A DNA stretch of 64,000 nt from Sporodiniella umbellata (taxonomy: Eukaryota > Mucoromycota > Mucoromycetes > Mucorales > Rhizopodaceae), in contig JAIXMR010000059.1 in the NCBI GenBank assembly GCA_025677835.1, positions 1-64,000 of the forward strand, written 5' to 3'. The notes beneath the pieces are model-generated. The model made no database searches. It was not told where the DNA came from and saw only the letters and a program-made list of their open reading frames with translations. Positions 1 to 64,000 of the stretch are shown in pieces (the first letter of the stretch is position 1; each line of letters opens with the position of its first letter). Position numbers and translations under genes: made by a program.

Positions 1-12
1 GCAATGTGTGAG

Positions 13-436
13 TGATACATTTTTATACATCTTGGAACGGGTCGTATTCATTCTCTCTACGCTTAGTACCACCGGATACAGAGAAAGTGACCTATCATAA
101 ACCTGGATTCCTCTCCAAATTTCTTGAGCTAAACAAAGTCATGTGGGATACTAACAAAGGACTTACCTCTTCTCACCCTTACGATTCTCGCCCTGAAGTA
201 AATCAAAACAAAGAAAAAAAAAAAAAAAAAAAAAACTAAGCCGTTACTATTCTAGTCCTGGCCATTCTTACGAAGGGGCATTAACTTTTGGTCTCAAGAC
301 AAGTTTCATCTTTATTTATTAGGTAACCCTTTAGTTTATTGGTCTGCTAGTCTCTCTGTCCTTGCCTATCTTGTCATGAAATGCTCAGCCGTCTTATTAG
401 AAAAGAGAGATTTAGGCAATTTTAAAGGTAAAACAG

Positions 437-467
<31 letters not shown>

Positions 468-1074
468 ATTTGTTTTATTAGACTTCAAAACATATGATGA
501 ATCAGCAGGTTTCTTTTTAGTAGGCTGGTTCTTTCATTATATCCCGTTTTTCTTGATGGGAAGACAGCTATTTTTGCATCACTATATGCCTGCTCTCTAT
601 TTCTCCATTCTTTTGTTTGCGGTCGGTTTCGATCTCCTTATATCGCGCTGGATTCATAACCGAAGGGTGTTGATTACTAGCGTATGGATTCTGATGATTA
701 TCTATGTCTACCGTACCTTTCTACCCATCACTTATGGTGAACCTTGGACACAGGCTTTATGTGAGAAAGCCAAATGGCGATCTACTTGGGACTTTGATTG
801 TGCTCAGTAAGTAAAACAGTGGAAGAATAAGGTGTTTATTGACTAACTCCTTTTTTTTTTTGAAAGGTTTCATCATGACATTGAAAGCTATCAAGTTCCA
901 AAACCATTCTATATGGAAGGTCTTGATAAAGCAAAGAATGCTGTAAGTTCCTACTTGGCTAGGGATCCTTTGGAGGCCAACCGGGCTAAAGTAGCAGGTG
1001 TGGTCAACATTGTTTCTGACGGTTTAGGCCAAGGTCCTAGTGATACAATACTCAATAACACGGCAACACAATAA
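13..1074 (+). CDS. Protein O-mannosyltransferase (PMT, GT39), 3' part of gene
   Basis: C-terminal part of an ER dolichyl-phosphate-mannose:protein O-mannosyltransferase, which starts O-mannosylation of secreted and cell-wall proteins. The 5' part lies outside the window. Exons 13-197, 256-427, 482-806 and 867-1074; the first appears to begin after an acceptor AG at 11-12. Recognisable PMT blocks are the MIR-to-TM linker (FLELNKVMWDTNKGLTSSHP, then SRPESWPFLRRGINFW) and the luminal/TM block HYIPFFLMGRQLFLHHYMPA. Several hydrophobic segments follow, as expected of this polytopic family. Introns 1 and 2 each contain a long poly(A) run and intron 3 a poly(T) run. The C-terminal tail (from about 960) is hydrophilic and not conserved in the family as I know it; its DNA is repeated in degraded form near 2950. 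PMT1, PMT2 or PMT4 subfamily could not be decided from this fragment. Confidence 0.88.
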
Positions 1075-2945
1075 AAAAAATGTAGAGCAAAAAAAAAAAA
1101 AAAAAAAAAAAAAAGAAAAGCATAGTAACAGATTCCATCTTTTCTCTACTATCTGTACTACTTTCTTTTGTGCTGCACTTGTACAAAAAAACCCCAAAAA
1201 GGTTTTTTGTCAGTTTCTTATTTTAAAATGACCATCCAAAATCATTGTATACTGTAACTGTATCTATACTAAATTTTCCTCTTTTTTTTTTTTTTTTTTG
1301 GAAAACAATGAATCAAGTAACGCGCTAATTATATTCAATATACCCACCTTATATTTTGTACTACGAAAGATTGTAGATCACGGATTATAGATTAAAGAGA
1401 AAAGAACAAATAGGAAAGGCTGCCGTTTTCGTCTTGTAACAAAAAAAAAAAAAGAAAGGACACCCTTTATTGTTGTTACTGAAACAAATAGAACACATTC
1501 TCTCTCTTTCTCTTTCTATTATTGACCAGAAACAATGTTTTTCAAAAAGGAAATACAATACTCATAGAAAGTTGGCGTTTTTTTTTTCCTGCGCTTTAAG
1601 GTTTTGCTACCAACTCAACTACGGGAGCCTCCAAATTCATCTTTTTACATTTTGTTCCGACTGACTATTAAAAAAAATATATACATGCACTTGTAAATTT
1701 ACTACGGATAGGTATGAGGCTTGCAGTGAAACCGTTTTTACTTTGCATTCGTCTAGAGTTTTTTTTTTTGTTTTTTTTTTAAAAAAAAGAAACATACTTG
1801 CCGTATTGTAAAACAAACCAAGAAGCACTCTTAATACCTCTATACTAAATAGTTTGATTCATAGTTAAAAGTACATACAAACATGTTGTACCTTAAAGAA
1901 GTACGAGACTAGGTATACCCTACTATCTCAGTCATATAGACTTGAGCATAGTAATATACATGATTGGGTGGTTACACATACGATGAGTATGTTTTGAGGA
2001 AAAAGGCTTGTTTCTGCTAACAGTAAAAGCCCTTAAACAAACAAACAAAAAGTAGCTTTTAGTTGTCATGGGCCTTTTTGTCTTTAATTATGTTATCTGA
2101 GAAAATCCAAGGCAGACTGTTCCTTAGTGAAGAATACACACTTTAGAAACACGCTTTTTAATGTTCGCTTGGCGATTCCTCAAAGTAAGGGCATGTTTTA
2201 TTAAAAAAAAAAAAAAAAAAAAAACTAAATGGGCTTCTTATTTTCTTTTGACCACTTGATCAAGAAATAAGTAGCAAAAAGCCATAAATAGAATACAGGT
2301 TACAGACTGTACTACTCCCACAAACTTCACGTTTGTATAGAGTGACTAATAGCCAGTAGTTGATATAAATACAGTGTATCAAAAACGTCCAAAGTTTACC
2401 TTATTTCATAAACACGCTCTCTCATGTAGTAAAACAAAGAGCTTTCTTTATTGGCATGAATATTATAATCACCTCTCAATTTAATAAAGAAAACATGACG
2501 TGTATAGTACAGAGTGGCACCTTACCTAGTAAAGGTAAGTGCTTCTCAGAGAAAAAGCTTGTGAGAAATAAAAAGCACCTTTTGTATAAGAAACTTTTAT
2601 ATAAAACTCAGTTTACGAATAAAGTTGAAACTTCAGTCATTACACTACCGTGTTATAATTCAATGTTTGATATAAATACCAATAAAGCTTAAAACGACTC
2701 TGGAATTATTTTTGCCTACCATCAACTGTTTTTTTTTTTTTTTTTTTTTTTTTTTCAAAACCAGAATATAATAGGGTATTCCAGTAAAAAAAAAAAACAG
2801 CTCGAGTCTAACCTTGGGCGCCTTTTGAAGAACATGTACGAAAAAAGTAACTGTTAAGAAAAACTCGTGTTTGTAGAAACTAATGCAAGAGGGCTATCAT
2901 TCTATAACGCTCAATCAATGAACAAAAAAGACAAAACGACCTATA
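1075..2945. other. Intergenic, AT-rich, homopolymer-rich
   Basis: No gene recognised. Contains poly(A)/poly(T) runs (for example near 1090-1115, 1282-1300, 2202-2224 and 2730-2755) and short frames without family signatures. The part just after the PMT stop (about 1075-1300) is the parent of the degenerate copy at 2946-3300. Confidence 0.6.
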
Positions 2946-3300
2946 CCTAACCAGGGATCCTTTGGGTTAGAATAGGAGTACAAACATTGTTTCTGAATGT
3001 TTAGGCCAAGATTCCAGTAGCACAACACTTATTGATCGTATACGGTAAAAAAAGTAAAAAGGCAAAAAAAATAGCTGTAAAAAAAAAAATTATAGTTGAG
3101 CTTTTTTTTTTTTAGTTTCTTCCACTTCTCTTTTACTTGTATTACTTTTGTAATACATTAATAAAAAAACCCCAAAAAGACTGGATCGTTTTTTTTTTTT
3201 TTTTTGTGAGAACATCAGCAGCCATTGTGCGTTGTAATTGTGTTTGTACTTTTCTCTTATTTTGTTTTACTATTTTTTTTTTTTTAAAAAAAAAAACTTT
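2946..3300 (+). pseudogene. Degenerate duplicate of PMT 3' end and downstream region
   Basis: This stretch matches about 960-1300 in order and orientation. The shared block around AGGGATCCTTTGG is followed by a near-identical block at 2988-3012 against about 1008-1033 (ACATTGTTTCTGA, then TTTAGGCCAAG). Further on come a shared AAAAAAACCCCAAAAAG (about 3164 against 1185) and a related CATTGT...TGTAATTGTG/CTGTAACTGT stretch before a poly(T) run. The coding part is frame-broken and covers only the last 30-40 codons, so it is a remnant and not a gene. It ends directly before the start of the Frizzled-like gene, so part of that gene's upstream region may derive from PMT downstream DNA. Confidence 0.75.
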
Positions 3301-3328
3301 TATTTTTCTTTCTTTTATTAATATTAAA

Positions 3329-3847
3329 ATGAGTAAAGCGTTGATCCTACTCACTTTTTTTACTCTATTTACAACTTTATTTGCTTTCAATGGTATTTCA
3401 ATCTTTTTGTTGTCTTAATCGATAACTTTTTGCTGACAGATCTAATAAATACATAGACAGCTGTTTTCAATACCCAACAAACGCAACGTGTTCTGTAATT
3501 ATACGCAAAAATCCCCCGCGACAGATTTCTTATTTTGATTGATTTATAGAAATATGTAAATTATACAGTGAACATCGAATCAATAAGGCATTCAGACTTG
3601 ACAAGCTATCAACAAATCGCTCCTCTATTAAAAGGAGTCAGCCCCACCTGTTTTGATCTTTATTCGCGTTATGTCTGTCAAGAGAAATACCCTAGTTGCA
3701 AATCCGATACACGTCTCTGTCCATCCGATTGTCAACGTCTTTATTCAACCTGTGAACCTTTTTTTCAATTGATCGGCAATACTTCTCTTTTGCCCAACTG
3801 TCAAACATTTCCTAACACGTCTTTATGTGATTCAAAAGGTTTTGTCT

Positions 3848-3880
<33 letters not shown>

Positions 3881-5336
3881 GTAGTGTCCAACTAACAAAA
3901 AAAAAAAAATTTCTTTTTGTAGTATCACTGAATGAAAGTCAGCATGAACCACTTAATTTACTTGCTGCTCCACCCGGTTTTACCATTCAGAATTGTCCCG
4001 CACCTTTTTTGAAAGACAGGATCGATGGAGAGACATACGATGAGCTATACTGCGCTTTTGGTTGTTGTATTCCCTGCCCAGTCCAAAACGTCGTAAGTAT
4101 TTGACGCTTGAAAAACAAAGGGAATAGAGACGATTGACATTTATCTAGGTGTATAAAAAAGGTTGGGCCGAAAAAGGATTTCTAGTCTGTAACATTCTCC
4201 GGTTCATATCCGCCATCCTTTCTTTTATTTTGTTAGTGAGTTACTTGATCTTGCCTGAAAAAAGAAGGTAACGATTTTTATTTTGAAAGATTTTTGTATG
4301 TTTCTCACTCCTTTTTTTTTTTTTTTTCGGTTACAGACACCCTTCGCTCTTGATCTTGAATCTGTCTATCAGCATCTTTTTATTCAGTATGACTTCCTTT
4401 TTTAGTATTGGTGATCCCCGACGACTACAGTGTGCTTCCAACGGGATCAGTCCGGGAGAAATGGGCAATAACGCATTATGTGCAGCTCAAGGTGCCATCT
4501 TGGTATTTGGTTCATTTGCAACTACGGTTTGGTGCAGTGCACTCATCCTAAACCTTCATGTCCATACCGTCTGGAATTCATACTACTTTGCTGACAAATA
4601 CCTTATTGTCCACCTGGTCTGCTGGGGTATCCCAACCGTTATCACCTGTATTGCGCTAGGGCTACATGCAATCAAATTTGAGATTGCCAGTCTTTGCTTG
4701 GTATCGATGGAATATATCTTTCGTCTTTTCTTTTATCCGCTGGCGGCCATCATCATTCCCAGTTTCTTGATTCATATTGCCACTTTTTTTTATATTGCCA
4801 AGGTTGCCATTCAAGAAAATCTACAGTCAGATCCCTCAGCTACTACCATCTCTGCTAATGGAGTTGTCATTGGAGCTCAGGTTAGTCATCGTCATTTGGT
4901 AGCTGCCGTCAAAATCCAATGGAGAGCCTTGATGTTGGCTATTGCTGCTATAGTTACAGTCTTGTTTTATTGGGTAATCAATCAAACAAGAGCACGCCAT
5001 ACGTTTACATATTCTTATTTTTTTTTTTTTTTTTTTGTATAAAAGCTGGCCTATATGACACAAATGAACCAAATCAACAAATTGAAATTTACAGAAGGCT
5101 TTACCTCGATTTGGCTCCAATGCATGTTAAGATATGATCAAGACACATGTTACGAACAAATCAAATCCAGTTTACCTTCTTTTCCGCTTATGTTGTCTGC
5201 CGATCTATTGGCTGGTCTGATTGGGTTCTGGCTCTTTATTCTTTTCGCGAAACGGTCCCTATGGCAAGAATGGAGCGATTTTTTCTATGATTTCAGAACG
5301 AGGGATAAAGGATATCCTGAATTCTTGACTCTTTAA
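3329..5336 (+). CDS. Frizzled/Smoothened-like seven-transmembrane receptor with fz cysteine-rich domain
   Basis: Predicted plasma-membrane receptor of the class F (Frizzled-like) family known from early-diverging fungi; ligand and pathway unknown. Exons 3329-3392, 3569-3838, 3923-4092, 4149-4267, 4337-4973 and 5046-5336 give 516 aa. Residues 1-20 are a hydrophobic signal peptide. Residues about 30-165 are a cysteine-rich fz-type domain (PTCFDLYSRYVCQ, CPSDCQRLYSTC, LYCAFGCCIPC). About 175-505 hold seven hydrophobic segments: a first span ending at LPEKRR, a CAAQGAILVFGSFATTVWC span as in Frizzled TM3, and a final span before the FAKRSLWQEW tail. No KTxxxW Dishevelled-binding motif is evident, consistent with fungi lacking canonical Wnt signalling. 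Donor 5 was set at GTAATC (4974), because reading on gives a run of Phe codons and a stop. Intron 1 (176 nt) is the longest in the gene. Confidence 0.88.
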
Positions 5337-5565
5337 TCTCAAATCCAACCTATTCCGCATTCATCTAGCCTTTGACTACACGTATATACACATTTTATTC
5401 ATCACTATCATACTATAATAATTTTTGAAAAATTCCACCAGTATTTCGGAAACCAAATAAACAAATTGAGTTTATTGTTATTTTATTTTCAGGAACTGTA
5501 CGACTTGAAAATAAGCTGAACCTCAAAATGTCTACCTCAATCTTTATCTCCTACTTTCCTCCCCC

Positions 5566-5566
5566 T

Positions 5567-5605
<39 letters not shown>

Positions 5606-5616
5606 ATGTGTGTATT
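5566..5616. repeat. (TA)n/(TG)n microsatellite
   Basis: Perfect TA dinucleotide run followed directly by a TG run with one TA interruption, about 230 bp downstream of the receptor stop codon. Confidence 0.95.
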
Positions 5617-6582
5617 CTTCGGCAAAATACAGTGAAACGGCAGTAATTTTTCTAATCTCTATTTAATATACACATAAAGTGATAATAGAGAAGTAGACAC
5701 TGAAAATGCTTGATTTGTTCTGTTATTTTACTATGACATTGTGACCAACAAACCATTTGTCTTTATTTATTATTCTTATTTCTGAACGACAAAAAAAAAA
5801 AAGCTTTTTCAGTCAAAAAATAGAACCTATCTTAGAAAGATCTGAAGCATTGAAAATGTTCTATATTGACTCCTTTTAATTATTCATTATGCCGGTAGGG
5901 TTGAGTTCAATAGTACATATTTTTTCTTTACAACTCCTTTTCTATGTGTATAAATATATATTTATCCTGACTATTGACAAACCTGTAAAGTTTAGACACT
6001 CAGAATACTGTCAGTAAAATAATAATAAATAGTCGGTAAAAAAAAAATCTTATGAGCTCCTTAATTCCAAGTCAAATATAAAGTTTAGTTTATTTTATGC
6101 TTGTTTGTGTCAAGCTTGATGTTCCCTGTAATGATTGATTCTTTAAAATAATAATGATGATAGCGTTAATAATAAAACAATTTTGTTCGAAAAAAAGTAC
6201 GCTCAGTTGCATTCCCTGCATAGATCCAAAAAAAAGTCTTATTTAAAATATGAGCAGAAAGGTTTGTCCTCAAACCCTTTTGTAATGTTTTTTCAGGCGT
6301 GTTTTTAAACAGAAATGGTGAAAGATTTATAGAGTCTTCTTTCTTTCAGGAGAATAAGTAACCTGATATCATGCCTTTCAATAACAAAAGTGACATACGT
6401 TTTCTTTTATGCCGACAAGTTTCTGACTATCACCCAACTTTTTTTTTTCAATTTATCAGTTGTGTGAATTTGCTTTATTATTATTATTGGTATTAGTTGC
6501 TTTGTTGTTGATGTGATACGAGTAAGTTTGAAGAAAGGAGGGTTTCTTGTGTGTATATTTGAAAAAGAAAGAGATAAAATAA

Positions 6583-6682
6583 TAGTCTCTCTCTCTCTCT
6601 CTTTATATATATATATGTATATATATATGTGTGTATGTATGTATATGTATATATATGTGTGTGTGTGTGTGAATATATAAAG
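6583..6682. repeat. Compound (TC)n-(TA)n-(TATG)n-(TG)n microsatellite
   Basis: Runs of TC, then TA, then mixed TATG, then TG lie back to back over about 100 bp, just downstream of the stop codon of the small minus-strand gene ending at 6747. Probably 3' UTR or flank of that gene. Confidence 0.9.
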
Positions 6683-6746
6683 ATGAGTGTCATGTTGATT
6701 GCCTTCTTTTTTTGGATTCTTGTGTGTTTTCTCTTTTTTTTTTTTT

Positions 6747-7070
6747 TTATTCCCAACTGGATATTTTGCGTTGCCATTTTTTAAGGGAGGAGATGATTCT
6801 TCTTTTAATGCTTATGTTTTTGGGTATCTTTTTTTCGTCTTCTGCTAGTTCTAGCGCAAATTGTGAGTCGTCCCATCGTCTGGGCTGTCTTTGATTAGTT
6901 GTATCAATTGTGATGGGTATACAGGTAGATTTAGGCAAGGCTTCCATATCATCATTGTTCTTCAGCGAAAGCGACTTCATTGAGGAATTCACACTGGACA
7001 AAGTTACACATAGTGAAGGCAATGGATCATTCGAACTATTACTTCCTTTACTCTTGTGTTTATAAGCCAT
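6747..7070 (-). CDS. Hypothetical small protein (107 aa)
   Basis: Unrecognised. The frame stays open upstream to 7313 but that part is low-complexity Phe/Lys translation of T-rich DNA, so the first sensible ATG (7070) is used. The protein has a Ser/Asn-rich N-terminal third, a middle with several Pro and Thr residues, and a basic C-terminus (ISIKRRIISSLKKWQRK) that could form an amphipathic helix. No TM segment or catalytic motif is visible. Balanced amino-acid composition and normal codon use argue for a gene; the lack of a known family argues for caution. An unseen 5' exon is possible. Confidence 0.4.
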   Translation of the reverse strand: MAYKHKSKGSNSSNDPLPSLCVTLSSVNSSMKSLSLKNNDDMEALPKSTCIPITIDTTNQRQPRRWDDSQFALELAEDEKKIPKNISIKRRIISSLKKWQRKISSWE

Positions 7071-8257
7071 TGCTTCCTCTTGGGTTCTTTTTGTTTTTTT
7101 TTTGTCCTTTACTTTTTTGTATACAAAAAAAAAAGAAAGAAGAAAGAAAAGGGGAAGGAAAAAGAAATTGAAAGAAGGGGCCGAAAAGAAGAAAAAAAAA
7201 TTTTTATTGCAGAATAAAAGAAAAGCAGAAAATACAAAAATAGTTTTCTCTCGGAAAAACAATACCTGTTTTGTTCGGCAGTACAAATGCGTTTTGAGTT
7301 TGAAAATAAACAAAAGACCGTTTTTTATCAGCGTTTATTCCTACTCTTTATTGCCCAGCATCTTTTCAAAACTTTTTTTGTTATTAGCTCTGTTATTAAC
7401 GCTTCATTTTTTCCCCCTGACAATTCTTCGGAATGAACTGCTCCCCTCTATCGATTCGTATGGCTTTGAGCAAACTATCGAGAGTTGATATCCAAACATA
7501 AGAAAAGAGTTTAGGATTGATTAAGATTTTATACCATCAACTGGGAGTAATCCAATAGATGTTGGGACTAAAAAACAGTTAAGCTAATGATAAAAAGACT
7601 CGTTCCAAGCATATTTTTTTAGCTAAACATGTCAGTGCCACTGTAATGGCTATTGCTTGTCAACAGAAAAAAATCAAACGAAGCGCTACCTCCTAAAAAA
7701 GTGATTTTCGTTTTAGAGTAGGTTGCTAAGTAAGGCATCCTAAACGCTAAATTTCAGGCTCTACGGCAGCTCTATTCCTGAAAAAACTCACTAAATTTTC
7801 TTTGTTCATATTACCTTGGACAAGGATTTAATTTCTAAGTTCTATCATTAGCTGATTAGTTCTTTAAATCCTTTTAGTAAACTAAGAAGAAATCAATTGT
7901 ATTAAGCAAGTAATAAAGAATAAAAGCTGTATAGTGAAACCATTCCCTGGCATAATGTTTTAAGTGTACCACAAAATCGACTATTGTTTCTCATAACGAT
8001 TTAATTGATCAACAAACTGCTCTTCTATATAACCTTGGTATGGCCTCCTTATATAAAACAGTTTTTTTTTTTTTTTTTTTTTTTTTTACAATTGTTGTTT
8101 CCCAACTTACCTGTTGGGAGCTCTGGTATTGATTTAAGAAAAAACGGTAAGGTGCAATAAAAAGGCAAGCAAAATAGCCATGTGTTTTATTGAATCTTTA
8201 TCAAAGCTTTTTTTTTCTTTTAAACACAATAAAGGTTTTGAGCAAAGGGATGGGTAC

Positions 8258-8299
<42 letters not shown>

Positions 8300-9908
8300 A
8301 TTTCTAAAGGTATTCAAATACCTTCATTTGGCTTTCCTTTCTTGATTCCCTCGATAGATTGAATCGTTATCAGGTGACAACTGTCTAATCCTTGACCATA
8401 CTGACGTACCTACCCCATCATATAAATATGTATATGTGGCTGACCATGTACAGATATATTCAAAAAAAAGATGCTGTCATTATCGTCGAATAGCTGTATC
8501 TTAACCTCTAATATTATTCTTAGTTTTATTATGTTGCTTTTGACGGCTGTACAAGGCTGTCAATAGCATTGACCACTCTTACCGTTCTATCCTAAAAAAA
8601 AAAAGTAACAGTTACTTTAACGATTCATCTATGTTTACAGAAGGCTTCATATACAAAGCCATGGATTCTGGATGATTGTATGAAAAAGAGTCAGTCATCA
8701 GCCGTTGGGGTCCTTGACTTTGATTAAATTAAATGGACTAATATATATGCAATTACTAATTGGTTTTAATTCATACTACCAGTTAGGAACACAGCCAGCA
8801 TATCTTATTTCTGGTCTACTTATTCTTGTCTTCAAAAAAGCAGAAACCGCCAGTCTCAAAAGATTAAGTATGGCAGATCGCTTTGGCTTTGTGTATCTAC
8901 TTAAATTCGAATCAATTATGAAAACAAAAGGAGCAAGTTCAAAAAATGACTGCTGGAGAGATTTTTTTTAGCGAAATAGCCCATAGTCTTTATCAGAGTA
9001 ACGTGGTCTTTTGAAAAATGAATGCCCTTGATAGCTGAGCTATAGGACAGCTGAAAAAACTATTAGTGGTCTTTCTTATTTACAATGATTGCCCAAACTC
9101 AAAAAAGCTACATTAGTTGTATATACTTGTTGCACAAAATTGTTTGTTTACAAAAGGAACAGTGACTATATCAGGAGATTTGAGCGTTGAACATTGAGAT
9201 CATTAAAAAAAAACTGAAGTTTCCTGTTTCTGGTGCGTAAGCTTTACCTTAAAAAGCAAGTGAAGTTACCTGGCATTCATAATGCTAATCAAGCATTACT
9301 TAATGATCATTTGAAGCCGAACCTTGATGTAAAACCACATTTCGGTGTGTTACATTGTTTTTGACAAATTTTCAAGCCATAAAGCTCTGTAATAGAACGT
9401 CGGAAGTAGATCTCACTCTTTTACTAAATGTTTCTGCAGTCGCCATACCATCGATCAAAAAAAAGTAGGAATTATAAGCAACGGTATAGCTAAAACAAAG
9501 ACGGTGGGATGCTTCTATAACGAGACAAAAAATGAAAAGTTAAATAAACAACTAAGTACGTTGGGGGAAGACTCGACAAAAAAGGTGAGCAGCTACAGTA
9601 ACTTGGTATCACAAGATGTTTTTCAGCATAAAAATCTCTTTACAGTGTTTTCAGAAACGGTGCCATGTATTTATGTACACGTTCCATCATAAAATAAAGC
9701 ATTGACTTTCAGCTATGTCTTAAGAAGAGAATGTTATAAATAAAGTCTCACTAAATGATGAATTTTGCTTGTATCTTTCTACCTTTGTAATGGCAGGCCT
9801 TATATTTTATAATAGCATGATTGGTTGGATCTTTAAAAACTCAATCTTTGAATACAAATTGATATGAAAAAAATGGGTGTACCTAGTATACACATCCACC
9901 ATGCTTTA
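7071..9908. other. Long intergenic region without recognisable genes
   Basis: 2.8 kb with many poly(T) runs (near 8060-8088 and 8260-8298). Frames such as 8705-8971 and 9504-9692 have no family signature, are interrupted by A/T-rich tracts and show no convincing splice context. They could be decayed transposon or gene remnants. The last 200 bp are the 3' flank of PUP1. Confidence 0.55.
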
Positions 9909-11054
9909 TTACATAGATAAATCCATAGAATCACCCTCTGACACTGATACAAATTTAGTAACGGATTCCTTCAAAATAGCCGTAGTTCCTCTGGGGTAAA
10001 TATATCTATTCTCTTTAACTCCTCTTTCGTTAGGTCGGACATGGTTTCGAAGATAATCTGTTGAATCTTTGGTAATCACACAGACATCAACATTAGAACC
10101 AGATCCTAAATCGTTGAAAATACCAGCCTCAATGGCTTCTGTAACAAGACTGACTGCTTCTTCACGCTAAATGCCGTCAATGCGTAAGCCGATCTGTTCA
10201 CTTTTTTTTTCATTCCTCAAGTATACTTACAGTCATATTAGCCTTCCATTTGCTTTCAAATACGCTCATAGCAGCCAATGAACCCGATCCCATAGTGACA
10301 TAGGGCAAGTTGTCGGTACTACCGTGAGGGTACACTGTATAAAGTTGAGGTCCAGTAGCATCAAAACCGCCGAGAACAAGAGCTGCTCCAATGTGGCCTT
10401 GGTATCTTGTAAAAAAAAAAGAGTTTTAGCCTTTACCCCTTTTCTAGCCCTTTTTTTTTTGTTTGGCATTTTTCTTTACTTGTATAACATCTGCTTTAAT
10501 AATGTCATAGCTGTGGCTACTCTTGGTTTTCTGCCCGTAGCCAAGGAATGTAATTCAATTTGAGAACTGATCAGGTTGGTAGTGAATTCAGTATCAGCAG
10601 CTGTACCTGCACCACAACAATAGCTGAAATAAAAAATTGAGTACTTTTCTTTTGCTTTTGCCTCTAAAAAAATCCATACATGTTGGGAGCAATATAATGA
10701 ATTTTTTCACAGTTTTTGTCAGCAACAATAGGCCCTTCAGTAGCTCTTGTGTCGGCACCTAAACAGATTCCATCCTTTTATTTTGGTTAATGGCCTGTAC
10801 TATTTTTTAGAAGTAGAAAAAGCAGCTTACTTGATAAATCAGACCAACAATGGTGGTACCTGTACTGGTCGCTTTGGGTGGTTTGGCACCATTAGCTGCT
10901 AAAGCTGCATTTCTTTTTAAAACAAAATAGTCAGCGCATAATGTATTTTGTTTTTTTTTTTCGTCGTGGTGTAAGCAACTGTGTAGCTTTATGCTCACCT
11001 ATTGCAGTTGTCAAAGTTAAATCCTCCTTTCTTCAAATTGACGTTGATGGTCAT
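9909..11054 (-). CDS. PUP1: 20S proteasome subunit beta2 (trypsin-like active subunit)
   Basis: Catalytic beta2 subunit of the 20S core particle, orthologue of yeast Pup1/human PSMB7. Exons in coding order: 11054-10999, 10912-10831, 10774-10680, 10623-10480, 10405-10231 and 10166-9909, giving 269 aa, the usual length. The propeptide ends at Gly37 and the mature protein starts at catalytic Thr38 in [10 protein letters not shown]. Further hallmarks are [20 protein letters not shown] (Asp and Lys of the N-terminal-nucleophile active site), [13 protein letters not shown] and [16 protein letters not shown] with the conserved SGS. The beta2-type C-terminal extension that wraps around beta3 is present. 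It is divergent from the ArfGAP gene, sharing an upstream region of about 380 bp. Confidence 0.96.
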
Positions 11055-11438
11055 ACTAGCTGATGAATTTATGTTTATTTATTAAAAAAGAGAGAACAGT
11101 GAGGCCTTTCCTTTTTTTTAGAGAAGCAAACGCGTCGTCTATCGGGTTGTAAATTTACGTCACCTCGTGTGTGACTTTTTTTTCATACTGTGAGTGTTTG
11201 GAAGACTTCAAAAAAAAAAAAGAACAGATAAAGTAAAAACTACATAATGAGAATCGTCAATAGATATTTGGAAACTCCCTGGCGTGCATTGATTCGTAAC
11301 TATCGCTTACCTCATAAATTACCCTAAAAGGAACAAAAGCAAGATTACCTTCTTCAAATTAAGTTTGTGGTTCCGCTTTTTACTTGTCCGTCTCTTTCTC
11401 TTACTCTTTTAACCCCTTTTATCTATCACTTTACAACC
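11055..11438. promoter_or_regulatory. Divergent PUP1/ArfGAP intergenic promoter region
   Basis: The 384 bp between two start codons on opposite strands must carry both promoters. Visible motifs are an ACGCGT palindrome at 11130-11135 (MCB-like) and a CRE-like TTACGTCA at 11155-11162 (bZIP type). No yeast-type PACE element (GGTGGCAAA) was noticed. Function of these motifs in this organism is inference. Confidence 0.4.
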
Positions 11439-12742
<1,304 letters not shown>

Positions 12743-12945
12743 GCTTATTTTTGGAATAATATGTACATATATATGAACTCATCCTTTCACAGTGTTTTTG
12801 CAGATCTTCTAGGTTAGATACTATAGACTCATTATTTTGGCTACTGCCCTTTTTAAATGGAAAGCAATCAAAAGTAATAAAAAGGTTCCAAACCGGGATT
12901 TTTTTCTCGACAAAAAGCATTTTAATATATTGGAGCGTATGTGAT

Positions 12946-15900
12946 TTAATAAGGAATACCTAAATAATAATGAGATTCTCTTTACAAAAGTGAGCAAAAT
13001 GCCCTTACCATTTGTTACTTTTTGGAAATAATCATACAACACAGTTCTTTGATTTTCAAACGAATCTTTGATTCTCTGAACCATGAAGTCAGCAGCAGCT
13101 CTGTCTGACTTATCAGTCTGGAATCTATATCTCAATCGTTTGATAGTTTCTCCCTTGAAACAGGGTAAACTTGACTCCAACATAAGCATTACGAGGTGGA
13201 TTATCTGCTCTGCATATGGGCGGCAGGCTAGATATCCTTTAATAACCAATTCAGAGAAATGCTTGAACGATTGTTGTTCTGAGCTACCACCCATCAACTG
13301 TACCATTTCTGTGGTTAATTTAAAGGGAGAACTTTCAAAAGTGATACCTCCAGGAGCAATGTCAAAAATAAAACCAAAGTCAATATGAATCAGATGGCCA
13401 TCGTCGTCTAACATGATATTTCCATTATGTCTGTCTTTAAACTGAAGCACATAGGAAATAAGCGAATAGGCAGCTGCACTTTGAACAAAGTTCATGCGAG
13501 CCCTTTGAAATGCTACCGTGTTTGGTCCACCGTATTTGGCTACAAAATAATCGTACATACTGTTCACTTTTTCACGGCCTAACTGATCTCGAGAGATTGA
13601 ACGAGGAATCACGTCAATAACCCCACGTCCTGGAGCAGTAGCTACCACTCGATAAGGAAATACGTACAAGTCAAGCCCTACACTCGTAAAAATATTTTTG
13701 AAAACAGCAATAAGCTGGAGTGCTAGAACATCCTGTCGACAGTCGTCGCCAACTTTAAAAATGGCGCTCTGCCAAAGCGTGTTAGTCGTCTGGACCTCAT
13801 CGTAGCTTTCCAGTTCTTTTTGAAAAATATTCTCTTCTATGGAATCATCTTTACTCTTTTCTTTCTCAATCTTGAAAGTTGCCATAAAGGGTGCCTTAGC
13901 ATGACTTTGAAGTGGTCTTCCAGAGGTACGATTGATGTCTACAACATGGCCATCAGGGTTGCTCGGAAGATAAACACCCACATCCACTTCGATTTTTCCT
14001 AGCTCTTCATCTAGTCTTTTCTGTTTTGTGTTTGAGGCCAAATATGTTTACAAATATATATATCCACATAGTCCTTACCTTCTGTAAAGGCTTTTTTTCG
14101 TTTTGTCCGCATTTAATATACTCTTTCAAGTAGCCAGAGATAGCAGTGACTTCATTGAAGAACTTGAACTCTCTTTCGTAAAATTCTCTATCAACGCCAG
14201 TAAATGATGCTGTCAGACTGTCAATGATTTTTTCAAGCACAGGTTTTAATAAATCAGGCTATGCAAATGTTGGTTTGTAAAAATCAGTTAATGATACTAG
14301 TACTCTCTTAATTTCCAGTTTCTATATTTACTTTAACACATTCTTTGTCCGCATCAATGTAAAAGTTAGCACTCATATTCCATATGATTTGGTGAGCAAA
14401 AAGCTGAGAAACTTGTCCTGCTTCCATTATGTAACGTTCTACATAGTCAAACTTGTCGTGTCGCAAAGCTTGAACAATTTGAGGCACATAAAAGAATACA
14501 GTATCTACAGGAAAGTACTCCAACGTTTTCATTGCATACTGCAAGAGGAAAGGATGGTTTCCGAAGGCTGGCATGAAGTAGGAAGCTGCGGTAATAGCAG
14601 GCACAGGAGCCCAGTATCTCAAAAAGCGTAGGTCGAGTTTGGAATTCGGAAGGACTCGTTCACCTAATAAAATTTCAAGTGCTTGGGGTACGTCAACAAC
14701 ATCAATAGTATTGTTTGCTATCAGATTGTGTAGCTCTCTTTGAACAACTAGCTGGTCGAACCGCGCTACCATCTGAACGGCCACCTTAGGCGAAGTTTTC
14801 CACGCAAATCGAATAATTTCTTTCCAACCTTCATCTGTTGTAATTGACTTTTCAGTATTGCCCGCATAGTTCTCAATATAACCAGAGCCAACCGCATTTA
14901 ATGGATTGCACCATACAGATAGACGCGAAAGTTCACTGTCCATTAGCAGTAAAAGCAGACGCTTAGACATCTTTTGATCACGAAGAGCGTCTTCCTTACT
15001 CTTATCTTTTAAAAACATACTGTATCCAGGAGCACCCTTTTTGTTCTGAGAGTTGACCGAGGTAATGTGCTCGGTCAGATAGGGCGTATCATTCATCAAC
15101 AAATTGTAGAAGTCCATCAAGGTCTTGTGTTCGACTAAGGCAGAACTCTTTCTTGACCCATAATGCCATTTAGGTGATAGAGAAAACCAATCGAAAGCAG
15201 ATTGGTACACGAGCGACCGAAACTGATGTTCAGATAGTGCCTCCATTTTTGCAGACTGAAGCACCTTAAGACCCAAAAACAACAACTGGAATCTGAGCAA
15301 TCGAGCAGATGAATGTGTGCTCATCAAATGGGTATTGTTAAAAGTACAAACCAATAGATTAGTTAAAATGCGTACCAGAGATTTACTACGATGTCGGAAG
15401 GTGTAAAATCGGCTTGTCAGGAATTTGATCCAAACCGTATGAGGGGTAAGAAGAAGTGATACAGCACGGTTATTCTTTTCAATAATTGACTTGTCCGAAG
15501 GTGCATATGTCATAGCAACAACAAAGGGGTGCTTGGAATTGAGCGCTGGAGAGAACAAACCTTTACGATGCCTTTGGGCCCATGACCACATATTACTTAT
15601 TTCGGTCATTAAACGCTCTTCGATATCGGAACGTTCTATAAGAATCCAAGTCCATGCATCCACACCGATTTCTATTGACTCAACTGTAAAAATCTGTACT
15701 GGAATGGTGACAATGTATTGAATCAAGTCGGGATGAACTTTAGGTGATGATACAGCAAGACTGGCAGCTTGCAGCAATAGTCGGCGCAAATTGGATCCAT
15801 GTATTTTTTTGTGTGTAGCTTTAATATCTTTAAGTACAGATTCAAGTTTTTTAATTATGTTGGCCACCTGGTTTGGCTTGTGTGTATTTTCTGAATCTCC

Positions 15901-18900
15901 TTCTTCCATAAATCCATCAACCTCCCCGATATGATATCTTTTTGTAGCAAAACTATCCATAAAAACCGAAGAGTTATCTAAGCTTATTCCTTGTATTTTT
16001 GGTACGTAATTGACAGTCATTTCATTTTTTGCAGCGGACTTTCCGATCTCAAGGGCTAAATGTCTCCCAAGATGCGTGATATCTAGTAGTTCCCCTGTTT
16101 CATATCTTGAATAGTCAACGATGTAGTCGTAAAGTAGTCCGGATATTTCCATAGGAGAACGATCCATTGAGGCTAGCAACCACCTTTTTCCGCTTTCGTA
16201 CATATGGGAGCATATCTCTTTTCGATAGGCAAATGAATCTCCAAGTTCGACAGTAACATTAGCTCGTTGTGAAGTAAAGTGGAAATTGGGACAATATTCA
16301 TCTCGATATTCAGACTCGCAGCTTATCCACAGCAGTTGCACTAACTCAAGCAAAAGAAGTATGAGTGCCTTGTCAATGAATACTTGTGGAAAGTTGGATA
16401 CAATCCTATCACAAAGCTTGGTTGCCAATGAGTGTACTTTTGTAAGACGGTGACAGCAAAGTTGAAGAAGATGACTCATTTGAAGCCTTAACTCACTATC
16501 CAAAGCCTGAGACCCTGCCTTTTGTGAAGCATCCCTTATGTAAGAGCTTACAACGCGATCTGCAATATTTTCAAGACAGTTGGCCAGTGTGCTATTTACA
16601 AGACCATCGTTCATAAAGTAGCGTAAAATGAAGCAACAATCACCCATTTTGCTTCGCATAACTTCCACATGATATACTGTCATTGCAAATACTACTTGAG
16701 GAAAAGAAAAGTTTTTGACATCATAAGCAATGGATGGTAGGTCATTAGTTAGCTTTTGACGCATAGGCCCAGAATCTCGATCAGACATGTGTCCACTTCT
16801 TAGTATAGAGTTGTATTCTAGATCGCTCTCCAAATAATCTGTAGCGCTCTCAATGACAAGAACTGGTGTTTTTTTTGCAATCAAAAGCATAGAATCATAC
16901 CATTCTCGAATCCATACACGCTCAGTAACAAACCCAAAGAGAACGCAGTGAAACCATACGTTTCGATAGAGGGTGGTAATCTCTTCGCTTGGTGTCAAAT
17001 GTGGGTTAAGGTCTTCATGCCTCAAAAGCTCACTGATAACTGGTAAAAGTTTTCCAAGTTTGGATAACCATGGTAGCTCAGATTCTTTTTTGTTTTTTGC
17101 TATTACACGCTGGATAGTATTAGCATTCTCAACAAAAAGTGTCAATAGGCTTTGCAAATAAAGATCATAAAACTCTGGGCGGGATTTGACTCTCTCGGAT
17201 AACACTTTTAAAGCATCAATAACCTATAACACACATTTAGCCCTATTTTTTTTTAATTTAAACATCTCCTTACTCCACCAGTCAGTTGCTTGTTGTCCAT
17301 CAATAGGTAATCGTGACTTAATGCAGAAAATAAGTTAATAATGTCTCTAAATACAATCAAGGGGCTAACAATAGCTAAATCCACAAGCTTTCTGGTCAGA
17401 ATGGCGCTTGCAGCAAATGAGAGTGATTTTCTACGCGATGCTAGCATAGAACAAGCTTGTCTCGATATCTAAATACGAAGGCACGCCATACAAACGTATA
17501 GGGTTTTAGCCCCCCCTTTTTTTTTAGTTGTTTTAGTTCTATCCTTACCTCTTCGTCTTGAAGATATACAGCCACACCCACTATAGCAGAAAGTGCATTC
17601 ATACAAACTTGCTCTCTTTGTAAGTCGCTCAAATGTTCAACAGTTGTACTCTCATCATTTCCTGATGAATCTATATCTGAATAACGTGGAATTTCGTTTA
17701 AAAGAGCGTACATAGTAGACATTGCTACTTTGAATACTCGATCAGACTCAACATTCTAAATAAAAGTAAAAAAAAAACCATTAAGTATCGTTGGAAATAG
17801 TGCTATAAAATTACCTGGACACATTGTGCAAGTCTAATTATAGCAAACTCTTCAACTGTCGTTTCGTTCTCGCAATTTCTCGACTTTTTGTCGAATACAG
17901 CAGAAGGTGTTGCTAAGAATCGGCAGAGAACATTGATCATGTTACTATTGAGGTTCGAAAAGCTATAATAAAGCTCCAAGTTAGATACCAATATGACTTG
18001 TCCAATATTATATTACTTTATAGCCAGTAATGCAGCAGCGTCCAGTGAAGCTATATATATCCATGTAACTGAAGGACTGGGGCTGTCGAAAAGACACTCA
18101 TTGATATAATTAGTCAAAATGTCGTCAATTTCATGCAGATATACAGAGGATAGGGCAGCCACTTGCTACAAAATAGTAGGTAAAAATCCACACGTAAATA
18201 AAAATCGTAAACTTACTAAGCTTGTTCCCATTATTTCGTTCATATAAGAGTCTAAGGACCACATCTTACCCTCATTTTCCCTCCTTTCAGCATATTTTTT
18301 AACATCCTCAAAATATCCCAAGCTCATAACATATATGTTCCTAAGCATTTTTGTAAGCTTCATATCATTTTCTTCTGTGTCTTGATTTAACGATCGAACA
18401 TTGTGCGCTGTTGACCTCATCAAATCAGTCCAAGCATTTTCAATGTTATTGGTTAGATGTAGTTTGTCTAACAATGTATCAGATAGCTTGGTTGGCTCAC
18501 TGTTTTCAGGAGGTTTGGCTACTGTGATTACTCTGGCACACGCATTACGCAAAATGATTAACAGATCATGAATGATACGATTAGAACTAAGAGGCATCCC
18601 ATCTTCCCAATAATTCCCAAGCACTTTTCTGCTAAAGCTGTTTTCATCACACTCTTGAAGGCATCCATCAATGGCGTTTTTTATCAAGTCCAGTGTCTTA
18701 TTCACAATCAACGGCTGTATATTGTCGCATAATGCATGGATATGGCTAGGTTTGTAAAGAAAAGGCGACAATTGCAAAGCGCGAGCAAGCCCAGCAAGGG
18801 ACGGAAGAATAAATCCTACAGTGTACTCTTCTATTGTATAAAGTGAGCATGATTAAACATCATTTTTTGTCTACTCTATATACTGCTGTTTGTTTCCATT

Positions 18901-19553
18901 AATTCTATAATACATCTTCCATAATTCCACAATGTCTCATATATAATATCTGAGTATTCACTGCGTTTATCTGCGATACTAAGCAGCCCAGATACTAAGC
19001 TGAAAGTGATACAATCAGATGGTGTGGGCCCTGTTGTTGTTTGCGGTTGGTAAACGAAATAAAGATGGCTTTATTGAGGAGTATTTACCTTTATTGAGGA
19101 GTATTCCGTCCCATTCAAAGTCAGGTAGAGACTTAAAGTAGCTTAGTATTCTCGGTAAAAGATCATCTTGGACTCTTTCGCATGCGCCTACAGCATACTG
19201 AACCATAGCGGCCAATGTGTTTTGACAGCGATAGGTCTTTCAAAATTGTGATGTTATTTTTGTGTTACAGTTTGTAAAGTGTTACCATGCGCTCTTTCGC
19301 ATCTTTTGTCGAAGGATGCGTTATTGACGTATTTTCTATAGGAATAATAGGTATTTGGGGACATTTTGAGATAAGTCTTTCAGTTTCATTTGGCGTGGTA
19401 TTAGACTTTGGATTTGCTAATGTCTCAGCAAGACTTAAGAGAATGCGGGAATGCAAATCGTGCCCAAGTCTAAAGCATGCAGAGTTAAAGAGTGAAATGT
19501 AAAGGTGCAATAAGTAGTTTTGGTGATTTTTATAGAAGGACGCACCTGTTCAT
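12946..19553 (-). CDS. STT4: Phosphatidylinositol 4-kinase III alpha (Stt4)
   Basis: Plasma-membrane PI 4-kinase making PI4P. Thirteen exons in coding order: 19553-19546, 19469-19286, 19236-19089, 18994-18884, 18830-18217, 18165-18017, 17962-17815, 17755-17549, 17468-17274, 17223-14332, 14258-14079, 14020-13009 and 12959-12946; total 5,862 nt, 1,953 aa, matching the family. A long alpha-helical solenoid is followed by the PIK accessory domain (about 1330-1510; FAWKTSPKVAVQMVARF) and the kinase domain (about 1620-1953) with SGRPLQSHAKAPFMATFKI, the catalytic loop KDRHNGNIML, IDFGFIFD and the family-specific end NGIPY. The first exon has only 8 coding bases (ATGAACAG) and the last only 14. Acceptor choice at 18994 uses the second of two AGs, because the first puts a stop in frame. 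Divergent from NC2beta. Confidence 0.96.
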
Positions 19554-19942
19554 ACACGAGTTTTAGTTTAAACAAAAAGTAAGAGAAAATTAGAAAAAGG
19601 TAAGCGTGACGACAGGCAGATGGCCCTTACAGCGGAGTTCGGTTTCAGAGACACGCCCTGTGTACCGTTCCTTTGTTCAATTTATACAGAAATAATTGAG
19701 TCAAAGGGGTGTGTGTATCTATGATTATTTTGACTTTTACTATACTCCAAATAACTTGAAATAAAAAAAGCTCCTTTCACTCTGTGCCCCATTCACAAAT
19801 TCGCATAAAAAACCATTACAGTAGCGCAGGGGCTTTTTAGTTCACTTCAAGTTCTTACGAACGACGAAAGCCACAATTTTCAAGCATAAATTTCCTGAAA
19901 ATTGGTTTTCTTTCTGTGCTTTTTTTCTTTTTCCAGCACAAA
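19554..19942. promoter_or_regulatory. Divergent STT4/NC2beta promoter region
   Basis: 389 bp between two start codons on opposite strands. Pyrimidine-rich just before the NC2beta ATG, consistent with a core promoter or a 5' UTR intron acceptor (TTTTTCCAG at about 19928-19936). No factor site could be named with confidence. Confidence 0.4.
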
Positions 19943-20537
19943 ATGAGCGATACAGAGCGTTCTGGACCAGCTATGGATGACGAGCTTTCGCTTCCTAAAG
20001 GTGCACTTGACTAACTTTTTGTGTTTCTTCTTTTCTAACTTATTTTAGCTACCGTGCAAAAACTGATAAATGAGATGATGCCAGAAGATGTTGTCTGCGC
20101 AAAAGACACTCGAGATTTACTAATTGATTGTTGTGTTGGTAAAATCAAGATCGGAGATTAATGTTGCACTTGAGGCTAAATAAATCTATAGAGTTCATTC
20201 ACTTAATTGCATCCGAATCAAATGAGATATGTGACAAAGAAACAAAAAAGACAATCGCAGGAGAACATGTTATAGCAGCTCTACAAACTCTTGGATTTGA
20301 AGAATATGTAGAAGAAGTAGAAGAAGTGTATAAAGACCACAAGAAACAGCAAAAAGTATATCAACAAATTGCTTAAATCATAAGCTTTTCAAAAGATTGA
20401 CCAGCAACTTCTAATAGGACCGAGACAAGAAGAGCACAAGATTAGAAAATACCGGAATTTCTGAAGAGGAATTACTAAGACAGCAAGAATTGTTGTTTGC
20501 CCAATCAAGACTTAGATTTGAGGCGCAACAGCAATAG
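19943..20537 (+). CDS. NCB2: Negative cofactor 2 subunit beta (Dr1/NC2beta)
   Basis: Histone-fold subunit of the NC2 complex, which binds TBP on DNA and represses RNA polymerase II preinitiation-complex assembly. Exons 19943-20000, 20049-20138, 20192-20355 and 20418-20537 give 143 aa, the usual size. The H2B-like histone fold covers about residues 18-90: LPKATVQKLINEMMPEDVV, CAKDTRDLLIDCCVEFIHLI, ASESNEICDKETKKTIAGEH and VIAALQTLGF. A charged Gln/Glu-rich C-terminal helix follows (EEELLRQQELLFAQSRLRFE). Intron 3 keeps an open frame for four more codons, so retention would truncate the C-terminal helix. Confidence 0.95.
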
Positions 20538-20862
20538 CCAAACTTCTCTTTGTGTGTACAGTGATTAATAAATAACAAGAAATAGCAAGCGCAAAGCCTT
20601 ATGTTATCGTGGTAGCACCCTCAAATACAATGGGTTAAATGAGAGTCAACCTTCCGCACTATATAGCTAGCACCGATTATCCGCGTCGACTCAAGAAAGG
20701 GATAATGTTATCAAGAGAGAAGGAAGACAGATTGACTGTCATTGAATTTCCTTTACCGAAACAGCGCGACCGTTTGGTTTTCTTTATAATTTGGTCTCGT
20801 TTTCACTGAACAACTTTTTTTTTCATTTTTTCTTTCCTTCTTTTTATTATTATTGTTATCTG
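20538..20862. other. NC2beta to Aim32-like intergenic spacer
   Basis: 325 bp holding the NC2beta 3' flank and the promoter of the next gene. T-rich just before the ATG at 20863. Nothing else recognised. Confidence 0.5.
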
Positions 20863-21806
20863 ATGTTACGCAGAGCACTTTGCTACCGCAAGCGACCTTA
20901 TTCAACTATTCCTTTTGATAATAAACCATTTAGGTTTACAAGATTTGAACCATGCTGCCCAGATAGCTCACAAACAGCTGCAAATGGATATGTGCCATGT
21001 CATACACACCCTATACCCAATGTTCTTGGCAAAAAAGTTGAAATGATAGAACCGTTGACTGGTCCTAACGGTTTACGTCACTTAGTAGCCTGCATAGGGC
21101 CCGACGCCCTAGAATGGACAAGGGCTAAAGTAGAGGCTCACCCTGGTGGTATTGTTCAATCTATAGATACCTATAAAAACAGTTGGCTAAGACAAAACAC
21201 CACTGATCAAAACGATCGAGCTATATTGACTACGGTTGCAGACCGACTATCTTCCTCGCCACAGGCTGCAGACATTCTGATGTTCCCAGAATTCAAAATT
21301 TACAAAGACGTCCAACCGGATCACCTCAACAAGTTTCATGCCGTACTAAACAATATTTGGAAAGATGCAAGTTCTGCACTTCCCTTAGAACCTAAGAATG
21401 AAGACATAGTAGCAGATACAGTGATTTTAGTTTGTACACATGGACGTCGCGATTTGAGGTGCGGCAGAATTGGCCCTCCCATCGTAGAGGAATTCGAAAG
21501 AGTCATTAAGGAAAAAAACCTAACTAAAAAAGTCGAAGTCTGGGGAACAAGTCATTTTGGAGGTTAAAAGCAAAAGCAAAAAAAAAAAAAAAAAAAGTTA
21601 GTAAAAGATTACTTGAGCTAACACTTTGCATCTTATTAGGACACAAGTTTGCTGGAAACCTCATCATTCATCAACGAGGACTAGGAGGACATATGTACGG
21701 AAACGTGCGTCAATGTCATGTTGCTGACATTGTAGACAGACACATAATTCATCAAAAAGTAATTAAAGAAATTTGGAGAGGGCAGGTCACACCTCCTCAG
21801 TTATAA
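20863..21806 (+). CDS. AIM32: Aim32/sucrase-ferredoxin-like protein (thioredoxin-like [2Fe-2S] family)
   Basis: Member of the Suc_Fer-like family (yeast Apd1/Aim32); Aim32 is a mitochondrial thioredoxin-like Fe-S redox protein. Exons 20863-21562 and 21640-21806 give 288 aa. The start at 20863 is the first ATG; it opens with a basic, Arg-rich stretch (MLRRALCYRKRPYST) fitting a mitochondrial presequence. Family signatures are an early Cys-Pro (EPCCPDSS), the C-terminal domain CTHGRRDLRCGRIGPPI with two Cys, and SHFGGHKFAGNLIIHQRG, whose His residues are candidate cluster ligands. The intron falls inside the GGHKF motif and contains a poly(A) run. Aim32 or its cytosolic relative Apd1 is a family-level choice; the presequence favours Aim32. 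Confidence 0.85.
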
Positions 21807-21969
21807 TACTTTGAATCCCTTTTTTTTTTTTTTTTTTTCAAAAACAGACCGACTAAAAATAGTCAGTTCATGCAAGACGTTTAATTTTTTCAATGGAAAA
21901 AAGAGTCACTTCAGTCTATAGAAAAACAAAAAAAGAAAAAAAAATGTTTTTGTTTCAGATAAACTAAGT

Positions 21970-23388
21970 ATGGTTTGGGGAGGAAATGACAGTGCGGTTG
22001 ACAATTGGGTCAAACAGCTTGAGAGCAATGACCCTAAACTTAAATCACTTCACATTCTTAGCTTTCGTCGAGTGTCTGCAAAAGATCTGGAAAGGATCTT
22101 CAAGGCCATTGCTTATAACACAGTACTCACAGAGCTTTACATTTCTGGACATGCTCTCGACGAGTCGTCTGCAGACCAACTAAGTGAGACTTTGACTTTG
22201 AACGAAACACTAGAAACTTTAAACCTCGGTAATGCAACATTTGGCCAAGATTCCAAGGTCTTTGGTTTGTTTTGTGAAGGTTTGGCTGAGAATGAAGGCC
22301 TGGTTAAACTTGACTTGGAAAACAAAGGGCTTCTATCCAACGAAAATGATAAATACAATGCAGTAAAGCTTTTATCAGACAGCTTGTGTAAAAACAGTCA
22401 TTTACAAGAGCTCAATCTTGCCAGAAACGATTTAGACGACACTGCCCTTGAAATCCTCACGCCTGCTTGTGTCAAAATTTTGAGTCTGAATTTGTCTATG
22501 AACTTGATTAGATCTGAGGGTATGGAAACCATTTCAAGAGAAATATCAGCCGATAGGGATTGTAAACTTCAAGAGATTGATCTCTCAGATAACCCTTTAC
22601 TGAACGGAGCAGCCGTTTTTGCTGCTGCACTGGCTCACAACAAATGTTTACGTACTGTGAAGCTGGCAAACGTTGTGTCTGATGTTGAAGAAGATATAAG
22701 CTTACCGTCGTCTGCTATTGAACAGGGGGAAGGAAAACTAGACGAACCAAAAAAAGAAAACGATCCCAAGCGTACTGTACATGGTAACGCTCTAGTCATA
22801 GCTCTTGGCCAAACTTTAGCTACTAACAAGACGCTTACAAACGTGTGGTTGGATAACAACGGTATTGAGTCTGCTGCTCTTCAGCTTTTAGCATGTCATT
22901 TGCAGGAATCGAATGTACAAGAACTCAAGCTTCGCCAAAACCAAATTGATGACGAGGGTGCAAGTTTGTTGGCTCAAGCTATTTCAAAACAATTGCTTTC
23001 TCTTGAGCTTGGTGAAAACACTGTTAAAGCTAAAGGTTTTGGTATGCTTTTGGATACAAGTTTGGAATACCTGGGCCTTTTTGGTAACGCCATCAATGGT
23101 TTTGGCGAAGATCAGGATGCTTTACCTGAACTGAAAAAGAGTAACATTAAGCGACTAGATATTGGCTGTAACCAGATTGTTCATCAAGATTTAGAAGCTA
23201 TGACTGATGTCTTAATCAAAGGAGGAGTGCCCAAACTTGAAGTACTAGAAATGGGAGGAAACGCCTTGGATAACGAAATGGATCTGTGGGAGTCTACTAT
23301 ACAAAAACTGTTATCTGAGCGTGATTTGGAAATAGTATGGAAGAGACAGCCAACTCAAATGGAAAGTGCTCCACCCCCAGTGTTATAA
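21970..23388 (+). CDS. Leucine-rich-repeat protein, ribonuclease-inhibitor/NLRC3-like type
   Basis: Single-exon 472-aa protein built almost entirely of LRRs of about 28 residues (for example LTELYISGHALDESSADQL, LQELNLARNDLDDTALEIL, LQEIDLSDNPLLNGAAVFA, LTNVWLDNNGIESAALQLL, VQELKLRQNQIDDEGASLL). The pattern LxxLxLxxNxIxxxGxxxL is the RI-like class also found in RanGAP and NLRC3-like proteins. An acidic/Lys-rich insertion of about 45 residues (around 238-280) splits the solenoid. No NACHT, GTPase or TM segment is present, and no RanGAP catalytic arginine could be assigned, so the role is unknown; protein-protein interaction is the safe inference. A possible 5' UTR acceptor (TTTGTTTCAG) lies just before the ATG. 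Confidence 0.85.
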   Translation: MVWGGNDSAVDNWVKQLESNDPKLKSLHILSFRRVSAKDLERIFKAIAYNTVLTELYISGHALDESSADQLSETLTLNETLETLNLGNATFGQDSKVFGLFCEGLAENEGLVKLDLENKGLLSNENDKYNAVKLLSDSLCKNSHLQELNLARNDLDDTALEILTPACVKILSLNLSMNLIRSEGMETISREISADRDCKLQEIDLSDNPLLNGAAVFAAALAHNKCLRTVKLANVVSDVEEDISLPSSAIEQGEGKLDEPKKENDPKRTVHGNALVIALGQTLATNKTLTNVWLDNNGIESAALQLLACHLQESNVQELKLRQNQIDDEGASLLAQAISKQLLSLELGENTVKAKGFGMLLDTSLEYLGLFGNAINGFGEDQDALPELKKSNIKRLDIGCNQIVHQDLEAMTDVLIKGGVPKLEVLEMGGNALDNEMDLWESTIQKLLSERDLEIVWKRQPTQMESAPPPVL

Positions 23389-23858
23389 AAAAAAAAAAAA
23401 AAAAAGAGGGGCTGCTGTATACCTTTTTTTAGACGATACTAAATAAAATGGAAAATAAACAAATTAAACATAAATGTTGCATTCAACAAAAGGAAAGGTT
23501 CAGTTCTGATGAATGGAAGTTCAAAAGATGGTTTTATTACAACTTCAGTCGTGCGCCTCTTTGTATTATTTGTGTTCTCTAAATCTCCACACTATTAGAC
23601 CTTAGTCCAGTTGACTATTGCGGTGAATTACCTATTCAATTTCATTCTTCAAAATGCAGCTTCACATACAGCAAAAAGCATCAAACACTATTCAACATAA
23701 AGCTTTCTATTCATATGTTTTCGTCATTAGTGTTACTTCCTTCGAAATACTTTAACAATTTCTGGTTAAAATGTGCTGGATGCTAAAAAAGAAAACATTA
23801 GACAAAAAAATAACGTGTTTATTTGATTTATGGTAAGTATGGCATCAGTATAGAAAAG
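23389..23858. other. Convergent 3' flanks of LRR gene and COG6
   Basis: 470 bp between two converging stop codons. Poly(A) run directly after the LRR stop. No gene seen. Confidence 0.5.
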
Positions 23859-26401
23859 CTAGTCCACTAGACAAAAAGAAAAAATAGCCTCCATATCTTC
23901 TACAGTTCTAGGTAGTATGGAATTAGGTTCTTCATATCCGTTACATGGGTCCTGTACTGCTTTGCTAATGTCGGTATAGGCTTCTAACAACAGTTTGACA
24001 GCTTTTGACTGAACCTGCTGATAGTGTTGTGCCGAAGACAGTTTTTGCAAGTGCGGAGATATATCCGCACTCAAAATAACCAGTGATGAATCAAGCTTAG
24101 ACAATGCATTTGTAAGCGATATGGCATCCATTTCAGGTAAAGACGACAGAGGTACCTATAGAAAGGTCAATCAATACAACCGTAATGAAGAATTTTCAAG
24201 TTACGCTTTACATCCGAGCTTTTGCTAGCCAAAGTTTCTTTTATTTTTGTCAATTTTGCTTGATTCAATAGTATATCATACTAATAAAAAAAAAAGTTAG
24301 TGGTTTAAACATGTGATGTTGATCAAACCTCTTCAAATGCAATTTCATTTAAAAAATCGCTTAAACGAGACGCAACGTTTTTTCTTTTGGATTCAGTAAA
24401 CGAATAAGGAGAGAGAATGTTCTGTTTGGACAAGCATTTAGCACAACTAAAGACAAATCAAAGCATGTAGGTTTAAAAAAATTACCAAGATATGGTTCAG
24501 ACAGTTGACTAAATATATGCTTTGATCTATTTTGCTTAGAGTTGACACTGATAGCTCACAAGTGTGTAATAATGGCTCTATTATGGCATCTAAAATTTCG
24601 GAAAAATTGAATTCTGGAAGGTTTTCTGTGTTGTTTGTTGCCACAATCAGAGATGAGTCATAGGATGCTAGTATTTCTTTCTAAAAAAAAAAAAAAGGAA
24701 CTTTTGATTGAGTAAAATTTCAATGGATATGTACTCATTGTATCTCACCATTTGGGATGTCATATCTCTTATTTTTGGTGTAATAGAAAGATCACGTCCG
24801 GGAACCTATTGTTTCTTTCTAAATACGCTGACTGACATTGAATATATTTTACCTCGCTCAATTCTTTTATTCCCTCAGCCTGAGCGCTCAGAGTGTTAAA
24901 AAAATGTTTGTAAGCCATTTCAGTCATTCTAAAGTTGCGCATGATGCAGTTATTAGATGAATTTTCTACACATAAATCTGTTTTACTCGTATAAAACCCT
25001 TTCGAGTCCAGCGTTTTTTTGCATCAATCTGCTCAAAGTCACCGAATAAAACTGAACCAGATTTGCTATTTTGTATGATGTGAGGGCTCCAGGCTGAAGT
25101 AAAAGTACTTGCTCAATTCTAGATTTTAGTGGTCGAGAGGTTCCTTCCATAGCACAATTCAGAACTTCATCTACAGTATCTGACACATTTATATTTAAAC
25201 CTGCTATGTCTTGATACTTGTCATCGCTTTTCCGAAACAGACTTTCCAGCATTTCTTTCTCTCCAGCACACGCTTGATGTATCCAGGCAAGCATATCACC
25301 TACATATCGAAGAGGATCAGGTGCTTGGAGTTCTATTGGCCGAGGTGTTCCTCCAGGACCTCCTCTAGTCAATGCATTTAAGAAAGCATGTGCTACTGCT
25401 TCATGTCTTGCAGAGGCTAATTCGTCTAGAATTGTTCTAAAAAAAAGTTTAGAAAAAGTTAGATATCTGTAATGCCTTACTGGAATAGTACTGGTCGATA
25501 CATCAAAGCGCGTAATGATTTGGTCATAAGTATGCTCACATCAATACTATCGCCACCAAACGCTAGCCTACTTTCATTTTGGGTCCACTTGTATAGTTTT
25601 TCGTATGCAGTTTCTTGATATTGTGACATTGAGTTCATTATTTCTCGACTAAAAAGCGATTTATACCTCTAATCTGTGTTTTATAAACATCAATTTACCC
25701 AGCTTTTTGATTCGTTGTAGTAAGTAGCAACTGGCAATCATTGTGAATTTGTTGAAGATGACTCAACGCTTCAAAAAACTCATTGTTAATGGGCCCTACG
25801 TATGTACTCAGAAGTTTGATTTCCTTATCGTTAAGCGTGAATTTTTCTAAAAATTTAGCAGCAATAGTAATTTGATTTAAGCATGCGGAGCTACAACACA
25901 AATGTATCAATCCAATTGTTGCCTTTTCTCTTTTTTTTTTTTTTTTTTACCTCTGTTCTTGCATAAGGTTGGCACGCTCAAGCATTTCTCTTGACTCTGA
26001 GTGGCTGTCTGATATATTTTCTTTCATATCTTTGCAAACATTTTTCATCTTTTTTGTTTGACTTTCGAGTTTTTCAAATTGCTAAAGTTTATACAATTAT
26101 GCTCTATACTTTTCTTTCCTTTTTGCTGCTTTACCAGAATAACTTTTTCGAAAGCTTGAAGAAAATTTTTGTTGGTTTCTATTTCCTTCTTTTCAATCGT
26201 TCCGCGCAAGTTGCGCTTCAAATTGGAATCATCTAGAGCTGAAATGTCAGAGAGAGAGGACAAGGCAGCCTTAACTCTAGCATCGTCAGCTGCAGATGAG
26301 TTGAGGATTTTGTTCAATTTTAATGCGAGCGATTTATTCGGTTTGTTTGAAATAGATAAAGTGGGTGGTTCCTCAGTAATGGGCGATCGCTGTAACTCCA
26401 T
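23859..26401 (-). CDS. COG6: Conserved oligomeric Golgi complex subunit 6
   Basis: Lobe B subunit of the COG tether for intra-Golgi retrograde vesicles. Eleven exons in coding order: 26401-26135, 26081-25951, 25890-25699, 25648-25481, 25436-24987, 24928-24853, 24805-24749, 24680-24486, 24421-24329, 24280-24212 and 24155-23859; 1,995 nt, 664 aa, typical length. The N-terminal region shows the Cog6 pattern LALKLNKILNSS...SLSDISALDD...NLRGTIEKKEIETNKNFL, followed by coiled-coil heptads. The family's best-conserved block, ALTRGGPGGTPRPIEL plus DPLRYVGDMLAWIHQA, lies about residues 270-310. The acceptor of exon 9 was set at 24421 (CCAAACAG), because the nearer AG gives an in-frame stop. Intron 2 contains a poly(T/A) run. 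Confidence 0.94.
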
Positions 26402-27040
26402 TGTTTAAAATAAGTCGCTTTGACAAAAAAAGTACCTTTTTTCTTTTTTTTTTTCTCCTCGCAATGTCCGCCATTTGAACAGTTTTGCCCAATAAAAATT
26501 GTCGGTAGGCTGTATAAACACAACAACACAAATATTGATATAAACACATCAGTTGAGATTTAGGCAAAGAAAACCAAATATCTGAGATAAACAGGTTCCT
26601 TTAGTTTTAAAAGAGAATTCAGGTAATTGTAAGGATTTTGGTTATTGTGTAAGACAAAGCTATACAAAATATATAAGGTGATGGAAACACAAAAAAGGCG
26701 ATTGCTTTAAAAGACCTAAAGACATTTCATGCCTTTACAAAACGATGCTTATCATATATTAGAGAAGCAAACACCCTCTCTTCAATACTCAAAAGGCATT
26801 TTCTAAAGACAAACATACATGAATTTTTTATTAAAATCCAAAGTTGTTGCACCCAAAATTGAATGCCTCTTCAAAGTTGTTTGGTATTGAGAAGCGATGA
26901 ATATTATTTTGTATTAAATAAAGAATAGTATTGTAGATTTGGGTTATTGCTGGAAACTGAATGTGTAAAATAATAATAAAAATAAGGATATCTAGTCATA
27001 GATATAAAAATCGAACTAAAAATAAGGATCCGTTAAAAAT
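26402..27040. other. AT-rich intergenic region upstream of COG6
   Basis: COG6 promoter followed by AT-rich DNA with no recognised gene; leads into the repeats starting at 27041. Confidence 0.5.
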
Positions 27041-27720
27041 GACCACCAGATCTTGTAGAGTAGATCAAACTATATAGTAAAATAAATAAAATTAAAGCAA
27101 AAAAGGAATTCACAGAGAAGGATAAATTCAACTCCTAGGGATCAAAATAAAATAAAATATAAAGAAGGGCATTCAGTGACAAGTGTTTGTATGAATGTTT
27201 ATAAACTTTATAATTATTTATATAGCTGTTTGATAAGTTATTTGATGACTATTGTTTTTGGGTTTTTATACATTTTCTGGCTTTCTGTATTTTGTAATGA
27301 TATTCTTTTTATAGTTAGTTTGACATGTCAAAGATGTAGTTATTATAGATCTCCAACATGTTGTAGATGTCGTTGGTATGACCCATAAAATTTTCTTTTT
27401 AGTCAATGTTGACTACTTCGCCATTCTCGTCTATAACACTGTTATTTCGTTGGTTTGGAGAAGCTTGTAGATAAAAGTAAAATAAAAGTAAAGGTTATCT
27501 GCTTGTAGATAAAGTAATTCTTGAATAAAAGCAGCAGAAATAAGTAGTATTTGTAGTGACCACCAGATCTTATAAAGTAGATCAAACTAAAGTAAAATAA
27601 AGTAAAATAAAATAAAGTAAAAAAGGGGTTACAAAGAAGGAATTATACGTCTTCTAGGGATCTATATTCAGTGATTCTTGTTATATGAATATTTATATCA
27701 ACTATCTTTATGATAAATTT
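27041..27720 (+). repeat. Pair of diverged direct repeats about 516 bp apart
   Basis: Copy 1 starts at 27041 and copy 2 at 27557 with the same 13 bp GACCACCAGATCT. Both continue with TAGATCAAACTA, AAATAAA-rich DNA, a GAGAAGGA/AAAGAAGGA block, CTCCTAGGGATC/TTCTAGGGATC, ATTCAGTGA and ATGAATGTTTATA/ATGAATATTTATA. Each copy is about 160 bp. No coding capacity; looks like a non-autonomous element or old tandem duplication. Confidence 0.75.
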
Positions 27721-27846
27721 AATAGTATTTATTGATAAAGATATGTATTTAAGATAATGTTATAGGTGATATTTGATGATTGTATTGATATTAAAAAACA
27801 TTGAGGTTTATATAGTTTTCCTCAGTTATAGTGTTCTGGGTGATAA

Positions 27847-27940
27847 AAGTGTTGTGGTGTTACTGGTGTTAGGTGCGTTAGGTGTATTAGGGTGTTAGGT
27901 GTATTGGTGCGTTAGGTGTGTTAGGGGTGACACAATGTCA
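27847..27940 (+). repeat. GTGTTAG-type minisatellite ending in a short perfect hairpin
   Basis: About eight loosely repeated 7-10 bp units of the form GTG(CG/TA/TG)TTAG (27851-27930), followed by GGTGACACAATGTCACC, a 7-bp perfect inverted repeat with a 3-nt loop. The units resemble the TTAGGG telomere motif but are not exact. The arrangement also resembles subterminal repeats beside a transposon end. It lies just downstream of the 61-codon gene. Confidence 0.7.
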
Positions 27941-27959
27941 CCATGAACAAAAATAGATT

Positions 27960-28374
27960 TTACCATACAGAATTTAACACTTCACCTTGTACAGGAGAGC
28001 ACGTTGTTAGATCCTCAGTAAGATCAATAAAAGGAATGTCGTTATTCGCGACAACACTACAACTATCCCCTATCTGCAAGGAAAAAGAAAAATAGTTTTA
28101 TAAGACTGTATCAGATTTTATAAACAGTTTCTCAACATCGGTATAGCGTCCGAGGAGGCTACAACCTTTCAGCCAGGGATAACTTGTGTTTCATCATCAT
28201 GTCAGTCTAACGAAATAGTTTTCGTCTACGCAGTAAGCTTTCACACCTCGAGTGTGCGACCAATTTTGTTAACTTGTGCCGCACAGAGTTCAAGGCGGAT
28301 AAAGTCACTGGGTTTTCAAATCCCGACTGTTATATATACCCATTTAAATTCACGTGATTGTACGGACCGGACAT
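27960..28374 (-). CDS. Small protein (61 aa), snoRNA host gene; function unknown
   Basis: Built by hand because its exons are too short to stand out alone. Exons in coding order: 28374-28364, 28307-28247 and 28073-27960 (186 nt). The product starts MSGPDFIRLELCAAQVNKIG, continues RTLEIGDSCSVVANNDIPF, then IDLTEDLTTCSPVQGEVLNS, and ends VW. Balanced composition and the match of phases across both introns support it. Intron 1 (28308-28363, 56 nt) uses a weak donor GTACAA; an alternative GTATAT donor would leave a 32-nt intron and add eight residues. Intron 2 (28074-28246, 173 nt) is unusually long here and encloses a box C/D snoRNA in the same orientation. I do not recognise the family. Confidence 0.6.
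28103..28208 (-). ncRNA. Intronic box C/D snoRNA, predicted snR38 equivalent (LSU Gm2815-type guide)
   Basis: On the minus strand a 6-bp terminal stem AGACTG/CAGTCT (28208-28203 with 28108-28103) flanks a C box ATGATGA (within 28191-28200) and a D box CTGA (28114-28111). Inside are a D' box CTGA (28172-28169) and a C'-like TGTTGA (28137-28132). Immediately upstream of D', the guide AGTTATCCCTG is complementary to CAGGGATAACT, a universally conserved LSU rRNA stretch at the peptidyl-transferase centre. The D'+5 rule places methylation on the middle G of that GGG, equivalent to yeast G2815 (E. coli G2446), the site yeast assigns to snR38, also an intronic snoRNA. The second guide has no target I can name. 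Confidence 0.8.
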
Positions 28375-28893
28375 TGTGTGCCTTAGATTTGTATTCAGCT
28401 AAAAAATATGAACGTCTGAATTTAGCACACCATATTTAGTTCAATATAATAGGCTAAAAACACCGATCATGTTCTGACTTGCCTCCAAATACGCTTGGAA
28501 TAACTCAATTGAAGAAATAATGAATTACACATGAGAAGACATCGCAACTTATACGAAATGTGTGCAGTTTTTAGTTGTTTTTTTTTCTTTTTGAAAATAT
28601 GTTCTTGATTGTCGGCTCAATTTAAGTACAATACATCTGCCGCAATTCATTTAGAAAGCTAGAATCTACATCATTAGCTACATTTAAGAACAATTATTTA
28701 TCACAATCTAAGATGTTTCTCCTTGGCCAGCAACTTTGATACATTTAGTCTCAAGTTACTTTTCCGATAGTTTTTTGCTACTAAAATAAGACATGTAATG
28801 GTGTTTCCCTTATATTTGAATTAACAATATATTTAAACGAGATGACCTTTGTTGAAATTTAGATTATGCGAGACGTTTCCCATAAGTAAACCT
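28375..28893. other. Intergenic region upstream of the snoRNA host gene
   Basis: Holds the promoter of the host gene; no other gene seen. AT-rich with a poly(T) run near 28578. Confidence 0.4.
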
Positions 28894-29358
28894 GACATCT
28901 TGAAGTGTACATTAAGTATGGAAGTAATTCCGCATTCTCTAATCGGTCGTAACTGTGAAATCAGGCAAAAAAAAGACAAGTTTAACGAGACTGAATAAAG
29001 ATGATTTTTATTTGGTTTGGGATATCGAGTGTATTTATACTGTTTGAGAAATAGAACTGGATCTTTACCTTAGTCATTCTTAATAGCTAAAAGTGGACTG
29101 ATTTTGTCAATCTGATGGAAAAGTTCTTACATTATTAATTAGCTTGTAGAGCTTCGGTAATGTCCTATTGTGTCTCGATCTAGTCGTACTAGTTTAAGAG
29201 ATACTTGGTTAGGAGTGTAAGCCGTCTGTGCTGTAAATCTTATGTTGCCATTTCTTATTATGGGTTGTTGACTAGTTTAGGTAAGTAATACATGTAGTTA
29301 CGACCGATTAGAGAATATGAGGGATTGCCTCCATACTTGATGTGCACTTCTAGATGTT
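28894..29358. repeat. Inverted repeat pair of about 60 bp
   Basis: The segment 28894-28953 and the reverse complement of 29296-29358 align throughout: ACATCTTGAAGTG/ACATCTAGAAGTG, AAGTATGGA and CATTCTCTAATCGGTCGTAA/TATTCTCTAATCGGTCGTAA. The two arms are separated by about 340 bp that contains the left arm of the larger inverted repeat. Confidence 0.75.
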
Positions 29359-29925
29359 AGACCTTCTTATATGTAACTCATTATTCTTCAGTTAAATTAT
29401 TCAAAGTGTATTCTCAAGTAAGTCAGGATACGATAGTAAATACATATACCACTTACCTTACTTAGTCAACTACTTATATTAATACATGTTCCTATAGAGA
29501 AACGTCCCATATTATATACTTGAAATGCTATGAATTCTCATGTCTTAGATAGATTGTGACATTCTAATAGATGTGGCACATTTAAAAACAAAAAAGCATT
29601 TCAGTTATACCCAACTTTTAAAAAGTGACAGGAAACCAAGTATTTTGAAGTGGCTGAACAAACGCTTTTCTCTGATAACATTGGTTTGTTTATAAAGATG
29701 TTGTTTTTTTCTAAATTTTATTTACATGGTATAATCCAGAGTATCTCTCCAAAAGTGCCACAACTAACTAACAAAGAGAAGACATCCTCATCAGATTAAT
29801 AGGGGTAATTCGCTTTTAGCTATAAAGAACGATTACGATAAAGGTTTGAATCTTTTTCTCAAATAGTATAAATAAACTTGATGTTGATACCCAAATAAAA
29901 ACATCTTTATTCAGTCTCGTTTAAC
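28981..29925. repeat. Long, diverged terminal inverted repeats of about 140 bp (possible MITE-like element)
   Basis: Reading inward from both ends gives TTTAACGAGACTGAATAAAG on the plus strand from 28981 and GTTAAACGAGACTGAATAAA on the minus strand from about 29926. The arms then share a T-rich stretch, TATTTATACT(G/A)TTTGAGAAA, TAATAGCTAAAAG/TATAGCTAAAAG and CAATCTGATG/TAATCTGATG. The element is about 945 bp with no coding capacity. The right end is only about 33 bp from the REX4 stop codon. Confidence 0.75.
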
Positions 29926-29957
29926 TCCTCTTTTTCTGGCCTGGTTTATCAACGCTA

Positions 29958-31140
29958 TCAGCTTTCATCGATGCTCTTTAGTTTCTTCATGAAAAGCCCA
30001 CTTCGAGTGCCAATCGACTTTTCCCATTCAATTTTTACGTTTTTGTATAGTTCAATAGTGAATTGAGCATCTTCTACCTAAAGATAGAAAATTACAAGTA
30101 AAGATCATGATTTCTTGCATTTTTCTTGAAAATAAAAGACTTACAGAGGAGTGACTTCCCGATTGAATAGAAATACCCAGCACTTCTTTTACCAACATTT
30201 TTAAACCGGGAGTTTTTCCTTTTGCCATTTTTCTAAAAGGTTTGTAGCGAGATGTATCACGTATCAAAAGGGCAGGGTGATCCAACATTAGCACTTTCAA
30301 GTCGTTGTATACAGCATGCCCCACCAAAATACGGTTTTTAATAAGAGCGGCTACTTTTTCTTGTGTTTCTCTAAATGTAATAGCTAAAAAAAAATGAGTC
30401 GCATTACAATGTTGTTTTTTTAAAAACATGATCTGTACCCTCATCGCCTTCCAAATGTTCTCGTTGGATACCGCTTACGTGCGTACGATAGTCTGTGACT
30501 TTCTCAAGAGGTTTAACATATACATCTAACAACACAGCACCGTTAAAGTTGACAATAGATACTCTAGCCAGTGCGGAATCTACTCCTCCTGGACCAACAC
30601 CCACCATTTCACAATCAATGGCTACAAATTTGCCTAACCTTTTTGAGAAAGACATTAACAATTAAGTGGGTGTTGTAGTTTCTTACTTGGAGTCTGAGGC
30701 ATTCATTTTTTTAACAAGTGCTTCCTTATCAACCACCTTTTTAGTTTTTGCTCCATACACGCTTTGAAGTACATCGTCTTCAATATCGTCTCCAAACCAA
30801 AGGTCATTCTTTTTGGGTATCTCAGGCTCTCTTTTAATCTCTTTTTTTAATGCCTTTATGGTTCTATATATAAAATGAATATGAGGAAAAGGTTTTCTGC
30901 TTATTAAGAAGACATTGATTTTACTCTATTTTTTGTTTCTTGTTTCCTTTGTAGTTTGGACTGACATGAAGATCGCTGGTCTTTCTTTTTTTGTTCTCTT
31001 CGTCTTTAGGTGGAATGGTCTATAGATTAAATAAGGTTTTAGATATTAAAGCACCCGGATCTTGTATGCTACTTTACAGACAGTATTTTTTTCCAGTTTG
31101 AAGAAGGGGCAACCTTCACTTGCTTTTTTCCTTTTACCAT
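29958..31140 (-). CDS. REX4: RNA exonuclease 4 (Rex4, DEDDh 3'-5' exonuclease)
   Basis: Nucleolar 3'-5' exonuclease involved in pre-rRNA processing. Exons in coding order: 31140-31078, 31019-30925, 30863-30687, 30638-30439, 30383-30145 and 30077-29958, giving 297 aa, the normal size. A Lys-rich N-terminus ([18 protein letters not shown] and further KK motifs) fits nucleolar targeting. Catalytic motifs are Exo[16 protein letters not shown] (Asp, Glu), Exo[17 protein letters not shown] (Asp) and ExoIII with His and Asp in [29 protein letters not shown] is also family-typical. Divergent from the GH15 gene; the two start codons are 168 bp apart. Confidence 0.95.
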
Positions 31141-31308
31141 TGTACGAAGTAAAAAAGTAAAATGCAGCAATAGGTGGTGGCTTGTTGCTACTCTGGCCCT
31201 TTTTATATTCCGCTACAAAAACTCAGTAAACAATCATGCAGTGAAACTCTCAGTAACTCAAAAACAACTCTCGAGTTTTTTTTTTTTGCTTTCTTTTTAT
31301 TGACCAAA

Positions 31309-32777
31309 ATGCTTATAGGATACTTTTTGGTTATTACAGCTACTTTTACTTTCTATCAAGCTGTTCAAAGATCTCATATTTTTGACTTCAAGTTCGAACA
31401 AAAAAATGAGCTCGACAAATGGATACTCTGGCAAAGGCGTCTTAGCTTCAACGAGATTTTGAAAAACATTAACCCACCAGGTACTTCGCGCGGTTTTCTT
31501 GCAGCATCTCTCTCAACGTCAAATCCAAACTATTTTTACACTTGGACTCGAGACGCATCTTTAGTAATACAGACCATTCATTCTCTACCAGATACGAAAG
31601 ACTCTCTGCTAAAAGACTATGCTGACTTCCAGATTAAGTCTCAAGAGACGCCAACTGTGTGTAACTGTTTAGGCGAACCAAAGTTCAATCCAGATGGCTC
31701 GGCTTTCTCAGGTGATTGGAGCAGACCTCAGAATGACGGACCTGCCGAAAGGGCAATTACGTTCATGAGCATTATTGATAAAATTAAGATAAAGCATACG
31801 AGCTACGTTGAAAATACAATGCTACCAGCTCTCGAAAAAGACCTTAATTATATCATACAAGTGTGGGATCAACCTTGTTTTGACCTTTGGGAAGAGGTTG
31901 ATGGCGTTCATTTTTACACATTGATGGCAATGCGCAAATCTCTTTTAGACGGCTATAAATATATCAACAAAAAAGAGTACTACTATACTGCTAATGATAT
32001 CCAGCAAAAATTGGAAAGTTTTTGGTCGCCAAAGGATAACTACATCAAAGTTACACAGAATAAAAAGAAAGGTGTTAGTAAGCCCTCAGGTTTAGATGTG
32101 TCCGTTTTATTAGCTGCAAACAAATTCTCTTACATCAGTGATGGTGAATACAAAAAAAAAAAAAAAAACATGTGTAATAAACAAAAACTGAAATCGTACT
32201 ATATAGGGTTTTTTTCGCCAGCTTCTGATAAAGTAAATTGATTTTTTATTTTCATTTTTGTAGCTGAACTTTCTCTTACTCATAGATTCTTGCTACTGCA
32301 GCGGCACTGAGAAAGTCTTTTATCAAAGCTTACCCCATCAATAGTAATATACAACAGCATCTAGAAGTATCCATTGGAAGGTATCCTGAGGACATATATG
32401 ATGGGTATGACATGAGTCAGGGGAATCCATGGTTCTTAGCAACGGCCGCTTATGCCGAACTCTACTACCGTGCAATTCAAGAGTGGAAACAGAACGGTAT
32501 TACAATAAATTCTGTAAACGCTCTATTCTTTGAAGACATAACTCATATCAGTCATGGACACTACGCCGCCAACAGTGACTTAATGCAAGAAATTATGCTT
32601 AACGTTTCCTTAGTGGCCGATAAATTCTTGTATACAGTCAAGTACCATCAGCAGGCGAATGGGTCCATTTCAGAGCAATTTAACCGTAATACTGGCTATA
32701 TGCAAGGAGCTAGAGACTTAACCTGGTCTCATGCAGCAATTATTTCAGCTGCTGAAGCTAGAGACGCTTTTAATTGA
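31309..32777 (+). CDS. Glucoamylase (glycoside hydrolase family 15), catalytic domain only
   Basis: Glucan 1,4-alpha-glucosidase releasing glucose from non-reducing ends of starch or glycogen. Exons 31309-32143, 32207-32232 (26 nt) and 32286-32777 give 450 aa. The hydrophobic N-terminus ([20 protein letters not shown]) is a likely signal peptide. GH15 hallmarks are [49 protein letters not shown] with the acid Glu at about 195, [16 protein letters not shown] and [14 protein letters not shown] with the second catalytic Glu at about 417. Unlike Rhizopus glucoamylase there is no CBM21 starch-binding domain. An upstream in-frame stretch from 31174 is low-complexity and not used. Intron 1 (63 nt) is stop-free and in frame, so retention would add a Lys-rich loop. 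Confidence 0.92.
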
Positions 32778-33009
32778 TCTACTTCTGAGAATCAAGTTTT
32801 TCAAAGCAATAAAACACTAGTTTTATTATGCGTAAATACATACAGTATCAACATGCAAAACTGGCTTGAGTTCACGTGTTTACTCTGTTGTGTTCATGAG
32901 CAAGTTTTTCTTTAAAACAATTCACATATGCATCAATGTCTGTAAACGTCTACACTTTACCTCTTGAATTTACGATTTTGTTTTATTTTGAGTAAAAAGA
33001 AGGAAAATT

Positions 33010-34852
33010 TTACAAAAGATTGTCTGCAAACCAGTGCTCTTCAGGCCTCTTCTTTTCAAAATTGGATAGTGTCTCTACAGTTTTTGCAATTCTACACAAT
33101 AAAGCTTCATTCCACCAAGAAGCCATAAACTGCAATCCAACAGGAAGATCGCCGTGAAATCCTGCTGGTACATTTACAGCGGGAATACCAGTAAAGTTGG
33201 CAAGAGTAGCATATTCCATGGAACGAAAGGTAATTTTAGCATTTGACATACCGTACGATAAAGCCTTTTCGGGGATGTCTGGGGAAAGAATAGCGCTTGT
33301 AGGAGTTAAAATCAAGTCGATTTTTTTTTCATGAAAGCAATTGGCAATGTGGTTTATCATTTTAGTACGAATTCGCTGAGAGTTCAAATAGTCTTTAATT
33401 TCGAGCGCGCTGTTAAGAGCATACATAATTCTTGTGTAAGGAAGGAAAGATTTATGGTTTTGGCTGTATTGCGAGGCAAAAGCAGACATTTCGCTACATA
33501 TGGTGATTCTATGAGCTTTATGTAGAAAGAGTTTTGTTAGGATAATCATAAAAATATATAAAAACTTATTGTTTACCAATTTTAGCGATATTCAAATCAG
33601 GTATATCAATTTCAATTATTTTTGCCCCTTGTTTTCTCAAAAAATCTTGCATTTGATCTAGTTTTTGAAGAATGGCCTTTTCTTTGGTTGCTTTATTCCA
33701 CTCTGGAACAACCGCAATAGTAAGGTCTGACAAGTCTGCGTTATTGTAATTATTGAGAGAAACTGGGGGCTGCTGAAGGGTGTATGGGTCTTTCGAGTCT
33801 GGCCCACTAATTATACTATATGCAACTGTCATGTCGTCAGCAGTTGACGCAAGAGGCCCATAACATCCAACTGTAGGATCAAGTGTGGCCCCTCCATGGG
33901 CAGACACTCGACTCCATGTAGTCTTCAGTCCATATAGCCCACAAAAAGCAGAAGGAATTCTAACAGAGCCTCCTCCGTCAGCTCCTATACTAACAGGGAA
34001 TAGCCCAGCTGCTACTGCTCCACTACTTCCACCGCTTGATCCTCCGCATGAGTGTAAAGCTTTCTTATAGGGATTTTTGGGAACTCCCGTATTCGGATTT
34101 ACAGTAAAAGTATCCCACCCAAGTTCATTCATGACAGCAGATCCAACTACAATTGCACCTGCTTTTTTCAGCTTTTCTACTACTGTGGAGTCGGCTGAGG
34201 CTGGCCTTCCGTCATTGATAAAACATGTACCGGATTTGGTCTCTAGTCCTTTGATATCAAGCTCTTCTTTCACTGAAATAAAAATACCGTCGAATTGACT
34301 CAAAGGGCTCTTGGAGTTATATCTCAATGTAGAGCGCTCAGCCTGCTCTACTATATCATTGCATAGGAATCGGATATAGTTCAGAGACTCACTCTCTCTA
34401 AGTTTTCCAAGTAAAGCCTCTGCTACCTTTGTAGGGGTAGTTTCAAAAGCCAAGTAAGCTTCATGAAAATCCCAGAAAGACAGAAAAGGAGATGTGCTTC
34501 TTTGTTTGGGATCTAAGTTTAACAAAGGCTATTTATTTTAGTCATATACTTTTCACATCAGTGTAACGTACTTGGTCTACTGTCACACTTTGGTGTGTAT
34601 TTTTGGTATCCACCGGTATCATAGTTGGGCATTCTTCAATATCTTTGTAATCTCTTAGTTTTGTAAACCCAGCATCTGAAGCAAGTTTGTATTTTATAAA
34701 AGATGCGTATTCCAATGCATTTGCAGCAGCTAATAAAGTCCATCCATACAACTCTGGAGTATTTGGGTCATCCGAGTTCTTAGTGAGTTTATAGGTTAGT
34801 GTAAATATATACCGACAAGCGAGCTACTTACAATAGAATTTTCTACAGACAT
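33010..34852 (-). CDS. Amidase (amidase-signature family, fungal FAAH/acetamidase-like)
   Basis: Hydrolyses carboxamides with a Ser-cisSer-Lys triad; substrate unknown. Exons in coding order: 34852-34832, 34778-34557, 34528-33577 and 33515-33010, giving 566 aa, normal for fungal members. Catalytic Lys is at about 168 (ISVKEELDIKG), cis-Ser at about 245 (SCGGSSGGSSGAVAAGLFPV) and nucleophile Ser at about 269 (GADGGGSVRIPS); the spacing matches FAAH (K142, S217, S241). The C-terminal half carries ATLANFTGIPAVNVPAGF and LPVGLQFM, typical of the fold. No signal peptide or clear TM segment, so probably cytosolic or peripheral. Converges with the GH15 gene; stops are about 230 bp apart. Confidence 0.93.
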
Positions 34853-36299
34853 TGAATATAACTTGAAAAAAAAAAAGAAAAAAGATAAAAAGTAGACAAA
34901 TGAAGGAAAAAGAAAAAAAATAGAAATTCTTAAATGAAGCTGACTTCAATTGAGCCAGAAAACTGCTGATAATAGAGAAATGTGGTTTTTCAAAAAGACA
35001 AGTGTTAGATACAGTTTACTAACGCGAATAGAAAATTACGGGATAGATCAACTTCAGTTTTTATCTAAACTTAATGAAGTTTCCTTAAAGGGTCAGTTGA
35101 CGAGTTTGGGCTACTTTCCAATGCAAAGCTGATATATACCTATAGTGCTGAGCACTGTTACCGAAGCAGTGTATTGGTCCTTATGATTAGCCCGAAGGTA
35201 ACCAAACTCAGCGAGCGATACCAGCAGGCTGTATTATTATTTCCATTATAAATTTTTAGTAGAAGTACTCTTGAGAAAAAGGCAAAATTCCATTTTTACA
35301 GAAGCATTGAGTCGCTACTAATTTATCAGAGCTTTGTTTGGGATACTTTGTATTTCATTCCTTTTCTATGTTTTTTTTTAGCTTTCCTTCTTTTTTTTAT
35401 TATATAATACAAAATTTATTCTGTTGACTTAAAGTAAACAATTTAATGAAATTTTGTTCAAATTGTTGATATGTTAACATAGAAGTCGTATGTTACATAA
35501 AAAAAAAGTACTTTTATAACAGTTTTGAGCATATTGCACTGCTGATACTAACATATTTTAACAAAAGTAGAAATAAAAAACTCCAATGAATAAGTACTCA
35601 TAAGAAAGGGGTGAAGTTTCTATATACAATAGAGGAATTTTTCCAGGTTGAGCGCCTGTGTACTGCGAGAGTATGAGTACGGTAAGTCGATGTGAATCTC
35701 TATATTACTAGTAAAACAAAATATATACATAAGATAAAAACGAAATATAGACACAAAACGGTAATACAACTCTGTTCAGGTAAAGCAAACGCTCAGAAAA
35801 GAACATGATAAATGAGAAGACATTATGCAGTTCCCTGCAGCGTCATTGTACTTTTGAAGGAAGGCCTTGGATTACAAGACCAAAGCCATCTAAACTAATA
35901 GCTTTGATCTCTGAGTTGGTGCTAAAAGAACCAAAAACTGTATTTAACTCAGAAGACTCAACTACTATTGGCCTTTGGAGTCTTTTAATATTTGAATGTA
36001 TACATTTACGACTTAAATAGACTGTATCTATTTTGACTATGCCTAAGTTTTTTTAAATGGAGTTACTTGTTGTTGTTTGGCTTCAATTTCTTTACTTTTT
36101 GGAATATAGAGTCTCTATAAAAAAAAAGCTTTTCAGAAATATATGATTACATATCAAAAGTTTTATGAATGTCTACTTTTTTCTTTACTTCTTAGTTGGT
36201 AAAACCATTAACTATTGTTTGTATTTCATACGACCACCTTTTTTTTATGTGAAGTATAATTAAAGTTATATAGTCGTTGATCAGTAATACAAAAACTTT
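34853..36299. other. Intergenic AT-rich region
   Basis: Amidase promoter and 3' flank of the next small gene. Short frames near 34950 and 35805 have no signatures. No gene recognised. Confidence 0.5.
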
Positions 36300-36617
36300 T
36301 TATTCTGGAATAGACACCAATTGACTAAGGCGGATAGGCAAAGATGTTTTTCTTGACCTAATTTCTACAGGAAAAGTGCTAGAGACTTGTAGCATTGATA
36401 CACTACGCTTGTGTCTGATTTTAGACTGTGAATTCATAGCAGCTTCTATACATTTAGCCAATAACTCTTCAGCTTCACTTTCTTTATTTTTCTCAATAAC
36501 TGGTGAAGCGTTTTTTCTTTTTTTGGGCCATGACAAACACAAAAATTTATTTGCTTTCTTTTTGTCGTCATACTCTGTTTTTCCTTTTTTTGATACAAAC
36601 AAACTTTTAAGATGCAT
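36300..36617 (-). CDS. Hypothetical small basic protein (105 aa)
   Basis: Unrecognised. Starts at the first ATG (36617); the frame runs five codons further upstream to a possible acceptor (TTCTTCATAG) next to 36634, so an upstream exon is possible. The protein is Lys/Ser-rich with KKKANKFLCLSWPKKRK near the N-terminus, a helical ESEAEELLAKCIEAAMNSQS middle and IRHKRSVSMLQVSSTFP followed by SRKTSLPIRLSQL. The RKRSVS-like site resembles a basophilic kinase target. The sequence is not low-complexity, which favours a real gene. Nuclear location is possible given the Lys/Arg clusters. Confidence 0.4.
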   Translation of the reverse strand: MHLKSLFVSKKGKTEYDDKKKANKFLCLSWPKKRKNASPVIEKNKESEAEELLAKCIEAAMNSQSKIRHKRSVSMLQVSSTFPVEIRSRKTSLPIRLSQLVSIPE

Positions 36618-37984
36618 AGGCAGTGGATTCAAAACCTATGAAGAAATGCACACAAATATGAATCTATTGAAAAAAAGTAACTGCTATAAAATAGAGCAAC
36701 AATAGTGATGGTAACGAAAAAAGAAAAAAAGAAAATAAGAAAAAGACCAAAAAACAAAATAAAAAACTTTAAATTACCTGCGGCTATAAACTATCATCGT
36801 AAATAATTGATAAAGTGTTAATCGCAACAAGTTTGCTAATCATGTGCTTAGAAAAATTATATTGGCCTTATTATACATCATATTAGGCCTAAGATTGATA
36901 TTAAATTTTGATTTTCGTTTCAAGATGTTTTCTACTATAAAACAATGGGTGAACCAGAGAGAACTGTACAAGCTGGTTAGTTGTATGATGTTCGAATTAA
37001 TAAATATGAGCCTTTTTAAAACATCTCTTGTTTTACTTTCCAATTTCTAATATGTTCGCATGAAATCCTTGGTGTATAGCAGATTTTGGGAATATAGTCT
37101 TGAAGCATTCAAAACTACTTTAACAAACAAATACTCAAGTAGTTTTTTAGCCTATAAGTATAATTTTTGTATTTGTTGTAGCAAGACAGCTGGGAGTTTT
37201 TACTATCTGTATACTTAGTAATATAGGGATTGTGTATGTATACTTCAATATATAGATGGAGCCCGAAGTAAAAAAAATGAGAAAATAAAACACACAAATA
37301 TATAAAAGTATGCAAACCGCTATAGCTTGATATAGCAGGCTAGTATGTTTACATATTCTAATTTTATTTTGGATTTCAATGTTTTGTATGCAAAGGCTAT
37401 TCCGAACACTGGGAACTGTTGACAATTTTTCGGACTTGTTTTTTTCAAAAAAAAAAAAAATACAAGTGGGCCCTGTTGAAGATGAAAATTATACACTTTC
37501 TCCTTTTATTAGATAACCTTTCTGCGTTAAAACTAAAGCCTATACAATACACTCTTATTCTTTCTTTGAAGAAAAAAACGATGAGCACAGTGCGAGGATT
37601 TTCCTGAGCTAAAGCAATATGACGGAATCAACGAACAGACATCTGAGAGAGATGCGTATTTATAGCTTTTTATAACAAGAAATGTGTTTTCGAGTAAAAG
37701 GAGGGTGTAAGAGACCTGTGGTATTCTGTTTTTCTGAGTACGTGTACTCCTTACTTTTTTTGCACTATGAGGATAACGGAGAAGATTTTGAATTTTCTCG
37801 AAGAGAAAAGATGTGATTCTTAATGTAGTTTTCAATCTGAGGCAAGCAAAGAAAGAAAGTGTATAGCGTATAGCTTTACTAGAAAAAAGAGACACAGGGT
37901 AGCAAAAAAACCAAATGATGAGTATTAAAGGCGAATATGATTTATTAATGATTATAGTTTTATTCTGATGGTTTTTTATACAAA
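36618..37984. other. Intergenic AT-rich region
   Basis: No recognised gene. A minus-strand frame at 37533-37895 has unremarkable composition and no signature. Confidence 0.5.
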
Positions 37985-38214
37985 TATATGTGTGTATGTG
38001 TGTATGTGTGTATGTGTGTATGTGTGTATGTGTGTATGTGTGTATGTGTGTATGTGTGTATGTGTGTATGTGTGTATGTGTGTGTATGTGTGTATGTGTG
38101 TGTATGTGTGTATGTGTGTATGTGTGTATGTGTGTATGTGTGTATGTGTGTATGTGTGTATGTGTGTATGTGTGTATGTGTGTATGTGTGTATGTGTGTA
38201 TGTGTGTATGTGTG

Positions 38215-38245
<31 letters not shown>

Positions 38246-38246
38246 A
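37985..38246. repeat. TGTGTATG 8-bp microsatellite array with (TA)n and (TG)n tail
   Basis: About 230 bp of TGTGTATG units, with two places where an extra TG shifts the phase (near 38080 and 38100), followed by short TA and TG runs. It ends about 12 bp before the alpha/beta-hydrolase stop codon, so it lies in that gene's 3' UTR. It is open in several frames on both strands purely through its 8-bp periodicity. Confidence 0.95.
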
Positions 38247-38258
38247 ATGAAAATAAAA

Positions 38259-39084
38259 TTAAACGGTCCACATGTTTTTTTCTTTCCATTTTTCGGCAAT
38301 ACCACGCATTGCCCATTCCATAACACCTTCTTTCCAGACTAAATCGTGCCCTTCACTTTCTAGTATTTTTAAATGAACGTCTTGTAGACTGCTAGCAAGG
38401 GTATCTATGGCTTTCAGAGGAATCAGACTGTCTTTGCTGCCCCATACTGCTGATACTGAGACTTTGACATCTGAATAGCTGAACCCAAACAGACAGTATT
38501 TTTCAAGCGCTACCATTATATCACATAGCTGTCCTTGGCTATAAGGCTCCTCCATACGGCGTCGGTTCATAGCCAGATAGAGTGATATATATTGAGGTCT
38601 AACAAAATGTCTTAACGGCCTTTGTGTAGGAAAGTCGGTAGACAAATCAAGAGAGCTGTCTTCAAGAGAAGCTAAAAGTGCATCTTCTTCCAATGTGACT
38701 AGTGTCCTCCTTTGCTTTGGCACAGTAGTTTTAGAACGTGCTTGCTCATTCACTTTGTTTGATTTATTGTTAAGTGTCCATATTGCATCTAAAGCAAATG
38801 AAACAGTTCTTGTGACAAGCGCGGCGGGTAAACGACGTGTCCACCTAAACATGTTTGTCGTCTGTGTAGACACCCAGGGCGATATAAGGTAAACTGGCGC
38901 GATCACTCTGTTTTTATATCGATATGCAGTAGCTAAAGCAAATACAGTACCAACAGATTGAGCAATGATACTGAACTGACTGATACCCAAATGATTGGAT
39001 AATTGAATAATCACGTCGGCCCACTCCAATGCATTGACTTGTTGAGAGTTGCAATCTTCACTCAAACCGTAACTGTTCCAAGAG

Positions 39085-39124
<40 letters not shown>

Positions 39125-39501
39125 TTCGCTTTCTTTCTTTTTTTTATCGTTTCTTTGCTTTTTGCTTTTCATTTTACTTACCCAGGACGTTCAGGCCAAA
39201 TCATTTTTATTCCATATTTACAGGCCATTTTTTCAAACATGATTCCTACCAGCCTTGTACATCCGCAACCGCCTATCATAAATACAGGGTATCCGTCTTT
39301 AGAGCCATAAACCGCATATCCTACTCTGTGCGACTTTAATTTGCCTTGCGGCGAGCCTTTATATTGAAAGGTTTGGTTTAGTCGAGACTCGTGCAATACG
39401 TTAGTCTTTGGAACGGTCAGCATTTTTTCAGTGTGCAAGACAGTATCTTTTGATGAGGTGGATCTTATTGTTTGAAAAGCGTTGATTGAGCAAGATGCCA
39501 T
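38259..39501 (-). CDS. Alpha/beta-hydrolase fold protein
   Basis: Exons 39501-39182 and 39072-38259 give 377 aa. The fold is shown by the oxyanion-loop region PVFMIGGCGCTR, the nucleophile elbow IIAQSVGTVFALA (Ser at about 146), the acid in VSAVWGSKDSLIP and the His in ESEGHDLVW. An insert (about 190-300) with positively charged and Ser-rich segments forms a lid or cap. Catalytic triad intact; substrate unknown, with esterase or lipase-like activity as the family-level inference. The intron contains a poly(A/T) run of about 30 nt. The stop codon is directly followed by a 260-bp microsatellite. Confidence 0.85.
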
Positions 39502-39932
39502 GCGGAAGAAAATAAGTCAATGCAAAGAATGTTGGAAGCGGCAAAAATTGTTTAAAGAATGAAAACAAAAACAATGAAAAAGAACCAAATGGTACCAATA
39601 GTATTAATATGGTATCTTTTTTTTCTTTTTTTTAATTTATTGTGATTATGTAGAAAATCGAGACGCCTTGCACCCTATATATTACAAGTAAGATCCACAC
39701 GTGAAAAGAGTAGTACTTGGGCTAAATATTTTTGAAGTTTATAGATTGTCCTTCTATTAATAATGTTCCCTGCTTCTCTCTGTCAGTTTGTCAGTTAGAA
39801 ACTGCATTCGTTTATTTTTTTTTAAATAGCTTTGTTGCTATGCTTCTTTTATGCTATGAAGTAGCCATTATAACTCCTAAGGCAACATAGCAAGGAAACG
39901 AAAATAAAGCGACAGAGCAAAGGCGTTGGATA
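39502..39932. other. Hydrolase promoter and 3' flank of next gene
   Basis: 430 bp, AT-rich; no gene or named motif recognised. Confidence 0.45.
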
Positions 39933-40676
39933 TTACATCTTCTTTCCTTTTTTATTTTGTATTAGTTGCATAAAATAATTGAACTGTATGTCAAAAGATA
40001 GTGGTGTGAGATTGTATTCCTTTCTAGTCTTTTGATCTATTTGATAGCCAAACTTCCATGCTAATCTGTTTATAGGGAGTAGTGGGGAAGAAAAGAGGCG
40101 AGAGACTTGAACGTTGTGAATCCCTTCTTTTTGTACTTTATGGATTTTCCTGCTCTTTGTTTCGATCACGATCTTTGTATTAACTATAATCCTTGACGGT
40201 AGTGGTATCCTAGTTCTCCCTTTCTCTCTTTCCCGTTTTTTTAAAACAATACGTTCCGAATCTTGAGAGCAGCAGAGATCTCTGACCATCATGCGACGAA
40301 TCATGGGAACTTCTTTATTTGTGTAATACCTCCTGGTGTATGGACACTTGGCCTCAAACAATATGCACATGGTTTCAGGCTCTATTCCCTGGAAGGAAAA
40401 GTCAGTCATTGATCGGCTGTGTCCCTCTTGATCAATATAGGCTTCTATAGTGTATAGTGGTAATTTGTAGCGAACCAAAACTTGTAGACAGAGGTCAAAC
40501 ATTCGCTTGGATATCTTCATTACATTACATAGGGTATGAACGGTCAGAACGGGCTGCGAAAGTATCAAAATGATGATTTCATTAGAAAGATTGTTAAAGG
40601 GCCCTATGAGTTGATAATCCCCTGTCAATGGTTTATATCGGGACGACTTTTTAAAGACAGAGAGGAACTGAAGCAT
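39933..40676 (-). CDS. Hypothetical protein with F-box-like N-terminus (247 aa)
   Basis: Single exon; the start is taken at 40676, because upstream in-frame sequence is hydrophobic T-rich noise. Residues about 25-65 (FNNLSNEIIILILSQPVLTV, then HTLCNVMKISKRMFDLC) fit an F-box pattern: L-x-E-I-I-x-x-I-L followed by a helix with conserved hydrophobics. The rest has no repeats (no LRR or WD40). It includes PETMCILFEAKCPYTRRYY, a basic stretch KKREREKGRTR and a C-terminal part ending in KKGKKM. The F-box assignment is by eye only. Many mucoralean genomes carry large families of short F-box proteins, which fits. Confidence 0.5.
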   Translation of the reverse strand: MLQFLSVFKKSSRYKPLTGDYQLIGPFNNLSNEIIILILSQPVLTVHTLCNVMKISKRMFDLCLQVLVRYKLPLYTIEAYIDQEGHSRSMTDFSFQGIEPETMCILFEAKCPYTRRYYTNKEVPMIRRMMVRDLCCSQDSERIVLKKREREKGRTRIPLPSRIIVNTKIVIETKSRKIHKVQKEGIHNVQVSRLFSSPLLPINRLAWKFGYQIDQKTRKEYNLTPLSFDIQFNYFMQLIQNKKGKKM

Positions 40677-41319
40677 TAGTGAATTTATAATTATTAGAAG
40701 GAGGAAGAAAGTTTGGAACAATGTAGGTAAAAAAAAAAAACGAAAACAAAGGCTTGAAATAAAAAAAGAAGCGAATTTTAAATTGTATTGTACTTTGTTT
40801 ATTATCAAAATATATCGTGGGTCATACACCTGTCTTTTTTTATCGCAAGTAAATGCATATCACGAAACCAATGATGTACTTTCGTTTTGAACTCCTACTT
40901 TATGTTAAGTCTCCTTTTGTTTGTTAGTTGGAGTATATGCTGGTAAATGTGCTTCACTTTTTTGATGTACTCACTTAAAAAATTAAAAAAGGAAAAATAA
41001 ATACATAAAAACAAGCATTTTATTAATATACTTTGCCCTTACATAATAACTTTCTATAAAAACTAAGCACAAACATACTCATAATCACTATTAGCAACAA
41101 AACAGTAACTGAATCTTATATTACATCAAAATCTAAAATTGAATAGTATTAAATATAGCTCTTTTCAACTTGATTTATCTATATTTGACAATAACAGTTC
41201 TTCTCAAGCATCTTCTGTAAAAAAGAGCCATTCGCTTTTATTTTACGTTTGCCGAAATGTATATAAAAAAAGATATCAGATAAATTGTTCAAGTTTATGT
41301 TATGCTCTTTAGTATATGG
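40677..41319. other. Intergenic AT-rich region
   Basis: 643 bp with no recognised gene; contains the 3' flank of DNA polymerase eta and the promoter of the F-box-like gene. Confidence 0.5.
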
Positions 41320-43473
41320 TTAAGAAAAAAAAGCCTTTCTTTTCTTAGGACTATTTTCTGCTTTATAACACTTTTCTTGAGCAACATTTGATGGGCTATC
41401 TTGCTGATGAAGATCGTAAGCGAAATGAAAGTCAGTATGTTCATCGACTTCCTTTAGAGGAACATTTATGTTACATTTATCGCAGGTCCACGTGGAGGTG
41501 GCTGTAATTGAGCCCTGGGGGTCCTTTTTGGTTTTTGCTTCAATATGGCCTGTTTCTTTTTGAAGCACTTGAGCTTCTTGGGTATTGTCGTCCATAGCTA
41601 TTGCTTTAGTGGGTGCCTTGGTAAAAAAGTGCTTAATTGTGCGAGAATTTGTATACTGCTCCATAGTACTGGCATGAAACTGAATGCCAAAGCAAGGGAT
41701 CGTATATTTTAGAGATTTGAATAACTTTTCTAGTTTTTTGGCCACTCCATCTATTTTTTTTTTTTTTTTTAGAAAAAGCTAGATCGTTTAATGTTTTGAT
41801 GTAAAAAACTTAACCTGTATCTTTCATTTCGTCTTTACTAATGAATCCCATTGTTTTGGAACGGTATGAGAAAGGACTTGAGGCATGATGCAACTACAAC
41901 AGTTTAGAGTTCATGAATCCAAAAGAAAAAAAAATGGATGGGGATTGATTATCATACGCTGAATTTACTAGGCCATGTGTTATACTCTTCAAAGTTGAGC
42001 ATAACTCTATTGTGCAGCTCTACAGCAAGAATGGAAAACCATCTGTCCATGTCCTCCACGTTTTTAACTGCTGGATTAAACGATTTGGAAGCCATAATGG
42101 ATTTTGGTGCCTTGGCTGGAAGAACTTAGTTTTAAAAAAAGTGTGAATTTATCAGATGATCGATTTTTTTCTTTTTCCTTTCTTTTACTTTCTTCATAAT
42201 CTACACCCCTACATATATCATACAGATATTGCCCTGTAGATTGCCCAAATCTTTTTGAAAGATTCTGTATAGAGTATGACCTAGATTTCTATATAGGTAA
42301 AGGCAAGAAGTTTATACGTATCAGGTATTTACCACAAATCGCTGGCTTTATCTATAGACAGCTCTTCTTCTATTGCATTTCCTAGTTTTCCACCAAAATT
42401 TCTCATTTTTGTAAATGAGACAGTTTTCATAAAGTTTGGAGCGGCTGCAAGCCTTAATACTGTCTATTAGATATACACTGTAAATACGAAATTCTAATTT
42501 CTGTTCTCTTTTTATGTTCACCTGTTTGTTTGGCTTATTTTTACTAGAGCATAATTTGGCTACTGTCTTGTAGTGAGCAATACCTAAATTTATTGGGATA
42601 AGATTTCAGATAAACCAAAAACATATTACCAGCAGAGCACGTATAGTTTAATGTATCAAATATTTCTTTTCGGATGTCAGCTGCTAGTTTTGCACCAATA
42701 AAAAGCTGTAGATCTCTCCAAGTTGTTTTTGACCAGTACTGGTTGTCTTTCAATTTTTTATCTTCCTCTTCCTCCGTTTCTAGAGTGATGCCTACTGTAT
42801 TCCAGTCAAGCTCAATCCCACACTCCTCGTCTTCTAACTTTTCTAGCATTTGTGGGTTTTCAGCAATATAAGCCCTTAGTCGTTTATTGACGGTTGCTGT
42901 TACGTCCATAAAAGCTTCGTCTAATCCGATTTTTTGTAATTTGTCACAATGTTTATGAAATATCTGAAAGATCTTCTTTGATGCTGCGCGATAGGGGTCT
43001 AGCGAGACTTTTTGTGTTTCCCTATCTGGTTTTTTACGATACTGTGGTTCTTTTTCACCTGCTGCATACGTCGGAACATGAAGAAATCGAATATTTGGGC
43101 ATATTTTTAGTGCTTCATCTACTGTACTATGTCTCTGGACACCTGCTTTTCTAGCAGGGTAATTTACTATTGAGTATATTAGTTGAAAAAATACCTTTTA
43201 CTTTTTCAAAGAATGAAACATTTACCAGCAATTAAAGAATGCCACTGCTGTACAGCAGCGGGAATGTCAGAGGGTACGTTTAATCTAACTTGTTCTAAAA
43301 GCAGAAATGGTAAATCATTCAAGATGGATCTGTTAATTGTAGATAGTACCAACTTGGCAGTAAAAGCAGTCTATGATAGTCAATCAGAATCTTTCTTTAC
43401 TTTCAAAGAAAATACCTAAATCAATGTGAAGCACACAGCGAGAATTATTTAGAGCTTTGGGGAGTGTATTCAT
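41320..43473 (-). CDS. RAD30: Y-family DNA polymerase eta (Rad30)
   Basis: Translesion polymerase that copies UV dimers accurately. Ten exons in coding order: 43473-43416, 43370-43350, 43294-43226, 43166-42630, 42583-42522, 42463-42333, 42280-42189, 42124-41958, 41893-41815 and 41750-41320; 548 aa, close to yeast Rad30. The palm motif is CVLHIDLDCFYCQVE (metal-binding Asp18), then PAAVQQW, LIAVNYPARKAGVQRHSTVD and a second catalytic acidic pair in IGLDEAFMD. The HhH/thumb region (MRNFGGKLGNAIEEEL) and little finger (WPSKFSLHHASSPFSYRSKT) follow. The C-terminus has one UBZ zinc finger (TWTCDKCNINVP, then DEHTDFH), which recruits the enzyme to ubiquitylated PCNA. An ACGCGT box sits 83 bp upstream. 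Confidence 0.95.
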
Positions 43474-44432
43474 TGTTGGAAAGATAAAAGCATAGAAATC
43501 GAACAGGACTTTCTTTTTTTAGACAGCGCGTTTTAGAGAATGAAATATGCTTGAGACGCGTAAATAAATCAAAAAGCGTGCTTTTACTAAAAACCTAGTA
43601 AAAACATTTATTTTTTTTAAAAAAAGCAAAACTACTCAAACTTAAATCCCAAAAGTTGATTAAATTGGTGTATTATAATCATGTTTGAATGCACTATGCA
43701 TTGTAGGCTGTTGTAGAGGTATAAACGACAAGAAAAGCTGGTAGCACAGCAATTAATATTTGGGTTTCTCGCAATATTCATACTCTTGGGAATTTTTGAG
43801 TGCATGACGTACAAAACGTTTCTCTAACAAGATTGACGTAAATGTATAACGAGGCCTTTTTTTTTTTTTTTTTTTTTTTTTTTGCTCAGGGCTCTTTCAG
43901 CAACTTTTGTTTATTCAAGTAGGATCGTCGACATGTGTATATGGCAGCCCATTATAGGATGGTGAGTATTTTGGCATGTGTTGAGGCTGTATTCAGACCT
44001 ACCTTTACAAAAAGCAATTACTTCTATTTGCGTTTTAGTAAATAAAAAAATAACATAAATTCCAAGGTATCAATGCTTGTTGCAAGATCGAACAGCAAGG
44101 CTCAAAAAATCGCTCTTTTACAGAAAAATAATTGTAAAGATATCTCACTTATTTCAACTTTCGCTACTCTAGTAAACATCACGCTTCTTTCCTACCTAAC
44201 TAGTACGAGGTTTTGTTGTACTATGACAGCTCTATTCTCAATGGATCAACTTTCCTGTCCATCATTTATTTGTAAGAGGACGCCTACTCCACATATATAA
44301 AGGCTCACCGAATAGGATCGCTGATTGAAAAAGAGCTATTGGGACGCGTAAATAAACTCACAAATATTCATGTGATCCAGAAATAGAGACTACAGTTTCA
44401 AACTATTTACACGGAAAGACGTGATAAAAGAT
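43474..44432. other. Intergenic region between DNA polymerase eta and ACB1
   Basis: DNA polymerase eta promoter and ACB1 3' flank. A poly(T) run lies at about 43858-43883. The same 13 bp ACGCGTAAATAAA occurs at 43556 and again at 44344. No gene recognised. Confidence 0.5.
43556..43561. promoter_or_regulatory. ACGCGT palindrome (MCB-like) upstream of DNA polymerase eta
   Basis: ACGCGT, the core of the ascomycete MBF cell-cycle box found upstream of many replication and repair genes, lies 83 bp before the RAD30 start codon. A GCGCG stretch lies about 30 bp closer. The site is seen directly; its function here is inference. Confidence 0.4.
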
Positions 44433-44942
44433 TTATTGGGCAGCCTTGAGCTTTTCGACCAACTCAATATACTTCTTCTCGGCATCTTCTTGGGAAGTAC
44501 CTATTGGATATGGGGAAATTTTTTTTAGCCCCAGTTTTTGTAGATGCTATTGTTATTTTCTTACCCTTGAGCTTGGTCCAGGCATCCCACTTGTAGCGGC
44601 CCTTGAGGTCAAAGGTAGGCTTGGCTATTATGGGGAGAGTTTTTTTTTTTTAAAAAAAAAAATAAAAAAAAAAACCAGGTCAGGTTATATAGCACTTTCT
44701 CTTGTTTTATCCTCGAAACTTACATGTAGTGTTGTCACCAACGCTAGCTTGCTTGAAAAGAGCGTATAATTCCAAGAGTTCGTCGTTGCTGGGGGTCTTG
44801 GAGAGTTCCTTGACTTCTTTAGCGGCAGTTTCAAATTCCTGAAAGGTGGAAAAGAAATGAGGCGTTAAGCTGCATATTTACGTATATTTGTATGTATGCA
44901 TATATAAATATGGAGAAAACTACAACTTACAGCAGAGGGCAT
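44433..44942 (-). CDS. ACB1: Acyl-CoA-binding protein
   Basis: Small cytosolic carrier of long-chain acyl-CoA esters. Exons in coding order: 44942-44931 (12 nt), 44838-44724, 44624-44565 and 44500-44433, giving 84 aa, the standard size. The four-helix ACBP fold is recognisable from FETAAKEVKELSKTPSNDEL, LELYALFKQASVGDNTT, the ligand-binding KPTFDLKGRYKWDAWTKLKG and the final helix EDAEKKYIELVEKLK. The acyl-CoA contacting Tyr and Lys (LYALFKQ, YKWDAW) are present. Four exons for 84 codons is dense even for this genome, and intron 2 contains poly(T)/poly(A) runs. Confidence 0.96.
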
Positions 44943-45070
44943 GATAAATAATTTGTTTGAAAAAAGAAATACAGAAAAATTGACCTTGATTTTATATTCA
45001 ATTGGCGGTCACACAAATAGACAGTGTAGTACAAAGCTATCCCGAGTCAATTACGGGTGAATTTTTTTAT

Positions 45071-47134
45071 TTAAATTTGCTCAAGTGGGTTGTCTTCTCG
45101 AATAGAATGATGAATAAAACCATCTCTAATGGCGTCTGTTTCTTCGCGTTTCTTTTTTTCAATCTCTTTCATCGTCTCTGGACCCCATTCCGAGGGAATG
45201 ACCAAGTTTAAAAAGATTGACATTAACGAACCAATGCAATAACCAGTATCTACAATGGTTTCAATCGCACTCAAGAATCCCTGAAGCGCTGCATTATCAC
45301 CTGAATACTTGAAAACGTGAGTAAACCAGCTGGGTACTAAAGTAACACCCAAACCAAGTGCCAAAGAACATGTAATGATAAATCGATCGCGACGTGTCCA
45401 GTCGAGATATGCCAAAATACGGATACCAGAAACAGTGACAGATGAAAACAAAAATGCATTCATTCCGCCCAGAACAGGAGCGGGGATAGCTAAGAATACT
45501 GCCGAGATTTTACCAAACACGCCATAAAGCAGGATAAAAAAGCAACAACAATAGCCAGCTAAACGGTTTGCGCAGCGTGTCATGGCAACCACACCGTTGT
45601 TTTGGGCAAAGGTCACAAGAGGCGATATAGTCATACAGGCTGCTAAAAATGAGTTGATGCCATCCGCCAAAAGGCCACCTTGAATGCGACTTTGGAAAAC
45701 TTCACCCTCTACTTCTACACCAGAGACATCACATGAGGCTGTAATATCACCTATGCTTTCCAACATGTTGTCCAAGTATACAATCAAAAACGGTATCACT
45801 GCTGGCCCATAGACTGTGATAGGGAACGTTTTCACCCAAACAAAAGTAAATGATCTTGCAGTTGCAATCGTACTATTGTCAACGTAACCGCATGCTGCAG
45901 ACACAATTAAACCTACAATCAAGCCAATTACAATCTATTGAGTTTTAGTATGCATATTGTTTTGCTTTAGCCTGTACCTGTGAGCTTTTCATAAATGGAG
46001 AGCCAACGTTTTCGATCAGGATGATTGTAAGAAACACGACAAGACCAAGGCCCAAGAATTGAGGGCTTCCCCAAGGTAAAGCATGGGGTGCTTCAATATT
46101 TGGACATCTTGAAAAAAAACCAGACTCAGGCATGGAAGCACAAGAACCTAGATTTGCTTTAGAATGATTTGCGACCCCTTCCAGCTTTGAAATACAGTAC
46201 CTGACCCTCCTGCCCAGTCCTTTAGAGCAGTACTTATGACAGAACACCCAATCAATAAAATAGTCGTACCACTAACAATAGGTGGAAAGAGTCGGCGGAT
46301 TGTCTTTGGCGGTAAGAAGCTCATGCCGATTTCAAAAAACGAGCACACCATGGCTTGAAACATGTTGGATTAGTCCTTATCTTTTTTTTCTTTCTTGTAC
46401 TCACATGTTCCAAGAATAGCACCCCAGGCCTTAGGGCAGGGTAGATAGCTGACTGTTCCATCTTCTAGCACCTGTGTTGGACAATAGCCTGTCGAATACA
46501 TATTTTTGATGACTGCACTGGCTGCTGAAATGGTTGCAAAATTGGGCCCAACCACACTTAAGAGTCCAGTCCCAATATAATAATCTGAAAAAAAAAAAAA
46601 AAAAAAAAAAAACTGTTATTTGTGTTTGTATAACACCTGATTTACTTGTTCCCCAGATTTTAAAACGAGTGATTTGAACAAGAGACAGTATTGCAGAGGT
46701 GATCAATGCAGCCGATATCAGGTATTGTTGGTCTTCAGGCTCCAAATTCAAAGCAGTCGAACCAGACCCTATCATAATCAAGACTGGTGTAACAACACCA
46801 CTGACCTGTCAAATATAGGGTATCAGAAGAACGTAAATGGATAGAAAATACTTACCATAGCTAAAGAGTGTTGAAAACCCATAATAATAGCTAAACCCAA
46901 CGGTAATCGACTGTTTAACCCCCAAAAAGGTGCGTTTCTTTTCTCTTTTTGAAGAATAGATGGCATACACATGTTTTTCCAATCAAAGCCTCCCCACCAT
47001 CCTTCTCTACTCACAACCTGAGACTTGAATACTTTCCATAAATTGGGCTTATCTTCTGGTGGATAAGCTTCAAATTGAGTTTGTACTGTACTTGCAGTAC
47101 TACTAGGCAGATTGGCTACCTCTTTATTATCCAT
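45071..47134 (-). CDS. Nucleobase:cation symporter, NAT/NCS2 family (uric acid-xanthine permease-like)
   Basis: Plasma-membrane H+ symporter for uric acid/xanthine or related purines, similar to Aspergillus UapA. Exons in coding order: 47134-46856, 46805-46646, 46584-46405, 46353-46201, 46156-45978 and 45934-45071, giving 604 aa. About 12-14 hydrophobic spans are seen. NAT hallmarks are the LAIIMGFQHSLAM block (TM1 QH motif), GPNFATISAA, IPFLIVYLDNMLESIGDI, the NAT signature TFAQNNGVVAMTRCANR and IPAPVLGGMNAFLF. The early LGLNSRLPLGL preface and the cytosolic, charged tails are typical of the fungal subfamily. Substrate preference cannot be set from sequence alone. Intron 2 contains a poly(A/T) run of about 25 nt. 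Confidence 0.93.
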
Positions 47135-47416
47135 TTCAGAAGAAAAAGTAAAAAAAAAAAAAAAAAAATAGTTAATCAGTGACTTGTCGGTATATTTTTT
47201 TTTCGGTTGTTCAATTCTAACTCTGAATGTTGACAGCTAAGCAATCAAGATACTCGATAGAATCCACAACAGGCCTAAACTTTCAAACTCAAACCTGTTT
47301 CTTTTTTGCTGACAAAGGCTTACAAGAACACAATTGGTAATGATAGGAGAACGAAATTAGCAAGCATAAAGTCTTTTACAAACTTGATTCGATATTTTCA
47401 AAATAACGTGTTTCTA

Positions 47417-47449
<33 letters not shown>

Positions 47450-48275
47450 CGAGGTCTATCGCTTCTTGTTTTGCTTCTGCAAAAATATAACCTGCTAACT
47501 TGGGGTTTCTTTAATATCAAATCAAGCTGTCTCTCAGCTCAAAGGTTTGAAAGAGCTTATTAAAGAACCCAATTAGTTGTACATCGAAATGGGTCACATC
47601 GTCTTTTTTATCTACTTCAACACGTATATAAAGTCTATGAATCACTACCGAAGCCTACTTTCTCTACCGTATATCTGTTACAGCGACAGCACTTATTCTT
47701 AGACAAGTTGAGGTGACTGGAAAAAATATTTCCTCTGACTTTAGTGAGGATTGTCTTTAGCTCCATCTTCTGCAGGATTTTCTTAGATCAAACACTCCTG
47801 ACGTGGTATCTGAAAATTGGATAACTCTTCTCGGAAAGCGCCAAATAAGAATTGAAAGTTAGGTTTGAGCTTTGATCTATGAGCTACTAAACAATTCGTC
47901 TGTTTATTCTACTAAAAATTAAATATAAAACGGATCGTTTGAATATTGGGCAAATTCATGCTTTTAGAAAACGAAAAAAAAAAAAAAAAAAAAAAAATCA
48001 CGTTGTTTCCTCTAATACAAGCAAAATCAAAAAATCTTTCAACGTTTGAGTCTCTACTGCTTTTATATTGAAATCTGTCCAATGAGGATAGCTGATTTAT
48101 AGGTCATTCCTAAACATAGACGCAGCTCTTTTGAGTGTAGGTTGAAGATTCGCACTGGGTAACTGTATCTGTTGAGATAAGGTGAAAAACGCTCTTTTAT
48201 ACACAAACACACACGAACACACATTCACACATTTATTCTGCACAACACATAGAAAAGCCTCTTTTATAAAGCGAC
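47135..48275. other. Intergenic region between NAT gene and ATP14
   Basis: Promoter of the permease gene and 3' flank of ATP14. Long poly(A)/poly(T) runs near 47420-47450 and 47973-47998, and CA-rich sequence at 48203-48240. No gene recognised. Confidence 0.5.
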
Positions 48276-48818
48276 TTAGTGAGCGGCCTCTTCAGGCTCA
48301 GCATCGTAAGAAGCTAATTGCTGAGAGATGTCGCTTTCAATTTCAGGAACCTACTCCAAATCAGTAACTGCTTTAAATAGACAATATAAGTTCACTTACA
48401 ACAGGAGCAGCAGGAAGCTTGAATTCCTTAGCAGCACTTTCTTCAGAAGCAGCCTGTATTTTTTAAAGGGTAAATATTGTGATTTTCTATACTTGAATTT
48501 ATGTCTTACAATGGGTTGAGGCTTGTAAGCCTTCAATTCCTTCAAGAACAAATCTTGGAGAACGTCTAAATGAGCAAACATTCTTAGTTTTGTTTTGTGA
48601 TTTTTTTTCTTTTCTTCTGTTTTCTACCCTTTTGCATAACGGTAGCAACTGAGAAGCTGCGAGCGGCCATTGAGGGAATGGAAACGCGGGCAGACTATTA
48701 TGAAAATTTGATCAGTAAAGGCTCATGCATTTACCGCATATTGCTTTTCATGACGAGAAATAGTTGTCTCTATTACCTTGACCGCAATGGAGCGGATGGC
48801 ATTACGAGCAATGGACAT
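48276..48818 (-). CDS. ATP14: Mitochondrial ATP synthase subunit h (Atp14)
   Basis: Peripheral-stalk subunit of F1Fo-ATP synthase (matrix side of the inner membrane). Exons in coding order: 48818-48777, 48656-48628 (29 nt), 48582-48510, 48453-48400 and 48350-48276, giving 90 aa. The N-terminus MSIARNAIRSIAVKLL is a good mitochondrial presequence. The mature part DVLQDLFLKELKAYKPQPI, then KEFKLPAAPVVPEIES and an acidic Ala/Glu-rich end (YDAEPEEAAH), matches the subunit-h pattern. The short second exon was chosen for phase; an acceptor 8 nt further on would shift the frame. Weak conservation of this family is normal, so the call rests on the VLQDLFLKELKAYKP block and the acidic tail. Confidence 0.8.
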
Positions 48819-50853
48819 AATAAGGTGTAGGAGTTCTTGTAGAAACGGAAAAAAAAAAAAATTATATGTACCCTGGGCTACCCAGCCTGAACTCTGCTGT
48901 TTGGCCACAGAGTAGGAAATGATGACGTTAAAAAGTGACTTTGGATACCAGCAAGTTTTTTTTTTTACAGTTTACGAAAATAGATTAGGTCAATCGAAAA
49001 ATAAGTTGGGACAAAGATGAGAAATTGTTAGTCCTTTTTCTGAAAGTGGTCCAAACTAGTATACCTTCAAATTACTGGAACAAAATATAATATTGTACAG
49101 TAAATCAAAAACATACTGTTTTCGGCCATGCTATAAGACTCTAAATATTTTATTTTGGTTTTTTATACGTAAATATATATTAAATGTTTATGCTTTTAAA
49201 ACAATAATTATAAACTGTCTATATGCTACTATTTTTCGGAACGTACGAGGTAGTTTGGTTTTTGAGATTCTCCTGGGCGTCTCATTTTTATCAAAATACT
49301 TTCAAAGGTTCTCATCTTGGGACACTTTGCTCCTTTTTCTTTTATTTTCCACATGTCAATTGAGTACAGATCCTTGAAGCAAAGAGAGAACGTGTTTTGG
49401 GCAATCAACTGAGAGGCCAAACCAATACTACAAAAAACGCCAAATGAAAAGACTGTGGGGAAATAGGGTGTTGTAATAAACAATTCTACAAATGAAAGTT
49501 ATACAAAGTTGCAGTTGATAATGGTAGAACTGTTTGTCATTGCGTAAAAAATATAATAATGATAACTACGTATAGTTGATAACTCAAGTTTGAAAAAAGA
49601 AAGCATAAAGTTTAAAGCAAGCTAAAGAAGCAGAAAAAAGACCAAAGACCGCTAACGGCAATACGGTCAATGTTTATTGTAGAAGATGCAAAAATAATAC
49701 TCGTTCTTCGCTATGATCTTCCTTATGTCCTTATAATATAATACCCAAAGCTGTATTGCTACAGAAAAACCTTAGGGCTAATTATAAGGCGATCGCAAGA
49801 AAATTGACATTTGGCAAGTGCCCTTTATTGGTAACACGAGCTTTCTAATGAATGAAAAAGCCAAGTCTACTGGGTAAAACAAAGACGTTGTAAAAACGAT
49901 CCTGCCAAAACTAAAAAGGTTTTTAAAACTAATTTAAAAACGTCGGTTGGAAATGCTCTCAACCAAAACAACAAAGAAAATTGAGCTTATGAAATTTATT
50001 TTTCAAAAGTCTGTAACTTATTTTTTGTCATTTGGCCAAATGCTTTTACGAAAATGCCAATCATTCTTGCTAATTTCCATAAGTTTGAGTGTATGTTATA
50101 AAGAAGCAAATGAAAAAAAAAAGCTGTCAAAAATAATTTAATTCTGTGACATTTATTTTAAAATCCGATCTATTTTTTGACTTTCGGCCAGCTATTTTTT
50201 AGAAAACGCCAGTTTCCGTAATCCTGGCTTGTACCCTTTTACAATTATAGGTTGGTGTAAAGTTATAAATATCAGAGGTAGAACACTAAAAAGGCAGTAC
50301 ATGTTTTGATGGTTCTAAATCACAGGAAGGTACACTGGCACAACTATTAGCTCCTCTATAATTCACTATGGCATTGAAAGTTTTGAGGGTTTTAAAAACA
50401 AACAAAGGGTGTTAAATTTCAGACAAAGGGACAACGTGACAAAAAAAAAACAGGATTGTACAACAAAGGGGGATCAGTTTTTGTTGTTTTTATGATTCAA
50501 AACGGGAAAAAAATAGAGTGGTTTTGACTTTGAGTTACTTGACTTAATACATTAAATAATGGAAATCAGAGTTTATAGCGAAATTTACGATAAAAAAAAA
50601 AGCACATTTTTCTTTAAATGAATTTACGCCAACCTTGAAAACCATCCACCTAATTGTATAGAAACATGTCTATTTATACTTTAAATCTCCGCAGAAGCAT
50701 ATCTGTAATTTAAATCTTTATTCTTTTAATACCAAAAAAGGTCTTCACATCCAGGTGCAGGACGCGATGATCGGTTTTTCTGGTACCTTAAACGATCCAG
50801 TTATTATAATTGTTTCTAAAAAGCATTTATTTATTGTTCGTGTAAGACACGGC
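48819..50853. other. AT-rich interval with one weak gene candidate and a diverged repeat pair
   Basis: Apart from the candidate at 49229-49606, nothing with family signatures. Two segments, about 49990-50065 and 50145-50220, look like diverged copies: TTATTTTTTGTCATTTGGCCA against TATTTTTTGACTTTCGGCCA, each followed by T-rich DNA and GAAAA(T/C)GCCA. Possibly transposon remnants. Confidence 0.5.
49229..49606 (-). CDS. Hypothetical small protein with one hydrophobic segment (97 aa)
   Basis: Weak model. A large open frame (49485-49229) lacks an ATG near its start but is preceded by an acceptor (ATTTGTAG). Joining it to 49606-49570 across an 84-nt GTAGTT...TTGTAG intron gives an ATG start and keeps phase. 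The product has a hydrophobic stretch (TVFSFGVFCSIGLASQLIAQ, about residues 22-42) that could span a membrane, and a basic C-terminal third (KIKEKGAKCPKM...KMRRPGESQKP). No family recognised. Moderate codon quality; could also be chance or part of a larger unseen gene. Confidence 0.3.
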
Positions 50854-51787
50854 TTAGTTTTTTAATTTGGATTGTTTACGTATCGTCAACTTTAATCCTT
50901 GTTTTGCCAGATGCTTTGAGAGCTCACTTGATTCTACTCATGGCAGACGGCTTTAGTTTATGAATCCATCAAAGTATTGTTTTACCTTTCATGCCCGGAT
51001 ATACCTTTGCAGGATAAACACAAAAGGAGTCGGAAAACGTATCGGAAACCACTTCATTTCTGTTTTAGAGTGTGTAAGGCGCCATGTGCTAAAAAGAAAG
51101 AGGTCTTTTACCTTATCAAGTGAATCAAACTAAACTGTAAACGATATTGACCTGCAAATCTTATGCTTAAATCGGGGAAAGCAAAGTAATAGCCCTCTTC
51201 GCTATCCAAGTTCTTTAAAAGTGAGGCCGAGCTGACCAGCGATCCCAGCATAACTTTAGTATTGTTCATCACTTCAAATTTCGTTTTCATATCGGCAGAC
51301 CATAAAGACGTATGCATAATATAGAACGGGCTGTCTATTGATCTATTACAACAAGGTGAGCAAGATGAAAAGACTGTCTATTTATTTGTGCTTTACTCTT
51401 TTATTTGTTTTAAATTAGAATCAAAAATCGTCAATTTTATTACAGGCGCTGGATCTATAGGTCGTCGATCTTTTACTATATCGCCGCTCACCCTACATTG
51501 TATCGGTTGCTCTTGTATCTCAAGCAAATAAATGCTAAAGCGGATTAAAGTTTGTTCTACAGTTATATATGTTACTTCGAATAGAATAAAGAAGGCGGAT
51601 CTAAAGATTTTCGGTATTTTTCGTGCAGTTTATTGATAGGGTATTCTTTTAATGTGTTTATGTTTGGCTTCATAAATGTAAGTGCCATTGGCGGTTGGTT
51701 GGAAGGAGACGAACAATGGTTGCCTATCTGTGAGTTGCCTTCTTCGCCACTGAGATTGAGCAGGTCGTAAAAATCCTCACTATCCAT
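50854..51787 (-). CDS. Velvet-domain transcription factor (VosA/VelB-like)
   Basis: Fungal DNA-binding regulator of development, sporulation and secondary metabolism. Exons in coding order: 51787-51576, 51534-51397, 51342-51112, 51059-50986 and 50936-50854, giving 245 aa. The velvet domain spans about residues 68-240. YLLEIQEQPIQCRVSGDIVK and DRRPIDPAPVIKLTIFD match its start, HTSLWSADMK its middle, and YYFAFPDLSIRFAGQYRLQF with CVYPAKVYPGMKVESSELSK and the basic end LTIRKQ its conserved C-terminal half. The N-terminus (about 65 aa) is acidic and Ser/Pro-rich. No long insertion as in VelB and no PEST tail as in VeA, so this is a minimal velvet protein. Divergent from the CYSTM gene (302 bp between start codons). 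Confidence 0.92.
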
Positions 51788-52089
51788 GGATAAAAGCGTC
51801 TACAGTGGTTGTTTTTTTTTCCCAAAAGAAATTGAAAACAATGAATTCATTTTCCATTCATAGAGTATATATACAAAAAAAAAAAAAAAAAAAAAAAAGA
51901 ACAAAAAAAACTCCACTGAGCATCGATGATTCCATGCCACGTCCGATGTATTCAGCTTTCAAAAATTGAGAATACACAATATAGACTCCGACACCCTTCT
52001 GATGCAATGACATCTGAAACTAGTGAATGATTTAACAGAAAAAAAAAATCGTTACAACTACATCATTTTTCTTCTTTTTTCTTCCAATT

Positions 52090-52434
52090 ATGAATTACAA
52101 TAACCAACAGTACAGTGGATCTCCAATGCCCCCTCAAAATGCTTACTATGGGCAGCAGCCTCCTTATCCACCTCAACAACCACAAGGTCAGTGCGAGGTA
52201 GCTTTAATCAAAGTGTTATACTGATAGCAAGTAGGTTATTATCCACCCCAACAACCAATGTATGTCCAACAACCACCAATGAATAACGGACGATCTTCTG
52301 GGGGTTGTTGTAGCTCGTGTCTGGCTTGGTAAAGATAATAAGAACAAAAATGATTAGACTCATGTTATGATCTTAGTTTGTCTGGTATAATGTGCTGTTG
52401 TCTAGCTGAGGAATGCTGCGAGGCGATTATCTAG
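52090..52434 (+). CDS. CYSTM-type cysteine-rich tail-anchored protein (82 aa)
   Basis: Exons 52090-52186, 52235-52328 and 52377-52434. The N-terminal two thirds is Pro/Gln/Tyr-rich (MNYNNQQYSGSPMPP, YYGQQPPYPPQQPQ, VQQPPMNNGR). The C-terminus carries the cysteine-rich CYSTM module CCSSCLACLSGIMCCCLAEE followed by a second Cys pair. Such small proteins are membrane-associated and often stress-responsive in fungi and plants. Intron 1 splits the Gln/Pro region and intron 2 the Cys module. Converges on the WD40 gene, with only 77 bp between stop codons. Confidence 0.88.
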
Positions 52435-52511
52435 AGTTAAATAACATGCCTTTATTTATATACAAACTCAATTTCTTTCAACATATATACATATATTATA
52501 TAATAAAGCTC

Positions 52512-53977
52512 TTAAGTTAACACACCACCTGGAAATCTTCTACGGGCGCCAGTGAGAATCTGGAAGTCTAATATTGCGTTATCTAAACCTTTAAAGTTGG
52601 GATCAGATAATGCCCTAAATACAAATAAAACCATATATACTGCTATAACCTTACCTACAAACATTCTACCGCTATCTGCAGAAAAACACAAGCCAGTTGT
52701 TGGTGCCTCATAAGATGTGGATACTATCTTGAGCGTTTGTTGCTCATTGTACGTACGAGCATCAACTATATGTACATGCGAAGCATGCTCAGTAAATGCG
52801 AGCAAATCTATACCTCCGGATTGTGTAAACTTCACACATCTGATCGCTCCTTTAGTAGCTGAAGGCTATGTTTTTAATTATGAGTTGCTATTAACTTTTT
52901 CTTTTCATTTTGAAAAGCTTACATTCACCCCTTTAAACCTAGCTAAAGGGCTAGTGTGACGAATATCCCATACATAAACAGATCCATCTTGACTAGAAAC
53001 AGCAAATTTATCAGAGGCATGGTTCCAAGCAACAGAAAAATTGGCATCTTTCGAAACTATGGCGGTATTATGTGGGTTTTGTTTTGCTTATCTGTTTTTT
53101 TTTTTTTTTTTTTACCAGTCATGGTCCGAACAAGCTCATACTTTCCTGAAAAAGAAATATTGAACAAGTGAACAGAATTATCATCGCCAACTGCCACCAT
53201 TTTTTCCCCATCAGGACTCACGCATGCTAGGTTAATTTAGTTATTGACAACTTCTTAAGCAGTAATATGTATAACACAACATACTGTTATTTACTGGTGT
53301 TTTGAAGTTGATTGTATCTATCAAATTTAAATCCGGTACACTGAACACTCGAATAGATGAGTCGTTATTAGAAACCAGCAACCGTTTTTCCCCATTCGAA
53401 CATCGAGAAAAGCAGAGACCGTTGTTAATTGTACATCCCGGTGAAGACGTAATACATCTTCAGCAAAAAAATATTAGATTGATCATAGGTATACAAAATT
53501 GATCTAAATCTTTACCGTTCATAGTCGCTTTTGGTGTCTTTTAGTATCAAGTCACCATGTTGACCACCTGCCGCTAAATAGCCAAACCTATAAGAGGGGT
53601 GTTAAAGAACTTTAGCGTATCTTGCAATTGAACTAACCCTGAAGCTATACAAGTGGATTTATAACCTATATCTTCTAACAACAAATCTTTTTTTCCAGTA
53701 GTATAATCGTACTAGTATATAAAAAAGTAGTTAGTACAATGGCCTTCTGTTTGCTAATGAATTTCATTACCTTCACAATGTCATTCCCGACCGGAACAAA
53801 TAGCTCATTTCGAAATTGTTTGTCAGTTAGCACCAAATCTCGCAGTTGCCTGCGCCTGTATTAGATATACTTATAAAGATCTGTAAAGGTTTTTTTACCA
53901 GTGATGTACTGACACTTGCTGATCATGGACAATTGGCTTTGATTGAACAAACATTTCGGTACCGCTATATAATTCAT
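52512..53977 (-). CDS. WD40/beta-propeller protein of the DUF2415 family
   Basis: Exons in coding order: 53977-53910, 53855-53771, 53711-53638, 53587-53516, 53457-53285, 53226-53116, 53056-52923, 52865-52655 and 52588-52512, giving 334 aa. WD-like repeat units are visible: AWNHASDKFAVSSQDGSVYV with WDIRH, CVSPDGEKMVAVGDDNSVHL, KRLLVSNNDSSIRVFSVPD and the DUF2415-type C-terminal block LLAFTEHASHVHIVDARTY and GLDNAILDFQILTGARRRFP. Function unknown; a scaffold role is the family-level inference. Donors GTACAT (exon 1) and GTATGT (exon 5) were chosen to satisfy phase. The last intron (52589-52654, 66 nt) is stop-free and in frame, so retained transcripts would encode 22 extra residues. Confidence 0.85.
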
Positions 53978-56900
53978 TTCAACCTCGGCTGAATCTTTCA
54001 AAAAAAAAAAACTGCTTTAAAAATACCTTGATAGGCACTCTATTTCAATAACTGTCATTTCAAATAACAAACAGTAAGAAAGAAATCAAAGCTTGCTGCA
54101 TATTGTAGTTTACATTATGCTATATCAGATATTTCAGTCTCAGACATCATTATATCTTTTGAGCTACAGGTAATGTTTTGCCTATTCTTAACCCATTGCT
54201 TTCACACTTTTTAAGAAGGAGAGCAAATTATCTTGTAAAATAGAAACAGAATTTGAAAAATTTCGATCCCTCACTAGCACATTTGTTATCCTTACAATTA
54301 TGTTTGGGATTGAGGTACTGGGTTTACAGCATGAGATGAATACAAACTGTACCCAAGTATATCATGAGTTTGAAACAAAAACGAAAAAACTCAGCGTTTT
54401 CTTGGGTTTTTAAAGAGGCTGCTTGAAGCCAACGAATTTTAGCCTGTACCACACAATATTTTAAGCAGGGCACAAAAACTATCTGTTAGTCTTGGCAATT
54501 ATACCCTTTACATCAGTTCGCAAGTAGCCCAGTGTAGGCTTACAAAATTCAAACTGCGTTATCACTGAGATTTTTCGATTACTGCTGAGGTTTGTATACA
54601 TTTGAGTGCTAGATTGTAAATACAAAGTTCAGACCAAAAGTAACATGAGCAGTAACATAGCAGTTAAAGCTTTTTTTGTGAAACGCTGTCTGATTGGGTA
54701 AACGGTACTGTTGCATGGCTGTAATAATATCGTTCTTGGATCGAACGTTCTTGGGATATACAGGATTTCGACAATTGCTCTTCATGCTTTTCTTTTCCAA
54801 GACAAATGACTAAAACATATCTTGAAAAACTCTACATCTTGAAGGTCAGCTATTAAACAAAGGAACTAAAGCAACAGTTGTTGACAAATAAAGCCTCACC
54901 AAAAACAATATGAACCCTAGGCTTTCATAATTATGTTCGATTAACTTCACAACAATTTTAAAGGCCGAAATTCTTTTTGCAAATTTAACCAAAAAAAAAA
55001 AAACTATTGAAACACCGCTGTCATATGTTTTACTTTTAGTCAACCATCGATGTTTAAAAGCTAAATCGGGAAGCTGTATATTAAATGATTGTCTACACGT
55101 GGCTTTTTGAAAAAAAAAAAAAAACAGGTTGCTCGAAACCTGTTAGAAAGCATGCTTGTTTTCTAGCTATAAAGACTATTTTAACAAACTAAATAAAAAA
55201 TATAACAAATAGACCTACTAGAAACACTTTTCAATCTCCAGTCTTGTACGAAAAAAAAAAGTAGCACTTCATAGGCCTTTTCTGTGGAGAAAAAAAATAT
55301 ATTTATTTTTGCTAACAAGTACAACTATCTATCTAAAGTTTCTTATATTAAAATGTTTAATATACAATCTAGTTGAATGTACATAGATGAGCTCACTTTT
55401 CAGGCGTTTGAGCTTTTCACTTGTCTCTAAAAAAATTTATGCTCGGTCTTCAAGATCAAAAGATAGTTTTCTAATATATATACGTACAAAATAGTAAAAA
55501 GAAAACTACTGAGGAATGATACATGGTTTTTTTTGGTAATCAAATTTAATTGCGTTTTTGTAAAGAAAACCCATCAGAAGAGTGTATATATGTGCACTTT
55601 TCTTATTAAATTAATATTTATTGTTTTTTATAGTTACCTATCAACGAAATGCTACAGATAAGAGCTATCAGATATGACGGCTTTTAAAACGAGAACTAGC
55701 TTTTTTTCTATCCAGAAGAGCTATTAATGCATTTACTCAAGGCTTAGATTGTGTATATAAATTATTACTTGTATCCCGGGCTCTTTTAGCTTATTGTAGC
55801 TTATCGGCGGTTTTTCCGTACCTCGCTGTTTTCAGACTATTTTTATCCCAACATTATTATTTCAAAGCTTTACAAGTCGATCTGTACAGTAGAAAGCATC
55901 GATTCTAGTAACAAATTAACACTGTCACTTTACCGCGTTCATTTGTGAATAAACACAAATTCTTTGTGTATGTTGTTAGCTAAGTCATTCAGTCTACTAA
56001 ACTTTTTCTTTCGGCTGATTGCGCTGCTTACTTTTTGAAATGCATCTATCATCTCTAAGATTTTCTATAGCTCATTGTACCAGAGAAACACCCAAACGCC
56101 ACTGTTTAAGCTTTAGAGGGTGGAAAGTATAGTGGTTAGCTGTATTCTTACAAAAAAAAAAAAAAAAAAAAAAAACTGATATCAGTTTAAAACATTATAG
56201 AAAGGTGTATAGCCCCTATTATTATGCAACGCTTTTTATATCAATATACATCTAAGCACTAGCTAACTAAGCTAATTTTATACTCATACTAAACATAGTT
56301 AGGTGAGTCTTTTTGAATTGAATCTATATTTTTAGTTTTTATTACCGTTTTCCATATACAATTGAGAAAATTGTATGTCTAAGTGATATTTTCAATAAAC
56401 ATAACTACATTAAAAAAATTACATATGGACGCAAATCTTGTAATAAACAAAAAGGAGAAAAGCTACCAACCATCTAGTTTAAAAAATATGAGATTTTAAA
56501 AGAGTTTTCTAAAAAAAATTGTATTTATAAAACAAATAGATACCTGGTATTGACGCCGATTAAAAAAGAATGCTCATTTAATAAAAAAACAAACTGTTTT
56601 ACGGACTTTAAACTTTATTCATGCAGCTTTAACTAGTCGCTCGTAAATTACAAGATTTCGGATTTTATGTCCTGCTGAAGCTTACCATTATAAACAAAGT
56701 ACTAATATTTCCTTTTTTAAACAAAAAAATTATTTTTTTTCTAAATGCCAAAAAAAAAAAAAAAAAGGATGTTTAAATAAAACATGTCCTGCTTGTATTT
56801 CCAAAAGGCTTTCCTTTAAGGTGTTGATTTTCGACAAATTTCTTCATATGACCGAGTTTTTTCTTTTTTTTTAAAAAAAAAAATCCTAACACATATTAAC

Positions 56901-58520
56901 TTTTGTACCGAAATGAATATAATAATTTACACTCCAAAAAAAAAATTGAACAAAAATAGAGAATAGGAGCGATTAAAAACTCAGTTTTGATTTGTGTGGC
57001 ATACTCACAGCTGCATTTATTGTACTGTAATGGAGTGTAGCGTTAGAAAACATTCGAAGAACATCTAAGTTTGATAAAATGTATAAGTAGTAGTAGTCAA
57101 CTAAATCTGCACAAAAAAATTCAGGTAAAAACGGCATCAAAACGTTAATGTATGGAAATCGACTTGATGTAAACGAAGAAATAGTTTCGCAACAACAGAA
57201 ATTTTTTATCTTTTATTTGAACAATAAAAACGTCTCCAAAGCTCTTGTTATTCTTAATCTTTTTGATTTGAGCAGATATTACCGAGGACATATTCTTTTT
57301 TTTTCTTTACCATTTTCCAAAACCACATTAAAATCTGACCGTTCAAATAAAAATAAACTTGATTGCTTAAAATGACTTATTAAGTATAGTAATTTTTTTA
57401 AAAAAATATGTTGCTACTGTAGCAATATTCGGACACTAGCTTTTTAACTAAAATACTGTTAAGTAATTTGAAATCAATTTGCGTATTTATCCGCTTTATT
57501 TAATGCATTGATATTCGTTTTAAGCATGTGAAAAAATCAATATTCAAGTCGTGCTTATGAATAAATAGCTTCTCAGTAGCTCTCATCTAATTGGAACATC
57601 AAAAAAGGTATATATGTCTTATGTTCTCCATACAATACAATTAATGAAAAGCTTACAAAGTGTTTTTGTTGTTGAAGAATTTAACCAAATTAAAATTTCG
57701 GAAACTATCAAACATCTAATATTACTTTTTGACAACTTTAGTGCTTTGTCAATAATTTTAGTCATTTTCACTAAACAAAGAATTTAAATTAAAGATCTAT
57801 AGACAGTTTAATTTTGACAGTTATTTATTATTAAATGTGTGATTTGTAAAGCCAGATAAACTCAATAATAAAACTTTTCGAGCAAGTTAGATAATTGCCT
57901 ATTTATCTGACATTCCTTACATCATATATATGGAAAAACGTTTTTTTTTTTTGTCTTATAAAGCAAACAATAATCGGTCTTGGTCTTCTTTTACTACCTG
58001 TATATGAAAGTATCCATTTTTGAAGTCAAGTAGTTGAAAATTCACTAAACTTTTCGGTATATCTTCAAACAGAGAAATAGAGATTCTTAACTGTCAGCTT
58101 TTAAAAATAATCTTAAGCCTATGTTTATTCTCCTCCATTAGATTAATTGAATCAGCCATTTGGGGTTTTATAGTAATATTTCTCTAGCTTTTCACAATAA
58201 ATTTATTTGATTTGTGTCTCGTTTAAATAACCAAAAAACGCGGCTACAATTAGGTGCACTTCTCTAGGTTCTTTTTTTTACTGTATTTATTTGTACGTCT
58301 CAATGAGCCTCCGTTTTTTTTCTTAGCTTAAATTCAAAAACTTTCTTTGATTAGTTTCTATTTACAAAGTGATATTTGTTTCTTTTACTTTTTAAGCGTG
58401 ACGATACAAATTATTGAGAATATCAGACAATTTTTGTGGTTTAATTAGGCTGTTTAGTTTATCTTTGTCAAATAGTTTTTTCCGATTTTTTTTCTCTTTC
58501 TAGGCTTGCTAAAAGTTACA
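53978..58520. other. Gene-poor AT-rich stretch of about 4.5 kb
   Basis: No recognised gene. Repeated poly(A)/poly(T) runs (near 54992-55004, 55109-55124, 56151-56175 and 56749-56766). A minus-strand frame at 54609-54800 has a mixed composition but no signature and no convincing splice partner. Much of it has strings of TAA/TTA triplets in all frames. Confidence 0.6.
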
Positions 58521-58670
58521 ATGGGTGTAGGATCTTCAAAGGTATGATTTTCAAGATTCTTAATTTTTCCTCTGTAGCTATTATCATTTTTGAGGTCTTT
58601 TTCAATTGATAAAACCCCTTTAATACGGACTATTGTCTTTTTTTGCTTCCAGGTTCTTGATTCCTATTAG
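58521..58670 (+). CDS. Candidate spliced 12-codon ORF encoding a myristoylation-type peptide
   Basis: ATG at 58521 opens MGVGSSK, then a GTATGA donor (58542) and a very strong acceptor after a pyrimidine tract (TTTTTTTGCTTCCAG, ending 58652) join it in phase to five more codons and a TAG, giving MGVGSSKVLDSY. MGxxxS is the N-myristoyl-transferase consensus. An alternative acceptor (CCTCTGTAG, ending about 58577) would also keep frame and give about 36 residues with the same ends. Upstream of the ATG is another pyrimidine-AG (CTCTTTCTAG), so this could be the start of a longer gene or a non-coding spliced transcript. Unverified. Confidence 0.25.
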
Positions 58671-59529
58671 TCTCACACTTTCTCAAGACTTTTTCAAACT
58701 TAATTTACAAATTATGTCGTGTCTAATTTGGATATTGTAATATTATCTTTACCAAGTTGATGTTTATACTGTGTATTGCTAGTATTAACGCTGTTTCCTT
58801 CCATTATTATTGAGACGCTTGGTGTGGGCTTTGCAGTATGGTAAACACTCTATGAACGTTATTCTTCAAATTTTGGCTCACAAATCTTCTATTCATGCGA
58901 CAGGCTATATATACGCCTGACTCTTAATGCTAGTATTGACATGTACCTCTTGCTGAGATGAATTGTTATTTATGCTATTATGGTTTCACGGTCAGACACC
59001 ACATGGCTAGTAGATTACCAAAATTGGCTCATTAATTACATTGCCAATCCAAAAAGCTGTCATAAACAAACATAAGACAAAATACTGCTTTTCTCTTCTT
59101 TTTTCAACCGGCTGTAATAATTGAAGCTAGACCTATATTTTTTTTATTAGCTGATTTGTTATATGTAAACGGTCATGGTGATACGGGGATATTCAGATAC
59201 ATGTTCTTGTTTGTATGACGTTTTGTGCTTGTACTACTTTTCATCTACTAAAAATTAGTCCGTGCAACATACCGTGCTTATCGCCATTTTTTTTTTAAAA
59301 AAAAAATTCATTTTTATATGCCTAAAAGCAAAAAAATTTTGTCTGGTTTTTGTATGTTTTTGCTGGTAGGCTTCTTGTTATTACAAGAATTCAAATCGAC
59401 AACTTCTTTCGAAGTAATTGCAATCGCCGACCGAAAAGACAGGGGCAAATTCTCACACACAACTGAGCACCTACCATATTTTGTTTTTGTTTTTGGTTTT
59501 TTTATTCCTTTTTTTAAAAAAATCTTAGA
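58671..59529. other. Intergenic region upstream of the acidic protein gene
   Basis: AT-rich, no recognised gene. Poly(T)/poly(A) junction at about 59287-59306, and T-rich just before 59530, including an AG that may be a 5' UTR acceptor. Confidence 0.45.
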
Positions 59530-60648
59530 ATGCAGACCACTTTTGATAGCCACCAAGAAGATATTGTTTTTTCTTTAGCTTGCAGCGCTCTAGACAAGAT
59601 AAAAAGGAATCAGCTTGCTGATCTTCTCTCCATGGCCTCCCACCTCTCATGCCAGCGTGCCAGCACATTTGGAACCGGCAATTGGTACCAATGGCAAGAA
59701 GACAATTCAGAGAAAGTCTTAAGATCTTTGAAGACTATTTGTCTACATAAAAAGCCAATATACTATAAACGAATTGATACGGATACGCTACAAGCCATGA
59801 TAGAATTTGAAGAACGAGCAAATTATCGCTATTATATCGTCTTAGCACTAGAGGACGGGAACAAGACCATATCGAATATGAAGTACCATAACATCGTAGA
59901 AATATGTAAAACAGAGTGTAGTCTCATGTTTGGCGATTGGTCAAGGTCGTCCAATGAAGCTGAAGAGCGGTTTTTAACACGGATAAACCGACGTAATCAA
60001 ATACCGATTGAAAGTGAATCTAAAGTAAGTCCTTTGTAACTCCATCAGAGATAAACTGCTAACCTTTCTTTTTCCCAAAAAAAAAAATAAAAGGTGAAAG
60101 ACAACCGTGTGAGAGAGGCACCAGAAGACTATTGGGGCGATTGGTCTTCAGACGAATCTACATTCTCTCCACAGATCAAGCCGATAGCTGAAAGCCAAAA
60201 AGTGGAAAATCTGGAGGACAACGATGACGAATATTATGTAAATTGGAGTAAAAACCCTGGGACACTTACTCCTGGGCCTGAAGACAAGAAAGGCCGTATA
60301 TTAAGCAGTTTAAATCTACCTGAGGCATCTCCTCCTTCCTATGAAGCCTCAAACAAAATGGATCCCCAAATGATCGCTTTGTCCCAACTCACCTTAATAT
60401 TGCAAAACACTATTCCACAGCAGTGCCACAGTGTCCGAAGTCGGCCTGTTGCATTGAACATACTACCCAAAGCAGTTTATCGAGCACAGCACCTAGATCA
60501 ATCGGACACGAATATTTCAAAAGACGCAAAAGAAGCAGACCGGCAGCTGCTGATGAAGAGTTTATGCGAAATTGTTGAAAAGGCAAAATCTTTGGGATAT
60601 AAAGGAAGCGAAATACTAGATATGGTTCAAGTCATAGTGCAAAAATAA
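59530..60648 (+). CDS. Conserved-looking acidic protein, function unknown (349 aa)
   Basis: Exons 59530-60024 and 60094-60648, split by a 69-nt intron with a poly(A) run. Residues 1-165 look globular (LACSALDKIKRNQLADLLSM, CLHKKPIYYKRID, IEFEERANYRYYIVLALEDG). The second half is acidic and disordered with a recurring Trp motif: FGDWSRSSNE, YWGDWSSDEST and YYVNWSKNPGT. The last 50 residues are predicted helical (LLMKSLCEIVEKAKSLGYKG, then EILDMVQVIVQK), resembling a small helical interaction domain. No enzyme motif, TM segment or zinc ligand is seen. I do not recognise the family; composition and codon use are those of a real gene. Confidence 0.75.
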
Positions 60649-60734
60649 AGCAGGAAAAGAATAGAAGGTTTGTTTATAAAGTAAGCTTTTTTTCTCCGTT
60701 CTAAAAAACCCCTTTTTTATTGGTGTTCAATTGT

Positions 60735-62537
60735 TTAGATTTCATAAACCCATTTTAAACTTTTATCAGAGTCTTTTTCGTTTTCTTTTGTTTTTCTGTC
60801 TAAAACTTCCAGCACTTTTTCTTTGACTCCTTGCTTTCCTTTACGGTCTCGAAGAAAGTATTCTACCACCTCTTGACGATTCAAAGCATAGTTGCCGACA
60901 TCAGGTGTTTCACCAGTGACAACACGCATAATGTCTTGTTCAGAAGGAAGACAGAACTTACGGTGAGGGTATTCTTTGAAGTCACGCTTGTTCAGTAAAT
61001 TCAAATGAATTTGCGATGAGTAATCGAAATACTCCCTCTTTATCCAATTGGCATCCACATCCTCCAGTTTTTTTGGGTTCCAGTTGGCTTCTGTGCGTCT
61101 GATCAAGGTGGCATCCACACCTTCTCTGAAATCGTCAGAAAAGAGTATTTTTTGGGCCAGACGATATTCCATTTTCAAGCACTGGGCAAGTGACAGATCT
61201 CGACCGTTGCGGATCTGTTGTAAAGCAGTCTTGAGTGAGGTGGGTGACATCGATCTAAGCGCCTTTAAAGTTTCGTCTTTCCATGCTGATGGCTCTTCTC
61301 TTTCAACAGCCTGAACGATTTCCTCTACATTGTCATATTGAAAGCATCGGTCGATTGATTGGCGAATAGGTCCTCCTAAGGAAAATGCGGATTCTGTGTT
61401 CAGTTCGGCGCTGTATTCCTCAATGGCTTGGTTAATCATGTCATGTGTAGGGTTTTCGAGTTCTGCAAGACGCGCTTCGAGCTCATTTAAGCGAGACGAG
61501 GGAACATAGTGCGAGGCAACGCCAGCATAGAACGCATCAACACCCTTCAATCGTTTGCCGGTCATGCCAATATAAACACCCAAATGTCCGTCTAAACGAG
61601 ACAGAAAGAAAGATCCTCCTGCATCTGGGAAGAAGCCGATGGCAGTCTCAGGCATAGCAAACAGAGTGTTTTCAGTAGCAACACAGAAAGGAGCATGTGT
61701 AGATAAGCCGACACCCCCACCCACTACAGACGGATTAGGCTTTCTGTAACCATAAATACATACAATCTACTTACTGGTAATTCCGTCAACAAGAGCTACA
61801 TAAGGTGTTTCCAAGGTACCAATAAGATGGTTCAGCTGATACTCTTTTTCAAAGATAAATGGTGTTTGTGGGTCGTTTTTGTCAGACAACTCTTTGACAG
61901 CTACAAATGTAATCAATTCATTTGTTTGGGTGATAGTAATAAAAAAAAACTACACTAATTACATTTGATATCCCCTCCAGCACAAAACGATCTACCGCCA
62001 GAATGTTTAATCACAATGATTTTAGCCAATTCGGATTTTTCATAAGCCTAGAGCTTTTTGCTTAGTTTTTTTTTCTTTTTCTTTTTTCTTTTTTTTTTTT
62101 TTTTACTTGAAGCTGAACTGCGATGTTGTGAATAGTATCCACTGTAAGAGCATTTAGCTTCTTGGGGCGATTCAAAACAATCTCTCGAACAGCTAAATTG
62201 CTTTTGTGAAGTAATTCGGCCTGTCAAAAAAAAAAAAAAAGGTGTAAATGTGCTGAAATATGGCTATTGCAGGCTGCTTACCTGAGAGGCTTCTAAGCTA
62301 GAAACAGAAGCGGAAGTAGCGTACATCTATTTCATGATTTAGTTGATTAAACATCTCTCTGTGTGTGTTACTTTAAGGGGGAGTTGGCTGTACCTTTTTG
62401 GGCAATTGGGATGTTTGGATCGATGAGCGGTGACCAGCAGACATGGCAGAGCGAGCCGTTGCAGACAAAGAAAAGACGGCTCTTCTATTAATAAGGCATT
62501 GAGAAAGAGCACGCTTCAAAACAAGTCGGCCGCTCAT
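60735..62537 (-). CDS. EHD3: 3-hydroxyisobutyryl-CoA hydrolase, mitochondrial
   Basis: Valine catabolism: hydrolyses 3-hydroxyisobutyryl-CoA in the mitochondrial matrix. Exons in coding order: 62537-62394, 62326-62282, 62220-62107, 62047-61963, 61900-61775 and 61723-60735, giving 500 aa. The N-terminus MSGRLVLKRALSQCLINRRA is a clear presequence. Crotonase-fold hallmarks are LNRPKKLNALTVDTI, HSGGRSFCAGGDIK (oxyanion), YVALVDGITMGGGVGLST and ENTLFAMPETAIGFFPDAGG, whose Glu is catalytic in this family. The HIBCH-type C-terminal domain has GGPIRQSIDRCF and SLAQCLKMEYRLAQ. The lack of a long-chain multifunctional domain separates it from enoyl-CoA hydratases. Intron 3 contains mixed poly(T/C) tracts. 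Confidence 0.95.
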
Positions 62538-62667
62538 AGTTTTATAATAAAAGAATAAAAAAAGGGCAGGGGGGTAGTAGTGAGGAAAAGTTTTACACAG
62601 TCACGTAATCAAGATACAGAAAAAAAAAGAAGAGACCAAGTCTGTTATCTTTACAACATCGCATGGG

Positions 62668-63228
62668 TTATTCCACAGGGCTTTGTAAGGTTTCTTGACA
62701 CTGTAAGATAAGTGACTGGAGTGTTTCTTCCATTTTCAAAAGAGTTTCTTCTTCCATCGTACAAGACAGTGATTGTGTTCGTTTCATGCTGCAAGACGGT
62801 TGAACCTAAAGTTGGGTTACAAAACACAGAAGAAAAGACGAATAAGGTCATACTATTTTACGGTCTGGTAAACAAGCAGAAGAGTGCCTCCTTTCTGATT
62901 TTTCTGTTGTGGTCTTTTGTCCCTCTGCCCATTCGTGCACCCTTCTTTTTTTTAGCATTTCTTCTTCTAATTTGTAGGTGACCATCTTTTTCTGTAGCGT
63001 AGGTGGTGGGGGTTCTACTATATGGACTGATTGGCTAGGCAGGGTTCCGGTTAGATAATTATAAACTGTGATGGCGACAGCCGAAGCGAATATAAAAATG
63101 TCCAAAACCTTGGAAAAAAGGATCTCGAAAGACGATGTCATACTCTTCATACTATTGGTTGAAGAATGTGAATTTATACTATAGTTTGTCCCAGACTTTC
63201 TTCGATCGCTTATTTTCTGCTGATTCAT
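62668..63228 (-). CDS. Small single-span membrane protein, function unknown (170 aa)
   Basis: Exons 63228-62854 and 62805-62668. The second exon was placed in the frame that gives a helical, charged end (TMEEETLLKMEETLQSLILQ), which requires the phase-0 GTATGA donor; the alternative donor reads a less plausible frame. The N-terminus is Ser/Asn-rich and basic, followed by a single hydrophobic segment (VLDIFIFASAVAITVYNYLT, about residues 41-60), a Pro-rich linker (HIVEPPPPTLQKK), a basic coiled-coil-prone part (EEEMLKKRRVHEW) and the C-terminal helix. It could be a tail- or signal-anchored protein of the ER or mitochondria. Family not recognised. Confidence 0.55.
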
Positions 63229-64000
63229 ATTTAGTACTGGCCAAGGCGTCTTTCAAGAGGAGAAACGAATTCAAATAAGAAAAAAGGAAAAAGAAAAATA
63301 AATAAATAAAGGCAGGACAAAATGTAAACAGTTTTATGTGAAATCACGCGTACATCTGCGGAGAGCTAAACCATCTTTATTCTTTATTTCAGGATTCTAT
63401 GATCAAAGTATGCTGGCTTTAAAGTTAAGGGTTGAGATTTACAAATATTTTTTCAAAAATATAGTAAAAGCATGGGCCTTCAGTACAAGACTTTTTTATT
63501 AAAAAAATCCACGTAGAAACGAAAACCTCGAGCAGAAGCTAGCAGCTTTTTTTTTTTTGCTTGTAGAAAATTATAACTTGCTGCTGTTTTCTCATTTTCA
63601 TATCATTTACCTACACCGGTTTTTTTTTTTTTTTTTTTTTTTTTGGGCAGCTTTTGATGATAACTCACCACTCTTTACTAACTCTTCTGTCGCTGTCTTG
63701 ACATATCGGTTTTCCCTAATAGTGACTATCCCTTTTCAAGTCAAGTGATTTTGCAGCCCATCTGCTGATAAACTTTATTTTTAGGGTAGAGAGCTACGCC
63801 TCAGACTTTATACTTGGAACACCTATCTTTAGGAGTCCGTGCTTGACTCTACCGATAAATTCCTTAAAATATCCTTTGTGTTTGGAGATGTTATTTGGGC
63901 TTTCTGTTGCACCCAAAGCAAGAAATATCTATAGCGTGACCCGCGATCTACCTACATTTGACTTTTGACAATGTCCTCTATGATAAGGGGTTATTTTTCT
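63229..64000. other. Terminal intergenic stretch
   Basis: AT-rich with poly(T) runs at 63547-63559 and 63619-63644. An ACGCGT palindrome occurs near 63348. No gene recognised up to the window end. Confidence 0.5.

What the first reader, a model, noticed from the sequence alone, without database searches (positions are those of the whole stretch)
28103..28208. Box C/D snoRNA hidden in an intron, with a guide for the peptidyl-transferase centre
The minus strand shows C, D', C' and D boxes in order, closed by a perfect 6-bp terminal stem (AGACTG/CAGTCT). Directly upstream of D' are 11 nt complementary to CAGGGATAACT, the universally conserved LSU rRNA segment. The D'+5 rule points at the middle G, equivalent to yeast G2815, which yeast assigns to snR38. 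The RNA lies inside a 173-nt intron, much longer than most introns here.
Basis: partly seen in the sequence, partly recalled or inferred. Interest (0 to 1): 0.78.

Follow-up and report, generated by a model that had tools for sequence, protein, structure and literature searches.

The report
Fungal snR38-type ribosome methylation guide
This is very probably the local copy of an ancient small RNA that tells the cell where to put a methyl group in the catalytic centre of its ribosome; it is well identified, but ordinary.

Summary
On the minus strand, 28208-28103 carries boxes C, D', C' and D in order, a perfect 6-bp terminal stem, and an 11-nt guide complementary to CAGGGATAACT beside D'. The D'+5 rule points to the middle G, yeast Gm2815, assigned to snR38 (PMC8307265 table). 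Rfam's snoR38 model fits exactly here: 32.3 bits, E 0.0024 in 551 bases, the best of 3 matches in the 25.9-Mb genome. The C-guide-D' pattern occurs once in the genome. The score is below Rfam's cut-off of 45, but both U14 copies found here also miss theirs. The contig belongs to Sporodiniella umbellata, Mucorales. The site is conserved between plants, human and yeast (PMC3511168), and Neurospora has an intronic 72-nt counterpart (PMC2780460). Hence a new member of a known kind. The intron is plausible but unproven: good 3' splice site, weak 5' site, no canonical branch point between the RNA and the AG. No protein-coding host was found, so a non-coding host and an independent Pol II gene are both open. 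Expression, methylation and the species' own LSU rRNA were not tested (rRNA search unanswered 12 times).

The parts
28103..28208 (-). box C/D snoRNA, snR38 type (106 nt as bounded by the terminal stem)
   Evidence: boxes, stem and guide; Rfam snoR38 28104-28207, 32.3 bits, cut-off 45
28203..28208 (-). 5' arm of terminal stem AGACTG
28194..28200 (-). box C ATGATGA
28174..28184 (-). guide AGTTATCCCTG, complementary to LSU CAGGGATAACT
   Evidence: target segment present in fungal LSU primers, not checked in this species
28177..28177 (-). D'+5 nucleotide, opposite the middle G (yeast G2815)
   Evidence: counted from D' at 28172-28169
28169..28172 (-). box D' CTGA
28140..28166 (-). hairpin between D' and C' (8 bp with one bulge); makes the RNA longer than the 72-nt Neurospora counterpart
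   Evidence: predicted fold -8.9 kcal/mol of the cut-out piece; also in the fold of the whole RNA
28132..28138 (-). box C' ATGTTGA
   Evidence: read; aligned to the UGauGA segment of RF00213
28111..28114 (-). box D CTGA
28103..28108 (-). 3' arm of terminal stem CAGTCT
28074..28246 (-). predicted host intron, 173 nt (GTGTGA ... TTTTTCCTTGCAG); 38 nt before and 29 nt after the RNA
   Evidence: sequence only; no transcript data
28331..28338 (-). TATATATA, possible TATA box of the host transcript; CACGTG 12 nt further upstream at 28356-28351
   Evidence: read by eye; no promoter test was run

Best explanation
A single-copy box C/D snoRNA, the Sporodiniella counterpart of snR38. Its D' guide pairs with CAGGGATAACT in LSU rRNA and, in a complex of the core C/D proteins with fibrillarin, directs 2'-O-methylation of the middle G (yeast G2815) in the peptidyl-transferase region. 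It would be made by Pol II, more likely than not inside the intron of a short non-coding host transcript, and trimmed by exonucleases up to the terminal stem. The confidence given is for identity and guide function, whatever the host; the intron part alone I put at about 0.6. Shown here: boxes, stem, guide, family match, uniqueness. Inferred: transcription, splicing, protein binding, methylation.
For: Boxes, stem and 11-nt guide in the right order. RF00213 aligns over its full length, E 0.0024 for 551 bases against 4227 families. Three further families that bear the same guide letters, TtnuCD17 (Tetrahymena), ceN61 (Caenorhabditis) and Afu_328 (Aspergillus), also fall on this place, with weak E-values of 0.37, 0.029 and 0.67. 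Best of 3 RF00213 matches at E up to 10 in the genome, 62 of 5327 candidates scored; of the other two, L003 lacks the guide and L004 has the guide letters in what reads as the end of a coding frame, without an RTGATGA. The pattern occurs once. Gm2815 by snR38, marked PTC and over 85% modified in yeast (PMC8307265 table passage). Neurospora CD23: 72 nt, intronic, 26S-Gm2773, D', snR38 homologue (PMC2780460).
Against: Rfam score below the gathering score (32.3 against 45); 0 matches at gathering scores in the window. E-value only 0.027 over the genome and 0.016 over 26400-30100. A C/D-like stretch without a known target elsewhere in the window reaches 28.1 bits with another C/D model, and weak RF00213 matches ring in 9 of 14 named control genomes, 0 over the cut-off, so the Rfam score alone is not decisive; the guide is. 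No expression data. Own LSU rRNA not seen. Whole-RNA fold unremarkable. Weak 5' splice site and missing CTRAY argue against the intron part.
Confidence: 0.94

Rival explanations
1. The same snoRNA, but not intronic: an independent Pol II gene with the TATA-like element at 28338-28331, whose leader and trailer are trimmed by nucleases without splicing. (A rival to the intron part only.)
For: TATATATA about 125 nt upstream of the RNA (read); weak 5' splice site; no Met in the stop-free frame of the putative exons and no homologue of it. In N. crassa nine of 55 C/D snoRNAs are intergenic with a putative Pol II promoter (PMC2780460).
Against: Polypyrimidine tract plus CAG 29 nt after the RNA and GAG|GTGTGA 38 nt before it; in N. 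crassa 45 of 55 C/D snoRNAs are intronic; in Rhizopus oryzae the snoRNAs of three clusters, not including snR38, are all placed in introns, by prediction with part of the introns verified over all species (PMC3596301 section 5).
Confidence: 0.33
2. The snoRNA sits in an intron of a short protein-coding gene. (A rival to the non-coding host only.)
For: Joining the exons at 28247/28073 gives one stop-free frame of 60 codons.
Against: No Met in that frame; no candidate shares three 5-residue words with it in a search limited to proteins of similar length; in the own genome only its own two exons match. The neighbours, COG6 downstream and an ISG20L2-like exonuclease upstream, look like separate genes.
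Confidence: 0.07
3. Chance assembly of boxes with no RNA made, or a decayed pseudogene.
For: No expression evidence; below the Rfam cut-off; guide-less C/D-like stretches also occur.
Against: Guide plus D' plus C box expected about 9e-7 times per window; it is the one such pattern in the genome, so a pseudogene would leave the genome without a recognisable guide for a site conserved between plants, human and yeast.
Confidence: 0.02

Closest known systems
snR38 (yeast) / human snR38A (SNORD1 group; that these are the same is recalled) / AtsnoR38Y (plant), Rfam RF00213 snoR38
   Same: Same D' guide letters as the model, same box order, alignment over the whole model; all three filed under RF00213 in PMC3511168.
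   Different: 106 nt against a 91-position model, with a hairpin between D' and C'; below the family's gathering score; another locus: snR38 lies in the TEF4 intron in yeast (PMC3454408), SNORD1A-C come from SNHG16 introns in human (PMC7154078).
Neurospora crassa CD23
   Same: 11-nt D' guide, listed as snR38 homologue, intronic (PMC2780460).
   Different: 72 nt instead of 106.
UHG/gas5-like non-coding snoRNA host genes of fungi
   Same: Short exons without conserved ORF around a snoRNA; such hosts are described for N. crassa clusters and fungal clusters including Rhizopus oryzae.
   Different: Only one snoRNA seen in 26400-30100; splicing not shown.

Membership tests
box C/D snoRNA | C box RUGAUGA near the 5' end and D box CUGA near the 3' end | tested here: met
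box C/D snoRNA | terminal stem bringing C and D together | tested here: met
   6 bp perfect
box C/D snoRNA | guide of about 10 nt or more complementary to rRNA directly upstream of D or D' | tested here: met
   11 nt, one nt from D'; target letters from fungal LSU primers in PMC3112068 and PMC2600263, not from this species
box C/D snoRNA | stable RNA bound by fibrillarin, NOP56, NOP58 and SNU13 | not testable with these tools
   no RNA or protein-binding data
snR38 guides (functional counterparts of snR38) | D' guide placing methylation on the G2815 equivalent | tested here: met
   by the D'+5 rule C28177 is opposite the middle G; yeast assignment from PMC8307265. Methylation itself not tested.
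Rfam RF00213 snoR38 | score at or above the curated gathering score (a formal cut-off, not a biological feature) | tested here: not met
   32.3 against 45 bits; both U14 matches in this genome also miss their cut-off, 49.4 and 49.1 against 64. I therefore call it a functional counterpart, not a formal RF00213 member.
non-coding snoRNA host gene (UHG type) | snoRNA in a spliced intron | tested here: inconclusive
   splice signals by eye only
non-coding snoRNA host gene (UHG type) | spliced exons without conserved protein | tested here: inconclusive
   no homologue in a length-limited protein search, only itself in the own genome, no Met in the frame; no relative's exons could be compared

The most novel reading that the evidence does not exclude
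The D box doubles as the intron's branch site: the one CTRAY match in the last 45 nt of the putative intron is CTGAT at 28114-28110, the D box itself, 37 nt before the AG (read). Splicing and snoRNP assembly on D would then compete, so that each transcript yields either a spliced host or a snoRNA, a built-in switch.
Probability: 0.04. Interest if true: 0.5.

Novelty: new member of a known kind. Interest (0 to 1): 0.16.

Why it matters
It supplies a guide for a core ribosomal methylation in an early-diverging fungal genome. It also shows that Rfam's cut-offs miss good snoRNA candidates in this genome (this RNA and both U14 matches), so catalogues made at those cut-offs will be incomplete here. 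It does not change any view of how ribosomes are modified.

Tried and rejected
Second guide before box D: the 12 nt before D are nearly all A/U; not tested against rRNA, because the LSU search did not complete. Not claimed.

Other snoRNAs in the host region: cmscan of 26400-30100 at E up to 3 gave 5 rows; 4 overlap this RNA, the fifth is a weak match to a bacterial sRNA.

Other genomic copies: RF00213 rows 2 and 3 (25.1 and 21.1 bits) were read and rejected: L003 lacks the guide (it does hold an ATGATGA), L004 has the guide letters in what reads as a coding end, without an RTGATGA (coding judged by eye). In the control, 9 of 14 named prokaryote genomes ring with RF00213 at E up to 10, 0 over the cut-off.

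Intron survey by open frames: a strict version gave 4 calls, a looser one 17 against 16 in the control with a scrambled donor; both dropped. Replaced by one annotated protein with 5 introns.

Protein-coding host: disfavoured for lack of Met, homologues and second copies.

Literature: one search listed 20 of 25 papers, 20 of 203, 15 of 186, 10 of 15, 5 of 5. In the rows listed I saw no title or abstract start about this snoRNA in Sporodiniella or Rhizopus; that is not proof that none is in print. Papers were seen as passages only, apart from the outline and section 5 of PMC3596301 and section 6 part 1 of PMC3511168.

Full report
What is there. The minus strand of 28208-28103 reads AGACTG (stem), ATGATGA (C), AGTTATCCCTG (guide), CTGA (D'), a hairpin, ATGTTGA (C'), CTGA (D), CAGTCT (stem). 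C, guide, D', D and the two stem arms were located by script. C' was read from the sequence. The hairpin is predicted at -8.9 kcal/mol when cut out and is also in the fold of the whole RNA. The guide is the reverse complement of CAGGGATAACT. The first nucleotide upstream of D' (G28173) is opposite an A and does not pair; the fifth (C28177) is opposite the middle G. The duplex is 11 bp, calculated -18.9 kcal/mol with target letters partly recalled.

Is it more than chance. From base composition, 11-mer plus D' plus C box at these distances is expected about 9e-7 times in the window, both strands. In the 25.9-Mb genome the pattern ATGATGA, 3-33 nt, GTTATCCCTG, 0-3 nt, CTGA occurs once, here; its reversed control occurs 0 times. 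The pattern was written after seeing the sequence. A looser scan of the window for a C box and a D box 45-130 nt on found 7 pairs, 3 of them with a stem of 5 bp or more, so the box grammar alone is not rare. The guide makes the case.

What it is. At gathering scores Rfam finds nothing in the window. At E up to 10 in 551 bases it lists 7 matches. The best is snoR38 RF00213 over its whole length (32.3 bits, cut-off 45, E 0.0024). Next by score come TtnuCD17, ceN61 and Afu_328, which carry the same guide letters in Tetrahymena, Caenorhabditis and Aspergillus (E 0.37, 0.029, 0.67); the last three are sR30, sR39 and sR10, weak. In the whole genome RF00213 gives 3 matches at E up to 10, with 62 of 5327 candidates scored; ours is first with E 0.027, and the other two are chance matches on reading. 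Missing the cut-off is a weak objection here: U14 is found twice in this genome, at 49.4 and 49.1 bits against a cut-off of 64. A caution in the other direction is that a C/D-like stretch at 37907-37976 without a known target reaches 28.1 bits with another model.

Organism. A purine permease encoded at 47134-45074 is listed as Sporodiniella umbellata on a contig of 156,941 bases, the length of the window's contig C154, and matches the window exon by exon. NCBI taxonomy places the species in Mucorales, Rhizopodaceae. A leucine-rich-repeat protein of the window has its best named relative in Rhizopus delemar at 76% identity.

Target. In yeast 25S, Gm2815 is assigned to snR38, more than 85% modified, marked PTC and H, which I take as human (PMC8307265, table passage seen). 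[quoted passage not shown] Two fungal LSU primers contain CACAGGGATAACTGGC (PMC3112068 and PMC2600263, passages seen). The species' own LSU could not be read: twelve identical requests did not complete. That A2451 of E. coli numbering lies inside the guided segment is recalled, not from a call.

Known relatives. Table 1 of PMC3511168, conserved modification sites, lists AtsnoR38Y (Gm2805), human snR38A (Gm4362) and yeast SnR38 (Gm2812 in its numbering), all RF00213 (section 6 part 1 read). Neurospora CD23 is a 72-nt intronic homologue (PMC2780460, passages). In yeast the host is TEF4 (PMC3454408, passages); in human SNORD1A-C come from SNHG16 introns (PMC7154078, passage). Here the neighbours are COG6 downstream and an exonuclease fragment of ISG20L2 type upstream (E 8.1e-11), both read from the same strand; no TEF4-like gene was seen next to it.

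Intron and host. 28246-28074 would be a 173-nt intron with 38 nt before and 29 nt after the RNA. Neurospora distances to the 5' splice site are mainly 41-60 nt (PMC2780460). For: a polypyrimidine tract and CAG; five permease introns are 43-61 nt, so this one has room for a snoRNA; in Rhizopus oryzae the snoRNAs of three clusters are all placed in introns, and the spliced RNAs of such fungal hosts lack long ORFs (PMC3596301 section 5). Against: the donor GTGTGA is not among the five permease donors GTAAGT, GTAAAT, GTGAGT, GTACTG and GTACAG (read), and no CTRAY lies between the RNA and the AG. The joined exons have one stop-free frame of 60 codons without Met; no homologue was found in a length-limited protein search, and in the own genome only the two exons themselves match. 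A TATA-like TATATATA at 28338-28331 with CACGTG just upstream could be the promoter (read by eye). I put the intron at about 0.6; the rivals' odds are shares of that question.

Surroundings. The stretch 27822-28466 has no match elsewhere in the own genome (28071-28249 was covered, one match, itself). Upstream, strong repeat matches begin at about 28882 and run to about 29953; weaker ones lie at 28735-28889 and 28467-28535. In all, 91 matches to 28250-29980 are listed, self matches included. Downstream, matches run from about 27821 to 27040; 28 matches to 27000-28070, self match included.

Verdict.

Noticed in passing
window 37907-37976 +: A second C/D-like stretch with ATGATGA, CTGA and a 9-bp A-rich terminal stem; 15 of 18 rows of a permissive cmscan of 37800-38100 are C/D models below cut-off (best snoZ199, 28.1 bits, E 0.0063 in 301 bases). 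No D' seen, no target assigned. Could be chance next to a microsatellite.
   Followed up: partly
window 28882-29953: Dispersed repeats in nested, partly inverted arrangement (unit of about 480 nt at 28954-29433; arms 28958-29016 and 29889-29947 83% complementary); 91 matches to 28250-29980 in the own genome, self matches included.
   Followed up: partly
window 27856-27929: Degenerate telomere-like tandem array (unit about GTGTTAGGT) just downstream of the snoRNA.
   Followed up: no
window 27040-27821: Further dispersed repeats between the snoRNA and COG6; 28 matches to 27000-28070 in the own genome, self match included.
   Followed up: no
L006 1299-1900 and L007 1195-1639: Two U14 matches in this genome, each with a weak snR107-like C/D match beside it on the same strand (E 0.017 and 0.097), and a weak snR48-like match beside one (E 0.058); all below Rfam cut-offs.
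   Followed up: partly
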